DNA of 64,000 nt from Arthrobacter crystallopoietes (lineage in GTDB: Bacteria; Actinomycetota; Actinomycetes; Actinomycetales; Micrococcaceae). The stretch covers positions 2,542,001 through 2,606,000 of the forward strand of contig NZ_CP018863.1 of assembly GCF_002849715.1 (NCBI RefSeq), written 5' to 3'. Made by a program: the position numbers and the translations under genes. The notes under the pieces are model-generated. The model worked only from the letters and a program-made list of their open reading frames with translations, was not told the origin of the DNA and ran no database searches. Positions 1 through 64,000 of this stretch are shown in pieces. Numbering within the stretch: position 1 is the stretch's first letter; the number at the start of each line of letters is the position of its first letter.

Positions 1-45
1 ACTCGACCTGCCTCTATTGCAACGGTCCAGAGACGGACTAAGCGC

Positions 46-1455
46 CTACTCATTGACCGGTCCGGCCTCTGCCGGAAGGTTGCGGATGCCCCACGCCGAG
101 ACGAGGCCTCCGGCGATGGCGAGGATGGCGACGACCGCGAGTACCCGGCGGAAGCCGTCGTCGTCGAGCACGGCCCCGAGAATGACGCCGGCGAATGCCA
201 CGGCGATCAGCCCGGCGATGCGTGAGACTGCGTTGTTGATGGCGGATCCGATTCCGCTCTCGCCAGGACCGACAGCGGAGAGGATGGCGGAGGTCAGCGG
301 GGCGACCGTGATGGCAAGGCCCAGCCCGCAGACGAGTAGACCTGGCAGCAGCTGTGTCCAGAAGTCCACCGGGATTCGCACGGCCGTCATCATCAAGTAA
401 CCGGCACCGATCACCAGCGGACCCACCGCCATAAAGATACGCGGGCCGAACCTCCCCGCCAGACCACCGAAGGTGCCGGATAACAGCAGCATCAAAATTG
501 CAACGGGGATGGTAGCCAGCCCGGCTTCGGTTGCGGAGAACCCGGCGACCTGCTGAAGGAACAGGACTACCACCAGCATGCCCAACGACAGCGCGGCGTA
601 GATGAGCGCTGTGGCGATGTTGCCGATCCCGAAGTTGCGCATCCGGAACAACCGCAGCGGCATCATCGGATGAGCGGTGCGGTTTTCCCACCAGAGGAAG
701 AGTGCGAAGGACACCACCCCCAAGGCCAAGGAAACTGCGACGCCGGGATGGCTCCAGCCAAGCCGTTGCTGCTCGATCAGCGCAAAGACCGTTCCGCCCA
801 AGCCGACCGCGGCCAGCACAGCGCCAACCACATCCAGCGGCGGCCGGCCTTGCACGGAAGTCTCTAGCTTGAGCCGCCCGAGAATTACCAGGGTGACGGC
901 AATGGGGAGCACGTTGATGGCAAAGATCCAGCGCCAGTTAAACAGGTCGACCAGAAGCCCGCCGAGCAATGGTCCCGCAATGGCGGAGGTACCTGTCCAG
1001 CCGGCCCATAAACCGATGGCCCTGCCCTGGGCTGCATCCCTGTAGGAGGACATGATCAGCGCCAGCGAGCTCGGCACAAGCAATGCGCCGCCGATACCCT
1101 GGACGGCACGCGCTGCAATCAGCACGCCGCCGGCCGGCGCCAGCGCGCAGGCCAGGGACGCCAAGCCGAACAGGACCAGGCCCAGCCGGAGTATGCGGAC
1201 CCTGCCGAACCCGTCGGACAGGGAGCCGGCAATGAGGATGAGGGCGCCGAGAGTCAGAAGGTAGGCATCGACAACCCACTGCTGCAGCGCCAGTCCACCG
1301 CCCAGATCATCGGTCATCGCGGGCAGCGCGACGTTGATAATCGCACCGTCGAGGAACGCCACGAACGAGGCCAGGATCGCGACCCACAGCACCGGGCGGA
1401 GCGCAGGATCGAGGCGGACCGCTGCCTTGCGCTCCGTGCGAGAACGCTTGTTCAT
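46..1455 (-). CDS. MFS transporter, DHA2 (EmrB/QacA) drug-exporter type
   Basis: Predicted 469-residue proton-coupled exporter of the inner membrane. Hydrophobic segments run almost the whole length, as in the 14-helix DHA2 branch, whose members are usually 450-520 residues. Visible family marks are the first-helix motif LDGAIINVALP (about residues 35-45), the loop-2/3 signature SLSDGFGRVRI (78-88) and the FNWRWIFAINV stretch near residue 170. The chosen ATG at 1455 has an upstream purine-rich stretch (GGAAGCGAGG) and removes an 18-residue Gly/Ser/Arg-rich extension that does not look like coding sequence. Transported compound cannot be told. It lies downstream of, and on the same strand as, a second MFS gene (132-base gap). 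Confidence 0.85.
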   Translation of the reverse strand: MNKRSRTERKAAVRLDPALRPVLWVAILASFVAFLDGAIINVALPAMTDDLGGGLALQQWVVDAYLLTLGALILIAGSLSDGFGRVRILRLGLVLFGLASLACALAPAGGVLIAARAVQGIGGALLVPSSLALIMSSYRDAAQGRAIGLWAGWTGTSAIAGPLLGGLLVDLFNWRWIFAINVLPIAVTLVILGRLKLETSVQGRPPLDVVGAVLAAVGLGGTVFALIEQQRLGWSHPGVAVSLALGVVSFALFLWWENRTAHPMMPLRLFRMRNFGIGNIATALIYAALSLGMLVVVLFLQQVAGFSATEAGLATIPVAILMLLLSGTFGGLAGRFGPRIFMAVGPLVIGAGYLMMTAVRIPVDFWTQLLPGLLVCGLGLAITVAPLTSAILSAVGPGESGIGSAINNAVSRIAGLIAVAFAGVILGAVLDDDGFRRVLAVVAILAIAGGLVSAWGIRNLPAEAGPVNE

Positions 1456-1587
1456 TCCTGCCTCGCTTCCGGATCGGCTACCGAAGCCGCCGCCGGGATG
1501 CCGCGGCAAAGCGTTGCTCCAACTCTAGCGAGGATTCACGACGACGACGGCGTACAGGTCTGCGTTATGGACCACGCCTGGCCAAGC

Positions 1588-2898
1588 TTAGTTACTTTGG
1601 CAGGCATCACGTTCTGGTCCATGCACGAGCTCGTGATTGGGCGTATCTGCTGCCGGACGAGGCGTTTCGGTAGGGGCGGAAAGCTCCCTTTCAAGCCGAT
1701 GCGCCACAAGGGCGGCACCTGCCCCCATTGCTGCGAGAACCGCGGCGGAAGTCCAGGCGATGGTGGGGCCGAAGCCGGCGAACACGATGCCAAATGCCAG
1801 CGGACCAAGGGACCCGCCAATGTAGGTCCCGCTTTGGGCGATGCCTGTTGCGCGGGCCGTGAAGGGGTGGGAGCGGTGCGAGACGACATAGTGCACGAGT
1901 CCGTTCCATCCCCAGCCAAAGCCGAAGGCAAGGATGCAACCGGCCGCGAACGCGATTTGGTTTCCCGAAGCGATGGCAAGCAATCCCGCGCATCCTATGG
2001 ACAGCATGATGGCGACGGTCCCCATCGAGCCGCCGATTCCCCTATCCGCTGCCATGCCGAACAACGGTCGCGTCAGACATCCCGTCGCGCTGCCCACGCC
2101 GAGCAGGAGTCCTGCCGTTGCGACGTCGAAACCTGCTTGGGTCGCGGAGATGACGGTGAAGGCGCCCAGGGCGTTTGCTTGGGCCGAGCCCATGGCGGCG
2201 GCGATGGCGGTGACAATCAGGAAGGACTTTAGCTTACGGGGAAGCGGACCTGATGCCGATCCCGTCAGCCGCCGCGGGTTACCCGCGGCCGAAACAGCCT
2301 GCCGTTTTCCGGGTACAAGGCCGATCAGTACGGGCACCAGCAGGAGTGCGAAGGCGGCTCCGATGGTGAAAGTCCATTTCCAGCCGACCGTTAGTGCGAG
2401 GACGGGAACGGACAAGCCAGCAATCATGGTCGCTGCCGGAACGGCTGCCTGTTTGAGGCCGAAGGCGAAGGCGCGGTTCCTGACGGCAACCTGGTCAACA
2501 ATCAGTCCGTTGGACGGCGGATGCCCGAGGGCATTCGCTACGCCGCCCACTGCGAGCCAGACGAACAGCCAAGCCCAATGCGGGGTCGCGAAGGCGATGC
2601 CTGAGAGCGCGGCAAGTCCGCCGACCACGGCCACGAGCATGCCTTTCCGCGCCCCGAGCCGTTGCGCCACACGGCCGGCCGCCGGGGACAACAGGGCGGA
2701 TACAGCCCAGAAGACGGCGACGCCGGCACCAAGTATCGCCGTGCTCATGCCCAGATCGTCTTCCAGCTGCACAGCCAGTCCGCCCACGAGGAACACGGGA
2801 AGCACAGCAACAATGGTGGTGGAAGCAGCCATCACGGTGGCCAAGCGTCCCGGGTGCCGGCGCGGCGAGGGCATTGGGAGCCCGTGTTCCTTGCCCAT
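1588..2898 (-). CDS. MFS transporter
   Basis: Predicted 436-residue, 12-helix major facilitator permease of the inner membrane. Hydrophobic helices are regularly spaced and the loop AAGRVAQRLGARKGML (around residues 73-88) is the usual MFS motif A. The start ATG at 2898 is preceded by AGGAAG six bases upstream, a good ribosome binding site. Resembles the YbfB/NNP-like MFS permeases seen beside organic-acid catabolism genes, but the substrate is not readable. It lies 109 bases downstream of the MatC-like carrier on the same strand and could be read through from it, so an organic-acid role is possible. Confidence 0.8.
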   Translation of the reverse strand: MGKEHGLPMPSPRRHPGRLATVMAASTTIVAVLPVFLVGGLAVQLEDDLGMSTAILGAGVAVFWAVSALLSPAAGRVAQRLGARKGMLVAVVGGLAALSGIAFATPHWAWLFVWLAVGGVANALGHPPSNGLIVDQVAVRNRAFAFGLKQAAVPAATMIAGLSVPVLALTVGWKWTFTIGAAFALLLVPVLIGLVPGKRQAVSAAGNPRRLTGSASGPLPRKLKSFLIVTAIAAAMGSAQANALGAFTVISATQAGFDVATAGLLLGVGSATGCLTRPLFGMAADRGIGGSMGTVAIMLSIGCAGLLAIASGNQIAFAAGCILAFGFGWGWNGLVHYVVSHRSHPFTARATGIAQSGTYIGGSLGPLAFGIVFAGFGPTIAWTSAAVLAAMGAGAALVAHRLERELSAPTETPRPAADTPNHELVHGPERDACQSN

Positions 2899-3007
2899 TT
2901 GTTCTTCCTGTTTAGGGGTGCAGATGACAGCCCGATCTCCGGGTCAGGCTGGTTCGGAACCTCACCCGGAGAAGACCTCGCGGACGAAGGCTCGGCATTT
3001 CGCCGCC

Positions 3008-4369
3008 CTAGAGCCAGCCTGGAACGAGTACGGTGAGCCAGGCCAGACCCGGCCCGACGGCGACGACGATTCCGGCGTAGACGAGCATCTGGCGGTAGAA
3101 CTTGTCCCGGTCCTGGTCATCGACGTTGGCCAGGACGAGGGCGCCGTTGGTTGAGAAGGGGCTGACGTCCACCACGGTGGCTGCGATTGCAAGGGCTACG
3201 ACAAAGCCAATCGGCTCGATGGCCCCGGACTGGAGGAACGGTACCGCAAGCGCAATAGCGACGCCGATGATGCCGACCGAGGATGCCATGGCGGAGGTGA
3301 TGCCCGCCAGGTAGCAAAGCAGGAGAGCCGCGACGAGTGGAATGCCGATGGCAGCGATGCCGTTGCTCACGAACTCGATGGTGCCGGCAGTCTGGAGGAC
3401 ATTGACGTATGTGAGGACGCCGGCCACGAGGATCACCGTGGACCAGCTCACCTTATTCATGGCGTCCTTGGCGGCCTTGGGGGAGAATACGGCCAGGACG
3501 GAGGCGATGCTGAGCGACAGAATGCCGACGTCGATTCCGAATACAGCCGTACCGAGAGCGAGGGCAGCAAGGCCCACGAGAGTCAGCTTCTGGTACGGAG
3601 TTGCTTTCGGCGCGACGGACGAGGGAGCCGGTGCCGGCGCGGTCGGCTTGGTCAGGACGGCGGTGCCGCCCGTGGCGACACCGGTTCCACCGGTTGAGGG
3701 CGCAGGTGAGGCCGAGGATCGGCCGGCAGCAGTTCCTCCGACAACTTCCCCGTCTGCAGAAACCCGCAGCCCCCTGAGTTTGCGTCCGCCCATGGTCAGG
3801 TAGACAACAGCGCCGATCAGGGTGTTGAAGACCAGCGGGACAAGGAAGAGCGCGATGGGGCTGACGGGCAGCCCTTCCTTCTCGAGGTAACCGTTGATGA
3901 AGGCGCCGTAGACGCTGATGGGGGAAAAGGCCCCGGCCAGCGCGCCGTGGACCACCATCATGCCCATCATGAGCTGGTTGATCTTGTACCGGCGGGCAAA
4001 GGGAATAGCGAGAGGAGCAACGACCGCCACCGCGAAGAGCGCACCGACGGAGATCAGGACGGCGGAGAGGGCGAAGAAAATCCATGGGGCTGCGGCGACT
4101 TTGCCGCGAACCGCACGCATGCTCCACTGCACCAGCAGGTCGATACTGCCGTTCTGCTGGGCGAAGCCGAAGAGGAAGGTCAGCCCCATCAGGACGAGGA
4201 AGAGCTCCCCGGGGAAGCCTGCAACGACGTCGTCCGTTGTCATCCCGACGAGGGGGACGCCGACGGCGAAGGCAGCGACGAAAGCCAGCACGCCCATGTT
4301 GACCGAGCGGACGGTGGCCACCAGGAACAGGAGGGCCAGGACAATGATCGAGACAATTTCAGGAGTCAT
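3008..4369 (-). CDS. MatC-like C4-dicarboxylate/malonate carrier (SLC13-type permease)
   Basis: Predicted 453-residue inner-membrane carrier. The N-terminal part (SVNMGVLAFVAAFAVG and on) matches the MatC N-terminal domain of dicarboxylate/malonate carriers, and the C-terminal half has the ion-transporter-like sequence VVDVSPFSTNGALVLAN. Two hydrophobic halves are split by an Ala/Pro/Thr/Gly-rich hydrophilic linker near residues 225-270. The start at 4369 (MTPEIVS) is chosen because the upstream 49 codons read as promoter DNA and contain an operator-like palindrome. A paralogue with the same layout lies at 7049-8425. It is divergent from the GntR gene at 4510, its likely regulator. Substrate is inferred: a C4 dicarboxylate. 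Confidence 0.8.
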   Translation of the reverse strand: MTPEIVSIIVLALLFLVATVRSVNMGVLAFVAAFAVGVPLVGMTTDDVVAGFPGELFLVLMGLTFLFGFAQQNGSIDLLVQWSMRAVRGKVAAAPWIFFALSAVLISVGALFAVAVVAPLAIPFARRYKINQLMMGMMVVHGALAGAFSPISVYGAFINGYLEKEGLPVSPIALFLVPLVFNTLIGAVVYLTMGGRKLRGLRVSADGEVVGGTAAGRSSASPAPSTGGTGVATGGTAVLTKPTAPAPAPSSVAPKATPYQKLTLVGLAALALGTAVFGIDVGILSLSIASVLAVFSPKAAKDAMNKVSWSTVILVAGVLTYVNVLQTAGTIEFVSNGIAAIGIPLVAALLLCYLAGITSAMASSVGIIGVAIALAVPFLQSGAIEPIGFVVALAIAATVVDVSPFSTNGALVLANVDDQDRDKFYRQMLVYAGIVVAVGPGLAWLTVLVPGWL

Positions 4370-4398
4370 AGTTTTCCCTTGAAAGAGCGGGATGTGAA

Positions 4399-4419
4399 AT
4401 TGCATACATTGCATGCAAT
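4399..4419. promoter_or_regulatory. Likely GntR (FCD) operator
   Basis: The sequence ATTGCATGCAAT at 4408-4419 is a perfect 12-base palindrome, and its half ATTGCAT is repeated directly at 4399-4405. It sits in the 140-base space between the divergent MatC-like gene (start 4369) and the FCD-type GntR gene (start 4510), 30-50 bases before the carrier start. FCD regulators such as VanR/LldR types bind short palindromes of this kind, so this is the probable site for autoregulation and for control of the carrier. Confidence 0.6.
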
Positions 4420-4509
4420 CCGGACAACCGTAGCATAAGATGTGATGCAGGACATAGCGCCTGCTGTTCGTCTGCGGCGGGGTACTAGCAGCTAGAGGAG
4501 ATTCGGCCA

Positions 4510-5175
4510 GTGGCAACCACGACCAATGAAGGCGCGGTGGAGTTCATCCGCTCCGCCATCCTGCGGGGTGTTTATGCACCAGGGGAACGGCTGAAGGAAT
4601 TCGAAATCGCAGAGCGGACAGGCACCAGCCGCACGCCGGTACGCGAGGCATTCCGGGTGCTGGAAGCCGAAGGCCTGATTGAACTGCTGCCGGGCAGGGG
4701 GGCAAGAGTCCGGGTCTACAGTGCCGAAGATGTTGCCATCATCCACGAAATCCGCAGCGTTCTGGAAGGAAAGGTCGCGAAGCGTGCCGTAATGCATGTT
4801 TCCAACAGTCACCTCGTGGCCCTCGAAGCCAGCTGCGACCGATTGGAAGCACTTCCCGCCGGTGCTGTCGCGGAATGCGACGAGGAAAACCAGTTCTTCC
4901 ACGGGCTCATCTTCGATGTGGTGGGCAATGACCGCCTGACGCACATCGCCCGGCGCCAGCTAGAGGTGCCGCTGCCTTACAAGCAGGGCTACTGGGGCTC
5001 CGAAGAGGTGAAGCAGTCTTCCGTCACGGCCCATCGCGAGGTCTGTGCGGCACTTCGTGCCGGAGACGGCGACGCTGCCGAGGACGCCATGCGCCGGCAT
5101 GTGCTCGCCGCCGGCGCCGGGTTGACGCAGGATAGCTCGAGCCCGGCGTCGGCCTTGGCGGCATCCGCCCGCTGA
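4510..5175 (+). CDS. GntR-family transcriptional regulator (FCD subfamily)
   Basis: Predicted 221-residue DNA-binding regulator. Residues about 8-70 form the winged helix, with the typical GERLKEFEIAERTGTSRTPVREAFRVLEAEGLI pattern (read in pieces around residues 22-55), and residues 80-205 are the helical FCD ligand domain, which in this family binds carboxylic acids and often a metal. Translation starts at GTG 4510, nine bases after AGAGGAG. It is divergent from the MatC-like carrier and faces the palindrome ATTGCATGCAAT, so it most likely controls that carrier in response to a dicarboxylate. The gene is convergent with the IclR gene that follows. Confidence 0.85.
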   Translation: MATTTNEGAVEFIRSAILRGVYAPGERLKEFEIAERTGTSRTPVREAFRVLEAEGLIELLPGRGARVRVYSAEDVAIIHEIRSVLEGKVAKRAVMHVSNSHLVALEASCDRLEALPAGAVAECDEENQFFHGLIFDVVGNDRLTHIARRQLEVPLPYKQGYWGSEEVKQSSVTAHREVCAALRAGDGDAAEDAMRRHVLAAGAGLTQDSSSPASALAASAR

Positions 5176-5209
5176 CCAGCTGACTCCGCTTGCAGGCCAG
5201 GAGCCGCCA

Positions 5210-5229
5210 CCCTGCCGAAGAGGGCAGGG
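5210..5229. terminator. Hairpin between convergent genes
   Basis: CCCTGCC (5210-5216) pairs perfectly with GGCAGGG (5223-5229) across a six-base loop, followed on the plus strand by a T-rich CGTTCTGTTTCC. It lies between the convergent GntR (ends 5175) and IclR (ends 5244) genes and could end transcription from either side. Confidence 0.55.
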
Positions 5230-5243
5230 CCGTTCTGTTTCCT

Positions 5244-6029
5244 TCAGGCGGGCTTCGGGTCGTAACCGAGGGCGTGGCTCGCAGCCTCTGCGGCCTTCGC
5301 TACCACCGGGCCTAGCCGCTCGACATCGCCGGGCCCGACCCGCTGCGTTGGGAAGCCTAGCCCCAGCGCCCCGGCCAGGTGCCCTGTGTGGTCGAAAACG
5401 GGTGCGCTGATTGAACCCACGTCGTCGTGGCGTTCGCCGAATGCTGCGGCGTAGCCTCGTTCACGTGTTTCCCGGCTCTGGCTGTCCAGTTTGTCGAGGC
5501 TGTCGGGGGTTGCCGATGTGAACTTGGCCAGCTCCGACCCAGTGATCGCGTCACGGGCTTCGGGATCATAGGCCAGGAAAACCTTCCCCGGGGCTCCGGC
5601 GTGAATCGGCATGACCTGGCCGACGAGGAACGGGCGCATCACCACATGGCGTGTCTCGGCCACTGCAACGATGGTGCGGAAGGCGCCGTCTCGGACGTAG
5701 AAGCAGGCGCTTTCCCCGGTTTCGTCACGGAGCTGCTGGAGTATGGGTTTGACCAGGCGAACGACGTCGAGCCCCAAGGTTCCGGGCGTTGCCCACCTCA
5801 CCAGGCCGATCCCGATCCGATATCTGTCGCCGTCTCGATCGAGGAATCCCTCGCGCACCATGTTCTGGACGAGCCGCTGGCAGGTGCTCGACGGCAGGCC
5901 CGTCTTGCGGATGATCTCCTGCAGTGTGGGTTCCGGTGCCTCGATGGAGAAGCAGTTCAGAATCTCCGTCACTTTGTGGAGCACCAGAATCGGCGCCGAT
6001 CCCTTGTTGCTGTCCGCTGTCACGCTCAT
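5244..6029 (-). CDS. IclR-family transcriptional regulator
   Basis: Predicted 261-residue regulator. An N-terminal winged helix (about residues 15-80, with LQEIIRKTGLPSSTCQRLV as recognition region) precedes the IclR effector domain, recognised by GAPGKVFLAY near residue 145 and the GERHDDVGSISAPVFD stretch near residue 200. IclR proteins usually sense aromatic or organic acids. The ATG at 6029 has AAGGGA just upstream. It is divergent from the maleate isomerase operon beginning at 6218, which it probably activates or represses; a spaced palindrome (6172-6184) lies in the shared promoter region. Confidence 0.88.
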   Translation of the reverse strand: MSVTADSNKGSAPILVLHKVTEILNCFSIEAPEPTLQEIIRKTGLPSSTCQRLVQNMVREGFLDRDGDRYRIGIGLVRWATPGTLGLDVVRLVKPILQQLRDETGESACFYVRDGAFRTIVAVAETRHVVMRPFLVGQVMPIHAGAPGKVFLAYDPEARDAITGSELAKFTSATPDSLDKLDSQSRETRERGYAAAFGERHDDVGSISAPVFDHTGHLAGALGLGFPTQRVGPGDVERLGPVVAKAAEAASHALGYDPKPA

Positions 6030-6121
6030 GTCCCTTGCCCTGCACAGTTCTCTGCCAAATGCTGGCCATCTTATCGCTCACAGTGCAAGTGATTCTTCGA
6101 GCCCAGGTCGGCTGCGATGAA

Positions 6122-6137
6122 TGTGACCCAGTTGACA
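6122..6137 (+). promoter_or_regulatory. Putative CRP/GlxR-like box overlapping a -35 element
   Basis: TGTGA-N6-TGACA (6122-6137) matches nine of ten arm positions of the CRP/GlxR consensus TGTGA-N6-TCACA. Its right arm overlaps TTGACA (6132-6137), a perfect -35 hexamer, with CATCAT (6156-6161) as a possible weak -10 after an 18-base spacer. This would place the promoter of the maleate isomerase operon about 50 bases before its GTG start. Confidence 0.4.
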
Positions 6138-6171
6138 TCTCTACCGATGAACCCGCATCATGGTTTCCGAT

Positions 6172-6184
6172 CCCACGAAGTGGG
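6172..6184. promoter_or_regulatory. Possible IclR operator before maleate isomerase
   Basis: CCCAC-GAA-GTGGG is an inverted repeat with a three-base centre. Imperfect TTTC/GAAA arms further out (about 6164-6199) make a longer dyad of the kind bound by IclR proteins. It is located just after the candidate promoter and about 35 bases before the GTG start of the isomerase gene. Confidence 0.45.
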
Positions 6185-6217
6185 TTTTCTGAAAGTACTA
6201 GCAGCGTGGAGAAACCT

Positions 6218-7036
6218 GTGAGCACCCCTGACATCGCTTGTGAAGCCGTTCCCGCCCCGAAGCAAAGCGGCCTGTCCCGCATCGGACTCATCGTTCCCAG
6301 CTCCAACACCACCATGGAGACCGAACTGCCCGAACTGTTCCGCCGGCAGACCGAAGCCACCGGCCACAAATACACGTTCCACTCCGCCCGTGCCGGCATG
6401 AAGAACGTGAACAAGGAAGAACTGCTGGCCATGGTGGGCAAGGCTGCGGATTGCGCCGCGGCTGTCTCCGACGCCGACGTGGATGCCATTGCCTACGCCT
6501 GTCTGGTTGCCGTGATGGCGCAGGGCACGAACGCCCATGTCGGTTCCGAAGCGACCATCGCCCAGGCGGCAGAGGACAACGGGCACCCGGCAGCAGTCAC
6601 CAGCAGCGCCGGCGCACTGGTCCGCACTCTGCAGGAGATGGGCGTTGAAAAAGTCGCCATGGTCACGCCCTACATGAAGCCGCTGACCCAGATGGTCCGC
6701 GAGTACATCGAGGGCGCAGGCATTACCGTTCTCGACGCCGTCAGCCTCGAGGTCGCCGACAACCTCGCCGTCGGTTGCCTGGATCCGCAGAACCTGCCGG
6801 AGATCGCACGGAACCTGAAGCGCGACGGCGCCGACGCGATTGTGCTGTCTGCCTGCGTGCAGATGCCGTCACTGCCGGCCGTGCAGGCCGTCGAAGACGA
6901 GCTCGGACTGCCGGTCATCACCGCCGCGACGGCGACCGCCTACGAGATTCTCAAGTCACTGGGCCACGCGCCCGCCATCACCGGTGCCGGCAGCCTGCTG
7001 TCAGGTGCAGGTGTCAAAGTCCCCGCACAGATCTAA
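6218..7036 (+). CDS. maiA: Maleate cis-trans isomerase
   Basis: Predicted 272-residue cytoplasmic enzyme converting maleate to fumarate without a cofactor, in the Asp/Glu racemase/arylmalonate decarboxylase superfamily. The two catalytic cysteines of the family are present in their typical settings: C95 in YACLVAVM and C213 in LSACVQMPSLP. The N-terminal GLIVPSSNTTMETE block (residues 23-36) and the middle VTPYMKPL (149-156) also match the known Nocardia enzyme, whose length is about 250 residues. The GTG at 6218 is chosen because GGAGA precedes it by five bases; the open frame extends 98 codons further up but runs through the promoter region. Only 12 bases separate it from the carrier gene, so they form an operon. 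Confidence 0.88.
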   Translation: MSTPDIACEAVPAPKQSGLSRIGLIVPSSNTTMETELPELFRRQTEATGHKYTFHSARAGMKNVNKEELLAMVGKAADCAAAVSDADVDAIAYACLVAVMAQGTNAHVGSEATIAQAAEDNGHPAAVTSSAGALVRTLQEMGVEKVAMVTPYMKPLTQMVREYIEGAGITVLDAVSLEVADNLAVGCLDPQNLPEIARNLKRDGADAIVLSACVQMPSLPAVQAVEDELGLPVITAATATAYEILKSLGHAPAITGAGSLLSGAGVKVPAQI

Positions 7037-7048
7037 ACGGTATCCGCC

Positions 7049-8425
7049 ATGTCATTGTCACTCATTGCATTCGCCGTCCTCATCGGCGCATTTGCCATCG
7101 GCTCCTTCACCCGCATCAACGCCGGTCTCATCGCGACCGTTGCCGCCTTCGGCGTCGGTACGCTGGTGGCGGGCCTGTCGGTCAAGGACGTCATCGCGCA
7201 GTTCCCCGCGGGGCTCTTCTTTATCCTGGTCGGGGCAACACTGCTCTTCGCGATCGTCCGGATCAATGGAACCATCGACCTGCTGGCCTATTGGGCAGAG
7301 TTGCTCGCCGGAAACAGAAGGTTCCTGGTCCCGGTCCTGATGTTCCTGCTGACCGCCGCCCTGGCATCAGCGGGTGCATTTACCCCGGCGGCCATCGCCA
7401 TCGTTGCTCCGGTGGGGCTGGCGCTCGGGTCCAGGTTCGGCATCAGCACCCTGTCGATGGGTCTTGTTATTGTCCAGGGCGCCAACGCCGGTGCCTTTTC
7501 GCCGGTGAATCCCTTCGGCGTTCTCGGCAACGTCATGCTCGACGACGCCGGCGCCGCAGAGGATTCGCTCAAACTCTACGTGTACTGCTTCCTGTTCAAC
7601 GCGGTACTGGCAGTCATCGCGTATCTGCTGATCGAAAGGATCATGAAGAAGCGCGCTGCCCGGGCGGGAGACTCCGGATCGGAAACAAGCCTGACCCCTG
7701 CACCCGGGGATGCCGGGTCGACTGGAGGTGCACTCCCGTCCGGATCGGGTACCGGAACTGCTGTCTTGACGGCACCGGCACCCACCGGCGTTGTGACCCC
7801 TGCAGCCGGACGTCCTGAAAAAGTTGCTGCAACGCCTATCCGGATCCTGACGCTGGCCGGAATCGGCGCACTGCTGGTCCTGACCACCGTCTTCGGGCTC
7901 GACGTCGGCGTAGCTTCCCTGGTTGTCGCCCTGGCCCTGATCGTTGTCAATCCCGGCGTACAGAAGCCCGCCGTCGAGAGTATGCCCTGGTCGGCCATCA
8001 TCCTGGTCACGGGCATCGTGACCTACGTGGGTATGCTGGAGGAAATGGGCGCCTTGGAAGAGCTCCAGGCAGGAATCGCCGGCCTGGGCAACAGCAGCGT
8101 TGCTGCCCTGATTACCAGCTACGTGGTCGGCATCGTCTCGGCGTTCGCTTCAACCACCGGCACACTGGGAGTCATCAGTCCCATCGTTACTCCTATCGCA
8201 CTTGATCCGATGCTTACGCCCATCGGTGTTGTCACCGCAATTGCGATCAGCTCCTCGGTGGTGGATGTGAGCCCGATGTCCACCAGCGGTGCATTGCTTA
8301 TGGCTAGTGCCCAGCCGAAGGACGAGCGCATGTTCTTCCGCGCACTGCTGCTGTGGGCCATCGCCATGATCGTGGTCGTGCCACTGCTGGTGTGGTTCAT
8401 CTTCGTCCAGCTCGGCATCGGTTAG
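7049..8425 (+). CDS. MatC-like dicarboxylate carrier, probably for maleate
   Basis: Predicted 458-residue inner-membrane carrier, paralogous to the one at 3008-4369: same MatC N-terminal domain (FTRINAGLIATVAAFGVGT), same Ala/Thr/Pro/Gly-rich central linker (about residues 208-262), same C-terminal SSVVDVSPMSTSGALLMAS. It follows the maleate isomerase by 12 bases with no strong ribosome binding site of its own, which suggests translational coupling. The context implies uptake of maleate or a related C4 diacid; the assignment of substrate is inference. A strong bidirectional hairpin follows the stop codon. Confidence 0.82.
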   Translation: MSLSLIAFAVLIGAFAIGSFTRINAGLIATVAAFGVGTLVAGLSVKDVIAQFPAGLFFILVGATLLFAIVRINGTIDLLAYWAELLAGNRRFLVPVLMFLLTAALASAGAFTPAAIAIVAPVGLALGSRFGISTLSMGLVIVQGANAGAFSPVNPFGVLGNVMLDDAGAAEDSLKLYVYCFLFNAVLAVIAYLLIERIMKKRAARAGDSGSETSLTPAPGDAGSTGGALPSGSGTGTAVLTAPAPTGVVTPAAGRPEKVAATPIRILTLAGIGALLVLTTVFGLDVGVASLVVALALIVVNPGVQKPAVESMPWSAIILVTGIVTYVGMLEEMGALEELQAGIAGLGNSSVAALITSYVVGIVSAFASTTGTLGVISPIVTPIALDPMLTPIGVVTAIAISSSVVDVSPMSTSGALLMASAQPKDERMFFRALLLWAIAMIVVVPLLVWFIFVQLGIG

Positions 8426-8445
8426 GCCGTATAAGAAGCCGCATA

Positions 8446-8484
8446 AAAAGGGGAGGGCGTCCGGATCAGACCCGGACGCCCTTT
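8446..8484. terminator. Bidirectional rho-independent terminator
   Basis: GGGCGTCCGG (8455-8464) and CCGGACGCCC (8472-8481) form a perfect 10-base stem with a seven-base loop, preceded by AAAAAGGGGA and followed by TTTC. It lies between the convergent carrier gene (ends 8425) and the flavin reductase-like gene (ends 8496), so it can stop both transcripts. Confidence 0.85.
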
Positions 8485-8495
8485 CGCCGTCGTTC

Positions 8496-9122
8496 CTAGA
8501 GCGCGGAGCCGGGACGGAAGTGCCCGGGCCAGTCCGCCTTGCGTATCCGTTTGATCTCCCGCACCTCGCCCATGGTTCCCCATTCGTCCAGGCCCAACCG
8601 GGACAGCGGCGCGAGCTGGTCTATCCGCGGGTGCATTCCGTCCAGAACATCTGTCGTCACCACAGCATGGGTGACGACGCCGAAAACCAGCGTGCAGTCG
8701 CCCATCGGCATCAACTGGTGGAGCTTGCATTCCAACGCCACCGGCGATTCCTTGACCCGGGGCGGCTTCACCGTGAAGCTCGGCTCACGCGTCAGCCCCG
8801 CGGCGTCGAACTCGCTGACGTCGGGCGGGAAGTTGGTTCCTGTCGCGTTGACCTCGGCCATCAGATGGGCGGGGGTCAGATGGACCACGAATTCCTCCGA
8901 GGCCCGGATGTTGCGCAGTGAATCCTTTTCGCCCACGGACGTGAACTGGACAATCGGCGGATTCACCGAGGCAACGGTGAAGAACGAATGCGGTGCCAAA
9001 TTGTCCACGCCCTCCGGCGATGTACTCGACACCCAAGCAATCGGCCGGGGGACCACCACAGCGGTCAACAAGCGGTAGAAATCGCGTGACGATATTTCTT
9101 CAGGGCTAAAGTCCGTGCGCAT
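8496..9122 (-). CDS. Flavin reductase-like FMN-binding protein
   Basis: Predicted 208-residue FMN-binding split-barrel protein (DIM6/NTAB type). The N-terminal RPIAWVSSTSPEGVDNLAPHS stretch (read in pieces, around residues 26-46) is the flavin-binding signature; the segment FTVASVNPPIVQFT follows. Such proteins reduce FMN/FAD for partner monooxygenases or act as flavin-dependent oxidoreductases. The ATG at 9122 begins the conserved part; upstream codons overlap the divergent promoter. It is divergent from a Baeyer-Villiger monooxygenase, but those enzymes use bound FAD and NADPH, so a direct partnership is not required. Confidence 0.75.
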   Translation of the reverse strand: MRTDFSPEEISSRDFYRLLTAVVVPRPIAWVSSTSPEGVDNLAPHSFFTVASVNPPIVQFTSVGEKDSLRNIRASEEFVVHLTPAHLMAEVNATGTNFPPDVSEFDAAGLTREPSFTVKPPRVKESPVALECKLHQLMPMGDCTLVFGVVTHAVVTTDVLDGMHPRIDQLAPLSRLGLDEWGTMGEVREIKRIRKADWPGHFRPGSAL

Positions 9123-9262
9123 AACTCCACGATAGCTACCGCAGATGAGGCTTGGTGCAAACCAGATCGGACTCCCGGTCACTGAGAATCTCCCTGTGGT
9201 GCTGGTCTCTAACTTCGGATAGTGGAGGCAAGTCATTCGACAGTCTCGCTGAAGGAGTCATC

Positions 9263-10972
9263 ATGCAGAACGCTGCGCAAACCAACCCACAAAAGTACGA
9301 CGCAGTGGTAGTGGGCGCTGGCCTGGCCGGTGTTTACGCCCTTTACAAGCTGCGGAACCAAGGATTGTCGGTCCGTGTACTCGAGGCTGGCAGCGGAATC
9401 GGCGGCACCTGGTACCACAATCGCTATCCCGGTGCCCGGTGCGATATTGAATCGCTGGACTATTCCTACTCCTTCGACAATGAACTGCAGCAGGATTGGA
9501 GCTGGACCGAACGGTATGCCTCGCAGCCGGAGATCCTGCGCTACATCAACCACGTGGCGGACCGGTTCGACCTGCGCGAGCACATCCAGTTGGATACCAA
9601 AGTCACTTCAGCGGTTTTCGACGATGCTACGAACACGTGGACCGTCGGCACCGACGCAGGTGAGCACTTCGAATCACGGTTCGCGGTGATGGCTACGGGC
9701 GTCTTGTCCGTTCCCCAGGTCCCGTCCACCACGGGTCTGGAGGACTTCCAGGGAGAGTGGTATCACTCAGGGGACTGGCCGCATGAGGGCGTGGACGTTC
9801 GCGGCAAGCGTGTCGGTGTGATCGGCACGGGCTCGTCCGGAACGCAGATGATTCCCATTCTGGCGGACCAGGCCGATGAGCTGCTGGTATTCCAACGGAC
9901 ACCCAACTTCTGCATGCCCGCGCAGAACTATCCGATCAGGCCGGAAGTGGAACAGGAATGGAAGGCCACCTATCCGGAGCGCCGCGCGTTCGCGCGCCAG
10001 TCGGGCTTCGGGCACAACCAGGTCACCAACCCGAAGTCCGGCAAGGAAGTTTCGGCGGCGGAACGGCTGGCTGAACTCGAGAACCGCTGGGACCTGGGCG
10101 GCCTGTATATGATGCGCGCGTTCAAGGACATTCTGGTGGACAAGGAAGTCAACGACGAGGCCTCCGAGTTTGTCCGCGGGAAGATCCGCAGCATCGTTGC
10201 CGACCCGCAAACCGCTGAAGCTCTTTCCCCTCGCCACCTGCCGATCGGTACCAAGCGGTTGTGCTCCGGCACCGGCTACTACGAGACGTTCAACCGGGAA
10301 AATGTCACGCTGGTCAACGTCAGGGAGTCGCCGATCGATCGGATTACCGCCACAGGAGTGCGTACCGCGGACGCTGATTACGACGTCGATGTCCTCGTCT
10401 TTGCTACCGGTTTCGATGCAATGACCGGCGCCCTAAACCGGCTCAATCCGGTGGGTCGGGACGGACGACAGTTGCGCGACCACTGGGCCGCTGGACCGCA
10501 GACCTACCTCGGCCTGACTGTTAGTGGATTCCCCAATATGTTCATCATCGCCGGCCCCGGCAGCCCCTCGGTATTCAGTAACATGGTCACCTCCATCGAG
10601 CAGCACGTGGAGTGGATTGCGGACGCCATCGCCCATCTGGACGGCAACGGGTTTGACACCATCGAGGCGAGCCCGGAAGCGGAGGCCGAATGGGTCCGGC
10701 ACGTGAACGAGGTGGCCAACAAAACCCTTTACCGCGACTCGAAGGCAACGTGGTTCTACGGCGCCAACATCCCGGGCAAGCCGGTGGTTTTCATGCCGTA
10801 CGTCGGTGGCGTAGGAAATTATTGGAACCGGATTACCGCACTGGCCCAGGCCGGATACACCGGCTTTCTGCTCGACGGCAGGGAGAGCGGATCCGAACCC
10901 ACTGAGCCCGTCGAGCTCGCCAACCAGGTCCACGCGGCAGGGCAGGAGGAAAAGGCGGCAGCTCGTGCCTAG
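9263..10972 (+). CDS. Baeyer-Villiger flavin monooxygenase
   Basis: Predicted 569-residue FAD- and NADPH-dependent enzyme that inserts one oxygen next to a ketone to give an ester or lactone. It carries both Rossmann motifs, GAGLAG (18-23) for FAD and GTGSSG (188-193) for NADPH, and between them the Baeyer-Villiger fingerprint FQGEWYHSGDWP (162-173) with all key residues. The length is normal for cyclohexanone-type enzymes. The ATG at 9263 sits five bases after GAAGGAG; the longer open frame upstream lacks family similarity. The downstream esterase and SDR could hydrolyse the ester and oxidise or form the alcohol, so a cyclic ketone or terpenoid/steroid-like substrate is inferred. Confidence 0.9.
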   Translation: MQNAAQTNPQKYDAVVVGAGLAGVYALYKLRNQGLSVRVLEAGSGIGGTWYHNRYPGARCDIESLDYSYSFDNELQQDWSWTERYASQPEILRYINHVADRFDLREHIQLDTKVTSAVFDDATNTWTVGTDAGEHFESRFAVMATGVLSVPQVPSTTGLEDFQGEWYHSGDWPHEGVDVRGKRVGVIGTGSSGTQMIPILADQADELLVFQRTPNFCMPAQNYPIRPEVEQEWKATYPERRAFARQSGFGHNQVTNPKSGKEVSAAERLAELENRWDLGGLYMMRAFKDILVDKEVNDEASEFVRGKIRSIVADPQTAEALSPRHLPIGTKRLCSGTGYYETFNRENVTLVNVRESPIDRITATGVRTADADYDVDVLVFATGFDAMTGALNRLNPVGRDGRQLRDHWAAGPQTYLGLTVSGFPNMFIIAGPGSPSVFSNMVTSIEQHVEWIADAIAHLDGNGFDTIEASPEAEAEWVRHVNEVANKTLYRDSKATWFYGANIPGKPVVFMPYVGGVGNYWNRITALAQAGYTGFLLDGRESGSEPTEPVELANQVHAAGQEEKAAARA

Positions 10973-11012
10973 CCAGGAACCGCCGCCGTTGTTTGTAGCG
11001 AGGAAGCGTCGG

Positions 11013-11774
11013 CTAGTGGTGGGACGGGGACCAGCCCAGGGCCCGGGAGATTCCGGCGGCCGCTATCTGCACGGCAGGCAGTGCCATCCTGGGCGTCTTG
11101 CCGTCGTTGGGCAGCAGCACGGAGAGCGCTGCAATTACGTCGCCCTCGGCGTCGCGGACCGGCATGGCGATGCCGGAGACGCCTTCGTCGATCCAGCCGT
11201 CCATCCGCGCGTAGCCTTGGCGCCGGATCTCCGCGAAGATCCGGCGGAAATCAGCTGTAGTGGACGGTGTGAAGCGGGTGTATTGCGGCAGCTCGGCGGC
11301 CAGGATGGCTTCCTGCAGTTCACGGTTTCCGAACGCGGCCATGACCAGGCCGGGGGAGGCGACCACGGCAGGCAGCCTGCCGGCAATCCTGGTGATGTTG
11401 ACGACGGCGTCAGGAGCGGACAGTCGTTCAATGTAGAGAATGTCCGTACCGTCCATGACGGAGAGTTGGGTGTGCTGGCGGATGGCGTCCTGCAGGTCCT
11501 CCATGAAGGGCAGTGCTGTATTTCGCAGGCTCAATGTCTTGGACTCGCGCGAGGCCAGCTCCCACAAACGTACTCCGGTCTGGACGCCGCCGTCGGACTT
11601 GTCCAGGAAGCCCACGTCGATCAGCTCGTTGACCAGACGATAGGTGCTGGCCGCGGGCAGCCCGGTCCGCCGGACAATCTCGGCAGGCGTCAGCGTGGAC
11701 TTGCCTTTGTCGAACGCTTCAAGGACCTTCACGATCCGGCTCAGCCCGGTTTCGCCCGGCGTGGTTCTCTTCAC
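11013..11774 (-). CDS. IclR-family transcriptional regulator
   Basis: Predicted about 253-residue regulator: winged helix in residues about 5-70 (TPAEIVRRTGLPAASTYRLV recognition region) and an IclR effector domain, with the MDGTDILYIER strand-loop and ASPGLVMAAFG following. No ATG is present at the expected position. The GTG at 11774 is preferred, although a TTG at 11819 and a GTG at 11792 are in frame and would overlap the divergent gene. Only 34 bases separate it from the esterase gene, so both share a compact control region. Probable regulator of the flavoenzyme/esterase cluster; the effector is unknown. Confidence 0.8.
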   Translation of the reverse strand: MKRTTPGETGLSRIVKVLEAFDKGKSTLTPAEIVRRTGLPAASTYRLVNELIDVGFLDKSDGGVQTGVRLWELASRESKTLSLRNTALPFMEDLQDAIRQHTQLSVMDGTDILYIERLSAPDAVVNITRIAGRLPAVVASPGLVMAAFGNRELQEAILAAELPQYTRFTPSTTADFRRIFAEIRRQGYARMDGWIDEGVSGIAMPVRDAEGDVIAALSVLLPNDGKTPRMALPAVQIAAAGISRALGWSPSHH

Positions 11775-11808
11775 AACATCATGGTGGCACACAGGAGGAA
11801 GACCGAAG

Positions 11809-12756
11809 ATGGATAGCAAACTGCAGGCCCTGCTGGCCTCGATGCTGGAAGCAGGCCGCCGGCCCGTCAGCGAAGGAACACCGGAGCAAGCACGTGCCCA
11901 GCTGGCCGCACGGAAGCAGGTTCCGGGCCGTGAGCTTCACCGGATTTACGACGAGGCCGTTCCCACCTCGGGCGGGACGGTCCCAGTCCGCGTCTACCTC
12001 TCCGAGGCGGATGGGGCAGGCACTCTTGTCTATTTCCATGGCGGCGGCTGGGTGATGGGCACGTTGGACAGCTTCGACAATGTGGCCCGCGAACTCGCCT
12101 TCCACAGTGGAGCCCGCGTGATCAGCGTGGACTACAGTCTGGCCCCGGAGAACCCCTATCCGGCCGCCCTGAACGACGCCATCGATGCCATTGAGTGGGC
12201 CGCGGAGCAGTTCCCCGATGAACCGCTCGCCCTGGCCGGAGACAGCGCCGGCGGAAATCTGGCCACAGTCGCCGCGCGGAAGATTCAGGAGCGCAGCACC
12301 GCGGGCATCTGCGTCCAGCTGTTGATGTATCCAGTGACGGACAGCGACGCTAACCGGCCGTCCTATCTGGAGGAACCTCCGGTTCCCACCCTGTTCTCGG
12401 GGGCGGAGATGAGCTGGTTCTGGGACCATTACGTGCCGGACGCGACGGCACGGCAGGCAGCGGAAGTTTCCCCGCTGCGGGCCGAGTCTCTGGCCGGAAT
12501 GCCTCCCACAATCATGATCCTGGCCGGTCACGATCCGCTGCGCGATGAAGGCCTGGCCTATGCCCGGAGGTTAGAGGAGCACGGCGTGCCCGTCGAGCTG
12601 ACGATGTTCGAAGGCATGTGCCACGGCTTCGTCGGGCTGGCGGGGGCGGTCGACCAAGCGGAGGAAGCGCTGCGGCTGGGCGGTGAGGCCGTGCGGAAGC
12701 ACCTTGGAGCCGCTGTGGTTTTCGGAAACTCGATCAGCAGGACGGAAGGCGTGTAA
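11809..12756 (+). CDS. Alpha/beta hydrolase, HSL-type esterase
   Basis: Predicted 315-residue carboxylesterase of the hormone-sensitive-lipase branch. The oxyanion-hole motif HGGGW (77-81) and the nucleophile elbow GDSAGGN (S146) are intact. GHDPLRDEG near residue 245 supplies the acid and CHGFVG near 277 the histidine. The ATG at 11809 follows AGGAGGAA by eight bases. It is the first gene of a plus-strand operon, and the next gene starts on the base directly after its stop codon. In context it would hydrolyse the ester or lactone made by the Baeyer-Villiger enzyme; this is inference. Confidence 0.88.
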   Translation: MDSKLQALLASMLEAGRRPVSEGTPEQARAQLAARKQVPGRELHRIYDEAVPTSGGTVPVRVYLSEADGAGTLVYFHGGGWVMGTLDSFDNVARELAFHSGARVISVDYSLAPENPYPAALNDAIDAIEWAAEQFPDEPLALAGDSAGGNLATVAARKIQERSTAGICVQLLMYPVTDSDANRPSYLEEPPVPTLFSGAEMSWFWDHYVPDATARQAAEVSPLRAESLAGMPPTIMILAGHDPLRDEGLAYARRLEEHGVPVELTMFEGMCHGFVGLAGAVDQAEEALRLGGEAVRKHLGAAVVFGNSISRTEGV

Positions 12757-13506
12757 GTGGACCTGCTGCTTGAGGGAAAGACAGCTGTGGTGACGGGCGG
12801 CGCATCCGGCATCGGCGAAGCCATTGCGCGCACTCTGGCGGCTGAGGGGGCTGCAGTGGTCATCGGGGACGTGGACCGGCGGGCCGAAAGTGTGTCCGCG
12901 AGCATCAACTGCGACGGCGGCCGCGCGTATTTCGTTCAGGCAGACGTGACGGATGAAACCTCCGTTGCCGTCCTGATGGATGCGGCTCTTGCTACCTTCG
13001 GCAGCCTGGATGTGCTGGTGGCTAACGCCGGCATCGCGGAGCAGAAGGCTCCGGTACACGAACTGGACCTAGCGGCTTGGCGGAGGGTCATCGACATCGA
13101 TCTGACCGGAGTGGCCGTCTGCAATAAATACGCTGCCGGCCAGATGGTGCGAAGCGGCGGTGGATCGGTGATCAATATGGCGTCGATTCTGGCTCACGTG
13201 GGCCAGGCCAATAGCCAGGCGTATTCTGCCGCTAAGGCCGGCGTCGTTAATTTCACCCGCAGCGCCGCGCTGACGTACGCGCAGCAGGGCATCCGCTTCA
13301 ATTGCGTGTCGCCGGGCTATGTGGACACGCCGCTGGTGGCCGCCTTGCCAATAGAAACCCGCGCGCAGATGCTGACCCGCCAGCCGATCGGACGGCTGGC
13401 GCGGCCGGCGGAGATCGCCAACGTCGTGGCGTTCCTGGCGAGCGATAGGTCATCTATCATCACCGGCGCCTGCATTAATGCAGACGGCGGTTACACCGCA
13501 ATCTGA
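12757..13506 (+). CDS. Short-chain dehydrogenase/reductase
   Basis: Predicted 249-residue NAD(P)-dependent oxidoreductase. The cofactor loop TGGASGIG (13-20), the NAG motif (VANAGIAE, near 89), the catalytic Ser region (SVINMASILAH) and YSAAK (active Tyr and Lys, near 154-158) are all intact, followed by the C-terminal IITGACINADGGY. It starts with GTG 12757 immediately after the TAA of the esterase, a clear sign of coupled translation. It probably interconverts an alcohol and ketone in the same pathway as the esterase and monooxygenase. Confidence 0.88.
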   Translation: MDLLLEGKTAVVTGGASGIGEAIARTLAAEGAAVVIGDVDRRAESVSASINCDGGRAYFVQADVTDETSVAVLMDAALATFGSLDVLVANAGIAEQKAPVHELDLAAWRRVIDIDLTGVAVCNKYAAGQMVRSGGGSVINMASILAHVGQANSQAYSAAKAGVVNFTRSAALTYAQQGIRFNCVSPGYVDTPLVAALPIETRAQMLTRQPIGRLARPAEIANVVAFLASDRSSIITGACINADGGYTAI

Positions 13507-13588
13507 CATCCAGTCGGCGGAAACGACAATTCCATCGTGGCGGTGTCTGCCCGAGATTCGTCCTGCCGCTACAAATATAGGAGCAGTA

Positions 13589-15301
13589 ATGAACAGCAAG
13601 CCCGTGCAATGCGACGTTCTTGTCATCGGGTCCGGTGTTGCCGGACTGGCGGCAGCGATCAAGGCGGCGAAGCAGGGCCTGAGCGTGATCGTGGCCGAGA
13701 AGGAGCAGTATCTTGGCGGGACCACCGCGATTTCCGCGGGCTGGGCGTGGGTTCCCGGCAACAAGCAGGGTGTGGCCCAGGGCGATACCCGCGAAGAGGC
13801 GGAGACTTATTTGAGGAACCTAGCCCCGGATACCTTCAATGAGGCAGGGGTGAAGCAGTTCCTGGACACCGTGCCGGAGACCCTCGAGTTCTTCGAGAAC
13901 GAGACCGAGGTCAAATTCGTCTACCCGGAAAAGGCCCCGGATTACCAGATGGATTTGCCCGGTGCGCGGATGTCGGGGCGGGCGATCATCCCGCAGGACG
14001 TGGACGCCCGCATTCTGGGGGACAAGCGCCTGCTGATGCAGCCGTACATGAGTTCCTACACCGTGTTCGGCTACATGCCGCAGGTCGGCCCGGACATCAA
14101 CGAGTTCTTCCACGTGAACCAATCGCTTAAATCCTTCACCTACGTAACTAGGAAGCTGCTCCGTACCTGGATCGACACCGCCCGGTATAAGCGAGCGGTG
14201 CTGCGCTCGAACGGAAACTCGATGATGACCCGAATGGTCAAGAGCGCAGATGACCTGGGCGTGCGGCTATGGGTGAACAGCCCGGCGCTCTCCCTGCACA
14301 AGAACGACGACGGCGTCGTCGACGGGGCGGCGCTCGGGGGCGTACACGCCGGCCGTGTGCACGCGAGACTCGGCGTCATCCTCGCGGCCGGCGGTTTCTC
14401 CGGCAACAAGGAACTGCGCCGGCAGTACTTCCCGCATGATCCCAACGGGGACAACCACTTCACGCCCACCATCGGGCACGGCGGCGATGCCGTCACTCTG
14501 GCCCGTAAGGCCGGCGGATACATCGACGACTCCGTCTACTCCGTCGGGTCCTGGGCCCCGGTGACGGTTTTCAAGTACCTCAACGGCAGGCAGCGATTGT
14601 TCCCGCATCTGCGGGCCATCGGGCTCCCGGGGCTGATCGCGGTGGACCGCGACGGCAACCGGTTCGGCAACGAAGCGCTGAGCTACCACGACTTCGGCGG
14701 ACAGATGCTTGCCCATATGAAGGGCCAGACCGAGACCTCTGCGTGGGTGATCGCCGACGCGAAGACCATGCACAAATACGGTATCGGCTACGCCAAACCA
14801 TGGCCAATGCCGCGCGGCTATTTCTACAAGACCGGTTACCTCGTCAAGGGCGACTCCCTGGCGGATCTGGCGCAGAAGATCGGTGTCGATGCCGACAATC
14901 TGAAGGCCACCATCCGGGACTTCAACAAGGGCGCCGATGCCGGCGAAGACCCGGCCTTCGGCCGCGGTTCCACGCTGTACAACAACTTCCGCGGCGACAT
15001 GGAACACAAACCCAACCCGAACCTGGCCCCACTCGATGAGGGCAAGTTCTATGCAGCGAAGATCCAGATGGGTGACCTCGGTACCTTCGCCGGGCTCGGC
15101 ATCAACGATCGCTCCGAAGTAGTGACCGAGGCAGGCGAAGCTGTGCCGGGACTGTATGCAGTGGGCGCTGCCGCGGTGTCCGTCTTCGGTGGCGGCTACC
15201 CCGGCTACGGCTCCCACATCGGCCCGGCCCTCGTCTTCGGCTACCGCGCCGGACGCGACATCGCCAAACACGCCGCAGAACGCGGCGCCACCCGCATCTG
15301 A
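13589..15301 (+). CDS. FAD-dependent dehydrogenase (KstD / fumarate reductase flavoprotein-like)
   Basis: Predicted 570-residue flavoprotein. It has the N-terminal dinucleotide fold GSGVAG (14-19), a GGTTAISAGWAWVPGN substrate-side loop (43-58) and the C-terminal GGGYPGYGSHIGPALVFGYRAG flavin-binding stretch (read in pieces), which together mark the FAD-binding-2 family that includes 3-ketosteroid dehydrogenases, fumarate reductases and urocanate reductases. Length suits the ketosteroid-dehydrogenase side. No heme or signal sequence is seen, so it is cytoplasmic and likely donates electrons to quinone or another acceptor. ATG 13589 follows AGGAG. It lies 82 bases after the SDR in the same direction. 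The substrate is not determined; a cyclic ketone desaturation is plausible. Confidence 0.8.
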   Translation: MNSKPVQCDVLVIGSGVAGLAAAIKAAKQGLSVIVAEKEQYLGGTTAISAGWAWVPGNKQGVAQGDTREEAETYLRNLAPDTFNEAGVKQFLDTVPETLEFFENETEVKFVYPEKAPDYQMDLPGARMSGRAIIPQDVDARILGDKRLLMQPYMSSYTVFGYMPQVGPDINEFFHVNQSLKSFTYVTRKLLRTWIDTARYKRAVLRSNGNSMMTRMVKSADDLGVRLWVNSPALSLHKNDDGVVDGAALGGVHAGRVHARLGVILAAGGFSGNKELRRQYFPHDPNGDNHFTPTIGHGGDAVTLARKAGGYIDDSVYSVGSWAPVTVFKYLNGRQRLFPHLRAIGLPGLIAVDRDGNRFGNEALSYHDFGGQMLAHMKGQTETSAWVIADAKTMHKYGIGYAKPWPMPRGYFYKTGYLVKGDSLADLAQKIGVDADNLKATIRDFNKGADAGEDPAFGRGSTLYNNFRGDMEHKPNPNLAPLDEGKFYAAKIQMGDLGTFAGLGINDRSEVVTEAGEAVPGLYAVGAAAVSVFGGGYPGYGSHIGPALVFGYRAGRDIAKHAAERGATRI

Positions 15302-15500
15302 ATCCAGCTTGGAGATGGTAGCCAGCAGTGACATGAGCCACAAATATTCTCGGTCACCGGGAATCACTCTTCGTACTCGGAGCTTGAGATCCCACTCTGG
15401 AAGAAGTTCCGCAGAACAGCAAAGTCCGGCCCTTGTGGCCATCAGTTGGGGCCGCAGATGCACAGTGGCATCCGCGGGTAAGAACAAACTTGGAGGAAAC

Positions 15501-16481
15501 ATGAGCGTTAAGGCTCTGAAGAAGTGGGCCGGCGTCGGCATGGCGGCCGCATTGGTCGCCGGTCTTGCTGCCTGCGGCTCGGACGGCGAAACCGGCACAC
15601 CCGCCGCCGGCACTGGTGACGGACCGGAACAGGCGACTATCGTCGTCGGCACCCAGACCTTCGCCGAGCTGGCCCCTCTGCACATGGCCATCGAGCAGGG
15701 GATTTTCGAAAACCACGGGCTGACCGTGGAACTGGCAGATTCCACCGGTGGCGGTGCCGGCCTGATCCCGGGCATGGTGGCCGGTGACATCGACGTGGTG
15801 TACAGCAACTATGTCTCCTTGATGCAGGGGGCTGACAAGGGGCTGCCGCTGCAGGTCATCCGCGAGAATGACCGTCCCGGTGTGCAGGCGCTGTATGTGA
15901 CGCCGGAGAGCGGGATCAAGGAGCCCGAGGACCTGGCCGGCAAGACCATCGCCGTCAACGGCCTGGGCAACATCATGGAGCTGACCTCCCGTGCGGTCCT
16001 TGAATCCCACGGCGTCACGGACGCAAAGTTTGTGGAGATCCCGCCGCCCAACATGGAAGCTGCGCTTGCACAGGGTCAGGTGGACGCCGCCTGGCTGGTT
16101 GAGCCGTTCGTGACCATTGCTACCGGCACCATCGGCGCCACGCCCGTGGTCAGCGCCTTTGAAGGACCTACCGAGAACGTCCCGGTGGCCGGCTGGGCCG
16201 TGCGGACGGACTTCGCCGAGCAGAACCCGAAGACCGTGTCCGCCTTCGTGGACGCGATGGACGAGGCCATGGCCATCGCCGTGGATGACGAGCAGGCCGT
16301 CAAGGACTCCCTGCTGACCTTCACCGAGATTCCCGAAGAAGTGGTGGCCAAGCTGAATCCCATCTCCTTCGCCGAGAAGTCAGATTTCAGCAAGCTCTCG
16401 GATCTGAACGAGATCATGCTGGACCAAGGGCTCATTGAGAAGCCAGTGGACCTTGAGGAGTTCGTCGCCGAGGTCCAGTAG
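15501..16481 (+). CDS. ABC transporter substrate-binding lipoprotein (NMT1/SsuA-like)
   Basis: Predicted 326-residue lipoprotein. A short charged start, hydrophobic segment and lipobox LAAC (cysteine about residue 24) mark membrane anchoring on the outside of the cell. The mature part has the NMT1/taurine-type fold: APLHMAIEQGIFENHGLTVEL early, GGGAGLIPGMVAGDIDVVYSN next, and EPFVTIATG near residue 200. Such proteins bind sulfonates, nitrate, pyrimidine precursors or aromatic acids. ATG 15501 follows GGAGGAA. No permease or ATPase gene is next to it, which is odd for this family. A terminator-like hairpin follows. Confidence 0.85.
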   Translation: MSVKALKKWAGVGMAAALVAGLAACGSDGETGTPAAGTGDGPEQATIVVGTQTFAELAPLHMAIEQGIFENHGLTVELADSTGGGAGLIPGMVAGDIDVVYSNYVSLMQGADKGLPLQVIRENDRPGVQALYVTPESGIKEPEDLAGKTIAVNGLGNIMELTSRAVLESHGVTDAKFVEIPPPNMEAALAQGQVDAAWLVEPFVTIATGTIGATPVVSAFEGPTENVPVAGWAVRTDFAEQNPKTVSAFVDAMDEAMAIAVDDEQAVKDSLLTFTEIPEEVVAKLNPISFAEKSDFSKLSDLNEIMLDQGLIEKPVDLEEFVAEVQ

Positions 16482-16497
16482 CCTCCTGACAACGAGT

Positions 16498-16536
16498 AAG
16501 GGTGCGTTGCCGCTGCGAAGGTGGCGGCGCACCCTT
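16498..16536 (+). terminator. Hairpin after the binding-protein gene
   Basis: AAGGGTGC (16498-16505) pairs with GCACCCTT (16529-16536), and an inner GCCGC (16509-16513) pairs with GCGGC (16524-16528), leaving a three-base bulge. CTCTCAT follows. The position, 17 bases after the stop at 16481, fits a transcription terminator separating the binding protein from the following monooxygenase. Confidence 0.65.
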
Positions 16537-16607
16537 CTCTCATGGGACCAATGACATCAGCAACAGGGATGCCGGAAACGGCCCATCAGCCCCGAGGACG
16601 TGCTTCG

Positions 16608-17855
16608 ATGAATCTGTCACCCCAGCTTGGCAGTACACCAAGTGGACCGCGCATCGCCGTACTTGGCGGCGGCATCGGCGGACTCGCAGCGGCCGCTTTC
16701 CTGCATAGGGCAGGCCTGCACGCGATTGTGTTCGAGCAGGCTCCGGCCCTCGGCGAAGTGGGCGCCGGCCTGGTTGTCTCGCCCAACGCAATGCGCCTGA
16801 TCCGCAGGCTCGGCCACCTCGACTCATTCTTGGAGGAAGCGGTCCCGCTTGAGGTGGGCTGGGAGTTCCGTCGCTGGGAAAACGGCGAGGTCCTATCGGC
16901 TGAACAGCTCACCGCTCGATGTGAGGACCTGTACGGTGAACGCACTTACGTGGCACACCGGGCAGACCTCCTCAGAGCTCTAACAGCGGCAGTACCTGAG
17001 GAGTGGCTTCGTCTGGGCAAGCGGTGCATTGACGTCACGCAGCATTCAGCTGGTGCGGAGCTAAAGTTCGACGACGGCACTGTCTTCAGTGCCGATGTTG
17101 TTATTGGCGCAGACGGCGTGCATTCAGTCGTCCGAGGCACCATCGCTCAAGCCGAACCACCCGAGTACTCCGGCATGTGCGCGTACCGTGCGATCGTGCC
17201 GGCTGAGGCCGCCCCCGAGTTTGCCCGCTGCCCCGCACAGACGCTGTGGATCGGACCGGACCATCATCTGGTGCACTACCCGATCTCAGGCGGCAAAGCC
17301 GTCAACCTCGTCGCCTTTGGCCCGGCTGGCGATTTTACCGAGGAATCATGGAGTACAAAGGCGACCATCGAAGAGTTTCTCGCTGAGTTCGCCGGCTGGG
17401 ATCCACGGCTGACAGACCTCATTCGAGCCGGGGGCACACCCGGGCGATGGGCACTGCTGGACCGCGCCCCGTTGAAGCAGTGGTCGCACGGCCGGATCAC
17501 GCTGCTCGGCGATGCGGCCCATCCGATGTTCCCGTTCTTCGCCCAAGGTGCCGCCCAAGCCATTGAGGATGCCGCTGTTCTGGCCCAATGCCTGGCAGCG
17601 GATCCGGATAGCCCGGCAAGTGCGCTGAAGGCCTACGAACAACTGCGCATCGAACGGACCACCAAGATCCAGCAACTCAGCCACGCCCGCAAGGACATCA
17701 ACCACCTGCCGGACGGTCCTGCCCAGCAGGAGCGCGACGCCGCCCTGGCTCAGGGCGATCCACTGGTCAAGAATGGCTGGCTTTACGGCTACGACGCCGA
17801 ACTGCGGGGCAAGGAAGCATATGCCGCGATCGCACCGGGCCCGGAGCTGGACTGA
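16608..17855 (+). CDS. FAD-dependent aromatic hydroxylase-like monooxygenase
   Basis: Predicted 415-residue class A flavoprotein monooxygenase, like salicylate or 3-hydroxybenzoate 6-hydroxylases, using FAD and NAD(P)H. It shows the GGGIGG dinucleotide motif (20-25), the DG motif region ADVVIGADGVHSVVR (near 160) and the second FAD motif LLGDAAHPMFPFFAQGAAQAIEDA (read in pieces, near 298-320). The ATG at 16608 has GAGGA nine bases upstream and begins just ahead of the fold; an in-frame start further up lies in the terminator region. The substrate is probably a hydroxylated aromatic or heteroaromatic acid, which is inference from family. Confidence 0.85.
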   Translation: MNLSPQLGSTPSGPRIAVLGGGIGGLAAAAFLHRAGLHAIVFEQAPALGEVGAGLVVSPNAMRLIRRLGHLDSFLEEAVPLEVGWEFRRWENGEVLSAEQLTARCEDLYGERTYVAHRADLLRALTAAVPEEWLRLGKRCIDVTQHSAGAELKFDDGTVFSADVVIGADGVHSVVRGTIAQAEPPEYSGMCAYRAIVPAEAAPEFARCPAQTLWIGPDHHLVHYPISGGKAVNLVAFGPAGDFTEESWSTKATIEEFLAEFAGWDPRLTDLIRAGGTPGRWALLDRAPLKQWSHGRITLLGDAAHPMFPFFAQGAAQAIEDAAVLAQCLAADPDSPASALKAYEQLRIERTTKIQQLSHARKDINHLPDGPAQQERDAALAQGDPLVKNGWLYGYDAELRGKEAYAAIAPGPELD

Positions 17856-17886
17856 ACAGGCGGTGCCGGCCTGCTAGTTTGTGGTC

Positions 17887-18267
17887 ATGACAGAACGCGT
17901 AGGACAACTCGCATCAATCTCGCTCGACTGCTCGGACACCGACCAACTCGCAACCTTCTACTCGCGCCTTCTGGGCCTTGAGGAAGCATTCGCCACTCCG
18001 GACCGCGGCGTCGTCGCACTCTCTGGAGCAGGCCCCATGCTCACGTTGATGCGGGTCGACAGCTATGCTCCACCCTCCTGGCCGGAAGGTCCGCAGCACC
18101 AGCAATTCCACCTGGACGTTGCCGTCAGCGAACTGGAGCCCGCCGTCGCGAGTGCAATTGCCTTGGGCGCCACGGAGGCGGAGCACCAGCCCGCTCCCAA
18201 CCAGTGGCGCGTGCTCGTCGATCCCGTAGGACATCCCTTTTGCCTCACCGTCGTCTGTCCGGACTGA
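17887..18267 (+). CDS. VOC/glyoxalase-like protein
   Basis: Predicted 126-residue single-domain protein of the vicinal oxygen chelate superfamily (glyoxalase-like type). It shows LDCSDTDQLATFYSRLLGL near the start and VLVDPVGHPFCLTV at the end, the two typical beta-alpha-beta edges. The HQQFHLDV segment carries candidate metal-ligand histidines. It follows the monooxygenase by 31 bases and may be co-transcribed. ATG 17887 is preferred over a GTG two codons earlier. Functions in this family range from dioxygenases to resistance proteins; none can be assigned. Confidence 0.8.
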   Translation: MTERVGQLASISLDCSDTDQLATFYSRLLGLEEAFATPDRGVVALSGAGPMLTLMRVDSYAPPSWPEGPQHQQFHLDVAVSELEPAVASAIALGATEAEHQPAPNQWRVLVDPVGHPFCLTVVCPD

Positions 18268-18279
18268 GACTTTCCAGCG

Positions 18280-20835
18280 CTATCCGGTCGGCGCCGGTGC
18301 CGGTTCATCAGCTGGAGCCGGCGCGGGCTCCTGCTCTGGTGCAGGTGCGGGTTGCGGCGTGCTGGTGGTTATCGGCGCCGGGGGAGAAGTAGCCGTTCCG
18401 GGCTCCGGTTCGCCGCTAGGCTCTTGTGCGGGTGCTGGTTGAGGCTCGTTCTCTGGGTCCGACGGAGGTATTGCATCTGACGACGACGTCGGGTCAGAGG
18501 TGCCAGGCTCAGGCGGCGGATTGGTGGATCCCGGCGCCTCCTGAGGCTCACCGTCTGAGTCTTGCCCCGGAGTGGGCTCAGTGTCTGGCTCTACCTCTGT
18601 GTCAGCATCGGATTCCGCTTCAGTGCTGCTGCTCCCGCCGCTGGTGGCAACGTCCTTTTCTATGATGCCGAGAATGCGCGCCTTGTAGTCGTTCAGGCGG
18701 CCTTGGATCTGGTCCAGGGGAACATCCTCGAGCGACCGGCCGTAGGCGGCTATCTCCTCCCACAGCGCCGCGAGCTCATCCATACCTGCATCGCTCAACG
18801 GACCGTCAAGGGTGAGGACAAGCTGGCTGGCCAGGGCGTAGGTGAGGCATTCGACGCAGTTGTAGTTGGCCGCTGCCGAAAGGTTTTGCGGCACCACAAC
18901 GTCGGCCTGCCCCAGGACCAGGACAACTTGGAATCCGACGGCGACGGCGGTGCAGTCGCGGCAGGAGGCAAAGGCGTAGGCCTCGTTGGTGGTATCCACC
19001 GGCCCGTCATCGGCCCAGACCAGGGCGAATGCGACGTCGTAAACAACCGATCCGTCCTCGGTGTTGACGGCAAGGGCCTGGTTGCCGTCTTCCTCGGGAG
19101 CCAGCGGTTTGTCGAAGGGGAAGACCCAGGCCGGGGGCGCATCTGCGACGGCAGGTTCAACAACGGTGGCGTCAGAGCCGCCGTCGTTCGCTTGATCTTC
19201 ACTGGTTTCCGCGGTGCCGGTCTCTGTCCCCCCGGCCTCGTTGTTGCGGGGAACGAGGACCATCGCCAGTTGCGGATTCTCCGCGGTGGGGAGGTCAGTA
19301 CCGGACGCCCAGGCCGTGACAGTTTGGCCTGCCCGACCCTCGGTAAGTCCGGCGGAGGAAGCCGGGGTGAGGGAAGCGGTTGCATCTAACAGGGTTCCGC
19401 GTTCATAGGGCTGGACCGGGCGGTAGGCTCCATCGTCGGGCCACCAGGCCCAGGCAAGACCGGCGAGAACGGCAGCCGCGGCGGCAATGGCGGTAGCGCG
19501 CCGAAACGGCCGGCCACGGGTTTTCGTCCAGACCGCGGTGGCGAGCTGCCGGGCCAGGCGCAGCAGGATGTAGGCGATGCCGAGGATGGGAAGTGCGACG
19601 GCGGTGATGGCCAGCACCCGCACGGCCATGCCAGCCAGGTCGCCGTCGGAGCCGGCCTCCGCCAGCAGCCGCTGTTGTTCCAGGACGCTGGCCCAGGCCG
19701 TGCCCAGGACCCGGGGAAGCGAGACCACCATCATGACCAGGCAGAACAGGAGCAGCGGAACCGTGACCAGGACCCACACGGTCACGACGGCCCTGGCCCA
19801 CGGTTTGAGCAGCTTGGGCTCGGGGTCGGACCAGCGCCAGGGCAGCAGCCCGATCAACGTGGGCTTGATCCGCTGGAACAGGTCGGGAACCCCGGTCGCG
19901 TCGGCGAGGATGTGGTAGCCGTCGAATCGGACCAGGGGCAGCAGTTGGCGCACCATCTGCAGTATCTGGGTCACCACCACCAGCAGCAGCGCGTCGAAAC
20001 CGGTGAGCCACCAGATGCCCATCGTGCCCACCACGACGATGGCGTTGAAATACAGGCCGCCCAGATCCGTGCGGATCCGACCGCCGCGTCCGAGCCGGTA
20101 GGAGTCCGTGACGTCGGTATAGAAGGCAGGCCAGATCAGGTACAGACCGACGCCCATGGCGCCCGGGGTTGCTCCGCCGCGACGGGCCGCGGCGGCATGG
20201 CCGAACTCGTGGAAGCCGGCCGAGAGGATGGTGATGGCGAAAACCAGGAGCAGCAGCCCGGGGTTGGCGAAGGCTTCATGCGTCGCCGACCCAAGGCCCT
20301 TGACCAGCAGCACCCACCAGCACGCCACAAGGAAGGCGGCTGTTACGGGCAGCGCGATCAGCGGATGGAACAGCGCGGCGAACGGAGCCGTGAGCTTTCG
20401 GGTCCGTGCAGGATCGGTGACCGTGTACCGGAAGCGCATGCCCAGCAGCGGACTGGCTTTCCTGACTTCGGGCTGTGTGCCGTCCGCCAGCCGCAGTAGT
20501 CCCAGCGGCAGCAGCTGCTTCTCAATCAGGGTCTGCACGTTGCCGGCAGTGATCAGCCTGCCGCTCCGGGCGCTGGCATGTTCAGCGACCTGCTTGAGGC
20601 TGCGGGAGCCGTCCACTCCCGCCAGAACCGCGTACAGCAGGGGAGTGAGCTGGATGGTCTGGCCGTCTGCGCGCCGGACCAGTGCGGGCGGCTCCCGGTA
20701 GCCGGAACCCTGTGCCGGTCCGAGGAGCTGCACGCCGTCGGCCAGCGCCGGGACTTCCACGGAAGCGGGTGCAGCGGACGCGGCATCGGGCAGCGGGCCG
20801 CCCGTGGCTGGCGGCCCGCTCGGACTCATGCTCAT
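18280..20835 (-). CDS. PqqD-like/M50 membrane zinc metalloprotease with large extracytoplasmic domain
   Basis: Predicted 851-residue multi-domain membrane protein. Residues 45-120 resemble a PqqD-like winged helix (RRADGQTIQLTPLLYAVLAG, then LITAGNVQTLIEKQLLPLGLL), the fold used to hold peptide leaders. Residues 150-465 are membrane helices with the zinc site HEFGH (209-213) and a likely third ligand in RFDGYH (D305), as in site-2/M50 peptidases and the YydH group. After the last helix (about 447-466) comes an outside domain with two CxxC pairs, C625/C628 and C660/C663, then a Ser/Pro/Glu-rich tail from about 732. It starts seven bases after the stop of the repeat protein gene at 20843-21592, so the two are translated together. 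The repeat protein is the best guess for a substrate. Function unknown. Confidence 0.8.
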   Translation of the reverse strand: MSMSPSGPPATGGPLPDAASAAPASVEVPALADGVQLLGPAQGSGYREPPALVRRADGQTIQLTPLLYAVLAGVDGSRSLKQVAEHASARSGRLITAGNVQTLIEKQLLPLGLLRLADGTQPEVRKASPLLGMRFRYTVTDPARTRKLTAPFAALFHPLIALPVTAAFLVACWWVLLVKGLGSATHEAFANPGLLLLVFAITILSAGFHEFGHAAAARRGGATPGAMGVGLYLIWPAFYTDVTDSYRLGRGGRIRTDLGGLYFNAIVVVGTMGIWWLTGFDALLLVVVTQILQMVRQLLPLVRFDGYHILADATGVPDLFQRIKPTLIGLLPWRWSDPEPKLLKPWARAVVTVWVLVTVPLLLFCLVMMVVSLPRVLGTAWASVLEQQRLLAEAGSDGDLAGMAVRVLAITAVALPILGIAYILLRLARQLATAVWTKTRGRPFRRATAIAAAAAVLAGLAWAWWPDDGAYRPVQPYERGTLLDATASLTPASSAGLTEGRAGQTVTAWASGTDLPTAENPQLAMVLVPRNNEAGGTETGTAETSEDQANDGGSDATVVEPAVADAPPAWVFPFDKPLAPEEDGNQALAVNTEDGSVVYDVAFALVWADDGPVDTTNEAYAFASCRDCTAVAVGFQVVLVLGQADVVVPQNLSAAANYNCVECLTYALASQLVLTLDGPLSDAGMDELAALWEEIAAYGRSLEDVPLDQIQGRLNDYKARILGIIEKDVATSGGSSSTEAESDADTEVEPDTEPTPGQDSDGEPQEAPGSTNPPPEPGTSDPTSSSDAIPPSDPENEPQPAPAQEPSGEPEPGTATSPPAPITTSTPQPAPAPEQEPAPAPADEPAPAPTG

Positions 20836-20842
20836 TCAGGGA

Positions 20843-21592
20843 CTATTGTTCGAGATCGGACTGCTGGTCGGCGCTGGCCTCGGCGGCACCGTCGATCTGC
20901 TGGTTGATGATGGCGTCCTGCTGCGCCACCGCGGTCGCCTCGCTGTCCACCGAGCCGATGTTGGCGGCCACCGCGGCGTCGATGGGCGCGGCAACGTTGG
21001 CGTTGGCAGCAACAGCGCCGTTAATGGGGGCAGCAATGTCGGCGTCCGCGGCCAAATCCACGTTTACATTGAGCAGGTTCCCGTCAAGCGTGGGCCCAAG
21101 GTCCTCGGTGATGGATCCGGCATCGGGCAGCGTGCCGTCGGGCAGTAGCGCCGGGTCAGTGGCTTCCTGTGCGCTGACGCCCTCCTGCAAGGGCGCAGCA
21201 TCGCCGACGGCGGCGTCCGTTCCTGCAGCGGAGCCCGCAGTTGTGTCGGCGCCCTCCACCGTGTCGTTGCTTTGGTCGATGGTGCTGTCCTGCGTGGATT
21301 CGGCGGTTGCATCGGCCGTGATGCCCTGGTCGATGATGACGCCCTGATCGGAGAGCGCCTGCGAGGTGGAGCCGGACGAAAGAATGTTGGCCGAGGCAGC
21401 GGCATCAATCGGCGCCGCTACGTTGGCGTTAGCCGCCACGGCCAGATCAATCGGCGCGGCTGCATCGATGGCCAAGTCGAGATCCGCATTCAGATCGAGA
21501 ATGGACGCGACTTCCTTATCCGGCAGTGCGGTGCCGGACTGGGATTCGAGTTCCTCCGGCGACAGCGGGGTGAGGTCCTGTTCATTGCTCAT
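20843..21592 (-). CDS. Acidic Ala/Asp-rich repeat protein, probable partner of the M50 protease
   Basis: Predicted 249-residue acidic protein without signal peptide or membrane segment. It contains two copies of a unit of about 72 residues, near 36-108 and 176-249. Each copy has the core VAANANVAAPIDAA, a following ANI, and a spaced Gln/Ile tail (IIxQxI, then QxS). Between them is a low-complexity acidic linker. The N-terminus carries ALPDKEVASIL (about residues 22-32), which looks like a leader-type recognition motif. ATG 21592 is preceded by GGAGA; a TTG one codon earlier is also possible. Only seven bases separate it from the protease gene. I suspect a substrate or exported precursor recognised by the protease's PqqD-like domain; no homologue can be named with certainty. 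Confidence 0.75.
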   Translation of the reverse strand: MSNEQDLTPLSPEELESQSGTALPDKEVASILDLNADLDLAIDAAAPIDLAVAANANVAAPIDAAASANILSSGSTSQALSDQGVIIDQGITADATAESTQDSTIDQSNDTVEGADTTAGSAAGTDAAVGDAAPLQEGVSAQEATDPALLPDGTLPDAGSITEDLGPTLDGNLLNVNVDLAADADIAAPINGAVAANANVAAPIDAAVAANIGSVDSEATAVAQQDAIINQQIDGAAEASADQQSDLEQ

Positions 21593-21904
21593 CAAAATCT
21601 CCGTCTCCGGCGCAAAGCGCCATCCGTTCCGGCCACTGGCCCAAACATGCCGATTCCTGCTAAATAGCCCGGAGATGCCCGAGCCCTAATTATTGGAAGC
21701 ATACTGATGAATCCTTCCATTGTGGCAGCACAGGCAGAAATTGTGTGGGGCCACCGCGATAACGCCACGATCGCGGCGGCCCCATTGGCAGGCTTCGCCC
21801 TATCTAGGATTTACGATGGCGCTTGTGTTCGCCGGCTTAAGCTCGACACTCTCGAAACATCCCAATCGCGGCGCCTCACTCGTGCCCGGGGCGACGAAAC
21901 GTCC
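21593..21904. other. Intergenic region, island edge
   Basis: This 312-base stretch lies between the start of the repeat protein gene and the end of the DUF2075 helicase gene, both read leftwards. It should hold the promoter of the repeat protein/protease pair. A small GGCGC-AAA-GCGCC hairpin occurs near 21609-21622. Base composition falls from GC-rich to near 50% around 21680-21720, marking one edge of the foreign-looking island. No tRNA or clear attachment repeat was found. Confidence 0.5.
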
Positions 21905-23935
21905 TCACGAAATTGTCTTCAAACCCGCGCTGTCCAGATAATCGGCATTGGAGGTGTACCAACTCGTATTTCGTGTGTGATCGTCGTCAGATCCATAGGG
22001 AAGATAGATGACCATACCTTGGCGCGCTCTCGTCAGCAGGACTCTATAGGCGTTTCGGAGGAAATCTCGGTCCACATTCTGTCTAATTTGTTGCCACCGG
22101 GCGCCTGCGAACTTCCAATGCTCGAAGTGCGATCCATTCCATCTGTAGTCAATATCCCAAGCCACAATTGTCCAATCGAGTTCCAGGCCCTGGACGTCGA
22201 ACTCCGTTCCGACGAGTTCCAAGGCGTGAGATGAACGAACGTCTGCGGGCTCGTTGAGGAACCATACGGCAGGATCGATCTTGTTCTTCACGAAGATTCC
22301 CTCAGGAAGGAGCCGGTACGCCTTCGAAGATGCGAGAAGACCGCTAGATTCTGTCGGTTTCCGTTTATTTTGAATCCAAGTCTTTGCCGCTGTTAGATCG
22401 CGCGCGACAACGATAGGAAAAAGTTCATGGGTCCGATAAAAAATCTCTGCCGCTGCGTCGGGATCGCCATGAACAAGATGGTGTACCCCTTCTGAAATCA
22501 GTTCAGATCTAAACGAGCGCTGGCTCGTTCTAAGGTGCAGGGTGGGTGAGACTTCCACGTTGACACTGGAATAGTGAGCGAGGTCCACGGGAGTCCCCAT
22601 CGATTTTGGATCTTCCACCTCTGGGGCCACATAGATTTTCCAGTTGGAATGCTTACGATCGAGCGCTTCGATCCAGCCGTCAAGTCCGGCTTCGCCTGCG
22701 TTTATTTCCTGGCCACCACCTACTAGGGCAACTATGACCGCCCAATCATCATGACGATCCATCACGCTTATTAGAAATTCAGGCTCAGACTGGTCGAATC
22801 CTGCAAGTCGCTTCTTGGTTTGCATGAACTTTGAAGTCTGTTCGCGATTCCATGCCCTTTGAGCTTCATCAAAGATGACGACGTTCTCGACAGGAGGGCG
22901 TGTATCGCGCACGTACTCATCCCGGAAGTGATGGATGTTCTGAACGTAAGCAGCGGCACGGCGCTGGCTGTGGGCTTTTGTGCATCCTAGGCGCCGAGAT
23001 TCATCTCTCGCCAACGCCTCTTGTATCACAGTAACCAGTGGGCCATTTCCAGACAGGTACACTGCGTGCTCGGTGTCCGATGCCTTTGTCATGGTGGCGA
23101 TATTCAAGCCGACCAGAGTCTTGCCAGCACCGGGGACTCCTGTAACGAAAGCTATGCACTTATCTCCGCTCATGCGAGCGGAGTGAATAATGCTTTGAAC
23201 GTATTCGGAAGTTTCGGCCAGCCCAGCTTCGTCTGCTTCCGAGCGTGTGATGTCTTTGACGTCGTGCCCAGCGTAAAGAGCTTGCGCGGCCTGGACAATG
23301 GTCGGCGACGGATGGTAGCTGCCATCGGCCCAGAGTTCCGCAGCGACCAAAGTCTTGGCCTCTGCTTGTGCGGGGATCATGGTCAAAATTGAGTGAAGAT
23401 TGTTTCCGTTGCTTTTGATTGGCGCCGCTATAGTCTCGGGGTCCCAAGTTATGTTTACACTCGTATTGGGAGCCAGCGTCGCGACAAGTACTGGCACAAT
23501 CGGGAGATTGTGGCTGCTCTTGTGAAAATACTTGAGATCCAACGCGTACCCGAATGTTTGCTCGAGGTCCTTGGACTCGAAATGGCCTGCGCCGACCTTG
23601 AACTCGATTACAAATATAAAACCGTCGAGGACAATGACAGCATCCGCTCGTCGTCCCATCCGTGGGATCAGGAACTCTAGAAAGATGTGGCCATGTCGAA
23701 GGTCTTGGAGCTGTTCCTTGAGCATCCTGATTTCGCTTGCCCACGCTTCTGCCTGTTCAGAGTTGGTGTCAAAGCCGTGAAAGTAGGTTAGTTGACCTAC
23801 AACAGTCGTGTCCTCTGTCCGCAAGAACTCGTCAACTGAGCTGCTGTACAGGGATCGTTGCCCTCGCCCTCTGACGACGATGCTTCGGGCATCCGGAACT
23901 TGATTTTGGCGGCCTGATAAGACAGGGAGCATCAC
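21905..23935 (-). CDS. PD-(D/E)XK nuclease-like plus DUF2075 (Schlafen-3-like) helicase protein
   Basis: Predicted 676-residue soluble protein. Residues about 85-140 contain ADAVIVLDGFIFVIEFKVG (D98, E111-x-K113), the core of a PD-(D/E)XK nuclease, with a following QTFGYALDLKY helix. Residues 255-650 form a DUF2075 helicase/ATPase: Walker A GVPGAGKT (266-273), Walker B VVIFDEAQRAW (352-362) and a C-terminal NAYRVLLTRARQGMVIYLP arginine motif. It starts at GTG 23935 (or ATG 23932), overlapping the stop of the XRE gene by up to four bases. Base composition is clearly poorer in GC than its neighbours, suggesting transfer. A role in phage or plasmid defence is inferred from domain make-up and location. 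Confidence 0.82.
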   Translation of the reverse strand: MMLPVLSGRQNQVPDARSIVVRGRGQRSLYSSSVDEFLRTEDTTVVGQLTYFHGFDTNSEQAEAWASEIRMLKEQLQDLRHGHIFLEFLIPRMGRRADAVIVLDGFIFVIEFKVGAGHFESKDLEQTFGYALDLKYFHKSSHNLPIVPVLVATLAPNTSVNITWDPETIAAPIKSNGNNLHSILTMIPAQAEAKTLVAAELWADGSYHPSPTIVQAAQALYAGHDVKDITRSEADEAGLAETSEYVQSIIHSARMSGDKCIAFVTGVPGAGKTLVGLNIATMTKASDTEHAVYLSGNGPLVTVIQEALARDESRRLGCTKAHSQRRAAAYVQNIHHFRDEYVRDTRPPVENVVIFDEAQRAWNREQTSKFMQTKKRLAGFDQSEPEFLISVMDRHDDWAVIVALVGGGQEINAGEAGLDGWIEALDRKHSNWKIYVAPEVEDPKSMGTPVDLAHYSSVNVEVSPTLHLRTSQRSFRSELISEGVHHLVHGDPDAAAEIFYRTHELFPIVVARDLTAAKTWIQNKRKPTESSGLLASSKAYRLLPEGIFVKNKIDPAVWFLNEPADVRSSHALELVGTEFDVQGLELDWTIVAWDIDYRWNGSHFEHWKFAGARWQQIRQNVDRDFLRNAYRVLLTRARQGMVIYLPYGSDDDHTRNTSWYTSNADYLDSAGLKTIS

Positions 23936-24183
23936 TGGTCCACTCCATAAACGAGTTCACTCAGCGGGATACCAAGACCATGGGATAGGCGCAGAAGTGA
24001 TGTAAGGCTAGGGTTCCGTTCCCCGCGCTCAACTGCGCCTACGTAGGTGCGATGGAGCCCACACCGCTCCGCGAGCTGTTCTTGCGAAATCGAAAATTGC
24101 CTACGTATTCGTTTTAGGTTGTCGCCTAGAGCACGTAGGGCAGAGTCGTAATTAGCTATATGAGTCGAATTGTTTATGGGCAC
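23932..24183 (-). CDS. XRE-family helix-turn-helix regulator
   Basis: Predicted 83-residue DNA-binding protein, essentially one Cro/C1-type helix-turn-helix domain: LGDNLKRIRRQFSISQEQLA then CGLHRTYVGAVERGERNPSL, then LLRLSHGLGIPLSELV. Small XRE proteins fused in operon to a toxic or nuclease gene usually repress the pair. Its stop overlaps the start of the helicase gene. Upstream, GCTACT (24203-24208) and AGTAGC (24229-24234) form an inverted repeat that also contains two direct ATAAGT copies and a TTGACT, a likely promoter/operator. Confidence 0.85.
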   Translation of the reverse strand: MPINNSTHIANYDSALRALGDNLKRIRRQFSISQEQLAERCGLHRTYVGAVERGERNPSLTSLLRLSHGLGIPLSELVYGVDQ

Positions 24184-24202
24184 AATAAGATTCGATTTGA
24201 TT

Positions 24203-24234
24203 GCTACTCATAAGTCGACAGTCAATAAGTAGCA
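24203..24234 (-). promoter_or_regulatory. Probable promoter/operator of the XRE-helicase operon
   Basis: GCTACT (24203-24208) is inverted as AGTAGC (24229-24234), and ATAAGT is repeated at 24210-24215 and 24225-24230. On the minus strand a TTGACT (-35-like) lies at 24224-24219. Location 20-50 bases before the XRE start fits autoregulation. Confidence 0.45.
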
Positions 24235-24251
24235 TCACGAGTGCATCTGAT

Positions 24252-24303
24252 CACATTGAAGGGGCTGTCTGGCCACACGATTCATTTGACAGCCCTCAAT
24301 GTG
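24252..24303. repeat. Stem-loop 1 in the island
   Basis: CACATTGA + GGGCTGTC (24252-24269, two-base bulge) pairs with GACAGCCC + TCAATGTG (24288-24303), giving 16 paired bases and an 18-base loop. It lies between the XRE gene and the end of the reverse transcriptase remnant, in a 440-base stretch (24184-24623) with no gene. Confidence 0.65.
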
Positions 24304-24346
24304 GACAGCGAAATCTCTCCCCGTCGATTTCGTGCCCCTCCGCCTC

Positions 24347-24376
24347 GGCTTACTCTTCCACCCGGTAGAGTAAGCC
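24347..24376. repeat. Stem-loop 2 in the island
   Basis: GGCTTACTCT (24347-24356) and AGAGTAAGCC (24367-24376) are a perfect 10-base inverted repeat around a 10-base loop. No T-run follows on either strand, so it is not a standard terminator. It sits 43 bases from stem-loop 1; the rest of 24377-24623 shows nothing recognisable. Confidence 0.65.
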
Positions 24377-24623
24377 TTGCCAATCGTCAGGTGCTCAGAG
24401 CCTGCAAAGAGGTCCTTTGCACAGTTCTACCAGGGTCTCCGGCAGTTGCCCCATAGACTGACTTGGCCGCGACCCTCCCGGAAACCAGCGAACCTGGCCC
24501 ACTACAGAACTATGGGCGCTGGCGGCGGTCCTGCTGACGCTGTCACTGACATCGTCACCAATACCCACTGAATCCCCAGCAAAATCCGAAACTATTACTA
24601 ACTACAGACCCAGACAAAGCCGC

Positions 24624-25525
24624 TTAAGAATTCCACACGCCGTAGCCGTTCTGATGGAGTGTATTGTGCCAGTCAGAGCGCTTCTTCGTAGCCCATTCTT
24701 CATCGATGCTGAAGGCGAAGGTTAACTCCCTTCAATGTATTGAACAAAACCAAGGACGTGTCGAATCCTCTGTGTTGCGAATGCGCATAGAGGCCATATT
24801 TAGCAGTTCCACGTATATGCAACTGAAGGTCATGTCTGAACGTAGAAAGCAGGCGCACCTGTTCGCCGTCGACTAGAAGGCCAAGTACTATCTTTCGGGC
24901 TCCTGGCATGATGATCCGTGTCTTTTTGTGGTGCAATAGGAAACCGTGTCTATGAACGGCGTTGCGTACCTGCTGGGCCAAGGCCGCTCCTTAGCCTCTA
25001 TCGAATGTCGTTCCAGCAGAAAAATGATGTCATCGGAATATCGCGTGTAAACTAAATTGCTTTCGGCCGCCAATGCGGCTAGGTCTGCATCCAGGTCCTT
25101 AGCTATGGCATTCGCGAGGGCACCACTGGTCGGCGCGCCCTGAGGTAAGAAACCGGGTTCCTTGCCTGAATAGGCCGTAATCGGACCTCGGACGCTGCCT
25201 GTCGGATCCCGTGTTTGATGTTGACGAGTCGTGATGCGTGCGAGTTCGAAAGAGACAAGCTTCGAGTATCCCAATCCCACAAATAGGCGGTACACTCTTT
25301 TTCAGAATTGGAACCAAAGAAATCGTGTAAATCGAACTTGACTAGCCACGTGGCGCCGAGATGTTATTCGGCGCACGAACGGATGGATTTCCTTTCTGAT
25401 AGGCAAAGCTGCTAGTTCCCTGTTTTAAGCTGTTGAGCGCGTTATCCAGTAGCCACCGCTGCACTTTCATTAGGCCCTTCTCCGGTGCGGAGATTTTTCT
25501 GAACGATCCCGGGTTTTTCTCCGCT
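24624..25525 (-). pseudogene. Reverse transcriptase (retron/DRT-like), broken by several frameshifts
   Basis: Conserved reverse transcriptase blocks appear in order on the minus strand but in changing frames. Frame a (25521-25342) reads RKISAPEKGLMKVQRWLLD. Frame b (25363-25300) reads LVKFDLHDFFGS, the motif A region. Frame c (25295-24888) reads GYSKLVSFELARI, GFLPQGAPTSGALAN and YTRYSDD, the catalytic YxDD-type motif. Frame d (24981-24700) reads KKTRIIMPGARKIVLGLLVDG and RGFDT. Frame e (about 24720-24624) reads FAFSIDEEWATKKRSDW and then stops. At least four frame changes are needed; one falls in an A5 run (25298-25302). It is a decayed or mis-sequenced gene of the small bacterial RT class linked to retrons and defence. 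The true N-terminus is not found. Confidence 0.8.
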
Positions 25526-25693
25526 CCATATCACGGATCATGAGCCCTGAAGAGTCCTGGCTCTGGGCAAGACGCACAGTGGGCATGACTCACTCTGCGT
25601 ACCGTAAAGCAGTGTTGGATTGAATGCCTTGAGGTTTTGCAGGATTTGCAAGTGTGGTTCGCGATGATCCACGCCACCTTGACTAGTAATCAG
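25526..25693. other. Intergenic region, right edge of island
   Basis: The 168 bases between the reverse transcriptase remnant and the end of the PucR-type gene hold no coding signal that I can recognise. The missing N-terminal end of the RT may lie here in degraded form. Base composition returns to GC-rich beyond 25700. Confidence 0.4.
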
Positions 25694-26875
25694 CTAGGAC
25701 CAAGCGACGACGAGGCGGGCGGCTTGGTGGGGGATGGTGACGTCGATGCCGGTGAGGTCGGTGAAGCGGCGGAGGCGGTTCATGAGGGTGTTGCGGTGGC
25801 AGAAGAGCTGGTCGGCGGACTGGGCGATGCTGCCGGTGGCTATGTAGGAGCGGACTGCCTCTTCAAGCCGTGCTCGTTCCACTGGTCCGGCTTGGGCAAG
25901 CGCCGCTTCGACATCCGGTACTACGGGGACGCCGGTCTCGGAGAGGCGGTGGCGGGCAAGGCGTGCCCAGGCGTTGCGCATGGTGAGCGCTTGCTGGTCG
26001 CTGTCTTCGACGAGGGAGGCCAGGGCGCGGGCTGCTTGGGCGGCGACGCGTAGGTCCGCGAGGCCTCGCACCTGTTCAACCAGTCCGCACCTGATCTGCC
26101 GGACCTGTTCGATGGCTTCGCGGACGGCGCTGCCGGGGCGGTGGTCGGCGGCCCAGAAGGCGACGAGCCCGTCGGGCAAGGGGTGGGTGAACATTTCTGT
26201 ACCACGGCGGGAAGCCGCGGCGATCACCACACGGAGGGCGGCGGCGTCGTCCGTTGTTGCTGCCGCCACGACGAGGGGAGCGTCCTGATCGATGCCGAGC
26301 TCGTCGGCGATGCGGGTGAGCATCTCGGGCGCCGGGCTGACCGCGCCGAACATGGTGGCGACGTGGCCCTGCCGCACGGAGGACGCTTCCTGGGCCATGC
26401 GTTGGCGTTCGGCGATGTAGGTGGCCTGGGTTTGGGCGGCGTAGGAGTCCACCACCTGCCACACCGTCTCGGCCCGGCGGACGAGCAACTCGGCGTCGCT
26501 TGGGTCGGCGAGGGCCATGAGCTCGCCCCAAATGACGGTGAAGTCGATCCGGATGGCCGTCATGAGCGACTCCACGGGGATGCCGGCCCGGGCGCGCGAG
26601 ACGCCGACGTCCAGCGAAATGTTCTGCCGTTCGGCCACCAGGCGGTCGCTGTCGGCGCCGGGGCGCAGGCTTTCGATCAACGACGCGAACGAGGCGGCGC
26701 CGGTGCGGCGGATCTCACTGGCCGGCAGGACACCGTCCCGGTAGTCGTCGAGCTGCAGCACGCGTTCGATGAATTGGTCCGTCAGCACGTCCACTGACAA
26801 CTGGTCCAGCAGGCCGTTCCAGCGGGCGGCCGACGCGGCGTCGTCGTCGTTCTTTTGTTTCCTGGGTATTGCCAT
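25694..26875 (-). CDS. PucR/CdaR-type helix-turn-helix regulator
   Basis: Predicted 393-residue regulator. The C-terminal 60 residues are the PucR-type helix-turn-helix (GSIAQSADQLFCHRNTLMNR then LRRFTDLTGIDV), which in this family activates purine, sugar-acid or amino-acid catabolism genes. The middle has the GGDEF-like fold typical of CdaR proteins (DAPLVVAAATTDDAAALRVV). ATG 26875 is chosen; an in-frame ATG at 26911 would place the start inside the palindrome TGTGC-TTTT-GCACA. It is divergent from the MHS transporter operon at 27041, its likely target. Confidence 0.82.
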   Translation of the reverse strand: MAIPRKQKNDDDAASAARWNGLLDQLSVDVLTDQFIERVLQLDDYRDGVLPASEIRRTGAASFASLIESLRPGADSDRLVAERQNISLDVGVSRARAGIPVESLMTAIRIDFTVIWGELMALADPSDAELLVRRAETVWQVVDSYAAQTQATYIAERQRMAQEASSVRQGHVATMFGAVSPAPEMLTRIADELGIDQDAPLVVAAATTDDAAALRVVIAAASRRGTEMFTHPLPDGLVAFWAADHRPGSAVREAIEQVRQIRCGLVEQVRGLADLRVAAQAARALASLVEDSDQQALTMRNAWARLARHRLSETGVPVVPDVEAALAQAGPVERARLEEAVRSYIATGSIAQSADQLFCHRNTLMNRLRRFTDLTGIDVTIPHQAARLVVAWS

Positions 26876-26896
26876 GGTGTTATCCGCCCCGATTTT

Positions 26897-26910
26897 TGTG
26901 CTTTTGCACA
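26897..26910. promoter_or_regulatory. Palindromic operator candidate before the PucR-type gene
   Basis: TGTGC-TTTT-GCACA is a perfect inverted repeat with a four-base centre, 22 bases ahead of the ATG at 26875 and within the 165-base divergent control region shared with the transporter gene at 27041. It is well placed for autoregulation or for activation of the divergent operon. Confidence 0.5.
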
Positions 26911-27040
26911 TTCTAGCCGCCGAAACCCGCGACTTTTCGTGCGGGTGTGATGCGGCGCACTCTGGCAGGCTGGATGCATTCCAGTCCGTTGCGCACCGTT
27001 CGGCACAACGGGCAGTCCGAACACCAAGCGTGGAGGCACC

Positions 27041-28363
27041 ATGTCAGAAACCCTGAACCTCGAGGCCGGGGCCACCCGGCAGATCACCGACAAGGAGGCG
27101 ATGAAGGTCTCCATCGGCGCCCTCATCGGCACCGCAATGGAGTGGTACGACTTCTTCCTCTTCAGCGCGGCGGCGGCGCTGGTGTTCAACGTGCAATACT
27201 TCGCCAACGAGAACGCCACGGCGGCGGCGCTGGCTTCCTTCGCCACCTTCGGCGTGGGCCTGGTGGCCCGTCCGCTGGGCGGCATGTTCTTCGGCGCGAT
27301 GGGTGACAGGATCGGCCGGCGCAAGACCCTGATGGTCACCATTGTGGGCATCGGCGCGGTGACCGGGCTGATCGGCCTGCTGCCGACGTACGCCGCCATT
27401 GGCATTGCCGCTCCGGTGCTGCTGGTGCTGCTGCGCGTGTTCCAGGGCCTGTTTGTCGGTGGGGAGTGGTCCGGCGCGATGACCATTGTGGTGGAGAACG
27501 CCCCGCTGGAGCGCCGTGCCCGCTACGCCGCCATGCCGCAGATCGGTTCGCCGATCGGCACCATCCTGTCCTCCGGCGGCTTCTTCCTGATGACGCTGTT
27601 CTTCTCGCAGGAGAGCTTCAACTCGTTCGGCTGGCGCATCCCGTTCCTGGCCGCCATCCCGATGCTCCTGATTGCGCTCTACATCCGCAGCAAGCTCGAA
27701 GAGTCCCCGGTCTTCACCGAGCTGATGGAGCACGACCAGGTGGAGAAGGCTCCGATCCGCACCACGCTGCGCGAGTCCTGGAAGCACATCATCATCGGCA
27801 TGGCCGCGGCCCTGCTGGGCGTCGGCGGCTTCTACCTGGTCACAGCCTTTGTGGTCTATTACGGCGTGGCCATCCTGGGTTACTCGCCTCGGCTGATGCT
27901 GCTGGGCGGCATGATCGCCGCCATTGTGGAAATCCCCATCCTGATCTTGGGCGGACGGCTGGGCGAGCGGTTCGGTTGCAGTCGCGTGATCCTGGTGGGC
28001 GGCATCGCCTCCGCCGTGGCCGCGGTGCCGTCCTTCCTGCTGGTAGCCAGCGGCAACCCCGTGCTGGTGGTCATCGGCATGGTGCTCGCGGTGGCGACGC
28101 TGTCCTTCCCGTACGCGGCCTCCGGCACCGTGCTGACAGGCCTGTTCCCGGCCCGCACCCGCTACACCGGCGTGGGCTTTGCGCAGAACACCGCCGGCAT
28201 GCTCTCCGGCTTCGTGCCGCTGCTGGCCACGGGCATGGTGGCCGCCGCGGCAAACCACTGGTGGCCGGCCGCCGCGATGCTGGTGTTCCTGAGCCTGTTC
28301 ACCGCCGTCGCCGGTGCCGTGGCCCCGCGCATGAGCGTGGACCTGCCCGGCTTCAAGCACTAA
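27041..28363 (+). CDS. MHS-family MFS transporter (metabolite:H+ symporter)
   Basis: Predicted 440-residue, 12-helix symporter of the inner membrane, in the ShiA/ProP/KgtP branch of MFS. The branch mark GTAMEWYDFFLFSAAAAL in helix 1 (about residues 31-48) and the loop FFGAMGDRIGRRKTLMVT (near 85-102) are clear. Such proteins import organic acids, betaines or similar compounds with protons. ATG 27041 follows GGAGG by four bases. It leads a run of catabolic genes (ThDP enzyme, amidohydrolase, carbamoylase) and should import their substrate. A paralogue begins at 48263. Confidence 0.88.
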   Translation: MSETLNLEAGATRQITDKEAMKVSIGALIGTAMEWYDFFLFSAAAALVFNVQYFANENATAAALASFATFGVGLVARPLGGMFFGAMGDRIGRRKTLMVTIVGIGAVTGLIGLLPTYAAIGIAAPVLLVLLRVFQGLFVGGEWSGAMTIVVENAPLERRARYAAMPQIGSPIGTILSSGGFFLMTLFFSQESFNSFGWRIPFLAAIPMLLIALYIRSKLEESPVFTELMEHDQVEKAPIRTTLRESWKHIIIGMAAALLGVGGFYLVTAFVVYYGVAILGYSPRLMLLGGMIAAIVEIPILILGGRLGERFGCSRVILVGGIASAVAAVPSFLLVASGNPVLVVIGMVLAVATLSFPYAASGTVLTGLFPARTRYTGVGFAQNTAGMLSGFVPLLATGMVAAAANHWWPAAAMLVFLSLFTAVAGAVAPRMSVDLPGFKH

Positions 28364-28445
28364 ATTCAACGTACGACGACGACCTCCCGCCGACGCTCCT
28401 GACCCGCTTCCTGCGTCGACCTTCCTGATGAAAGAGCTCCACACT

Positions 28446-30107
28446 ATGTCCCAGTCAGCCGGCCACCTGATAGTCCGCCAGCTTGAGACGCACGGCGTCC
28501 GCCGCGTGTATTCCGTCCCGGGGGAGAGCTTCCTCGACGTGCTGGACGGGCTGCACGATTCGCCCGTGTCCACGGTGGTCTGCCGCCAGGAGGGCGGCGC
28601 CGGTTTCATGGCGCTGGCCGAGGGGCGCAAGACCGGCATCCCGGGCATCGCGATGGTCACCCGCGGGCCGGGCGCGGCGAACGCGATGATCGCCGTGCAC
28701 ACCGCCTGGCAGGACGCGACGCCGCTGGTGCTCTTTGTCGGGCTGATCCCGGTGGCGGACCGGGGGCGGGATTCGTTCCAGGAGTTCAGCCTGGAGGGCT
28801 GGTTCGCCACCACGGCCAAGCGCGTGGTGGTGCTCGACGACGAACACCGCGCCGCGGAGACGGTGGCCGGGGCGATGCAGCTGGCGGTCTCCGGCCGGCC
28901 CGGGCCGGTGGTGATCGGGCTGCCGGAGGACGTGCTGGTCCGGCTGACCGACGCCGACGTGGTTCCGCCGCGCGCGCTGGCTGCTGCCGTGCCGCCGCCG
29001 GCCGCGATGGAGGAACTGGCGGGCCGGCTGGCCGCTGCCGCACGACCGCTGATCGTGGTGGGCGGGGACGGCTGGGGCGACGACGGCGGGAAGCTCGCTT
29101 CGTGGGCGGCCGAGGCGCAGGTTCCGGTGGCCGCGGACTGGCGGGCGTACGACGTCGTTCCGCACGGTTCTCCTGCTTGGGCGGGTTGGCTGGGCTACGG
29201 CCGCGCGGACACGCTGGCGGCCCGGCTGGACGAGGCTGACCTGCTGGTGTTTGTCGGCTGCGGGCGGACCGATGTGCTCAGCGACGGCTACACCAAGGGG
29301 TTCAAGGCGCCGACGGTGCTGGTGCTGCCGGACCCGGACGCCGCGACACATTCGGGCCGGATCGACCTGCACCTGGCGGTGCCGCCGTCGTCGTTCGTTG
29401 GGGCCTTGCCGGCTGCCGCGGAGGCGCGCGGAAGCCGGGGGAACGGGTGGATGGAAGCGCTCGCCGAGGACCAGCGCCGGTACGCCACCCCGCGGCCGGA
29501 CCACAGCCCGGGCGTGGACCTGGGCGTGGCCTTCGGCGTGCTCGAAGACCGGCTGCCCGCGGACAAAGTGGTCACGTACGGCGCCGGCAACGCGACGCTC
29601 TGGGGCCACCGCTACCTGACCCACCACGGGGTCGGTTCGCTGATCGGACCGCGAAACGGGGCCATGGGCCTGGCCGTTCCGGCCGCCGTTGCTGCGTCCT
29701 TGATCGAGCCGGAGCGGCAGGTGGTGGCGGTCTGCGGTGACGGCGACTTCCTGATGAACGCGCAGGAGCTGGCCGTGGCGGCGGCGCACGGTGCGGCCCC
29801 GTTGGTGATCGTGGTGGACAACGGGATCTACGGCACTATTGTGCTGCACCAGCGGCGGGAGTATCCGGACCGGCCGTCCGGCACCTCGATGGTCAACCCG
29901 GACTTCGCCGACTGGATCCGCAGCTTCGGCGGGCACGGCGAACGGGTCGAGAAGACCGAAGAGTTCGGGCCGGCGCTGGAGCGTGCGCTGTCCAGCGGAA
30001 AGCTGGCGCTGCTGCACCTGGTGACCGATCCGGAGACAATGCCGCCCGGGACTGCGAACGCGCCGGAAGAGCTAGCCGAGGTTGCCGTGGAAGAAGGCGC
30101 GCGATGA
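28446..30107 (+). CDS. Thiamine-diphosphate-dependent enzyme (acetolactate synthase/decarboxylase-like)
   Basis: Predicted 553-residue enzyme of the ThDP superfamily with the normal three-domain order. The N-terminal Pyr domain has the catalytic glutamate in VYSVPGESFLDVLDGL (about residues 20-35) and RQEGGAGFMA. The C-terminal PP domain has the ThDP/Mg motif GDGDFLMNAQELAVAAAHGA (read from about residue 430) ending in DNGIYGTI. It could be a 2-oxoacid decarboxylase or carboligase; the many Arg/Glu changes from true acetolactate synthases point to a catabolic role. The frame also offers an ATG at 28428; 28446 matches the usual start of the domain. Its last bases overlap the next gene by four. 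Confidence 0.82.
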   Translation: MSQSAGHLIVRQLETHGVRRVYSVPGESFLDVLDGLHDSPVSTVVCRQEGGAGFMALAEGRKTGIPGIAMVTRGPGAANAMIAVHTAWQDATPLVLFVGLIPVADRGRDSFQEFSLEGWFATTAKRVVVLDDEHRAAETVAGAMQLAVSGRPGPVVIGLPEDVLVRLTDADVVPPRALAAAVPPPAAMEELAGRLAAAARPLIVVGGDGWGDDGGKLASWAAEAQVPVAADWRAYDVVPHGSPAWAGWLGYGRADTLAARLDEADLLVFVGCGRTDVLSDGYTKGFKAPTVLVLPDPDAATHSGRIDLHLAVPPSSFVGALPAAAEARGSRGNGWMEALAEDQRRYATPRPDHSPGVDLGVAFGVLEDRLPADKVVTYGAGNATLWGHRYLTHHGVGSLIGPRNGAMGLAVPAAVAASLIEPERQVVAVCGDGDFLMNAQELAVAAAHGAAPLVIVVDNGIYGTIVLHQRREYPDRPSGTSMVNPDFADWIRSFGGHGERVEKTEEFGPALERALSSGKLALLHLVTDPETMPPGTANAPEELAEVAVEEGAR

Positions 30108-31879
30108 AACTGGACCTGATCCTGTGCGATGCCGACATCATCACCCTCGAGGCCGGCCGTCCCCGTGCCACATCCGTGGGCGTGCTGGGCGGGCGGATCG
30201 CTGGCTTCGACGAAGAGCTTGAGGGCTGCACGGCCGAGCGGGAAGTTTCGCTGGGCGGCGCCACCGTGGTGCCCGGTTTCATCGACGCCCACTGCCACAC
30301 CACGTGGTGGGGGCTGGGCCTGGGCGCCGTCGAACTGGAGCAGGCCCGCGGCCTTGAGGAACTTTATGCACTGCTCGAAGCCGAGGTCCGGCGGCTGGAT
30401 GCGCTGCCCGGCGGCGCCCCTGACTCCTGGGTCAACGGCACCGGCTTCAACCACAAGCACCACGGCGGGGCCTTCCCGGACATCCGCCGGCTGGACGAGA
30501 TCACGGGCGACCGCCCGCTCTACCTGCGGCACGTCTCCGGGCACCTGTCCATCACCAACTCCGCCACGCTGCGGTTGGCCGGCGTCTTCGAGCCCGGCTT
30601 CGCCGATCCCACCGGCGGTGCGGTGCTGCGCGGGGCCGACGGCTATCCGACCGGCGTGGTTGAAGAGTCAGCACAGCAGCTGATCCAAAACCTGCTGCTG
30701 CCGTATCCGGTGGAGGGCATCGTCGAGGCGCTGGACGCGGCGACCACGCGCTACGCCGCCGAAGGCATCACAAGTTTCACCGAGGCCGGCATCGGTGGCG
30801 GCTGGATCGGGCACAGTCCCGTGGAAGTGCAGGCGTATCTGACCGCGAAGCGCGCCGGCAAGCTCCACGCCCGCGCCCAGCTGATGCCCGCGCTGGATTC
30901 GCTGCGGCCGATCGAGGCGAACGCGGCGGACATGCACGGCACGGGTTCCGGCCGCGGGCTCGACCTCGGCGCCGTTGCGGGCTTCGGCGACGAGTGGGTG
31001 TCGCTGGGGCCGGTGAAGGTGTTCATGGACGGCTCCCTGCTGGGCGCGACCGCCGCTGTCACCGAGGACTACTGCGGACACCAGCACAACACCGGCTATC
31101 TGCTGGATTCGCCCGAGGCCTACCGCGAACGCGTCGACGCCGCCTACCGGGCCGGCTGGCCGATCGCGCTGCACGCGATCGGCGACGCGGCCATCGACCT
31201 GGCCACCGAGATCATTGTCGGCTGCCAGGAGCGCTACGGCCGGAACCACCTGCCCAACCGGATCGAGCACTTCGGCATCGCCCGCCCTGACCAGCTTGCC
31301 CCTGTCGCCGCCGCCGGGATTGCGGTCGCTCCGCAGGCCGCCTTCATCGGGCCGCTGGGCGACCAGTTCGCCGCCTTGGTGGGGCCCGAGCGCGAAGGCT
31401 GGTTGTACCGGGGGCGCTCGCTGGTGGACGCCGGCATTCTGGTGGCCGGCAGCTCCGACCTGCCGGTGGCCGACAACATTGTTCTCCGCGCGATGCAGTC
31501 CTGGGTGGATCGGCGCACGGAACAGGGCAAGATCCTTGGGGGCGCGGCCGAGGGCCTCACCGCCGAAGAGGCCCTGCGAACCTACACCGACTGGGCCGCC
31601 CGGGCTACCGGTACCGCCGACCAGAAGGGCACGCTGCGCCGGGGCAAGCTGGCGGACTTCGCGGTGCTCACCGGGTCGCCGCTGGACGCGCCGGACATCT
31701 CCCACCTCGAAGTGCTGGCCACGATCGTCGGCGGCGAATTCAGCTACGACAGGTTGGGCGCACGCACAGGTGCAGGTCCGGCTGTCGGCTCTGCTGCTGG
31801 CCCAGATGCCGGCCGCACTGCCAGCCCCGCGCCTGAGTCTCTCTTCGCGCCCGAGCCCGGCGCCGCCGTCGTTCGCTGA
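30104..31879 (+). CDS. YtcJ-type metal-dependent amidohydrolase
   Basis: Predicted 591-residue hydrolase of the amidohydrolase-3 family (YtcJ branch). The metal-binding HxH is in DAHCHTTWW (near residue 65), further histidines occur in ALHAIGDAAIDLA and RIEHFGIARPD, and the catalytic Asp is in SSDLPVADN. The final part, KGTLRRGKLADFAVLTGSPL, is the usual composite beta-domain end. These enzymes cleave C-N bonds in formyl or cyclic amides. The ATG overlaps the preceding TGA (ATGA), so it is translated with the ThDP enzyme. A Gly/Ala-rich tail of about 40 residues is unusual. Confidence 0.85.
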   Translation: MKLDLILCDADIITLEAGRPRATSVGVLGGRIAGFDEELEGCTAEREVSLGGATVVPGFIDAHCHTTWWGLGLGAVELEQARGLEELYALLEAEVRRLDALPGGAPDSWVNGTGFNHKHHGGAFPDIRRLDEITGDRPLYLRHVSGHLSITNSATLRLAGVFEPGFADPTGGAVLRGADGYPTGVVEESAQQLIQNLLLPYPVEGIVEALDAATTRYAAEGITSFTEAGIGGGWIGHSPVEVQAYLTAKRAGKLHARAQLMPALDSLRPIEANAADMHGTGSGRGLDLGAVAGFGDEWVSLGPVKVFMDGSLLGATAAVTEDYCGHQHNTGYLLDSPEAYRERVDAAYRAGWPIALHAIGDAAIDLATEIIVGCQERYGRNHLPNRIEHFGIARPDQLAPVAAAGIAVAPQAAFIGPLGDQFAALVGPEREGWLYRGRSLVDAGILVAGSSDLPVADNIVLRAMQSWVDRRTEQGKILGGAAEGLTAEEALRTYTDWAARATGTADQKGTLRRGKLADFAVLTGSPLDAPDISHLEVLATIVGGEFSYDRLGARTGAGPAVGSAAGPDAGRTASPAPESLFAPEPGAAVVR

Positions 31880-31920
31880 TAAACATCTGCACGTCAGACC
31901 GAGCCGTTAGGATTCCACCC

Positions 31921-33219
31921 ATGACCACCACCTCCGCCCAGCCCGCCCCCTCCGTCTCCGGCGACGATGCGGGCGCCTTCCTGCACGACTTCCGCTCGAT
32001 GAGCACGTTCGGGGCCACGCCCGGCGGGGGAGTGGACCGGCAGGCGGGGACGTTTGCCGACGGCCAGACGCGGACGTGGTTCCGCGGGCTGGTGGAAGGG
32101 CACGGCTTCGATGTCCGCTACGACGTGGTGGGGAACCAATTCGCGCTGCTCGAGCTGGCACCCGGCGCCCCGTACATCGCGGTGGGCTCGCACCTGGATT
32201 CGCAGCCGCTGGGCGGGCGGTTCGACGGCGCCTACGGTGTGCTGGCCGGAGCCCACGCGGCGATCCGGCTCAAGCCGCGGCTGGCGGCAGAGGGCACCGA
32301 ACCGGTGTTCAACATCGCCGTCATCAACTGGTTCAACGAGGAAGGCTGCCGCTTCAAGCCCTCCATGATGGGCAGCTCCGTCTTCACCGGCAAGCTGCCC
32401 GCCGAGCAGGTTCTGGCCACCACCGATCCGCACGGCACCACCGTCCGCGAGGCGTTGGAGGCCATCGGGACGATCGGCGACTTTTCGCTGGATGTGGCCG
32501 CGTACCTGGAGATCCACATTGAGCAGGGGCGGTCGCTTGAGGACGCCGGGCTGACCATCGGTCTGGTCGAATCCACCTGGGGCGCGAACAAGTATGAGTT
32601 CATCGTGCACGGGGAGCAGGCGCACACCGGCGCCACCGTGATCGCCGACCGGCACGACGCGCTGCTCGGGGCCTCCTCGCTGGTGGTCGCCGCGCGGGAG
32701 ATCGCCGACGAGTTCAGCACCGAGGAGCATTCCGTCATTACCTCCTGCGGGGAGTTCACGGTCTACCCGAACTCACCCGTGGTGGTTGCCAGCCGGGTGG
32801 AACTGCTTGTTGACGTGCGCAGCACCGACCCCGACGTGCTGGCTGCCGCCGATGCAGAACTGCACCGCAGGGTGGCGGAGATCGAGCGGAAGGCGAGCGT
32901 GCGGATCGAGCGCGGCGCCGAACATGTCTGGGCGGCCAAGGCCTACGACGAAGCGGGCATGCGCCTCGCCGCCAAGAGCGCCGAAGCCCTGGAACTGCCG
33001 TACGGAACCGTCCGCACACTGGCCGGGCACGACTCGACGAACATGAAGGACATCGTCCCGACGATCATGCTGTTCGTCCCCAGCGTCGAGGGCATCTCGC
33101 ACAACGAGAAGGAACTGACCAACGACGACGACATGCTCGCCGGCGTGGATCTGCTCACCGAAGTGCTGGGACGCGTGGTGATGGGAGACTTCGTCTCGCC
33201 CAACGCCTCGGGAGACTGA
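31921..33219 (+). CDS. M20-family carbamoylase/ureidohydrolase (hydantoinase-carbamoylase type amidase)
   Basis: Predicted 432-residue metal-dependent amidase of the N-carbamoyl-amino-acid hydrolase/allantoate amidohydrolase group. The binuclear metal site is visible: GSHLDSQPLGGRFDGAYGVL (read in pieces, residues 80-98), NWFNEEGCRF and EIHIEQGRSLE, and the last His in SHNEKELTNDDDM. The dimerisation part has the typical GEQAHTGATVIADRHDAL. It frees ammonia, carbon dioxide and an amino acid or similar from carbamoyl compounds. It follows the amidohydrolase by 41 bases, suggesting a pathway from cyclic ureide (opened by the amidohydrolase) to amino acid. Paralogue at 49741. Confidence 0.88.
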   Translation: MTTTSAQPAPSVSGDDAGAFLHDFRSMSTFGATPGGGVDRQAGTFADGQTRTWFRGLVEGHGFDVRYDVVGNQFALLELAPGAPYIAVGSHLDSQPLGGRFDGAYGVLAGAHAAIRLKPRLAAEGTEPVFNIAVINWFNEEGCRFKPSMMGSSVFTGKLPAEQVLATTDPHGTTVREALEAIGTIGDFSLDVAAYLEIHIEQGRSLEDAGLTIGLVESTWGANKYEFIVHGEQAHTGATVIADRHDALLGASSLVVAAREIADEFSTEEHSVITSCGEFTVYPNSPVVVASRVELLVDVRSTDPDVLAAADAELHRRVAEIERKASVRIERGAEHVWAAKAYDEAGMRLAAKSAEALELPYGTVRTLAGHDSTNMKDIVPTIMLFVPSVEGISHNEKELTNDDDMLAGVDLLTEVLGRVVMGDFVSPNASGD

Positions 33220-33332
33220 CAAGCGGTTCCGGTGCGGCGCTGGCTAAAAAGGGCGCCCCTGAAGCGGCATGTCGCAATATCTCCGGTGGGATCATCGAAT
33301 CGGGGGATTTGCAGCCAGCGAAGGAGCGGATA

Positions 33333-33749
33333 ATGGCACGCGGATCGGGAATTATCGAGCGGTTCTACCGGGAAATCATGGAGGGAGGGAACCTGGACCT
33401 GATCGACCAGCTGGGCAGTGAGAGCTACACGGACCACGAGGAGCCTATGCCCGGCCAACCGTCCGGTCTGGACGGCATCAGGTTCTACGTTGACACGTTC
33501 AGGAAGGCTTTTCCTGACATCAAGGTGAAGACTATCAATCCCACGATGACTGATGGGGACCTGGAGGCGGCCCGGGTCGTCCTCACCGGCACCCACAAGG
33601 GCGAACTGATGGGGACTGCCCCCACCGGCAACACCGTGGAGTTCGGGGGCATCGACATCATCCGTGTTCAGGACGGCCAAGTAGTCGAGCATTGGGGAGC
33701 GACGGACATGCTGAAACTGATGCAGCAGATCGGCGCCGTTCATTTGTAA
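33333..33749 (+). CDS. SnoaL-like / ester cyclase-type protein
   Basis: Predicted 138-residue protein of the SnoaL/NTF2-like fold: IIERFYREIMEGGNLDLIDQLG opens it (read in pieces), then GLDGIRFYVDTFRKAFPDIK and GQVVEHWGATDMLKLMQQIG, the characteristic end of the family. Such proteins are often annotated as ester cyclases but many have no proven activity. ATG 33333 follows AAGGAG by six bases, a better signal than the in-frame start 24 bases up. It stands 113 bases after the carbamoylase and may be its own unit. Confidence 0.75.
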   Translation: MARGSGIIERFYREIMEGGNLDLIDQLGSESYTDHEEPMPGQPSGLDGIRFYVDTFRKAFPDIKVKTINPTMTDGDLEAARVVLTGTHKGELMGTAPTGNTVEFGGIDIIRVQDGQVVEHWGATDMLKLMQQIGAVHL

Positions 33750-33779
33750 CCAAGGCGCGACGGCGGGAGAGCCGGCGTT

Positions 33780-33838
33780 GAACTGCACCCGGAAAGTTGG
33801 ACCCGAAATTTAGAGTCTGCTTTTCCGAGGTGCAGTTC
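33780..33838. mobile_element. Possible IS3-family terminal repeat remnant
   Basis: GAACTGCACC (33780-33789) is inverted perfectly as GGTGCAGTTC (33829-33838), and the pairing continues as CGGAAA/TTTCCG with a one-base bulge. The outer sequence, GAACTGCACCCGGAAAGTTGG, resembles terminal repeats of IS3-type elements from memory. No transposase is present, so this would be an internally deleted remnant. A plain terminator after the SnoaL gene (ends 33749) is the alternative. Confidence 0.4.
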
Positions 33839-33917
33839 CTTATGCGACGCAGTTCGCTAGCGGCACCACATCCGTTCTCTCGGTAGCTGAGATGGAAGGT
33901 GGAACCACGCCGCGGGT

Positions 33918-34688
33918 TTAGGGTGTCGGGCGCTCCGCGCCGGTCAGGGCGCTGAGGCCTCGGGCGCCTTCTTCATCGAGATAGTCGGCGAAGTAGGCGG
34001 CGATGGCATTGCGGGCGGTATTGCCAGCTGCAAGGGCGTCGCCCGCGGCGATGGCCCGGAAAATCGCGCGGTCCCGCTCCACGGCTCCTTCCATGGCCGC
34101 GGTGGAATTGCCGGAGCGTTCCATCCGGTCATTCATGAGGTTGAGGATGGAACCGGCTACGGCTTCGCCGCAGATCCGCAGCAGACTGTTGTGGCTGGCC
34201 TCCCAGACCGCTGCGTGGAAGTCCAGGTCGGCGCGGTTGAAGCTGTCCGAGCCGTTGGCGACTTCCGCTTCCATGCGCTCGACGGCGTCGCGCATTTTCT
34301 CGACTTGTTCCTCCGTATGCAGGGCGGCGGCCAGCTGGCAGGCCGAGCTCTCCAGCACGATCCGGAACTGTACAAGTTCGGACAGGGACAGCGAGGCGAT
34401 GCGGGCCATTGTGGTGAAGGAACGTCCGAGGCTGTCGGGGGAGACGGCCAGAACCTCAGGCCCGCTGCGTCCACCGGGGCGGGACGCGATCAGGCCTTGG
34501 CTTTGCAGCACACGCAGGGCTTCACGGATGGTGGGGCGGCTGACCGAGAACTGCACCATGAGCTCGCGTTCACTGGGAAGGTGCTGGCCCGGCTCGATCT
34601 CCCGGGACAGGATCGCCTCTTCGATCTGCTGCACCACGCGTTCGTAAGTCAGCGTGGGCACGGCCGGCGTGAAGGTCAGCTTGCTCAT
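33918..34688 (-). CDS. GntR-family regulator (FCD/FadR subfamily)
   Basis: Predicted 256-residue regulator. Winged helix in residues about 15-80 (LPSERELMVQFSVSRPTIRE then LRVLQSQGLIASRPGGRSG), helical FCD domain from 100 to 235 with the conserved DLDFHAAVWEASHNSLL stretch. It is divergent from the Dpp-type ABC transporter and amidase operon, its likely target; the operator-like TGGTAAGACCA (34761-34771) lies between them. The effector is probably a carboxylic acid or amide product. Confidence 0.87.
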   Translation of the reverse strand: MSKLTFTPAVPTLTYERVVQQIEEAILSREIEPGQHLPSERELMVQFSVSRPTIREALRVLQSQGLIASRPGGRSGPEVLAVSPDSLGRSFTTMARIASLSLSELVQFRIVLESSACQLAAALHTEEQVEKMRDAVERMEAEVANGSDSFNRADLDFHAAVWEASHNSLLRICGEAVAGSILNLMNDRMERSGNSTAAMEGAVERDRAIFRAIAAGDALAAGNTARNAIAAYFADYLDEEGARGLSALTGAERPTP

Positions 34689-34760
34689 GAGGTGCCTTCC
34701 GTCGTCGTAATTTGCGGCCTCTGTCAGTAAAGATTGCCCTCGAAACGAGCTTTACGCAAC

Positions 34761-34771
34761 TGGTAAGACCA
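34761..34771. promoter_or_regulatory. FadR-type GntR operator candidate
   Basis: TGGTAAGACCA has perfect TGGT/ACCA arms with a three-base centre and fits the FadR-like consensus TGGTNNGACCA. It lies in the 167-base region between the GntR gene (start 34688) and the binding-protein gene (start 34856). Confidence 0.55.
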
Positions 34772-34803
34772 TGTAACTAGGTAGAAATATAGACATGGGA
34801 TGG

Positions 34804-34819
34804 TGTTGGATAGATCACA
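34804..34819 (+). promoter_or_regulatory. CRP/GlxR-like box
   Basis: TGTTG-N6-TCACA with a central TA (TGTTGGATAGATCACA) matches eight of ten arm positions of TGTGANNTANNTCACA. It is 37 bases before the binding-protein start, a place suited to promoter control by a cAMP-type regulator. The same pattern recurs at 52531. Confidence 0.4.
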
Positions 34820-34855
34820 TCACTGAAGTGTCGTTCCTAATCGATGGAGAACGCT

Positions 34856-36376
34856 ATGCGCCTGAGTAAGAATTACGGCCGTGCGGCAGTTGTACTGCTG
34901 GCCGGATCGCTGTCCTTGACTGCCTGCTCGGCCGGGTCCGGGGGCTCTACGGCCGACGGCGCTGCGGAGAATACCGCCGTCACGGTGGCGTTGACTGGGG
35001 AACCGGTGAACCTGGACTTCACGACGACGGCGGGCGCGGCGATTCCCCAGGCGCTGATGTCCAACGTGTACGAAGGGCTGGTGGAGATCGACCAGGAGGG
35101 CGAAATCCAGCCGCTGCTGGCGGAGTCCTGGGAACTGAGCGAGGACCGCAAGACCTACACATTCAAGCTGCGCGAAGGGGCAACGTTCTCCAACGGGGAG
35201 GCCTTTACCGCGGAAGACGTAAAGTTCAGTATTGAACGCGTTCAGTCCGATGCCTGGGTCTCCAGCCTGAAGGCCAAGATGGACGTGGTGGATTCGGTTG
35301 AGGTGGTCAGCGACACCGAAGTCGCGGTCACTCTCAAGCAGCCCAGCAACGCCTGGCTGTTCGACATGGGCACGCTGGTGGGCGCGATGTTCGACCCGAG
35401 CGGCGTGGATGATCTGGCCAACACCGCCATCGGCACCGGTCCGTACGCTATTGAGGCGTGGAACCGCGGCCAGTCCATTGAGCTGGCGGCCCGCGACGAC
35501 TACTGGGGCGAGAAGCCCGGTGTGGAGACCGCATCGCTGCGCTACTTCGCGGACGCCGTCGCTACCACCAATGCGCTGCAGTCCGGCGACGTGGACGTGG
35601 TCTACAACATGCAGGCACCGGAGCTGCTCTCCAGCTTTGAAGGCGACGACAAGTTCCAGGTTCTGGAGGGCACTTCCAACGGCGAGATTGTCCTGTCCAT
35701 GAACAACAACGAGGCACCGTTCGACGACGTGCGCGTCCGCCAGGCAGTGATGCATGCGATCGACCGCCAAGCCGTAGTGGACACGGCGTGGAACGGCTAC
35801 GGCACCGTGGTCGGCGGCCCCGTTCCGCCGACGGACCCGTACTACGAGGACCTCAACGACGTCTACCCGTACGATCCGGCCAAGGCCAAGGAACTGCTGA
35901 AGGAAGCCGGCGCGGAGAACCTGAACATCACCTTCACCGTGCCCACCCGTCCCTATGCCACCGCCGTCTCCGAGATCGTGGTGTCGCAGCTAGCCGAAGT
36001 GGGCATCAACGCGAAGATCGAATCCTCCGAGTTCCCGGCAGTGTGGCTGGACGAGGTCTTCACCAAGCAGGACTACCAGATGTCCGTGGTGCTGGCCGTG
36101 GAGAGCCGGGACGTGTTGGCGATGTTCAACAACCCGGACTACTACCTGGGTTACGACAATTCCAAGATCAAGGAGAAGGCTGCTGAAGCCGACGCTGCCG
36201 ACGAGGCCGGCTACGTCTCGGGAATGCAGGACGTGGTCCGCACCATCGTCGACGACGCCGCTGCCAACGTTCTGTTCATCTTCCCCAACATTGTGGTGGC
36301 CGATGCGAACGTAACCGGGATCCCGGCGAACTCCGTGACCGAGGCGCTGGACCTGACCAACATCGGCTGGAAGTAA
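34856..36376 (+). CDS. Dpp/Opp-type ABC transporter substrate-binding lipoprotein
   Basis: Predicted 506-residue lipoprotein of the family 5 extracellular binding proteins (peptide, nickel or opine type). The signal has Arg/Lys, a hydrophobic run and lipobox LTAC (cysteine about residue 23). The mature part shows the usual early block LAESWELSEDRKTYTFKLRE (near 82-101) and VRQAVMHAIDRQAV (near 296). ATG 34856 is preferred over the ATG four codons up because GGAG sits six bases ahead. It heads an operon with two permeases, a fused ATPase and an amidase, so it probably binds an amide or small peptide. Confidence 0.9.
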   Translation: MRLSKNYGRAAVVLLAGSLSLTACSAGSGGSTADGAAENTAVTVALTGEPVNLDFTTTAGAAIPQALMSNVYEGLVEIDQEGEIQPLLAESWELSEDRKTYTFKLREGATFSNGEAFTAEDVKFSIERVQSDAWVSSLKAKMDVVDSVEVVSDTEVAVTLKQPSNAWLFDMGTLVGAMFDPSGVDDLANTAIGTGPYAIEAWNRGQSIELAARDDYWGEKPGVETASLRYFADAVATTNALQSGDVDVVYNMQAPELLSSFEGDDKFQVLEGTSNGEIVLSMNNNEAPFDDVRVRQAVMHAIDRQAVVDTAWNGYGTVVGGPVPPTDPYYEDLNDVYPYDPAKAKELLKEAGAENLNITFTVPTRPYATAVSEIVVSQLAEVGINAKIESSEFPAVWLDEVFTKQDYQMSVVLAVESRDVLAMFNNPDYYLGYDNSKIKEKAAEADAADEAGYVSGMQDVVRTIVDDAAANVLFIFPNIVVADANVTGIPANSVTEALDLTNIGWK

Positions 36377-36407
36377 GCTCTACAACCTCGAGTAAGGAGG
36401 GGCCGGC

Positions 36408-37355
36408 GTGGCAATCCGTTTGCTGATCAACCTGGCCCGGTTTGTGGTCACCTACCTGGCCGCTACGGTGCTGGTGTTCCTGTTCATGCGCACCATCCCG
36501 GGCGACCCGGCACAGATCGCGCTGGGCGTGAACGCCACGCCGGAACTGTTGGCCCAGACCCGGGCGGAATTCGGCACGGACCGGCCCCTGATCGTGCAGT
36601 ACTTCGACTGGGCTTTCGGGCTGCCCTTCGGTGACTTCGGCATCTCCTATGTGACCCGGCAGGACATCAGCCCGCTGGTGCTGGACCGGGTGCAGGTAAG
36701 CCTGATACTCGTGGTGCTGGCGATGATCGTCGCGCTGCTGATCGCTATTCCGTTCGGGACCTACGCCGCGGTCAAGCACCGCAATCCCAGCGGCATTGTC
36801 ATCAGCGGGATCAGCCAGCTGGGCGTCGCGGTGCCGAACTTCCTGGCGGGCATCCTGCTGGTGGTGGTCTTCGCCGTCGGGCTGGGCTGGTTCCCCGCCA
36901 ACGGCTGGACGCCGCCGGGGGAGGACTTCGGCGACTTCCTGTCCCGGGTGTTCCTCCCCGTGCTGGCGCTGGCCTCCGTGCAGGGCGCCATACTGACCAG
37001 GTACGTGCGCTCCGCAGTCATGGAAGTGATGAGCGAAGACTACCTGCGCACCGCCCGGGCCAAGGGCCTTGGCAAGCTGGAGGCCTTGGTCAAGCATGGG
37101 CTGCGCAACGCCTCCATTCCGGTCCTGACCGTGACCAGTGTGCAGCTGGCGGCACTGATCATTGGAGCCGTGGTGATCGAGCGGGTCTTCGTCATCCCCG
37201 GTCTGGGCTCGATGTTGCTGGACGCGGTGGGCAACCGCGACCTGCTGACCGTGCAGTCCGTGGTGATGGTGCTGGTGGCCATCACCCTGATCATCAATCT
37301 GGTGGTGGACGTGCTTTACACCGTCCTTGACCCCCGCATCCGGAAGAAGGCGTAA
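36408..37355 (+). CDS. ABC transporter permease (DppB-like)
   Basis: Predicted 315-residue inner-membrane permease. Six helices are expected, and the binding-protein-dependent transport signature near residues 220-240 (ARAKGLGKLEALVKHGLRNA) makes the EAA loop contact with the ATPase. The N-terminal TFLFMRTIPGDPAQIALG-like sequence is typical for DppB. Start GTG 36408 is seven bases after AAGGAGG. The stop codon shares one base with the next gene's start. Confidence 0.9.
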   Translation: MAIRLLINLARFVVTYLAATVLVFLFMRTIPGDPAQIALGVNATPELLAQTRAEFGTDRPLIVQYFDWAFGLPFGDFGISYVTRQDISPLVLDRVQVSLILVVLAMIVALLIAIPFGTYAAVKHRNPSGIVISGISQLGVAVPNFLAGILLVVVFAVGLGWFPANGWTPPGEDFGDFLSRVFLPVLALASVQGAILTRYVRSAVMEVMSEDYLRTARAKGLGKLEALVKHGLRNASIPVLTVTSVQLAALIIGAVVIERVFVIPGLGSMLLDAVGNRDLLTVQSVVMVLVAITLIINLVVDVLYTVLDPRIRKKA

Positions 37356-38209
37356 TGACTGCCGAGCCCGCCGTCGTCGTCCGCAGTTCCCGGCGCAAGC
37401 CGGCACCCACCCTCCTGATCGGCGCATCCCTGGTAGCCGTGGTGGTGTTGGCCGCGCTGGTCTCCCTGGTCTGGACTCCTTACGACCCGGTGCAGGCGTT
37501 TCCCGCCGACCGGCTGCAGGGTTCCAGCGCCGAGCATCTGATGGGCACGGACCTCTACGGGCGCGACGTGTTCTCCGGGATCCTGTACGGGGCGCGGATC
37601 ACCCTGCTGGTGGGGCTGATCGCCGTCGGCATCGCGCTGGTGATCGGCACGCCGCTGGGCATCCTGGCCGGCATGCGCGGCGGTGCCACCGAAGAAGTGA
37701 CGATGCGCGGGGCGGATATTCTGCTGGCCTTTCCGGCGCTGCTGGTGGCCATCATGTTCGGCGCCGTCTTCGGGGCGAGTACGCTGACGGCGATGCTGGC
37801 CATCGGGATCGGGTCCATCCCCGGGTTTGCGCGGGTGGCTCGCAGCGGCACGCTGCAGGTGATGAGCACCGAGTACGTGCTGGCGGCGAAGGCCTCGAGC
37901 CAGAGCGCGTTCCGGATTGCGCGGCGGCATGTGCTGCCGAACATCGCCGGCATGGTGGTGGTGCAGTGCTCGGTTTCCTTCGCGATCGCGGTGCTGGCCG
38001 AGGCCGCCCTGTCCTTCCTGGGCTTAGGGACGCCGCCGCCGGTGCCGTCCTGGGGCCGGATGCTGCAGGAGTCCCAGCAGTTCCTGGGCACCTACCCGAT
38101 GCTGGCCGTCTGGCCCGGCGCGGCCATTGCCGTGGCGGTGCTGGGCTTCAACCTGCTGGGCGACGGACTGCGCGATAAGTTCGACCCGAAACTGAACGGA
38201 GAGCGCTGA
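37355..38209 (+). CDS. ABC transporter permease (DppC-like)
   Basis: Predicted 284-residue second permease of the importer. The N-terminal cytoplasmic tail is followed by a helix, then HLMGTDLYGRDVFSGILYGAR (read in pieces), which is the DppC hallmark, and an EAA loop with STEYVLAAKASSQSAFRIARRH. It starts with the ATG that overlaps the DppB-like gene's TAA by one base (TAATG), so the two permeases are made in equal amounts. Confidence 0.9.
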   Translation: MTAEPAVVVRSSRRKPAPTLLIGASLVAVVVLAALVSLVWTPYDPVQAFPADRLQGSSAEHLMGTDLYGRDVFSGILYGARITLLVGLIAVGIALVIGTPLGILAGMRGGATEEVTMRGADILLAFPALLVAIMFGAVFGASTLTAMLAIGIGSIPGFARVARSGTLQVMSTEYVLAAKASSQSAFRIARRHVLPNIAGMVVVQCSVSFAIAVLAEAALSFLGLGTPPPVPSWGRMLQESQQFLGTYPMLAVWPGAAIAVAVLGFNLLGDGLRDKFDPKLNGER

Positions 38210-38211
38210 GC

Positions 38212-40071
38212 ATGGACAGGACTGCGAACAACGGCCGGCTGCTTGAGGTGGCCGGACTTTCCGTCACCACCAAGGACCGCACCCTGGTTTCGGACTTCAA
38301 CCTGGTCATGGACCGCGGCGAACGGGTGGGGCTGATCGGCGAATCCGGCTCCGGCAAATCCATGACGACGACGGCGCTGATGGGCCTGCTGCCCGAAGGT
38401 GTGCGGGCGAGCGGCTCCATCCGATTGGCAGGGCACGACGGCGACCTCGTCACCGCTTCGGATAAACAGCTGCGTCGGATCCGCGGGAATGACATGACCA
38501 TGGTCTTCCAGGAACCGCTCACCGCGCTGAATCCGCTGATGAAGGTCGGCCCGCAAGTTGCCGAGATCATGCTTAAGCACAAGTCGGTGTCGGGTCGGGC
38601 GGCGGCAAGTGCCAAGGCGGTGGAACTGCTGGCAGGGGTGAAGCTGCCGGATCCGGGCGAGGCCGCAAAAGCGTATCCGCACCAGCTCTCCGGCGGGCAG
38701 CGCCAGCGCGTGATGCTGGCCATGGCGCTGGCGAATGACCCGGCCCTGCTGCTGTGCGACGAACCGACGACGGCGCTGGACGTCACGGTGCAGCGCCAGG
38801 TGCTGGACCTGATCCTCGAATCCGTGCAGCAGCGCGGAACCGGCCTGCTCTTCATCACGCACGATCTGTCCGTGGTGGCCAACGTCTGCGACCGGGTGCT
38901 GGTCATGAACAACGGCCAGGTGGTGGAGGAAGGCAGCACCGAGGACGTGTTTTCCCGGCCGCGGCACCCCTACACCCGGGGCCTGCTGGCCGCCTCTGAC
39001 CTGGATGCGACGGATGCGGACGGGCGCCTCTTTACCGTGGCCTCCGCGGCGGCATATGTGCCTCCGGTGCCGGAGCAGGTCGTCGCCGAGGTTCCAAAGG
39101 CCGCGTTGCATGTGCCTGAAGCTGGGCCTGCTGCGCGGGCAGAGGATTCCGTCCCGGCTGCCCCTGACTCTGCGGAGGTGCCGGTTGACCTCGGTGAGCC
39201 AGCGCGAACGGAACCGTCGATAGCGGAGCCTGCCGCCGCCGTCGGTAGTCCTGTGATCAGCGTCAAGGACCTGGTCCGGACGTACCAGCGCCAACGGACC
39301 AGTCTGTTCGGCAAGCCCACCGAGGTGCAGGCGTTGCGCGGTGTGTCCTTCGATGTTGCCGCCGGTCAACGGTTCGGCGTGGTGGGCGAGTCCGGTTCCG
39401 GGAAGTCCACCTTGCTGCGGATCCTGGCAGGACTGGACCAGCCGACGTCGGGCAGCGTCCGGGTGGCCGGCAATGAGGTGGCAGGCGCCAAGGAAAGCGA
39501 GCTGGCCCAGCTGCGCCAGCAGCTCCAGATTGTCTTCCAGGACCCGATGGGCTCGCTGGATCCGCGCATGCGGGTGCAGGACATCATCGCCGAGCCGCTG
39601 TTGGCCCCGGGCCAGAAAGTGGACAGTGCCAGGCAGCGCAAGCTGGTGGGAGAGATGCTCTCTGCCGTCGGCCTCCCGGTGGACGCTGCCGAGCGCTTCC
39701 CGCACCAGTTCTCCGGCGGACAGCGCCAGCGGATTTCCATTGCCCGGGCCCTGATCTGCCAGCCGCGCGTGCTGGTGGCGGATGAACCCGTCAGCGCACT
39801 CGACGTCTCCGTGCGGGCACAGGTGCTCAACCTGCTCTCCGACCTCGTGGACGAATACCAGCTGACCCTCGTATTCGTCTCGCACGACTTGGGCGTAGTC
39901 CGCTACATCTGCGACAACGTTGTGGTCATGAACAAGGGCCGGATTGTGGAAAGCGGCAGCACCTCGCAGATCTACGAGGCACCCCGGCACGAGTACACCC
40001 GGACCCTCGTTAACTCCTCCATGTCCCTTCGATCCGAACTTGCCACGCGCGAAGCCGCGCTGTCCCGCTGA
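38212..40071 (+). CDS. Fused double ABC ATPase (DppD-DppF type)
   Basis: Predicted 619-residue protein with two complete nucleotide-binding domains. The first (about 1-260) has Walker A GESGSGKS (43-50), signature LSGGQRQRV and Walker B LLLCDEPTTALD. The second (about 345-600) has GESGSGKST (near 393), FSGGQRQRI and VLVADEPVSALD. The linker between them, about 270-345, is Pro/Ala/Glu-rich. Each half carries the oligopeptide ATPase tail (RHPYTRGLLA and RHEYTRTLV). It powers the DppBC-like permeases encoded directly upstream; stop and start are two bases apart. Confidence 0.9.
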   Translation: MDRTANNGRLLEVAGLSVTTKDRTLVSDFNLVMDRGERVGLIGESGSGKSMTTTALMGLLPEGVRASGSIRLAGHDGDLVTASDKQLRRIRGNDMTMVFQEPLTALNPLMKVGPQVAEIMLKHKSVSGRAAASAKAVELLAGVKLPDPGEAAKAYPHQLSGGQRQRVMLAMALANDPALLLCDEPTTALDVTVQRQVLDLILESVQQRGTGLLFITHDLSVVANVCDRVLVMNNGQVVEEGSTEDVFSRPRHPYTRGLLAASDLDATDADGRLFTVASAAAYVPPVPEQVVAEVPKAALHVPEAGPAARAEDSVPAAPDSAEVPVDLGEPARTEPSIAEPAAAVGSPVISVKDLVRTYQRQRTSLFGKPTEVQALRGVSFDVAAGQRFGVVGESGSGKSTLLRILAGLDQPTSGSVRVAGNEVAGAKESELAQLRQQLQIVFQDPMGSLDPRMRVQDIIAEPLLAPGQKVDSARQRKLVGEMLSAVGLPVDAAERFPHQFSGGQRQRISIARALICQPRVLVADEPVSALDVSVRAQVLNLLSDLVDEYQLTLVFVSHDLGVVRYICDNVVVMNKGRIVESGSTSQIYEAPRHEYTRTLVNSSMSLRSELATREAALSR

Positions 40072-40090
40072 ATCCTCTCGGAAGGCACTC

Positions 40091-41500
40091 ATGTCCCCGC
40101 TATCTTCAACAACGCTCCACGACCTTTCTGCCCGGGAACTCGGGGAAGCATACGCCGCGAAGGAACTCTCCCCGGTGGACGTCGCCGATGCGGTGATCGC
40201 GCGGATCGAAGAGCGGGAGCCGGTTCTCAACGCCCTCTACCAGTTCGAACCGGAGGCTGTCCGCAAGGACGCGAAGGCCAGCGAACGGCGCTGGCTGGAA
40301 GGATCACAGCGCGGCCCCCTGGATGGCGTACCGGTGTCGGTGAAGGAAAACATCGCACGGGCGGGCGTGCCGATGCCCTCCGGAACGGCGCTGTCCAACC
40401 CGAAGGTGCCGCAGAACAACTCTCCGATTACGGACCGGATTCTTGAGGCCGGGGGCGTGATCGTCGGATCCACCACTATGCCCGACTGGGGCATGCTCTC
40501 CTCCGGCGTTTCCAGCCTGCATGGCATCTCGCGCAGCGCGTGGAATCCGGCCTGGACCACGGGCGGCTCAAGCTCCGGCGCCGGGTCCGCGGCCGCAGCA
40601 GGATACGGCCCGCTGCACGTGGGCACGGACATCGGCGGGTCCATCCGGCTGCCGGGTGCGTGGCAGGGCCTCGCGACGTTGAAGCCGAGCGCCGGCCTCA
40701 TCCCATTGGATGTTCCCTACATCGGCCGGGCCGCCGGTCCGATGGCCCGAACCGTGGCCGACGCCGCGCTGTTCATGACCATTCTGGGCCAGCCGGATAT
40801 CCGCGACTACACCGCCCGGCCCTACCCTCCCATGGACTGGACCGTGGGCGACTTGGACGTGTCCTCGCTCAAGGTGGCCCTGCAGACGGAGGCGAACGCG
40901 GGAGCTGCGGTTGATCCTGAGGTGCTTGCGGCCGTGAAGGCGGTGGCCGAGCACTTCGCGGACGCCGGCGCCCATGTGGAGAGTTTGGAACCGTTCATCG
41001 ACCAGGACATGCTGGACCGGCTGGACCGGTTCTGGCGGACCCGGTCCTGGGCGGACTACCGCGAACTCCCCGCGGCCGAGCAGCAGAAGGTCCTGCCGTA
41101 CATCGCCCGCTGGTGCCAAGGCGGTTCGCAGTTCGACGGCGCTGAAACCATTCGAAACTTCGGCAGTATTGACCAGATGCAGAAGGCGACGATCGCGGCC
41201 ACGGCCGAGTACGACGTCGTTATCTCGCCGGTCGCACCGATGGCTGCCTTCCCCGCCGAGCAGCCCATGCCGGTGGACGATCCCGACCGGACGATGGCGC
41301 ACATCGCCTTCACCGTGCCGTACAACATGTCCGGGCAGCCGGCGGCCACGGTCAACTGCGGTTTTACCTCCGACGGGCGGCCGATTGGCGTGCAGCTCTC
41401 CGGCCGGGTAGGCGCGGACGACGACGTGCTGCGAGCGGCGGCATGGTACGAAAGCGCACGTCCTGCCGTAGCGGTTCCGGACTGGGGCAGCCTGGATTAA
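40091..41500 (+). CDS. Amidase signature-family amidase
   Basis: Predicted 469-residue serine amidase. The Ser-cisSer-Lys centre is visible: K85 in VSVKENIA, the glycine/serine stretch TTGGSSSGAGSAAAAG (156-171) and DIGGSIRLPG (nucleophile S184). The length is normal. ATG 40091 follows a GGAAGG; the open frame upstream overlaps the ATPase gene and is not used. It is the last gene of the transporter operon and should hydrolyse the amide brought in by the importer. It ends 20 bases from the unknown gene on the opposite strand. Confidence 0.88.
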   Translation: MSPLSSTTLHDLSARELGEAYAAKELSPVDVADAVIARIEEREPVLNALYQFEPEAVRKDAKASERRWLEGSQRGPLDGVPVSVKENIARAGVPMPSGTALSNPKVPQNNSPITDRILEAGGVIVGSTTMPDWGMLSSGVSSLHGISRSAWNPAWTTGGSSSGAGSAAAAGYGPLHVGTDIGGSIRLPGAWQGLATLKPSAGLIPLDVPYIGRAAGPMARTVADAALFMTILGQPDIRDYTARPYPPMDWTVGDLDVSSLKVALQTEANAGAAVDPEVLAAVKAVAEHFADAGAHVESLEPFIDQDMLDRLDRFWRTRSWADYRELPAAEQQKVLPYIARWCQGGSQFDGAETIRNFGSIDQMQKATIAATAEYDVVISPVAPMAAFPAEQPMPVDDPDRTMAHIAFTVPYNMSGQPAATVNCGFTSDGRPIGVQLSGRVGADDDVLRAAAWYESARPAVAVPDWGSLD

Positions 41501-41520
41501 CGGCCTGCCTGGCAGCCGCG

Positions 41521-41895
41521 TCAGCGAGAGTGGTATACGACCACTAGATCCGAGATTTCAACGCTCCCTTCGCCCTGGACCGCGATTGTTAGCACGTTGT
41601 CAGTGTCTCTCAGATGGTTTCCGGGAATAACCTCATGCCATGATCGCGGTCGAGTGGCTTCTGGCTCCGGGGGATCAAAGTTGTAGTCGACGATGTGTTC
41701 GTGGTCGTTGAAATGCATCAGTAAACGAACCACATTATTGACCTTGAGCCGAAAGAGCAGAAGTGCAGAGCGGCTCCTTTCAACTCCATGACAGTCGATG
41801 TTCTTGATGTGCAGGTCACTGATGGAGTTGTTTGCCGGGTCAGGAAGAAGAAAGAGATCGTCGCGGATGGCGACGAACTGAGCGAAGCTTGGCAT
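41521..41895 (-). CDS. Hypothetical protein
   Basis: Predicted 124-residue soluble protein with no recognised family. Sequence is mostly beta-forming with FAQFVAIRDDLFLLPDPANN near the start, a HIVDYNFDPPEPEAT segment in the middle and a final VQGEGSVEISDLVVVYHSR. ATG 41895 has AGGTG six bases upstream; a longer frame to 41976 exists. Base composition is somewhat lower in GC than its neighbours. It stands alone between a convergent amidase and the stop of a GntR gene, so no function is suggested by context. Confidence 0.55.
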   Translation of the reverse strand: MPSFAQFVAIRDDLFLLPDPANNSISDLHIKNIDCHGVERSRSALLLFRLKVNNVVRLLMHFNDHEHIVDYNFDPPEPEATRPRSWHEVIPGNHLRDTDNVLTIAVQGEGSVEISDLVVVYHSR

Positions 41896-42006
41896 GGTCG
41901 CACCTAACTCTAGTTCTGCCGATGCAATAGTCTGCGCCTGAATCCAGACCCTGACAAGGCTTGCGATCAGGCGCAAATCGGCGCGTCTACCGGGAGGTGC
42001 AGCAAC

Positions 42007-42780
42007 CTATTCCGGCGTACCGAACGAGGCCAGCGCCGCCAGTGCCTCACGATCTGCGTCCTGGAGCAGATGCCCGTAGTACTCGAAAAGGCTGCTCCGG
42101 GCCAGGTGCTCGGCCAGATGCGCGTCGCGGTTGCGGATGGCGTCGAAGACATCGCTGTGGTGGGCGATGGTCCGCAGCATCAGCTCGCGGTCATCCCCGC
42201 TCTCCTGGATGGACGACGTGATGAGCTCCTCGATGGACTGGCGCACGGCTTCGCCGGAGATCTGGATCATTGTGTTGCCGCTGGCCCGGGCCACTACATC
42301 GTGGAAGTCCAGGTCTGCCTGGCTGAAGGCCTGCTGGCCCTGCTGCCGGGCTTGGCGCATCCGGGCCATCGCCTTCTCCAGTTGCAGCAGGTCCGCCTCG
42401 GTGCGCCGGGTTGCCGCCAGAGAGTTCGCGGCGGACTCGAGGGTCATACGATAAATCAGCAGATCGGACAGGCTGGACGAGGACGCCTGCGTCAGCCGCG
42501 TCATGAGCTTGCGCAGCGGCGCGGCGGTCGGCGCGAGGATGACGGCGCCCCGCGGATCGCCGGGACGTGCCGCAACGAGGCCGCTGCTTTCGAGGACGCG
42601 CATGGCCTCGCGGACGGAGGAGCGGCTGACCTCGAAGCGGGTGACGAGTTCACGTTCGCCAGGCAGTCTGTCGCCGGTTTTTAGCTCACCGCTGAGAACC
42701 GCTTGTTCAACATGCTGGACGATCGCTTCGAAAGCGCGCGCTTTCGGCGCCGACTGCGCCGTTGGTGTCTCGCCCATCAA
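42007..42780 (-). CDS. GntR-family regulator (FCD subfamily)
   Basis: Predicted 257-residue regulator: winged helix in residues about 12-80 (LPGERELVTRFEVSRSSVRE then MRVLESSGLVAARPG) and helical FCD domain to about 240 (QADLDFHDVVARASGNTMI). It follows the SDR gene by 30 bases on the same strand, so it is the last gene of an ALDH-SDR-GntR operon. It is similar in domain plan to the regulator at 33918. It likely senses an acid made by the ALDH. Confidence 0.85.
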   Translation of the reverse strand: MMGETPTAQSAPKARAFEAIVQHVEQAVLSGELKTGDRLPGERELVTRFEVSRSSVREAMRVLESSGLVAARPGDPRGAVILAPTAAPLRKLMTRLTQASSSSLSDLLIYRMTLESAANSLAATRRTEADLLQLEKAMARMRQARQQGQQAFSQADLDFHDVVARASGNTMIQISGEAVRQSIEELITSSIQESGDDRELMLRTIAHHSDVFDAIRNRDAHLAEHLARSSLFEYYGHLLQDADREALAALASFGTPE

Positions 42781-42810
42781 CGTGCCCTCCCTGAAATCTC
42801 CCGATCCAGT

Positions 42811-43584
42811 CTAGGAATTCGGCGGGTCGAAGCGGCCGTCTACCGCGGTCCAGCCGCCGTCCACCATGAGCACTGAACCCGTCACGTAGTTGGAGGCGTT
42901 CGAGGCCAGGTACACCACGGCGCCGGCGAGCTCTTCCGGCTTGGACCAGCGGCCCAGTGCGCCCTTCTGGGCATAGGCGTTGTACCACTCGGGGTTGTTC
43001 TTGATCTGGGCGGTCAGCGGCGTCTCGACCACGCCGGGCGCGATCACGTTTACGCGTACGCCATCGGGCCCGAATTCGGCGGCGGCGGTCCGCGCTAGCT
43101 GCACCAGAGCGGCCTTGGTTGCCGCGTAGACTCCTTGCCCCGGCTCCACGACGTAGGCGCGGATGGAAGCGAACCCGATGATGGAACCGCCGCCATTGGC
43201 CGCCATCTTGGGCGCAAAGGCCTGGATCAGTGAGAAAGAGGAGCGCAGGTTCAGGTTCACCACGCGGTCGAACTCCTCCATGGTGTAGTCCGCGATCCGC
43301 TTGCGTACGTTCATGGCGGCGGTGAAGACCAGGGCGGAAATGTCGCTGAATTCATCCGCCGCGGCACGGACAGCATCGAGGTCCAAAACGTCCAGCTGGG
43401 TGGCGATCGCGGAGCCGCCGATCATGGCGGCAGTCTCTGCCGCCGTCGTACTATCCCTGTCGGCACAAACGACGGTGGCGCCGTGTGCGCCGAGGGCCAG
43501 GGCTGCCTCGCGGCCGATGCCGCTGCCGGCGCCGATCACCAGGACGCGGTCGCCGGAAAACTGGAAGAGCTGGGTGTAGTCCAT
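42811..43584 (-). CDS. Short-chain dehydrogenase/reductase
   Basis: Predicted 257-residue NAD(P)-dependent enzyme. Its cofactor loop is GAGSGIG (residues 17-23); the catalytic tetrad includes IIGFASIRAYV and YAATK, and the end is YVTGSVLMVDGGW. The asparagine of the usual NAG motif is replaced: the segment reads ALVFTAAMNVRKR. It is between ALDH (27-base gap) and GntR (30-base gap). Together SDR and ALDH would oxidise an alcohol to aldehyde and acid, or act on a hydroxy acid. Confidence 0.85.
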   Translation of the reverse strand: MDYTQLFQFSGDRVLVIGAGSGIGREAALALGAHGATVVCADRDSTTAAETAAMIGGSAIATQLDVLDLDAVRAAADEFSDISALVFTAAMNVRKRIADYTMEEFDRVVNLNLRSSFSLIQAFAPKMAANGGGSIIGFASIRAYVVEPGQGVYAATKAALVQLARTAAAEFGPDGVRVNVIAPGVVETPLTAQIKNNPEWYNAYAQKGALGRWSKPEELAGAVVYLASNASNYVTGSVLMVDGGWTAVDGRFDPPNS

Positions 43585-43611
43585 TCGTGGATCCTTCGTG
43601 GAGAGCGGGGC

Positions 43612-45063
43612 TTACGGTCTGATCATGGCCATGCGGGTCACGGTGAATTCCTCGATGGCGAAACGCGGTCCCTCGCGACCGATGCCAGAATCCTTCACCC
43701 CGCCGTAGGGCATGATGTCGGACCGAAACCCCGGAATTTCATTGACGACGACGCCGCCGACTTCCAGCTCGTTGACGGCGCGGAAGGCGGTTTCCAGCGA
43801 CTTGGTGTAGACGGCGGCCTGCAGGCCGTAGCGCGACTGGTTGACCAGCTCGATCGCCGCGTCCACGTCCGAGACGCTCTGCAGGCAGACCACAGGCCCG
43901 AAGATCTCCTCGCACCACAGCTCTGCATCGGCGGGGACGTCTGCCATCACAGTGGGCTGGATGCTCCGGCCGACCCTTTGTCCGCCGGCCAGCATCCGTG
44001 CACCGCGGGCGGTGGCGTTGCCGATCCAGTCCATGATGCGCTGAGTGGAGGCCTCATTGATGACCGGGGCAACGCGGGTATCCGGCGAACGGGGGTCGCC
44101 GACGGTCACCTCACCCAGCCGGGCCAGCAGCGCCTGCTCGAATTCGGCCGCGATCGGCTGCTCCAGGACAATCCGCTGGACGGAAATGCACGCCTGGCCA
44201 TTGGCATAGAAGCCGCCGCGGAGCACTGCATCGACCGCGTCGGCGATGACGGCATCAGCGGCAACGATGAAGCCGGTATTGGAACCGAGCTCCAGCACGG
44301 CCTTGCGCGGTGCCGCGTTCTTCGCGATCTGGTGGCCGACCGCCGCCGAGCCGGTGAAGGAAACGACGGCGGCGCGTGGGTCGCCCACGAGCGTTTCGCC
44401 CACCTCGATGCCGCCGGTGACCAGTTGCACGGCGGCGGACGTGACACCGTGGTCGGCGAGGACCTCGCGGATCAGATGCACCGCCCACAGCGTGGCCAGG
44501 GGAGTATTCGGGGCGGGCTTGATGATGATCGGGCAGCCGGCCGCGATGGCCGGTGCGAGCTTGTGGCTCGCCAGCAACAGCGGATAGTTGAAACCGGCGA
44601 TGCCAACAACGACGCCGGCGGGTCGCCGCGTCCAGTACCCCACCATGCCCTCGCCGAGGGGCTGCAGATCCAACGGCACGGTTTCGCCGTGCGTGTGGGC
44701 CACTTCCTCTGCCGCTGCGGCCCACGTAGTCAGGGTCCGGGCGACCTCGGTACGGCAGTCGACCAAGGGCTTGCCGGTTTCCAGGACCAGCAGCTCTTCA
44801 AGCTCGGTGCTGCGGGCGGCAAGCGCATCGTGGACCGCCATCAGAACCGCACGCTTCTTGCCGGCACTGAGCTTGGCGGTCTCGGCGGAGGCCTTTTCTG
44901 CCGCATCGAGGGCCAGCCGCGCATGCTCCACGGTCCCCACCGGCGCCTTGGCCACCACCGAGCCGTCGAAGGGGAAGACCACGTCTGCGCTGTCTTCACA
45001 GGGCGCCCAATCATCACCTACAGGTAGTCCGTCCGGGTATGCGTTCAAGTAGGGGGACACCAT
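43612..45063 (-). CDS. NAD(P)-dependent aldehyde dehydrogenase
   Basis: Predicted 483-residue aldehyde dehydrogenase. The catalytic Cys lies in FYANGQACISVQR (near residue 285), the general base Glu in VLELGSNTGFIV (near 251), cofactor site GIAGFNYPLLLASHKLAPAI then IIKPAPNTP (near 150-185), and the C-terminal end is GGVKDSGIGREGPRFAIEEFT. All key residues are intact. It resembles the lactaldehyde/phosphonoacetaldehyde and semialdehyde group, but the true aldehyde is unknown. It leads the operon and faces the control region of 238 bases with a GntR palindrome. Confidence 0.88.
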   Translation of the reverse strand: MVSPYLNAYPDGLPVGDDWAPCEDSADVVFPFDGSVVAKAPVGTVEHARLALDAAEKASAETAKLSAGKKRAVLMAVHDALAARSTELEELLVLETGKPLVDCRTEVARTLTTWAAAAEEVAHTHGETVPLDLQPLGEGMVGYWTRRPAGVVVGIAGFNYPLLLASHKLAPAIAAGCPIIIKPAPNTPLATLWAVHLIREVLADHGVTSAAVQLVTGGIEVGETLVGDPRAAVVSFTGSAAVGHQIAKNAAPRKAVLELGSNTGFIVAADAVIADAVDAVLRGGFYANGQACISVQRIVLEQPIAAEFEQALLARLGEVTVGDPRSPDTRVAPVINEASTQRIMDWIGNATARGARMLAGGQRVGRSIQPTVMADVPADAELWCEEIFGPVVCLQSVSDVDAAIELVNQSRYGLQAAVYTKSLETAFRAVNELEVGGVVVNEIPGFRSDIMPYGGVKDSGIGREGPRFAIEEFTVTRMAMIRP

Positions 45064-45100
45064 TCCTGCCTTCGCCGTTGAGGTCGTGGTCTGCGTTCAG

Positions 45101-45113
45101 CTGGTCTGACCAG
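45101..45113. promoter_or_regulatory. FCD-GntR operator
   Basis: CTGGTC-T-GACCAG is a perfect palindrome around one central base and matches the FadR-like TGGTCNGACCA consensus. It lies 38 bases before the ALDH start (45063) in the divergent region with the GntR gene at 45302, so one of the two local GntR proteins is the likely binder. Confidence 0.65.
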
Positions 45114-45301
45114 TAGATGCACAAGGTTAGCCAGAGCAGGAGTACGCGGTCAATCAGTTTCACTATTTCCGGTTGGAGTGGCGTCATTTTTGCCGCAACC
45201 GTTGACAAGTTTCGGATGGCCGGGAACAGTCGGAGCCAACAACTCTCTTCTGGATCCCGGCTTTATCAGCAGGTACTCCAGCCGACCCACGGACGGTATC
45301 G

Positions 45302-45952
45302 ATGACTTCGGCATGGCGCAGCAGCGTCTCCCTGGTGGAGGAAACGGCCGCGCTGATCCGCGAGCGGGTTTTCGCCGGCCGCTACCAACCTGGGGAGCGG
45401 CTTACCCAGGCCGGTCTCTCCGCCGAGCTCGGACTTAGCCGGACCCCGCTGCGCGAAGCACTGCGGGTGCTCGAACAGGACGGGATTGTTGTCCTCGATT
45501 CGGCGGGCAGTGCTTCCGTGGCAACGGCCACTCCTGCCCAGCTTCAGGACGCCTACGTTTTCCGCGAGGCGTTGGAAACTGCTGCCTGCCGGCCGGCCTG
45601 CCCGCGATTGACTCCCGGGACGCTGGCGGAACTGGACCGGCTAATCGACGAGCAGCGGGGGGCTGCCGGACCGCGGTTCCATCGACTGGTTTCGCGCTTC
45701 CATGCAGTCCTGCTCGAAGTCTCCGGCAACAGCTATCTGCAGAAGCACGTGAGCCTGGTTCGGATGACGGAGGAAGTGTTCCGTCCAAGCTACGGACTCA
45801 CCGCGGAAACGGCGCTGGACACCGTAGGTGCCCACGCCGCCGTCGTAAATTCCTTGCGGCAGCGTGCGCCGGATGAGGCGGAACGGCACATCCGCACGTA
45901 CTTGGCCCAACAACTCGACATCATGATGCAGCAGGAAAGGCAGCCCCAGTGA
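45302..45952 (+). CDS. GntR-family regulator (FCD subfamily)
   Basis: Predicted 216-residue regulator: winged helix in residues about 12-75 (GERLTQAGLSAELGLSRTPL then REALRVLEQDGIVVL), then the FCD domain (DAYVFREALETAACRPACPR). Compared with most FCD proteins the ligand domain is short by about 10 residues. It is divergent from the ALDH operon and starts the GntR-dehydrogenase-LysR operon; its TGA is overlapped by the GTG of the next gene. Probable target is the palindrome at 45101. Confidence 0.85.
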   Translation: MTSAWRSSVSLVEETAALIRERVFAGRYQPGERLTQAGLSAELGLSRTPLREALRVLEQDGIVVLDSAGSASVATATPAQLQDAYVFREALETAACRPACPRLTPGTLAELDRLIDEQRGAAGPRFHRLVSRFHAVLLEVSGNSYLQKHVSLVRMTEEVFRPSYGLTAETALDTVGAHAAVVNSLRQRAPDEAERHIRTYLAQQLDIMMQQERQPQ

Positions 45953-47067
45953 GAACCCACAACATCGCCGTCATCCCCGGAGACGGTATCGGCCCCGAGG
46001 TGATGGACGCGTCCCTGATGGTGCTGGCGGCCGCGGAAAGCGCGTTCGGCTTCACGGCGGAACTGACGCAGTACGACGCCGGTGCCCAGCATTACTTGCG
46101 CACCGGCGAACTGTGGACTTCGGATCTCGAAGAGCGGCTGCGCGGACACGACGCCATCCTGTTCGGCGCCATGGGGGATCCCGCCGTCAAACCTGGAATT
46201 TTGGAGCGTGGGTTCATTCTTGCCATGCGGAAGGCCTTCCAGCAGGCCGTGAATCTGCGCCCGGTCAAGCTCTACCCGGGGGTGGCGACGCCGATCGCCG
46301 GACTGACTCCGGAGCGCTGCGATCTGGTGATCGTAAGGGAAAACACCGAGGGCGCGTATGTGGGCCAAGGCTCCACGGTCCATGCCGGGACGCCCAATGC
46401 GGTGGCCGTGCAGGAATCCGTCAACACGCGTCCCGGGATTGAACGCGTGGTGGACTATTCATTCCGGCTGGCGTCCAGCCGCCGCGGGAAGCTGACGCTG
46501 TGCCACAAGAAAAACATCCTGATCGAGGCGGGCAACCTTTGGCAGGACACCGTGGACGATCTCAGCGTCAAGTACCCGGAGGTCGAGGTGGACTACGTGC
46601 ACGTGGATGCCATGTGCTTCCATCTGCCCGTGGCACCGGAACGCTTCGACGTTGTGGTCACGGACAACCTCTTCGGCGACATCATTACCGACCTTGGAGC
46701 CGTCATCCAGGGCGGGCTGGGCGTGGCCGCCAGTGCGAATCTGAATCTGGATGGCTCGGCGCCCAGCATGTTCGAAGCGATCCATGGTTCTGCCCCGGAC
46801 ATCGCGGGCAAGGGCTGGGCCAATCCCGTGGGCGCGGTACTCTCCACCGCAATGTGTCTGGCACAGTTGGGCGAGCAAGAGGCTGCGCTGGCCATTGAAG
46901 CCGCCGCCGTCCAAGTTCTCGCCGGCCTGCCGGAGCTCTCCGGGCCGGGCATGGGGACCGACACCGCCGGTGTCGGCAAGGAAATCGCCGCCCTGGTTGG
47001 AGCTGGCCTGCCGCCGGTTGCCGGCCGCTCGGTCATGGAGGATCTGGCCGGTTTGAAGGTGAAATAG
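45949..47067 (+). CDS. Isopropylmalate/isocitrate/tartrate dehydrogenase-family enzyme
   Basis: Predicted 372-residue beta-decarboxylating hydroxyacid dehydrogenase. The start IAVIPGDGIGPEVMDASL is diagnostic, as are RENTEGAYVGQG (near 128), LCHKKNIL (near 183) and NLFGDIITDLGAVIQGGLG (near 240). Metal- and cofactor-binding residues are present (HGSAPDIAGKGWANPVGAVLS, near 280). Family members use isopropylmalate, isocitrate, tartrate or D-malate; a catabolic acid such as tartrate or 3-substituted malate is more likely here than leucine synthesis since it sits with GntR and LysR regulators. Starts with GTG 45949, overlapping TGA by four bases. Confidence 0.85.
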   Translation: MRTHNIAVIPGDGIGPEVMDASLMVLAAAESAFGFTAELTQYDAGAQHYLRTGELWTSDLEERLRGHDAILFGAMGDPAVKPGILERGFILAMRKAFQQAVNLRPVKLYPGVATPIAGLTPERCDLVIVRENTEGAYVGQGSTVHAGTPNAVAVQESVNTRPGIERVVDYSFRLASSRRGKLTLCHKKNILIEAGNLWQDTVDDLSVKYPEVEVDYVHVDAMCFHLPVAPERFDVVVTDNLFGDIITDLGAVIQGGLGVAASANLNLDGSAPSMFEAIHGSAPDIAGKGWANPVGAVLSTAMCLAQLGEQEAALAIEAAAVQVLAGLPELSGPGMGTDTAGVGKEIAALVGAGLPPVAGRSVMEDLAGLKVK

Positions 47068-47071
47068 CCGA

Positions 47072-47986
47072 ATGCCCAAGCCCTTCACGCTGATCCAGCT
47101 GCGCTACTTTGCCGTGGTGGCCGAGACCGAGAACATGACGGCCGCGGCCCAGCGGCTGAACATCACCCAGTCGGCGCTGTCCAACGCGATCTCGCAGCTG
47201 GAGCAGGAGCTGGGCGTGCAGCTGTTCATCAGGCTTTCGCAGCGGGGGCTAAGGTTGAGTCCTTCCGGCAAGCAGTTCGCGCAGGAACTGCCGGCGTTCC
47301 TGGAACATGTGGATTCGCTGTACGAATCGGCCCGGGGGCTCGCGGAGAACCTGACGGGGGAGCTGACGGTGGGCATCTTTACGCCCTTGGCGCCGTTCCG
47401 GGCGCCGGTGATCCTGCAGGCCTTCGAGCGGCAGTATCCGGATGTGCAGGTGTCCTTCCTTGAGGGCGACCAGGAGTTCCTGCGCCGGTCGCTGCTGGAG
47501 GGGCACTGCGAGCTGGCGTTGATGTACACGCTCGGGCTCGGCGGAGGAGTCAGTACCCAGTTGGTGGAGCGTGTTCCGGCGCATGTGCTGGTCCACGAGG
47601 AGCATCCGCTGGCGGCGAATCCGGAGCAGGGGGTGGCGCTGCGGGACCTCGAGCAGGAGCCGATGATCCTGCTGGACCTGCCGCATACCCGCGAGTACTA
47701 CCTGCAGCTGTTCCAGCTGGCGGGGGTGAAGCCGAACGTCCGGCACCGGGTGTCCGGCTACGAGACCGTGCGCTCCTTCGTGGCCCGCGGGCACGGGTAC
47801 TCGCTGCTGAACCAGCGGCTGCACCACGATCTGACCTACGCCGGCGGACGCGTGGTGCCGCTGCGGCTCGTGGACGAGGTGCCGGGCATCGAGGTGGTGC
47901 TGGTGCGTCCGGAGGGGATGCGGGCGACCCGCCGCGCGCTGGCATTCGAAGCCGTGTGCAAACAGTTGTACGGCGCCGAGCGGTAG
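47072..47986 (+). CDS. LysR-family transcriptional regulator
   Basis: Predicted 304-residue regulator. The N-terminal helix-turn-helix (LIQLRYFAVVAETENMTAAA then LNITQSALSNAISQLEQELG) is typical of LysR, and the C-terminal periplasmic-binding-like domain covers about 90-295. It starts four bases after the dehydrogenase stop codon, so it is part of that operon. The long space of 276 bases after it contains a CRP-type box before the MHS transporter, so it may also affect that operon. Confidence 0.87.
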   Translation: MPKPFTLIQLRYFAVVAETENMTAAAQRLNITQSALSNAISQLEQELGVQLFIRLSQRGLRLSPSGKQFAQELPAFLEHVDSLYESARGLAENLTGELTVGIFTPLAPFRAPVILQAFERQYPDVQVSFLEGDQEFLRRSLLEGHCELALMYTLGLGGGVSTQLVERVPAHVLVHEEHPLAANPEQGVALRDLEQEPMILLDLPHTREYYLQLFQLAGVKPNVRHRVSGYETVRSFVARGHGYSLLNQRLHHDLTYAGGRVVPLRLVDEVPGIEVVLVRPEGMRATRRALAFEAVCKQLYGAER

Positions 47987-48056
47987 GTGAGCCGCCGCCG
48001 TCGTACTTCGCATCGAGAACATCGATAAGAGTTGCAGAAATAATGAATTAGACAGC

Positions 48057-48072
48057 TGTGAGCGCTATCACA
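48057..48072 (+). promoter_or_regulatory. CRP/GlxR-like box
   Basis: TGTGA-GCGCTA-TCACA has both arms perfect for the CRP-family consensus (no central TA). It lies 71 bases after the LysR stop and 191 bases before the MHS transporter start at 48263, the only candidate target on the plus strand. Confidence 0.6.
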
Positions 48073-48262
48073 CAGACTGGAATGCATCCCGAAGAGGTCT
48101 CCCCAGCGGCGGTCCTGAATTCCGGCAAAGACGCCGTGGACCGGCCCGACCTCAGCAAAAACACACAGGAGGAACCGCAGTGCGAGTTCACCAGTCATGT
48201 TTCCGCCACGTTCTGCAAGACCCCGCCGGCCCCGGCAATTCACGCTCCGAAGGGTGGCAGCG

Positions 48263-49603
48263 ATGACCACCAAAGAAACCACCGTGCGGCCCGGAGCCGC
48301 CAGCGCCGCGGCCTTCGCGCAGTCCGGCAAGACCACCGGGATGCAGAAGCGCGTCCTGGCCGGCGGCAGCGTGGGGCAGTTCATCGAGTTCTACGATTTC
48401 GCCCTGTACGGGCTGTCCGCAGTGACGCTTTCGCAGCTGTTCTTCCCGGGCGAGAACGCCCTGATCGGCCTGCTGGCCACGTTCGCCACCTTCGGCGTCG
48501 CCTTTATCGCCCGTCCCATTGGCGGCCTGTTTTTCGGCCAGCTGGGCGACCGGATCGGCCGGCGCAAGGTCCTCTACATCACGCTGGTGACCATCGGCGG
48601 GGCGACCGCAGCGATCGGCCTGCTGCCGCCGTACGCCGCGGTGGGCGCGCTCGCCCCGGCGCTGCTGGTGCTCTGCCGGCTGCTGCAGGGCTTCTCCGCT
48701 GGCGGTGAATCCGTGGGCGCGCCGGCCTTCGTGTTCGAGCACGCCCCGGTCAACCGCCGCGGCTTCTGGCTCAACATCACGCTGGCGGCCACCGCGCTGC
48801 CGTCCGTGGTGGCCGGCGCGATGATCCTGATCCTCAGCCAGAGCCTGTCCGACGATGCATTCTTCGCCTGGGGCTGGCGCATTCCGTTCCTGCTGGCGCT
48901 GCCGCTGTCCCTGTTCGGCGTGTGGATCCGCTCCAAGACCGAGGAGTCCGAGGCCTTCAAGCAGGTCGCCGCGAAGGCCGAGCAGAAGGAATACAGTCCC
49001 ATCCGCGACGCGTTCCGCGAGAACAAGGTGCGGATGCTGCAGGTCATCTTCGTCATGGGCCTGACCGCGATGGGCTTCTACTTCCTCTCCGGCTACTTCG
49101 TCGGCTACGTGCAGACCACCGGCAACCTCAGCCGCGAGGCGTCCCTGATGGCCAACGCCGCGGCGATGCTGTTCTACGCGCTGCTGCTGCCGATCGGCGG
49201 AATCATCGGCGACCGGGTGGGCCGCAAGCCGATGCTGGTCGCCGGGTCCGCCGCGATCGCCCTGCTGGCCTTCCCCTGCTTCATGCTGGTGACCAGCGGT
49301 TCCTTCGGCCTGGCCATGCTGGGACAGCTGCTCTTCGTGGTCCCGCTGTGCATCTACGGCGGCGGCTGCTACACCTTCTTCGTCGAGATCTTCAGCACGA
49401 AGACCCGCTTCACCTCCGCCGCGGTCAGCTACAACCTGGGCTACGCGCTCTTCGGCGGCACGGCCCCGTTCATCGGCACCGCCCTGGTCACCGCCACCGG
49501 GATCGGCTTCTCGCCGGCGTTCTGGCTCTGCGGGGCAGCGGTCATCGTGTTCCTGCTGCTCACGCTGACCAAGGTCCCGGAAACCCGCGGCCGCCTGGGC
49601 TGA
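48263..49603 (+). CDS. MHS-family MFS transporter (metabolite:H+ symporter)
   Basis: Predicted 446-residue, 12-helix symporter. The MHS marks SVGQFIEFYDFALYGLSAV (helix 1) and FFGQLGDRIGRRKVLYIT (loop 2/3) are intact. It resembles the transporter at 27041 and, like it, is followed by a carbamoylase gene. Here the carbamoylase begins 138 bases later, after a hairpin. It likely imports a ureide, amide or carbamoyl compound; this is inferred from the repeated pairing. Start chosen at MTTKETT; the frame is open further up but enters untranslated DNA. Confidence 0.87.
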   Translation: MTTKETTVRPGAASAAAFAQSGKTTGMQKRVLAGGSVGQFIEFYDFALYGLSAVTLSQLFFPGENALIGLLATFATFGVAFIARPIGGLFFGQLGDRIGRRKVLYITLVTIGGATAAIGLLPPYAAVGALAPALLVLCRLLQGFSAGGESVGAPAFVFEHAPVNRRGFWLNITLAATALPSVVAGAMILILSQSLSDDAFFAWGWRIPFLLALPLSLFGVWIRSKTEESEAFKQVAAKAEQKEYSPIRDAFRENKVRMLQVIFVMGLTAMGFYFLSGYFVGYVQTTGNLSREASLMANAAAMLFYALLLPIGGIIGDRVGRKPMLVAGSAAIALLAFPCFMLVTSGSFGLAMLGQLLFVVPLCIYGGGCYTFFVEIFSTKTRFTSAAVSYNLGYALFGGTAPFIGTALVTATGIGFSPAFWLCGAAVIVFLLLTLTKVPETRGRLG

Positions 49604-49611
49604 CGAAGAAC

Positions 49612-49638
49612 GACGGCGGGAGCCCGCCTTCCGCCGTC
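49612..49638 (+). terminator. Terminator-like hairpin after the MHS transporter
   Basis: GACGGCGG (49612-49619) pairs perfectly with CCGCCGTC (49631-49638) around an 11-base loop, followed by ATTCTCTG. It lies nine bases after the stop at 49603 and could weaken or stop read-through to the carbamoylase gene. Confidence 0.6.
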
Positions 49639-49740
49639 ATTCTCTGCCAACGCATTTATCACCTTCACGCTCATCGCCTTTGCCCTTATCGCCTTCGCCG
49701 GCCTGTGCTGCCGGTCCCTCAGCCTTACAGGAGTTCCACC

Positions 49741-51069
49741 ATGACAGCCGAAGCCTTCCTCCAGGACTTCCACCACGTGGCCACCATCGGCGCAACGCCG
49801 AACAACGGGGTGCACCGCCAGGCCGGCACCGACGAGGACCGGCAGACGCGCGACTGGTTCGCCGGGTTCGCGGCCGAGCACGGCTGGGAGGTGCGGGTGG
49901 ACGGCATCGGCAACATGTTCGCGCTGCTGGAATTCCGGCCCGGGGCGAAGTTCGTGCTGATCGGCTCGCACCTGGACAGCCAGCCGCTGGGCGGGCGCTT
50001 TGACGGCGCGTACGGCGTGCTCGCCGGGCTGCATGCCGCGGCCCGGATCGAGGCGAACGTGCGTGCCGGCGGAGAGTTGCCGCCGTTCAACCTGGCGGTG
50101 GTCAACTGGTTCAACGAGGAGGGCGGGCGGTTTGCCCCGTCGATCATGGGCAGCTCGGTCTACGCAGGGATCATGGACCGCGGGCAGATGCTGGACGTGC
50201 GGGACCTGCAGGGTGTTTCGGTGCGCGAGGCGCTCACGGGGATAGGCTACCTCGGCACGGACGAGGCGCCGGAGCCGGTGAGCTACGCGGAGATCCACAT
50301 CGAGCAGGGCCGCATCCTGGAGCGCGAGGGCCTGACCATCGGCGCGGTGGACTCCAGCTGGTACACGCAGAAGCTGGACATCGAGGTGCTCGGCGAGCAG
50401 TCCCACACCGGCGCCACCGCGATGGCGGACCGGCACGACGCGCTGGTGGCGGCGTCCAAGATTGTCCTGATGGTCCACGATGTCACCGGGAACTTCGAGG
50501 AGGAAGCGCTGGTTTCCTCGGTGGGGCAGCTGACACTGGAGCCGAACTCGCCCATTGTGGTGGCGCGCCGGGTGCACCTGGTGGCGGACCTGCGTTCCAA
50601 CAGCCCCGAGATCGTAAAGTCCGCGCGGGACAGCCTGCTGGCGGACGTCGCCGCGCTCGCCGAGGAGCACGACATCCGGATCAACGTGAAGGACTTCGAC
50701 ATCCGCGCCAATCAGTACTACCCGGAATCCGGCGTGGAGCTGACCGAGAAGATGGCGGCCAACCTGGGCCTGGGCGTGCGCCGGATCCAGACGATGGCCG
50801 GGCACGATTCGGTGGCGATGAACCGGATTGTCCCGTCGGTGATGATGTTCATTCCGTCCGTGGACGGCGTCTCGCACTGCGAGCGGGAGTTCACCACGGA
50901 CGCGGACATGCTGGCCGGGCTCGACGCGCTGACCGAGGTGGCGCTGGAGCTGGTCAACGGCGCGCTGCTGGACGGGGGGTCGATCCCGGCCGCCGAAGGC
51001 GACGCTACCTCCGCCGCCGTCGTTGCCGATTCCTCCGGCGCCGTCGCCACCGCAGGAGCCACGGCATGA
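49741..51069 (+). CDS. M20-family carbamoylase (hydantoinase-carbamoylase type amidase)
   Basis: Predicted 442-residue hydrolase, clearly paralogous to the one at 31921. The same metal-site blocks appear: GSHLDSQPLGGRFDGAYGVLAG in pieces, NWFNEEGGRF, EIHIEQGRILE and a final SHCEREFTTDADM (the residue pair before Glu is HC rather than HN). GEQSHTGATAMADRHDAL marks the dimer domain. The start ATG 49741 follows AGGAG by seven bases. The last 30 residues are an Ala/Ser/Gly-rich tail. The final TGA overlaps the amidase ATG by four bases. Confidence 0.88.
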   Translation: MTAEAFLQDFHHVATIGATPNNGVHRQAGTDEDRQTRDWFAGFAAEHGWEVRVDGIGNMFALLEFRPGAKFVLIGSHLDSQPLGGRFDGAYGVLAGLHAAARIEANVRAGGELPPFNLAVVNWFNEEGGRFAPSIMGSSVYAGIMDRGQMLDVRDLQGVSVREALTGIGYLGTDEAPEPVSYAEIHIEQGRILEREGLTIGAVDSSWYTQKLDIEVLGEQSHTGATAMADRHDALVAASKIVLMVHDVTGNFEEEALVSSVGQLTLEPNSPIVVARRVHLVADLRSNSPEIVKSARDSLLADVAALAEEHDIRINVKDFDIRANQYYPESGVELTEKMAANLGLGVRRIQTMAGHDSVAMNRIVPSVMMFIPSVDGVSHCEREFTTDADMLAGLDALTEVALELVNGALLDGGSIPAAEGDATSAAVVADSSGAVATAGATA

Positions 51070-52505
51070 GCAAGCCGCATTACCTGAGCGCGGTCGAGGC
51101 GCTGCGGCTGTTCCGTTCCCGCGATCTCTCCCCGGTGGAGCTGATGGAGTCCGTCGTCGAGCGCACCGCGGAAACCAACGGGACCGTCAACGCGTTCACC
51201 GAGACCATGTTCGGCGACGCCCTCGCCGCCGCCCGAGACGCCGAGCAACGCTACCAGCGCGGGGATTACGACGGCGGGGGCTCGGGTTCCGCTGCCGGTT
51301 CAGCCCTGCTGGGCCTGCCCATCGCAACCAAGGAGAAGCATGCCATCGCCGGACGCAGCCTGAGCCAAGGCCTGCTGTCCTGCGCTGACGACGTCGCAGC
51401 TGCCGACCATCCGGTGGTCGAGCGGATCAAGGCCGCGGGCGGAATCATCCATGCCCGGACCACGTCGCCCGAGTTCAGCTGCGCCACCATCACGCACAGC
51501 CCGATGTGGGGCGTCACCCGGAACCCCTGGAATCCGGAGTACTCGCCGGGTGGGTCCTCAGGTGGGGCCGGCGCCGCGCTGGCCGCCGGCATGGCCACGC
51601 TGGCCACGGCGTCGGATATCGCCGGTTCCACCCGGCTGCCCGCATCCTTCACCGGGAACGTCGGGTTCAAGGCACCGTACGGACGGATCCCCGGGATGCC
51701 GCCGCTTTCAAATGATTGGTACCGCGGCGACGGGCCGATGGCGCGCACGGTCGCTGACACCGCGCTGCTGACCAACGTCATGTCCGGACCGCACCCGATC
51801 GACCACACCTCCGTGGGTCCGGCCGAACCGTTGCCGCTGGAGTTCGGCCCGGTCGACGGCATGCGCATCGCTCTGTGCGTCCGCCTCGGCGACTACCCGG
51901 TCATGGCCGATGTGGAAGCCAACACGCGTGCCGTCGCCGCTGCGCTGGAAGCAGCCGGCGCCGTCGTCGTTGAAATCGACCTGCCCTGGTCCAGCCGGGA
52001 GATCAGCGAAACCATCTTCACGCACTTCGGCCACCTCCTCGGTACTGCGATGCAGGAAGCGACTGCCGGCAGCGAGGACCAGCTCGCCCCCTACACCCGC
52101 CGCTTCATGGCCGACGCCCGTGCCGCCGCAACGCGCAACAGCCTGCTCGACGGGCTGAAGGCCGAGACGCGCATCCAGGCGCAGCTCGCCACCGCCATGG
52201 CCGGGTTCGATGCCCTGCTCTGTCCCGCGTCCGCGGTCTCGGCGCTGAAGGCCGACGAGGATTACCTCGACGGGATCGACGTCGGGGGAGTGCACCTGGA
52301 CCACTACTGGCAGGCGCACATGACCGCCCCGTTCAACATCAACAACCGCTGCCCGGTGCTCGCCGTCCCCAGCGGACTGTCCGACGTCGGCGTGCCCACC
52401 GGCGTGCAGATCGTCGGCCACCCCTATGACGACCTCACGGTCTTCCGCGTCGGCGCCGCCGTGGAGCAGGCCCGCCCCTGGGCCGGAAAGCTGCCACCGC
52501 TGTAG
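51066..52505 (+). CDS. Amidase signature-family amidase
   Basis: Predicted 479-residue serine amidase. Lys in PIATKEKH (K89), SPGGSSGGAGAALAAG in the middle and SDIAGSTRLPASF with the nucleophile Ser are present; the usual GGS of the last motif reads AGS. A Gly/Ser-rich insertion of about 15 residues (near 66-80) interrupts the region before the Lys motif. It is translationally coupled to the carbamoylase (ATGA), which implies one pathway: amide or ureide cleavage in two steps. Not close to the amidase at 40091 beyond the family motifs. Confidence 0.85.
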   Translation: MSKPHYLSAVEALRLFRSRDLSPVELMESVVERTAETNGTVNAFTETMFGDALAAARDAEQRYQRGDYDGGGSGSAAGSALLGLPIATKEKHAIAGRSLSQGLLSCADDVAAADHPVVERIKAAGGIIHARTTSPEFSCATITHSPMWGVTRNPWNPEYSPGGSSGGAGAALAAGMATLATASDIAGSTRLPASFTGNVGFKAPYGRIPGMPPLSNDWYRGDGPMARTVADTALLTNVMSGPHPIDHTSVGPAEPLPLEFGPVDGMRIALCVRLGDYPVMADVEANTRAVAAALEAAGAVVVEIDLPWSSREISETIFTHFGHLLGTAMQEATAGSEDQLAPYTRRFMADARAAATRNSLLDGLKAETRIQAQLATAMAGFDALLCPASAVSALKADEDYLDGIDVGGVHLDHYWQAHMTAPFNINNRCPVLAVPSGLSDVGVPTGVQIVGHPYDDLTVFRVGAAVEQARPWAGKLPPL

Positions 52506-52530
52506 GGCTGCCGCTGGCGCAGGAGATCCG

Positions 52531-52546
52531 TGTTGTTTACATCACA
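52531..52546 (+). promoter_or_regulatory. CRP/GlxR-like box
   Basis: TGTTG-TTTACA-TCACA matches eight of ten arm positions and has the central TA of the GlxR consensus. The palindrome AAGCATGCTT (52551-52560) follows closely. Both lie 40-70 bases before the secreted protein start at 52600. Confidence 0.4.
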
Positions 52547-52599
52547 TGCAAAGCATGCTTACATTGATTGCACGTTCCATGCGGGGGAGGGGGACAGCC

Positions 52600-53763
52600 A
52601 TGGGAAACCGCCTAGCGAAGCCAGCTGCTGTCTCTGCCCGCGTTCTCCTCGCCGCCGGTCTCGGCGCGCTGGGATGGACGTTCTTTTCAACAACGACGGC
52701 GGCTGCTTCCGACGAATCCGCCGGTCTGACGGCTGTCGAAACGGCGCTTCAAGCAGCGGAAAAACCGGCCGCAGAATTGACCGATCCCGCAGTTGCAGCG
52801 GTCAACGCAGTGGTCGGTCAAGCCACTCCTGATCCGTCCGGGACCCCGGCGCCTGCAGCCCAGCCGGCTCCGGCTGATCTTGGTGTAATTCAGGAAGTCG
52901 GGGCCGCCGTCGAGGATGCCGCACCCGTAATCGAGGCCCCGGCGACGGAAGCCGTCCAACCGGTCGTGCCGGCGGCGGAGACCGTGGTCCAGGAACTGGA
53001 TGCCACGGTGGAGCATCTCGATGCAGCCGTGCAGGACGCAGGTCTGCCCGCCGTCCTGCCGGAGCAGCCCCTGAATACTGTCACTGACGCCGTCGTCGGC
53101 CAGTTGGATGGTGCCGTTGACGTTGTCACCGCCCCCATCGAGGTAATCACTGCTCCTGTTGAACAAGTGCTCGAACCGGTGACCGACGAACTCAGCCCCG
53201 CCGTCCCGATTTTGCCCGAGTCTCCAGCAGTTCCTGTCACGGACTCGGAGCCTGCCCCCGCAGAGCCAACACCGGCCGAGCCTGCAGCGGAGCCGGTGCC
53301 TACCCAGGCAGAACCTGCCTCGCCGGTTGTTGAGACGAGCCCGAAGAAACCCTCTGGCTCGACTGGAGTCGAAGAGGCGCCAGACCGGACAGCAGGCCAA
53401 GAAATTTCATTCCCCTCGGATGGTCCGGAAGGATCCGTTGGGGTTGCGGAGGCCGTCGATCTCCAAGCTCAGCCTCCCAGCATGGACATTGTGCAGCTCC
53501 CGGCACCCGATGCTGCTGCCGGCATCAGCCGGGCCACTGAAGTTCCTTCCCCAACAGCGGGGCCAATTCCGGTGGCTGCGTTCCCGGCCACGAGCGGTGG
53601 TTCGTCAGGTGGTGGCGGCGGTGGATCTGCCGGCCACGGATCGGCGGATGCTTACCTGACGGGCGGGAAATACCAGTGGGTCGCCGCTGGCCTGGCCCAC
53701 AGGGCCGAATCTGTAGCTCTGCCTGCGTCGCCGGTGTTTGATCCCGGCTCGACGCCTGACTGA
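52600..53763 (+). CDS. Secreted Ala/Pro/Val-rich low-complexity protein
   Basis: Predicted 387-residue exported protein. A positively charged start and hydrophobic run end at about residue 38 (TTTAAASD), a good signal peptide. The mature part is dominated by Val, Ala, Pro, Glu and Asp with repeated patterns of VVTAPIEVITAPVEQVLEP type and long amphipathic helices. Near 350 comes a Gly/Ser linker (GGSSGGGGGGSAGHG), then a short end with DPGSTPD at the terminus. No LPXTG sorting motif, membrane anchor or enzyme motif is visible. ATG 52600 follows a GGGGGAGGGGG. A surface or wall-associated filler is possible; function unknown. Confidence 0.7.
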   Translation: MGNRLAKPAAVSARVLLAAGLGALGWTFFSTTTAAASDESAGLTAVETALQAAEKPAAELTDPAVAAVNAVVGQATPDPSGTPAPAAQPAPADLGVIQEVGAAVEDAAPVIEAPATEAVQPVVPAAETVVQELDATVEHLDAAVQDAGLPAVLPEQPLNTVTDAVVGQLDGAVDVVTAPIEVITAPVEQVLEPVTDELSPAVPILPESPAVPVTDSEPAPAEPTPAEPAAEPVPTQAEPASPVVETSPKKPSGSTGVEEAPDRTAGQEISFPSDGPEGSVGVAEAVDLQAQPPSMDIVQLPAPDAAAGISRATEVPSPTAGPIPVAAFPATSGGSSGGGGGGSAGHGSADAYLTGGKYQWVAAGLAHRAESVALPASPVFDPGSTPD

Positions 53764-54149
53764 TCTTCTTCCTGCTGCGCCGGGCTTCCGGCGGCCGGTT
53801 TCTGCAGGTCGATCCCCAGCGCCCGCGTCCATGTCGCCGCGCCAACCGGTCCGAGCAGCTAACCCTTTCTCCCCTTAGGCAGCGCTTCTAGCAGCCCTGG
53901 ATATCCATCCGTGGCTACATCGTGCCCTCCTGACCTCTGGTTTACAGCCGTGCCGGCCGTCTGCCTGAAGTGTTTGCGTGGCAATCGATTCCCGTCCGCG
54001 TCTTGACGCGGACCCCTGAACATCTAGCGGGATATCCTCCGCGGCCTCCCCGAACCCCTCGAAAGGGTGAATTCAGATGACTAAAGCTTGGGATTGGTGA
54101 AAACAGACCAGCACCGCATTCCGCGCCCGTCTACGGAATGCGGTGCTGC
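53764..54149. other. Intergenic region with hairpins between convergent genes
   Basis: This 386-base stretch between the secreted protein and the aminotransferase contains no convincing gene. CGCCGG-GCTT-CCGGCG (53778-53793) followed by GCCGGTTT is a candidate terminator for the secreted protein. GTCCGCGT-CTTG-ACGCGGAC (53994-54013) is a perfect 8-base stem with a 4-base loop. The aminotransferase terminator is listed separately. Confidence 0.55.
54109..54148 (-). terminator. Rho-independent terminator of the aminotransferase gene
   Basis: CAGCACCGCATTCCG (54109-54123) and CGGAATGCGGTGCTG (54134-54148) form a perfect 15-base stem around a 10-base loop. On the minus strand it follows the stop at 54150 by one base and is itself followed by GTCTGTTTTC. 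Confidence 0.85.
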
Positions 54150-55385
54150 CTACCCGCTGGACTCCGCCTCCTCGATAGCGGTGCGGAAGATCGGCAGGCT
54201 GCGTTCAATCATGTCTTCGTTGGCCGTCAGCGATATGCGGAAGAAGCCCGGTGTCTCGAACATGACGCCCGGAAAGACGAAGACATCCTTGGCCGCCAGT
54301 CTTTCGGTGAAAGCCATGTCGTAGGGCACGGGGGATTCCATGTAGAGGTAAAAGGAGCCTTCCGATCTCTTCGCCTTGTAGCCCATCCCTGCCAAGGCAT
54401 CCACCATGACGTCGCGTTTGCGCTGCAACCGGCCGACGTCGATGGAGAACGTTTCCAGCTGCGGCAGCGCATATTGAAGCGTCGCATTGGGATAGACCCA
54501 GCCCGTGGCCAATTGCAGTGCCTGGATGACAGCCTGGAGCTGGTCCCGGTCGGGCATCGTGGGCGGAAGGGCGAGGTAACCGATCCGCTCGCCGGGCGCG
54601 AGGTGGGTCTTGCCATACGAATAGGCCAACAGTGTGAACGGGTAGAACTCCACCGGACTGTGAAAGCGCAGGCCGTCGTAGACGATCCGGTTGTAGGCCT
54701 CGTCGGAGACAAGGTAGATGCGGCGGCCGTTCCGGGCCGAGGCCTCCTCCAGCAGCGCGGCCAGCCTGGCCAGCAGTTCCGGCGGGTAAATGCGGCCGGT
54801 GGGATTGTTGGGCGAGTTGATGATCACCACGTGCGTCCGCGGCGTGATGGCCCCGGCGATCGCGTCCAGATCGAGGTCGAAGGTTTCGGGATTGATCCTG
54901 ACCTTCACTGGTGTCAGTCCGGACTCCACGAGGATCGGCTCGTAGCAGAACCACGGCGGCAGGCTGTAGATAACCTCGTCACCGGGGTCGGTCACGGCTT
55001 TCAACGCCAACGCGATGGCAGTGAAGCCTCCGGTGGAGAGATAGATGTGCTCGGGCTCGAAGGGCACGTCCAGGAGCCGCTGCAGCGAAGCCGCCGCAGC
55101 ATCCTGGGCCTCCGGCAGGTTGGTTTTGTACGCGAACCACTCGTTGTTCCGCGGTGTCAGCACGTCCCGCAGCGCAGTCACGTACTCGTCCTGAGGCATC
55201 TGGTGGGGATTGCCGAAGCCGAAATCGCAGGCGGTCGGCTCGAACTTGCGGCGCGCATAGAGCGAGTTGTTCAGGAACGTGTTGATCAGTTGGTAGGACG
55301 GGATGGCTGCGATGGCCGCTGCCCGTTGCGAAGCTGCAGTTCCCGGTGCCCCGGAAGCGTGTACGCCGGATTGTGCCGTGGTCAT
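54150..55385 (-). CDS. Class I/II PLP-dependent aminotransferase
   Basis: Predicted 411-residue fold-type I aminotransferase. Diagnostic parts: IINSPNNPTGRIYPPELL (near 190-207), SDEAYNRIVYDG (near 222-235) and the PLP lysine in AYSYGKTHLAPGERIGYLAL (near 250-265). It makes or degrades an amino acid with a 2-oxo acid as partner; a class close to aspartate/alanine-type enzymes is likely. It lies 144 bases downstream of the MocR gene on the same strand. A strong terminator follows. Confidence 0.87.
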   Translation of the reverse strand: MTTAQSGVHASGAPGTAASQRAAAIAAIPSYQLINTFLNNSLYARRKFEPTACDFGFGNPHQMPQDEYVTALRDVLTPRNNEWFAYKTNLPEAQDAAAASLQRLLDVPFEPEHIYLSTGGFTAIALALKAVTDPGDEVIYSLPPWFCYEPILVESGLTPVKVRINPETFDLDLDAIAGAITPRTHVVIINSPNNPTGRIYPPELLARLAALLEEASARNGRRIYLVSDEAYNRIVYDGLRFHSPVEFYPFTLLAYSYGKTHLAPGERIGYLALPPTMPDRDQLQAVIQALQLATGWVYPNATLQYALPQLETFSIDVGRLQRKRDVMVDALAGMGYKAKRSEGSFYLYMESPVPYDMAFTERLAAKDVFVFPGVMFETPGFFRISLTANEDMIERSLPIFRTAIEEAESSG

Positions 55386-55529
55386 GGGATTGTCCTTCGA
55401 TGCCGTGCCGATCGGGTCGGCGGACTGATGACTTCCCGTGCCGGAGCCCCCAGCGGCGGCGGTACGTTATATGTTCCTCCGGACCATCCCTACAGACAAC
55501 GCATTCCCATTGCCCGGAGAACCCCCGGA

Positions 55530-56948
55530 TTACGCCACCTCGTGCCAGGCTGCCACGATGCCGGGAACGGCACGTTCGAGTTCCTCGTGCGGAAGCGCAA
55601 ACGGGGTGCGGATCCAGTGTTCCAGTCCATGGTCTTCGACGGCGAACACGGATCCGGGAGCCAGCAGGACCCCGTGCCGTGCGGCGGCCTCGGCCAGGAC
55701 GGTCGAGCGGGGCGCTGGCAGGTTCCACCATAACGACAGCCCGCCGGCAGGCAGGTTCGCCTTCCAACCGGGAAGCTGATCGCTGAGTGTGGCATGAAGC
55801 CAGTCCCGCTCCGCGCGGATACGCTTGCGGGATTCATCGGGCAATCCGTTCCCGGTCTGCAGCATGCGCGTGAGGACCAGCTGTTCGAGCACGGGCGCGC
55901 CGAGGTCCAGTGAAGTGCGCATGCTGGTCACTGCGCCCTGCAACGACCTGGGGCAGCGGATCCAGCCCAGCCGCAGGCCTCCCCAATGTGATTTGCTGGC
56001 GCTGCCGATGGAGACGATGCGATCCGAGTATACGGCCATCGGTTTGACGTCGGGCTCGCGGTCCCACCAGAGATCGACGGCGGTCTCATCGACGATTCCT
56101 ACCGTCTTGGCTGCATCCAGCTGCCGTGCCCAGCGTTCGCGGCCTTCGTTGTCCAGCAGGGTTCCGGTGGGATTGTGGAAGTCGGGCAGGCAGAGCATCG
56201 CCGCCGGTTGGATCCGCCGCAGCGCCTGGCCCACCGCCTCCAGATCCGTTCCGTCCGGGCCGATGGGAACGGCGGACACCCGCGCCCCGTGGTGCCGGAG
56301 CGATGCGATGGTGTTGGGATAGCTTGGACTTTCCGCCAGCACCCGGGAGCCGGGAGGCAGTACCGCGCGGATCACGGCGGCGAAGCCGGCCAGAGCACCA
56401 TTGGTAACGACAATCTGTTCCGGCGAGGTCTCCAATCCGCGCTGCCGGTACATCCGGGCGATCTCGCTGCGCAGCTCCGGCAGGCCCAGCGGGAAGTAGC
56501 CCATGCCGGAAATGTAGGCAGGCAGCTGAGCCATGGCCGCTTCGTAGTGCTCCACCATGCCGACAGGCGCGGATGGCGCGGCACAAGTCAGATCCACCGC
56601 ATGGCGCCCGGCTGCGTCCAGCTCGATGGCGCCGTCGGGCATCGGTTCCTGGCCACCCGACGCCGGACCGCCGGGAACCGTGATGACGGTGCCGGAACCC
56701 TGGCGCGCGGTGGCGAAGCCGCGGTCCCGCAGCTCCGAGTAGGCCCGCGAAACCGTGGTGCGGCTCAGGCCCAGCTCCGTGACCAGTTCGCGCTCGCTCG
56801 GCAGGACCGTTCCGTGGAGCATCCGCCCATTGGCCACCAACCGGCGGATGCCGCGGGCCAGCGAGGCGTACGCGGGCCCTTCCTCCGCCAGCGGGCCGAT
56901 CATCGAGTGCAGCCGCGTGGCGGAGACCCGCCGGTTCTGTACATCCAT
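55530..56948 (-). CDS. MocR-type regulator (GntR helix-turn-helix plus aminotransferase-like domain)
   Basis: Predicted 472-residue PLP-binding regulator. Residues about 15-85 are a GntR winged helix (LPSERELVTELGLSRTTVSR then AYSELRDRGFATARQGSGT); residues 120-460 are an aminotransferase fold with SPSYPNTIASLRHHG, LPDFHNPTG and the Lys of SIGSASKSHWGGLRLG. Such proteins sense PLP and an amino compound. ATG 56948 is chosen because codons above it enter the promoter of the divergent yczE-like gene. The MocR/YczE divergent pair is a known arrangement (YczR type), so it most likely controls the membrane protein. Confidence 0.87.
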   Translation of the reverse strand: MDVQNRRVSATRLHSMIGPLAEEGPAYASLARGIRRLVANGRMLHGTVLPSERELVTELGLSRTTVSRAYSELRDRGFATARQGSGTVITVPGGPASGGQEPMPDGAIELDAAGRHAVDLTCAAPSAPVGMVEHYEAAMAQLPAYISGMGYFPLGLPELRSEIARMYRQRGLETSPEQIVVTNGALAGFAAVIRAVLPPGSRVLAESPSYPNTIASLRHHGARVSAVPIGPDGTDLEAVGQALRRIQPAAMLCLPDFHNPTGTLLDNEGRERWARQLDAAKTVGIVDETAVDLWWDREPDVKPMAVYSDRIVSIGSASKSHWGGLRLGWIRCPRSLQGAVTSMRTSLDLGAPVLEQLVLTRMLQTGNGLPDESRKRIRAERDWLHATLSDQLPGWKANLPAGGLSLWWNLPAPRSTVLAEAAARHGVLLAPGSVFAVEDHGLEHWIRTPFALPHEELERAVPGIVAAWHEVA

Positions 56949-56989
56949 GTGGCCATTCTCTCGCAATTGGCTATTTTTTAGAAGGCCAC
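56949..56989. promoter_or_regulatory. MocR/YczE divergent control region with repeats
   Basis: TGGCCATTCTC (56950-56960) and TGGCTATTTTT (56968-56978) form a direct repeat 18 bases apart, the arrangement MocR proteins commonly bind. GTGGCC (56949-56954) and GGCCAC (56984-56989) also form an inverted repeat. The two genes start at 56948 and 57010, so the whole control region is 61 bases. Confidence 0.5.
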
Positions 56990-57009
56990 TTTGAGGGAGT
57001 ATTGATGCC

Positions 57010-57765
57010 ATGAGCACGGACGCAAGCCCCGACACCACCACTGATCTCAATACCCAGCCAACGACGACGACGGCGGCCGCAGCCAAGCGGCGCTTCAGGG
57101 GCGGCAGCATCGAGCTCAGCAATCTCAGCCCGCTTGAACAGCTCAAGGCGGGGCGCCTGCCGCGCCGTTTGGTGCAGCTGTTCATCGGCCTGAGCCTGTA
57201 CGGGCTGGCGATGGCAGCGTTTGTCCGGGCCGGCGTCGGGCTTGATCCCTGGGACGTGTTCCACTACGGCATCGCCGAGCGGGTCAACCTCAGCCTCGGC
57301 ACCGTGGTCATTATTGTGGGCTTCCTGGTCCTGCTGCTCTGGATTCCGCTGAAGCAATGGCCGGGACTCGGTACCGTCGCTAACGTCGTCTGGATCGGTG
57401 TCGCCACGGATGTCGGGCTGCATTTCATTCCCGCGGCAGATCATCCCGCCAGCCAGTGGGGCCTGTTCGCCGTGGCGCTGGTGTTCAACGGGCTGGCCGG
57501 AGCGCTCTACATCGGCAGCCAGTTCGGCCCCGGGCCGCGCGACGGGCTCATGACCGGATTGCACCAGCGCACCGGACTCAGCCTGCGGCTGGTCCGCACC
57601 GGCATCGAACTTGCCGTCCTGGCCGCCGGTTGGCTGCTCGGCGGCATCGTTGGTTTCGGTACCCTGGCCTATGCGCTGCTGATCGGGCCGTTCACGCAGT
57701 TCTTCATGCGCTGGTCTATCGTGCAGCTGGACCGTCCGTCCCTCGAACCGGCGGCGAAGCAGTAG
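57010..57765 (+). CDS. YczE/YitT-like integral membrane protein
   Basis: Predicted 251-residue membrane protein. A hydrophilic N-terminal 50 residues (Thr/Ala/Arg-rich) precedes about five to six helices, with LVQLFIGLSLYGLAMAAFVR and GVGLDPWDVFHYGIAE, GPGPRDGLMTGLHQRTGLS and FGTLAYALLIGPFTQFF, the blocks of the YczE family. Molecular activity is unknown. Divergent from the MocR gene, which fits the YczR-yczE arrangement described for MocR regulators. Confidence 0.82.
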   Translation: MSTDASPDTTTDLNTQPTTTTAAAAKRRFRGGSIELSNLSPLEQLKAGRLPRRLVQLFIGLSLYGLAMAAFVRAGVGLDPWDVFHYGIAERVNLSLGTVVIIVGFLVLLLWIPLKQWPGLGTVANVVWIGVATDVGLHFIPAADHPASQWGLFAVALVFNGLAGALYIGSQFGPGPRDGLMTGLHQRTGLSLRLVRTGIELAVLAAGWLLGGIVGFGTLAYALLIGPFTQFFMRWSIVQLDRPSLEPAAKQ

Positions 57766-57784
57766 CCTCGCTGCCGCCTTGGCA

Positions 57785-58288
57785 CTAACGTCCAGTCACG
57801 GCACGGACCATGCCATCGAACGCGGACAGGCCAAGGTCCCCGTGCATGGCAGTAATCGTGACTTCGGTGTCAGCGCCGGTCTCACTCCCCACATCCAAGT
57901 TCCGCATCACGATTGCGAAGCTTTGGTTGCCGTCCTGCAGGCTGATCATCTGCCCGGCGCGAAGCAGGGACCCTTGGGAATACGAGATCCGCAAATTGCT
58001 GTGCAAGTCCCGATTCAGCGTTTCATTGACGGTAGTTTCGTATCGCGTGATGCTCCTTCGCCGAAGCGTGATTCCGCGCAGGCAGGCAAGGATCATGAGT
58101 GCAAAGACGATCAGGCCGGAAACAACACCTGGTACACCGACGACTGGGGCAACAATCTGGCAGATGACAGCCGCCATGGCGAGTGGTTTCATCCCCTGCA
58201 TTGCGCTAGGGCCTTTGCAGACCGGAAGGCAGAGAACGGCGGTCACCGTCGGTTCACCGGCGTCGCTCGGATTTCCCTTTTCTATCAT
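57785..58288 (-). CDS. Hypothetical membrane protein
   Basis: Predicted 167-residue protein. Two hydrophobic segments lie near residues 35-50 and 52-70 (MAAVICQIVAPVVGVPGVVS then LIVFALMILACLRG), then a cationic RRRS and a soluble mainly beta-type C-terminal half (LRISYSQGSLLRAGQMISLQ). ATG 58288 follows AAGGAG by five bases and overlaps the TGA of the upstream gene by four (ATGA), better than the in-frame GTG two codons earlier. No family is recognised. It is coupled to the coiled-coil gene, so the two probably act together. Confidence 0.65.
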   Translation of the reverse strand: MIEKGNPSDAGEPTVTAVLCLPVCKGPSAMQGMKPLAMAAVICQIVAPVVGVPGVVSGLIVFALMILACLRGITLRRRSITRYETTVNETLNRDLHSNLRISYSQGSLLRAGQMISLQDGNQSFAIVMRNLDVGSETGADTEVTITAMHGDLGLSAFDGMVRAVTGR

Positions 58289-58827
58289 GACCACTCCTTC
58301 AACTCCGCCAGGGCTTCAGCTTCGTGAACGAGCCGCAGCGCTTCGCGCAGTTCGGGCTGATCAGTATTCGCCGCATTCGGCAGCGGTTCCCCAATAGCGG
58401 CGAGCGAGGCCAGATGGGCGTGTCCCTCAGCAAGTTGTTGGGCCACGTCCAGCCGATGACGAGCAGCGAGAAGCTGGTCGCGCACGACTTCCAGTTTGTT
58501 GGTCCGCTCGAGTTCCTGACAGTACCGCTCACACCAAAATTCCCGGTTCGTCCTAACGGTGTTGAGCATTTTCGTTCCGGTTTCAAGCAAACCGAGGACA
58601 CGGGGATCGCTCTGGTCGGCGCTCCGCAGTGTCTTCAGGCTTGTTTCGTACCCTCTGGTGATTGCGTCATAGTGGCCGTAGGTGGCCCGTGCCGATTCCA
58701 GCGCAGGAGCGAGCTCGAATGTAGTAGCGTCGATCGCGTCGATAGCAGCGTTGAGCCGCTGTCTTATCTGGGTAGGACTGCCGGTGGCCTGGCTGCTGGT
58801 CTCGCGATAGATCACAGCTTCACCCAA
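58285..58827 (-). CDS. Hypothetical helical protein
   Basis: Predicted about 180-residue soluble protein with mostly helical sequence; long heptad-like stretches (QELERTNKLEVVRDQLLAAR, LDVAQQLAEGHAHLASLAAI) suggest a coiled coil. There is no signal peptide or recognised motif. The start is uncertain: TTG 58827 opens the frame and GTG 58815 is an alternative. It stands 61 bases after the stop of the HNH nuclease gene and is coupled to the following membrane protein gene. Confidence 0.6.
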   Translation of the reverse strand: MGEAVIYRETSSQATGSPTQIRQRLNAAIDAIDATTFELAPALESARATYGHYDAITRGYETSLKTLRSADQSDPRVLGLLETGTKMLNTVRTNREFWCERYCQELERTNKLEVVRDQLLAARHRLDVAQQLAEGHAHLASLAAIGEPLPNAANTDQPELREALRLVHEAEALAELKEWS

Positions 58828-58888
58828 TCCAACTGCCGCATAATGACCCAGAAGTGGTCCAGGGAGACTTCCGCAGGTACGCCCATCG

Positions 58889-59542
58889 TCAGACCTTGGT
58901 GACGGTGATGGTTGTTTTGGCGCAGGAATCGGCGTACCTGATCAGGGCCTTCTTCTCAGTACTGTCCACCTTGAGCCCCCAGCGGACCTTCATCGCCACC
59001 CAGTCCGCCACGTACTTGCAGCGGTTCTTCGGCGGCATCCACGCCTCTGGACCCTTGGCTTGTTTTGCAGAGTTCAGAGCGGACGTCTGGGCGCTGAGTG
59101 CCCGGCCGTCGCCGAGGTCGTTGTAGAAGGCGACACGACGGGACTGGGACCAGTAGCGTGCCCCGGATCCCCAGGCTTCATGCACCGGGACAAGGTGGTC
59201 GATCTGCACCGCCGACGCCGAGTAGTGCGTGCGGTTGTCCCAGTTGGTTACCCATTTGCCTGTGCGGACCGTGCACCCCTTGGACGTGGTGTACTTTGTC
59301 CGGACCTTGGACTCCTGGATCAGGACCTCGGCCCTGGTGTTCTGGCAGTCCCGGTTCGTGTCCTTCCAAGATCCGAAGTAGCGGTCCCGGTCATAGCCGG
59401 TGTTCCGCTCCACGGCCACCGGCAGGGCACGTGCAGCCGACCGCAGTGACGCCTTATAGACAGTGGCTGCCTCGGCCGGAACGGCGAGTCCTGCAACCAG
59501 AAGAAGGGCTGCCACAACGGCAGCAAGAAGTTTCCCCAACAT
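58889..59542 (-). CDS. Secreted HNH nuclease (DUF1524/GmrSD type)
   Basis: Predicted 217-residue exported protein. A signal peptide ends near residue 26 (VPAEA). The mature part contains the DUF1524 HNH region IDHLVPVHEAWGSGARYWSQ (D115-H116 and on), LNSAKQAKGPEAWMPPKNRC (near 156-175) and CKYVADWVAMKVRWGLKVD, which are typical for actinobacterial secreted nucleases, and extra cysteines at 66 and 90 that could form a disulphide. It should degrade DNA or RNA outside the cell. The start MLGKLL at 59542 is preferred over 59575. A hairpin (59559-59590) precedes it. Confidence 0.82.
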   Translation of the reverse strand: MLGKLLAAVVAALLLVAGLAVPAEAATVYKASLRSAARALPVAVERNTGYDRDRYFGSWKDTNRDCQNTRAEVLIQESKVRTKYTTSKGCTVRTGKWVTNWDNRTHYSASAVQIDHLVPVHEAWGSGARYWSQSRRVAFYNDLGDGRALSAQTSALNSAKQAKGPEAWMPPKNRCKYVADWVAMKVRWGLKVDSTEKKALIRYADSCAKTTITVTKV

Positions 59543-59558
59543 AACAAGTCCCCAAACT

Positions 59559-59590
59559 TGATAACCCCAAAGCACGTAATGCGTGCGGTT
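59559..59590. repeat. Bulged hairpin before the HNH nuclease gene
   Basis: ATAACC (59559-59564) pairs with GGTTAT (59585-59590) and GCACG (59570-59574) with CGTGC (59580-59584), leaving a five-base bulge. It is just ahead of the nuclease start and may be an operator or a structured 5' leader. Confidence 0.4.
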
Positions 59591-59658
59591 ATACGATACA
59601 GGTCAGGGACGGTTTGCGATATGCCTACCGCGGAGCGATCCGCTGGTTGCCGCCCCTC

Positions 59659-59690
59659 TGGTTGCCCGGACTCTGGAGCCCAGGCAACCA
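59659..59690 (-). terminator. Hairpin downstream of the acyl-CoA dehydrogenase
   Basis: TGGTTGCC (59659-59666) pairs perfectly with GGCAACCA (59683-59690), and an outer, imperfect GGTTGCCGCCC/GGGCGGTTACC pairing surrounds it. It follows the stop at 59704 by 13 bases and should separate the CoA operon from the nuclease gene. No T-run is present. Confidence 0.5.
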
Positions 59691-59703
59691 AAGCGGCGGG
59701 CGG

Positions 59704-60858
59704 TTACCGGAAGGCAGGCGTGCCGGTGATCTTGTTGCCCAGGATCAAGGTGTGGACCTCGTCGGTGCCTTCGTAGGTGCGCACGGATTCGAGGTTATTG
59801 GCGTGGCGCAGCGGCGAGTAGTCCAAGGTGATGCCGTTGCCGCCGAGCATGGCCCGGGCGTCGCGGCAGATCTGGATCGCCTCGCGGCAGTTGTTCAGCT
59901 TACCGACGGAGATCTGGTAGGGCTCGAGCGTCCCGGCGTCCTTCAGGCGGCCGATCTGTAGCGCGACGAGCATGCCCTTGTTGATCTCCAGCGCCATGTT
60001 GACCAGTTTTTCCTGCGTCAGCTGGTACCCGGAGAGCGGCTTGCCGAACTGCAGGCGCTCCTTGGAGTACTCCAGCGCTGCTAGGTAACTGTCGCGGGCT
60101 GCGCCCATCGCACCCCAGATGATCCCGTAGCGGGCTTCGTTCAGGCACTCGAACGGTCCGCGCAGGCCTTTCGCATTCGGCAGCATCGCCGACGCGGGCA
60201 GCCGCACGTCGTCCAGCGCGATGTCGCACTGGATGGAGGCGCGCATCGAGAGCTTCTGCGTTATCGGCGTTGCGACAAAGCCCGGCGTATCGGTCGGAAC
60301 CACAAAGCCGCGGACGCCGTCGTCGGTCATCGCCCAGATAATCGCGACCTGCGCCACCGAGGCCAGGCCGATCCAGCGCTTGGCGCCGTTGATGACCCAG
60401 TCGTCGCCGTCGCGCTTTGCAAAGGTGGCCATCGAACCCGGGTCCGATCCCGCCGTCGGTTCCGTCAGACCGAAACAGCCGATCGCTTCGCCGGCAGCCA
60501 TGCGCGGCAGCCACTCGTTCTTCTGTTCCTCGGAGCCGTGCTTGGCGATGGCGCTCATGGCCAACGAACCCTGAACGCTCACAAAAGTGCGCAGGCCCGA
60601 ATCGCCTGCTTCCAGCTCCAGCGCGGCGAGTCCGTACTCCACCGAGCTGCGGCCCGGGCAGCCGTAACCCTTGATGTGCATGCCGAGCAGCCCGAGTTCG
60701 GCCATTTTCGGCACGATCTCCAGCGGGAACTCCGCTTTCTCGTACCAGCCGGCGATGTTCGGCTTGATCTCGGAATCCACGAAGGACCGAACGCTATCGC
60801 GGAGGGAGAGCTCCTCGGGGGAGAGGAGGGAGTCGATGGATAAAAGATCTGCGGTCAT
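59704..60858 (-). CDS. Acyl-CoA dehydrogenase, glutaryl-CoA dehydrogenase-like
   Basis: Predicted 384-residue FAD enzyme of the acyl-CoA dehydrogenase family. The pattern GCFGLTEPTAGSDPGSM and WINGAKRWIGLASVA-like flavin site, and the catalytic Glu in TYEGTDEVHTLILG near the C-terminus, match the glutaryl-CoA dehydrogenase group, which also decarboxylates. ATG 60858 starts four bases after the CoA-transferase stop, so the two are co-translated. Context with a CoA-transferase supports glutarate or a branched dicarboxylate as substrate. Confidence 0.85.
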   Translation of the reverse strand: MTADLLSIDSLLSPEELSLRDSVRSFVDSEIKPNIAGWYEKAEFPLEIVPKMAELGLLGMHIKGYGCPGRSSVEYGLAALELEAGDSGLRTFVSVQGSLAMSAIAKHGSEEQKNEWLPRMAAGEAIGCFGLTEPTAGSDPGSMATFAKRDGDDWVINGAKRWIGLASVAQVAIIWAMTDDGVRGFVVPTDTPGFVATPITQKLSMRASIQCDIALDDVRLPASAMLPNAKGLRGPFECLNEARYGIIWGAMGAARDSYLAALEYSKERLQFGKPLSGYQLTQEKLVNMALEINKGMLVALQIGRLKDAGTLEPYQISVGKLNNCREAIQICRDARAMLGGNGITLDYSPLRHANNLESVRTYEGTDEVHTLILGNKITGTPAFR

Positions 60859-60862
60859 GGTT

Positions 60863-62062
60863 CTACTTTCCGTTCGAGGTGGTGGTGAGCGCCGCGAAGG
60901 CCGCATCGTTGTGTTCGCCGAGCAGCGGCGGCAGGCGCCGGTAGCTGGCGGGGGTTTCGGAGAGCTGGATCGGGTTGGCCACTTGGTGGCTGGTACGCGG
61001 GCCCGCGCCGTCGTTCATTTCGACGGCGGGGTCCAGGCCCAGCTCCTCGGCCAGCTGGAGCGCTTCCACAATGGAGTTCACCTTTCCGGCCGGCACGCCT
61101 TCGGCGCTGAGGTCGCCGGCCCACTCCGCCGCAGGACGTCGGACCAGCTGTTCCTCAAGGAGGGGCTTGAGCTCGCCGCGGTGGGCGACCCGGTCCGTGT
61201 TGGTGCGGAAGCGCGGGTCCTCGGCCAGCTTAGGCACTCCGAGCACCCGAACCAGCCCGGCGAACTGCCGGTCGGTGCCGACGGCCACGGCCAGCGGACC
61301 GTCCTGGGTCCGCAGCGTCTCGTAGGGCGCGATGCTGGGGTGGGCGTTGCCCATCCGCTGCGGTGCCTCGCCGGTGGCCAGCGTGCTGGACGCCTGGTTT
61401 ACTAGCCCGGCCAGCAGGGAAGACAGCAGGTTAACGTCGATCCGCTGCCCGCGCCCGGTGGCGTCCCGGTGCCGCAGGGCCGCGAGAATACCGACGACGG
61501 CGTTCTGCCCGGTGATCACATCCACCAGTGCCACACCCACCTTGCTCGGCTCGGAGTCCATCGACCCGGTGACGCTCATGAGCCCGCCGACGGCTTGGAC
61601 CAGCAGGTCGTAGCCGGGCAGATGCGCCCCCGAAGCACTGCCGAAACCCGTGATGGAGCAGTAGACCAGCTCGGGCCGCTCGGCGTGCAAAGTCTCGTAG
61701 TCCAGGCCGAACTTCTGCATGACGCCGGGCCGGAAGTTCTCGATGACCACATCGGCCTGCAGAGCAAGGTCCCGGGCCCGGACCAGACCCTCCTCGGTGC
61801 GCAGGTCGCACACTACGGAGCGCTTGTTCCGGTTCACGCTTGAGAAGTAGGTGCCGACGCCGTGCTTGTCGACCGGTGGGATCCAGGCCCGCGTGTCATC
61901 CCCGGCCGGGCTCTCGACCTTGATGACATCCGCGCCGAAGTCGGCAAGCATCATCGAGGCATACGGCCCGGCCAGGACGCGGGAAAAGTCCGCCACCCGG
62001 ACGCCCTCCAACGGCGCTGCTCCCTGCGCAGTACCGTGCTTCGGCCCACTGTCAACGCTCAT
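60863..62062 (-). CDS. CaiB/BaiF family CoA-transferase
   Basis: Predicted 399-residue class III CoA-transferase. N-terminal VADFSRVLAGPYASMMLADF and GADVIKVESPAGDDTR (residues 23-58), then NRNKRSVVCDLRTEEG and the catalytic Asp in HLPGYDLLVQAVGGLMSVTG (near 170), are all standard. It would load a dicarboxylate or hydroxy acid with CoA, feeding the following acyl-CoA dehydrogenase; pairs of this kind act on glutarate with succinyl-CoA as donor. The start ATG 62062 is 33 bases after the FAH-family gene stop. Confidence 0.88.
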   Translation of the reverse strand: MSVDSGPKHGTAQGAAPLEGVRVADFSRVLAGPYASMMLADFGADVIKVESPAGDDTRAWIPPVDKHGVGTYFSSVNRNKRSVVCDLRTEEGLVRARDLALQADVVIENFRPGVMQKFGLDYETLHAERPELVYCSITGFGSASGAHLPGYDLLVQAVGGLMSVTGSMDSEPSKVGVALVDVITGQNAVVGILAALRHRDATGRGQRIDVNLLSSLLAGLVNQASSTLATGEAPQRMGNAHPSIAPYETLRTQDGPLAVAVGTDRQFAGLVRVLGVPKLAEDPRFRTNTDRVAHRGELKPLLEEQLVRRPAAEWAGDLSAEGVPAGKVNSIVEALQLAEELGLDPAVEMNDGAGPRTSHQVANPIQLSETPASYRRLPPLLGEHNDAAFAALTTTSNGK

Positions 62063-62095
62063 TCCGCGTCATCCTCCTAGTTCGGTGCTGTGGCA

Positions 62096-62956
62096 TCAGT
62101 TGGCTGAGGACACTGGATTGCTCAATGTGCCCACACCGGAGACGCGGCATTCAGCCGTATCCCCTGGCTGCACATGGATGGCACCGGGGGTGCCGGTGGA
62201 AATGATGTCGCCCGGGTACAGCGGCATCACCTTGCTGTGGAAGCTGATCAGGTACTCGGGGCTGTACCGCATGTGGGAGACGGTGTTGGTCCGCCGTACC
62301 TCGCCGTTGACCACAGTGGAGACCTGCACGTCCGCGAGCGTCCCGTCGCCGACCGCCTCGGCCAGCGGGACAATCCGCGGGCCGAAGGAGAAGAAGCCCG
62401 GGAAGTTCTTGGCGCGGGTGAGGAAGCGCGGGTTGCGCTGCAGGATGTCCTCCGCCGTCTGGTCCAGCACCGGCACGACGCCGGCCACATAGTCCAGCGC
62501 GTCCGCCACCTCCACATTGCGGCAGTACCGGCCAATAACGACGGCGACTTCCGCCTCGGTCGTGGTCCGCTCGCTTTGCGCCGGGAGGGGAATGTCCTCG
62601 CCCGGGCCGATCACCGTGTGGTCGGCCTTGATGAAGGAGGCCGGTTCCTCCGGCACGCCCTCGGAAAGGTCGGACGCGTGCTCCACGTAGTTCAGGCCGA
62701 TGCCCCAGATCATCCGCGGGTGCCGGTAAGGCGCACCGTAGGTGGCGGAGTCCGGGTCGCGGAACGCGCCGTCGTCGGTGGTCTCGGCCAGGCTCTCCAG
62801 CTTTTCCAGCAGGTCTTCGGCGAGGATGTCGCGGACGTCGCCGGTGAAGCCCGGGATCAGATCGCGGACCAGTGCCAGGCCACGGCGCGGGTGGACAACC
62901 GCGGCGAGTTCGTCCGCGCCCTCGCGGACCGAGCAGAGGTGCAGGGTGTGGTGCAT
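62096..62956 (-). CDS. Fumarylacetoacetate hydrolase-family protein
   Basis: Predicted 286-residue metal-dependent hydrolase or isomerase. The FAH core is intact: GIGLNYVEHASDLSEG, FIKADHTVIGPGEDIPLP, TEAEVAVVIGRYCRNV with the metal-binding Glu pair, and MPLYPGDIISTGTPGAIHVQ at the end. It could be a fumarylpyruvate hydrolase, 2-hydroxymuconate isomerase or 2-oxo-3-deoxy sugar-acid enzyme; the neighbour with DapA-like lyase favours a sugar-acid or keto-acid pathway. ATG 62956 lies 13 bases after the SDR stop and begins the conserved part; the frame above it is shadow of the SDR gene. Confidence 0.85.
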   Translation of the reverse strand: MHHTLHLCSVREGADELAAVVHPRRGLALVRDLIPGFTGDVRDILAEDLLEKLESLAETTDDGAFRDPDSATYGAPYRHPRMIWGIGLNYVEHASDLSEGVPEEPASFIKADHTVIGPGEDIPLPAQSERTTTEAEVAVVIGRYCRNVEVADALDYVAGVVPVLDQTAEDILQRNPRFLTRAKNFPGFFSFGPRIVPLAEAVGDGTLADVQVSTVVNGEVRRTNTVSHMRYSPEYLISFHSKVMPLYPGDIISTGTPGAIHVQPGDTAECRVSGVGTLSNPVSSAN

Positions 62957-62969
62957 AGGGTTCTCTTTT

Positions 62970-63743
62970 CTAGTAGGAGCGGACCAGGCCGCCGTCGCAG
63001 CGGATCTGCTCGCCGGTGACGTAGGCCGCGGGCGCACCGGCCAGGAAGGCGACGACGGCGGCGAATTCCTCCGGCTTGCCGTACCGGCCTGCGGGGATGG
63101 TTGCTTCGGAGGACTTGCGCGCTTCCGCGGGCGTGGCGCCCGTCCGCTTGGCGGCCGCGATGTCGAGAGAGGCCACCCGGTCCGTGTCGATGCGGCCGGG
63201 GAGCACCATGTTGACGGTAACTCCGTCCGCTGCCACTTCGGCGGCAAGGGTTTTGAGGTAGCCGGCAAGCCCGGCCCGGCCGATGTTGGACAGCGAGAGA
63301 TTGGGCAGCGGGCTCTGCACGCCGCTGGATCCCACCGCCACAATCCGGCCCCAGCCACGCTGGCGCATGCCGGGCAGTACCAGATTGGTAAGGCGGATGT
63401 GCTGCAGCAGCAACTGGTGCACGGCGGCCAGTGCCTGCTCGTCCGTAATATCGGCGGCGCCGCCGGGCGGCGGACCGCCGCCGTTGAGTACCAGCACGTC
63501 GATGGGCCCGAACGCCTGTTCTGCCTGCTCGACCAACCTCGCAGGCGCGCCCTCTTCATTCAGGTCCATCCCGATTCCGACGGCGGAGGGCAGCTTGGCT
63601 GCCTCGGCCTGCACCGTTTCCTGGCGGCGGGCGGCGAGCACCACGTTGGCGCCTTCATTGGCCAGCGCCCGCGCGATGGCCAGTCCGATCCCGGCACTCG
63701 AACCCGGAATGAGTACGTTCTTTCCCTTGAGCCCGGTATCCAT
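62970..63743 (-). CDS. SDR-family protein with altered catalytic motif
   Basis: Predicted 257-residue short-chain dehydrogenase-like protein. The Rossmann loop GSSAGIG (14-20) replaces the more common TGxxxGIG, and the NAG region reads VLNGGGPPPGG. The usual YxxxK is not present: in its place is LSLSNIGRAGLAGYLKTLAA, where N and R stand at the Tyr and Lys positions. The C-terminal YVTGEQIRCDGG is ordinary. Proteins of this sub-branch occur in catabolic operons; their chemistry may differ from standard alcohol oxidation. The start shares one base with the stop of the upstream DapA-like gene. Confidence 0.82.
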   Translation of the reverse strand: MDTGLKGKNVLIPGSSAGIGLAIARALANEGANVVLAARRQETVQAEAAKLPSAVGIGMDLNEEGAPARLVEQAEQAFGPIDVLVLNGGGPPPGGAADITDEQALAAVHQLLLQHIRLTNLVLPGMRQRGWGRIVAVGSSGVQSPLPNLSLSNIGRAGLAGYLKTLAAEVAADGVTVNMVLPGRIDTDRVASLDIAAAKRTGATPAEARKSSEATIPAGRYGKPEEFAAVVAFLAGAPAAYVTGEQIRCDGGLVRSY

Positions 63744-64000
63744 CAGAAAAGCTCCTTTACGGCGTCGAGGTGGGCATCGATCATGTCGGCCAGTTCCTGC
63801 GGCAAGGTCGGCGCCGGCGGCCGTACGAGCGCTTCGGCAATGATGCCGCGGCGCTTGAGGATCTCCTTGCGCAGGGCCAGGCCAATGCCCGGCTGGCCCT
63901 CGAAGTTCGCCAGCGGCAGCCAGGGCGCGAAGACCTCGCGGGCGGCGCGGAAGCCGCCGTCGGCGTGTGCCGTGATGGCCAGTTGCAGTGCCTCCGGGTG
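63743..64000 (-). CDS. Dihydrodipicolinate synthase/aldolase family protein (C-terminal part)
   Basis: The last 85 codons of a gene that begins outside the window. The frame is open from the window edge to the stop at 63743-63745 and reads REVFAPWLPLANFEGQPGIG and ALRKEILKRRGIIAEALVRP, the C-terminal helix region of the DapA-like lyase family (2-oxo-3-deoxy acid aldolases, dihydrodipicolinate synthases and relatives). The TGA overlaps the SDR's ATG by one base, so it is the first visible gene of the operon. Substrate not determined. Confidence 0.75.
   Translation of the reverse strand, partial: HPEALQLAITAHADGGFRAAREVFAPWLPLANFEGQPGIGLALRKEILKRRGIIAEALVRPPAPTLPQELADMIDAHLDAVKELF

What the first reader, a model, noticed from the sequence alone, without database searches (positions are those of the whole stretch)
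18280..21592. PqqD-like/M50 protease coupled to an acidic repeat protein: candidate undescribed maturation or export pair
Seen: two genes seven bases apart, a membrane zinc protease (HEFGH) with a PqqD-like N-terminus, and an upstream 249-residue Ala/Asp-rich protein with two repeat units and no signal peptide. Established: PqqD-like folds hold leader regions of ribosomally made peptides, and M50/YydH proteases act on such partners. Inference: the acidic protein is recognised by the PqqD-like domain and processed or delivered by the protease. No radical-SAM gene, transporter or toxin is nearby, so this would be a minimal pair.
Basis: partly seen in the sequence, partly recalled or inferred. 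Interest (0 to 1): 0.75.

Follow-up and report, generated by a model that had tools for sequence, protein, structure and literature searches.

The report
Leader-guided membrane protease and repeat-peptide system
Two neighbouring bacterial genes look like part of a widespread actinobacterial system: a membrane protease with a leader-binding domain appears to recognise, cut and release a repeat-rich protein, and the protease's outer part is built from a repeat that resembles that protein.

Summary
Window 20843-21592 (-) encodes a 249-aa acidic two-repeat protein. Seven bases on, 18280-20835 (-) encodes an 851-aa HEFGH membrane protease whose N-terminus is predicted to have the PqqD/RRE fold. The pairing is real and widespread: 20 of 20 actinobacterial relatives carry one to four upstream ORFs with the same leader motif (window ALPDKEVAS; others ELLPGREALG, EELPDREAMS, ELLPERAVLS), against 0 of 6 distant M50 loci.

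The protease's C-terminus (CxxC...CxxC) is predicted to lie outside the cell, and in other actinobacteria it is a separate, signal-bearing gene. The precursor cores resemble the repeats of this domain (moderate evidence). In the three loci whose cores lack the pattern, the domain was not found.

Best reading: a RiPP-like but apparently modification-free leader/RRE/site-2-protease system that cuts and releases strand-rich repeat peptides, the outer domain acting as receptor or template. The closest known relatives are the daptide protease MpaP and the epipeptide protease EpeP/YydH; membership in either is not met. Leader binding, cleavage, export and assembly are inferred, not shown.

The parts
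20843..21592 (-). Precursor-like gene, 249 aa, acidic, two repeat units, no signal peptide seen
   Evidence: family alignments; homologs
21503..21532 (-). Leader recognition motif TALPDKEVAS (residues 21-30)
   Evidence: TALPDKEV invariant in 14 close relatives; L23, P24, K26, E27, V28, S30 invariant in 18; equivalent motif upstream of the protease in 20 of 20 loci
21272..21502 (-). Core unit 1 (residues 31-107), strand-rich, contains SQALSDQGVIIDQ and ADATAESTQDSTIDQ
   Evidence: low-confidence strands
21080..21271 (-). Variable low-complexity linker (residues 108-171)
   Evidence: gapped, poorly conserved; pLDDT below 50 at 113-186
20846..21079 (-). Core unit 2 (residues 172-249), contains SEATAVAQQDAIINQ and AEASADQQSDLEQ
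   Evidence: low-confidence strands
18280..20835 (-). RRE-site-2 protease-extracytoplasmic domain fusion, 851 aa
20482..20751 (-). PqqD/RRE-like N-terminal domain (residues 29-118), predicted cytosolic
19441..20364 (-). M50/site-2-protease membrane core, seven predicted TM helices (residues 158-465)
20197..20211 (-). Zinc motif HEFGH (residues 209-213)
   Evidence: H209, E210, H213 invariant in 26 rows
19900..19926 (-). Second zinc-ligand motif FDGYHILAD (residues 304-312; D305)
   Evidence: D305 and D312 invariant in 26 rows; role as ligand recalled from the M50 family
18631..19140 (-). Extracytoplasmic CxxC...CxxC domain (residues 566-735; C625, C628, C660, C663) with ~35-residue internal repeat
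   Evidence: Cys invariant in the 16 rows; separate secreted gene in other lineages; repeat
18283..18630 (-). Pro/Glu/Ala-rich disordered tail (residues 736-851)
   Evidence: composition; pLDDT below 50

Best explanation
The two genes are one leader-guided maturation and release system, organised like a RiPP pathway but with no modifying enzyme found linked to it. The 249-aa protein is a precursor. Its first ~30 residues are a leader whose LPDKEVAS motif is held by the cytosolic RRE domain of the protease, and the rest is a cargo of two strand-rich repeat units. The site-2 protease core cuts the precursor at or near the leader and lets the cargo out through or at the membrane, as has been proposed for EpeP. 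On the outer face the CxxC...CxxC domain, built from a repeat resembling the cargo's own, receives, anchors or templates the released repeats. Shown here by sequence and prediction: gene pairing, conserved leader, RRE and M50 anatomy, RRE-in/CxxC-out topology, fusion/fission of the third module, and clade-dependent resemblance of core and CxxC repeats. Inferred: leader binding, the cleavage site, export, and templating.
For: Leader motif: 20 of 20 actinobacterial loci have it upstream on the same strand, 31 motifs in 59,970 strand-bp against 13 in 576,100 elsewhere; 0 of 6 distant non-actinobacterial M50 loci. Tandem precursor genes occur, four each in L005 and L007. RRE fold. M50 ligands invariant in 26 rows; K/R counts put the RRE inside and the CxxC domain outside in 26 of 26 rows. 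The CxxC module is a separate gene with a hydrophobic signal-like start in L002 and L005-L009; BLASTP of P0001 to one separate protein gives E 1e-12. The module was found in all 16 assessable loci with the A/N/Q-rich core (diverged, Cys partly lost, in L010) and not in the 3 with other cores. Streptomycetaceae cores match their own clade's module at 13.80 against a shuffle mean of 6.28 (0 of 400); the other cores match the non-Streptomycetaceae modules (1 to 9 of 400) and give no signal against the Streptomycetaceae module; hhalign P 0.004 for the Streptomycetaceae pair. Of the ORFs of 90 aa or more compared over 21 loci, only protease, CxxC module and precursors, with ORFs overlapping them, form clusters in more than 4 loci. 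Daptide MpaP, a homolog, is described as an RRE-dependent peptidase that removes the leader (PMC10036551, section 6 and passages read).
Against: No binding, cleavage or export data. The protease is far below the NCBIfam cut-offs of its characterised relatives. The precursor model is poor (pLDDT 51.6; no Foldseek match), as is the CxxC domain model. The pooled core-to-CxxC hhalign comparison was not significant (probability 0.4%, E 0.16), even the Streptomycetaceae pair has a probability of only 8%, Streptomycetaceae cores against the other modules barely exceed the reversed profile (10.31 against 8.79), and these tests were not corrected for their number. The RRE-fold matches sit among unrelated winged-helix-like domains of similar Z. 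A 249-aa precursor is unusually large for a RiPP (recalled). The 20 loci are not independent (several Streptomycetaceae). Four Streptomycetaceae loci also hold a sigma-factor gene and four an HTH regulator.
Confidence: 0.62

Rival explanations
1. It is an antimicrobial or signalling RiPP pathway of the daptide/epipeptide kind whose modifying enzymes lie elsewhere in the genome; the two-unit protein yields bioactive peptides after leader removal.
For: The protease is homologous to daptide MpaP (NF041824, E 6.6e-27) and YydH/LiaK; several loci have tandem short precursors; in daptides each cluster encodes several precursors (PMC10036551, section 6). A short-chain dehydrogenase of PF13561, the oxidoreductase class the paper names for Bacillota daptide clusters, lies 7 kb away on the other strand.
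Against: No modifying enzyme or ABC exporter forms a cluster in more than 4 of 21 loci (ORFs of 90 aa or more), and no aminotransferase, methyltransferase or radical-SAM family was hit in the 13 flanking ORFs tested. Cores are acidic A/N/Q-rich repeats, strongly conserved among the 14 close relatives aligned (69-87% identity to the window protein). A conserved CxxC module with a similar repeat is not, as far as recalled, part of those pathways.
Confidence: 0.2
2. It is a regulated intramembrane proteolysis device: the partner is a soluble adaptor or inhibitor that gates a site-2 protease acting on some other membrane protein.
For: The M50 fold is shared with SpoIVFB and RseP, which act in signalling (recalled). 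A sigma-70-type factor gene lies within the fetched stretch of 4 of 21 loci (L002, L004, L010, L021), all Streptomycetaceae.
Against: Those sigma genes lie kilobases away at differing positions and strands, and none clusters at the other 17 loci, the window included. The leader motif plus RRE plus tandem copies of the partner fit a substrate better than a regulator. Partner cores vary by type while the leader is kept.
Confidence: 0.12
3. The adjacency is an operon of two unrelated surface-protein genes and the leader similarity is convergent low complexity.
For: Both proteins are acidic and have low-complexity stretches; source databases name several partner homologs 'peptidoglycan-binding protein'.
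Against: The motif is kept in 20 of 20 loci spread over Actinomycetes, Acidimicrobiia and Thermoleophilia, with a chance expectation of 0.07 per 3-kb window, and the partner changes completely after the leader in L003, L004 and L018 while the leader stays.
Confidence: 0.05

Closest known systems
Daptide leader peptidase MpaP/DapP (NCBIfam NF041824)
   Same: [quoted passage not shown] leader-bearing precursors, often several; alignable over residues 50-323; leader motif ELExMEAP is similar in style to E-L-L-P-G-R-E-A (by eye).
   Different: Scores 94.6 bits against a cut-off of 300; no DapB/C/D/M set found beside it; precursors up to 464 aa and repeat-rich; extra extracytoplasmic CxxC module; different leader motif.
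YydH/LiaK/EpeP epipeptide maturation protease (NF058609)
   Same: M50 membrane protease of a peptide pathway, thought to do both cleavage and export (PMC10885120 and PMC7614699, passages read).
   Different: 34.4 bits against a cut-off of 225; no radical-SAM gene in the flanking ORFs tested; the LiaK model (246 positions) aligns here only to residues 195-315, i.e. to the protease core and not to the RRE.
PqqD / RiPP recognition elements (TbiB1, TruD, ThcOx)
   Different: No Pfam PqqD match; the presumed partner is a large repeat protein.
Curli-type secreted repeat assemblies (CsgA/CsgB, recalled)
   Same: Strand-turn-strand repeats with spaced Gln; a membrane-side protein carrying a similar repeat could act as nucleator.
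   Different: No curlin Pfam match; curlin spacing (recalled pattern) in 0 of 27 precursors; no signal peptide, leader and protease instead of CsgG.

Membership tests
Daptide pathway | Protease above the NF041824 curated cut-off (300 bits) | tested here: not met
   94.6 bits for the window protein; 77-108 bits for four relatives
Daptide pathway | RRE fused N-terminally to an intramembrane site-2 protease | tested here: met
   predicted structure and fold matches
[quoted passage not shown]
   no aminotransferase or methyltransferase family among 13 flanking ORFs tested (a PF13561 dehydrogenase lies 7 kb away on the other strand); no such set clusters over 21 loci
Daptide pathway | Precursor with ELExMEAP motif and invariant C-terminal Thr | tested here: not met
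   motif is TALPDKEVAS and the last residue is Gln; definition from PMC10036551 section 6. The four L005 precursors do end in Thr
Epipeptide (YydH/LiaK) pathway | Protease above the NF058609 cut-off (225 bits) and a radical-SAM epimerase | tested here: not met
   34.4 bits; no radical-SAM family among 13 flanking ORFs tested
M50 / site-2 protease | HExxH in a membrane helix plus a distant Asp ligand | tested here: met
   H209, E210, H213, D305 invariant in 26 rows; SpoIVFB/mjS2P/RseP are the best matches of the membrane core; Pfam score 13.7 is below the gathering score 27.2
PqqD/RRE fold | Three strands followed by three helices | tested here: met
   [not shown]
PqqD/RRE fold | Binds the leader of its partner | not testable with these tools
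   no complex prediction offered
Curlin / known functional amyloid | Curlin repeat or Pfam match | tested here: not met
   pattern in 0 of 27 precursors; no Pfam curlin match among the proteins scanned

The most novel reading that the evidence does not exclude
A leader/RRE/site-2-protease route that exports and seeds an extracellular repeat fibre or coat. Cargo repeats are released by the protease and stack onto a nucleator (the CxxC domain) made of the same repeat, fused to the protease's outer face or secreted beside it. It would be a curli-like assembly logic reached with RiPP machinery, spread across Actinomycetes, Acidimicrobiia and Thermoleophilia.
Probability: 0.25. Interest if true: 0.9.

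Novelty: new variant of a known kind. Interest (0 to 1): 0.72.

Why it matters
The protease search scored 4407 homologs and the partner search 3596, both from capped candidate lists. Yet the partner has no Pfam or NCBIfam family; where sources name it, the name is 'peptidoglycan-binding' or 'peptidoglycan bound' protein or hypothetical, and the protease is mostly 'hypothetical protein' or 'putative peptide zinc metalloprotease protein'. If the reading is right, RRE-guided recognition is used not only to decorate small peptides but to sort and release large structural repeat proteins. The system is small enough (two genes in Arthrobacter) to test directly.

Tried and rejected
Daptide and epipeptide membership were tested and not met. 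Curlin was tested and not found. Phage origin: no match of the protease in 50,697 phage records. Plasmids: no match for the partner in 72,556 records and 3 records for the protease: two Streptomyces plasmids used here, and one Muribaculaceae record (22% of the query covered, 31.6% identity) not followed up. Defence: no PADLOC hit for either protein. PDB by sequence: no hit.

Structure of the partner: low confidence (pLDDT 51.6) and no Foldseek match. The CxxC domain was not resolved, so its fold stays unknown. VIA-align also lists unrelated chains for residues 677-735 and for single helices; I give these no weight.

The pooled core-to-CxxC hhalign comparison was not significant. The profile test used a standard background, so I repeated it with composition-corrected background, reversed profile and non-cognate controls; there the pooled 16-row module gave weaker results for the non-Streptomycetaceae cores (6 to 21 of 400). 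The internal ~35-residue repeat of the module was not tested against shuffles.

Rows left out: the precursor alignment has 27 rows, the window's first unit plus 26 of the 31 precursors; those of L011, L012, L014, L015 and L021 were not put in. The module alignment has 16 rows and leaves out L021 and the diverged L010. One search compared ORFs of 90 aa or more only.

Literature: ten searches listed no paper that I recognised, from title and abstract start, as describing this system; the library holds open-licence papers only. Seen: PMC10036551 (section 6 and passages), PMC12338566, PMC10885120 and PMC7614699 (passages); the rest as listings only.
Full report
Observation. In the own genome each gave one significant match, itself. 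The partner's two units are 51% identical over 78 residues, so the repeat is not chance. No Pfam family covers the partner, even at E up to 10. The protease has only a sub-threshold M50 match, but NCBIfam places it near the daptide protease (94.6 bits, cut-off 300) and YydH/LiaK (34.4, cut-off 225).

How common. The protein search scored 4407 relatives of the protease and 3596 of the partner, from capped candidate lists with 120 shown. Most listed relatives with an organism name are Arthrobacter or Pseudarthrobacter; the best one (87% identity) is called Arthrobacter crystallopoietes by its source. In 14 aligned partners the leader stretch TALPDKEV is invariant. In a draw of 41 genomes of the family (own included), 4 have the partner, and in the 3 others the protease lies next to it. 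The partner is therefore patchy at family level but paired where found; the 37 negatives were not searched for the protease.

Reaching further. Every one has an upstream same-strand ORF bearing the leader motif, 1 to 4 copies each: 31 motifs in 59,970 upstream strand-bp against 13 in 576,100 elsewhere, i.e. 0.07 expected per 3-kb window. The regular expression was written, so this is a description rather than a blind test. The 6 distant non-actinobacterial M50 loci from the same scan have none, though two of them (L025, L026) hold less than 2 kb upstream. The leader aligns across 27 precursors while the cargo differs by type: ~68-aa single-unit precursors in tandem in Acidimicrobiaceae (L005) and an actinobacterial MAG (L007); ~70-aa ones in Streptomyces, Streptacidiphilus and Actinacidiphila; Gly-rich ones in L003 and L004; another type in Frankia (L018). 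About 200-460-aa two-unit ones occur in the window, Nocardioidaceae, Saccharothrix, Phycicoccus, Mycobacterium and others. In the two-unit type the gap to the protease is 6-8 bases in L011, L013 and L016, an overlap of 4 in L012, and 24-70 bases in five others with the start codons chosen by my script.

The third module. Residues 566-735 carry C625, C628, C660 and C663, invariant in 16 aligned copies. In L002 and L005-L009 this domain is a separate ORF just downstream that starts with a hydrophobic, signal-like stretch; the link was found by eye and checked by BLASTP for one of them (E 1e-12). L010 has a diverged separate copy with Cys partly lost. In L011-L014, L016, L017, L019, L020 and L021 the domain is in the same open frame as the protease. 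It was not found in L003, L004 and L018, and L015 is cut by the contig end. So 16 of 16 assessable loci with the A/N/Q-rich core have it, and 0 of 3 with other cores. A stand-alone copy retrieved 582 relatives; the 120 listed show no Pfam domain, and most of the named ones are called putative peptide zinc metalloprotease.

Core and module resemble each other. The module has an internal repeat of about 35 residues (not tested by shuffling). With composition-corrected scoring, Streptomycetaceae cores match the Streptomycetaceae module at 13.80 (shuffle mean 6.28, sd 1.03; 0 of 400 in both shuffles; reversed profile 6.43) over 43 ungapped columns. They also match the other modules at 10.31 (1 and 4 of 400; reversed 8.79). 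Acidimicrobial-type cores match the non-Streptomycetaceae modules at 10.35 (1 and 4 of 400; reversed 7.48), and the two window-type units at 10.81 and 11.10 (6 and 9, 3 and 4 of 400; reversed 6.80 and 6.03). None of these three matches the Streptomycetaceae module (94-244 of 400). Against all 16 modules pooled the three score 8.78-9.54 (6 to 21 of 400). An independent hhalign of Streptomycetaceae cores against their modules gives P 0.004 but a probability of only 8%, and the pooled comparison was not significant. I take this as moderate evidence for a shared or co-evolved repeat. A strand-turn-strand motif, [SA]-x-A...Q...[ILV]-x-Q, written after seeing the sequences, occurs in 22 of the 27 aligned precursors, and the 5 without it come from L003, L004 and L018, where the module was not found. 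The poor partner model is also strand-rich in both units.

What else is at the loci. All-against-all comparison of ORFs of 90 aa or more over 20 loci plus the window region shows no further family in more than 4 loci apart from ORFs overlapping these genes. Two clusters reach 4 loci, all Streptomycetaceae: a sigma-70-type factor (L002, L004, L010, L021) and an HTH regulator (L002, L006, L009, L010). Around the window pair, 13 ORFs were tested: an alpha/beta hydrolase, a short-chain dehydrogenase, FAD enzymes, an NMT1-type binding protein and a glyoxalase on one side; an SLFN-type helicase with an HTH protein, a PucR-type regulator and an MFS transporter on the other. No aminotransferase, methyltransferase or radical-SAM family was hit.

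Mechanism. Daptide MpaP, a homolog with the same RRE-S2P order, is described as the RRE-dependent intramembrane peptidase that removes the leader (PMC10036551, passages and section 6), and daptides are cleaved after the ELExxxxx motif (PMC12338566, passages). EpeP is thought to cleave and export EpeX (PMC10885120 and PMC7614699, passages). By analogy: the leader is held by the RRE, the site-2 protease cuts near the leader, and the cargo leaves and meets the outer CxxC domain. Every step after gene pairing and anatomy is inferred.

Verdict. I rate it as a new variant of a known kind: the leader/RRE/S2P logic is known, but the large repeat cargo, the absence of linked modifying genes and the repeat-sharing outer domain are, as far as ten library searches show, undescribed.

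Noticed in passing
window 21905-24183 (-): SLFN-g3 helicase (676 aa; Pfam PF09848 E 8e-73; PADLOC candidate PDC-S41, 872 bits) overlapping an HTH protein: a candidate phage-defence pair beside the finding.
   Followed up: partly
window 24888-25295 (-): 135-aa ORF with a partial, sub-threshold reverse-transcriptase match (24.0 bits, cut-off 29.6); possibly a remnant.
   Followed up: no
L004 10113-10436 (-): A small secreted protein with a chaplin-like motif (recalled) about 0.5 kb downstream of the protease in Streptomyces sp. MA5143a.
   Followed up: no
L011 6206-7060 (+): Pseudarthrobacter locus has a second CxxC-domain ORF upstream of the precursor, besides the domain fused to the protease.
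   Followed up: partly
L012 6589-7983 (+): 464-aa precursor whose linker between the two units matches Pfam beta-flower and DUF3659 repeats, so extra beta modules may be inserted between core units.
   Followed up: no
L021 7112-10465 (+): In this Streptomyces record the protease and the CxxC domain share one open frame, whereas in the plasmid copy with a near-identical precursor (L002) they are separate genes: a recent fusion or frame change.
   Followed up: no
L002 4130-4729 (-), L004 12703-13617 (+), L010 12283-14526 (-), L021 847-1647 (-): Sigma-70-type factor genes within the fetched stretch of four Streptomycetaceae loci; could be chance, since such genes are common in that family (recalled).
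   Followed up: partly
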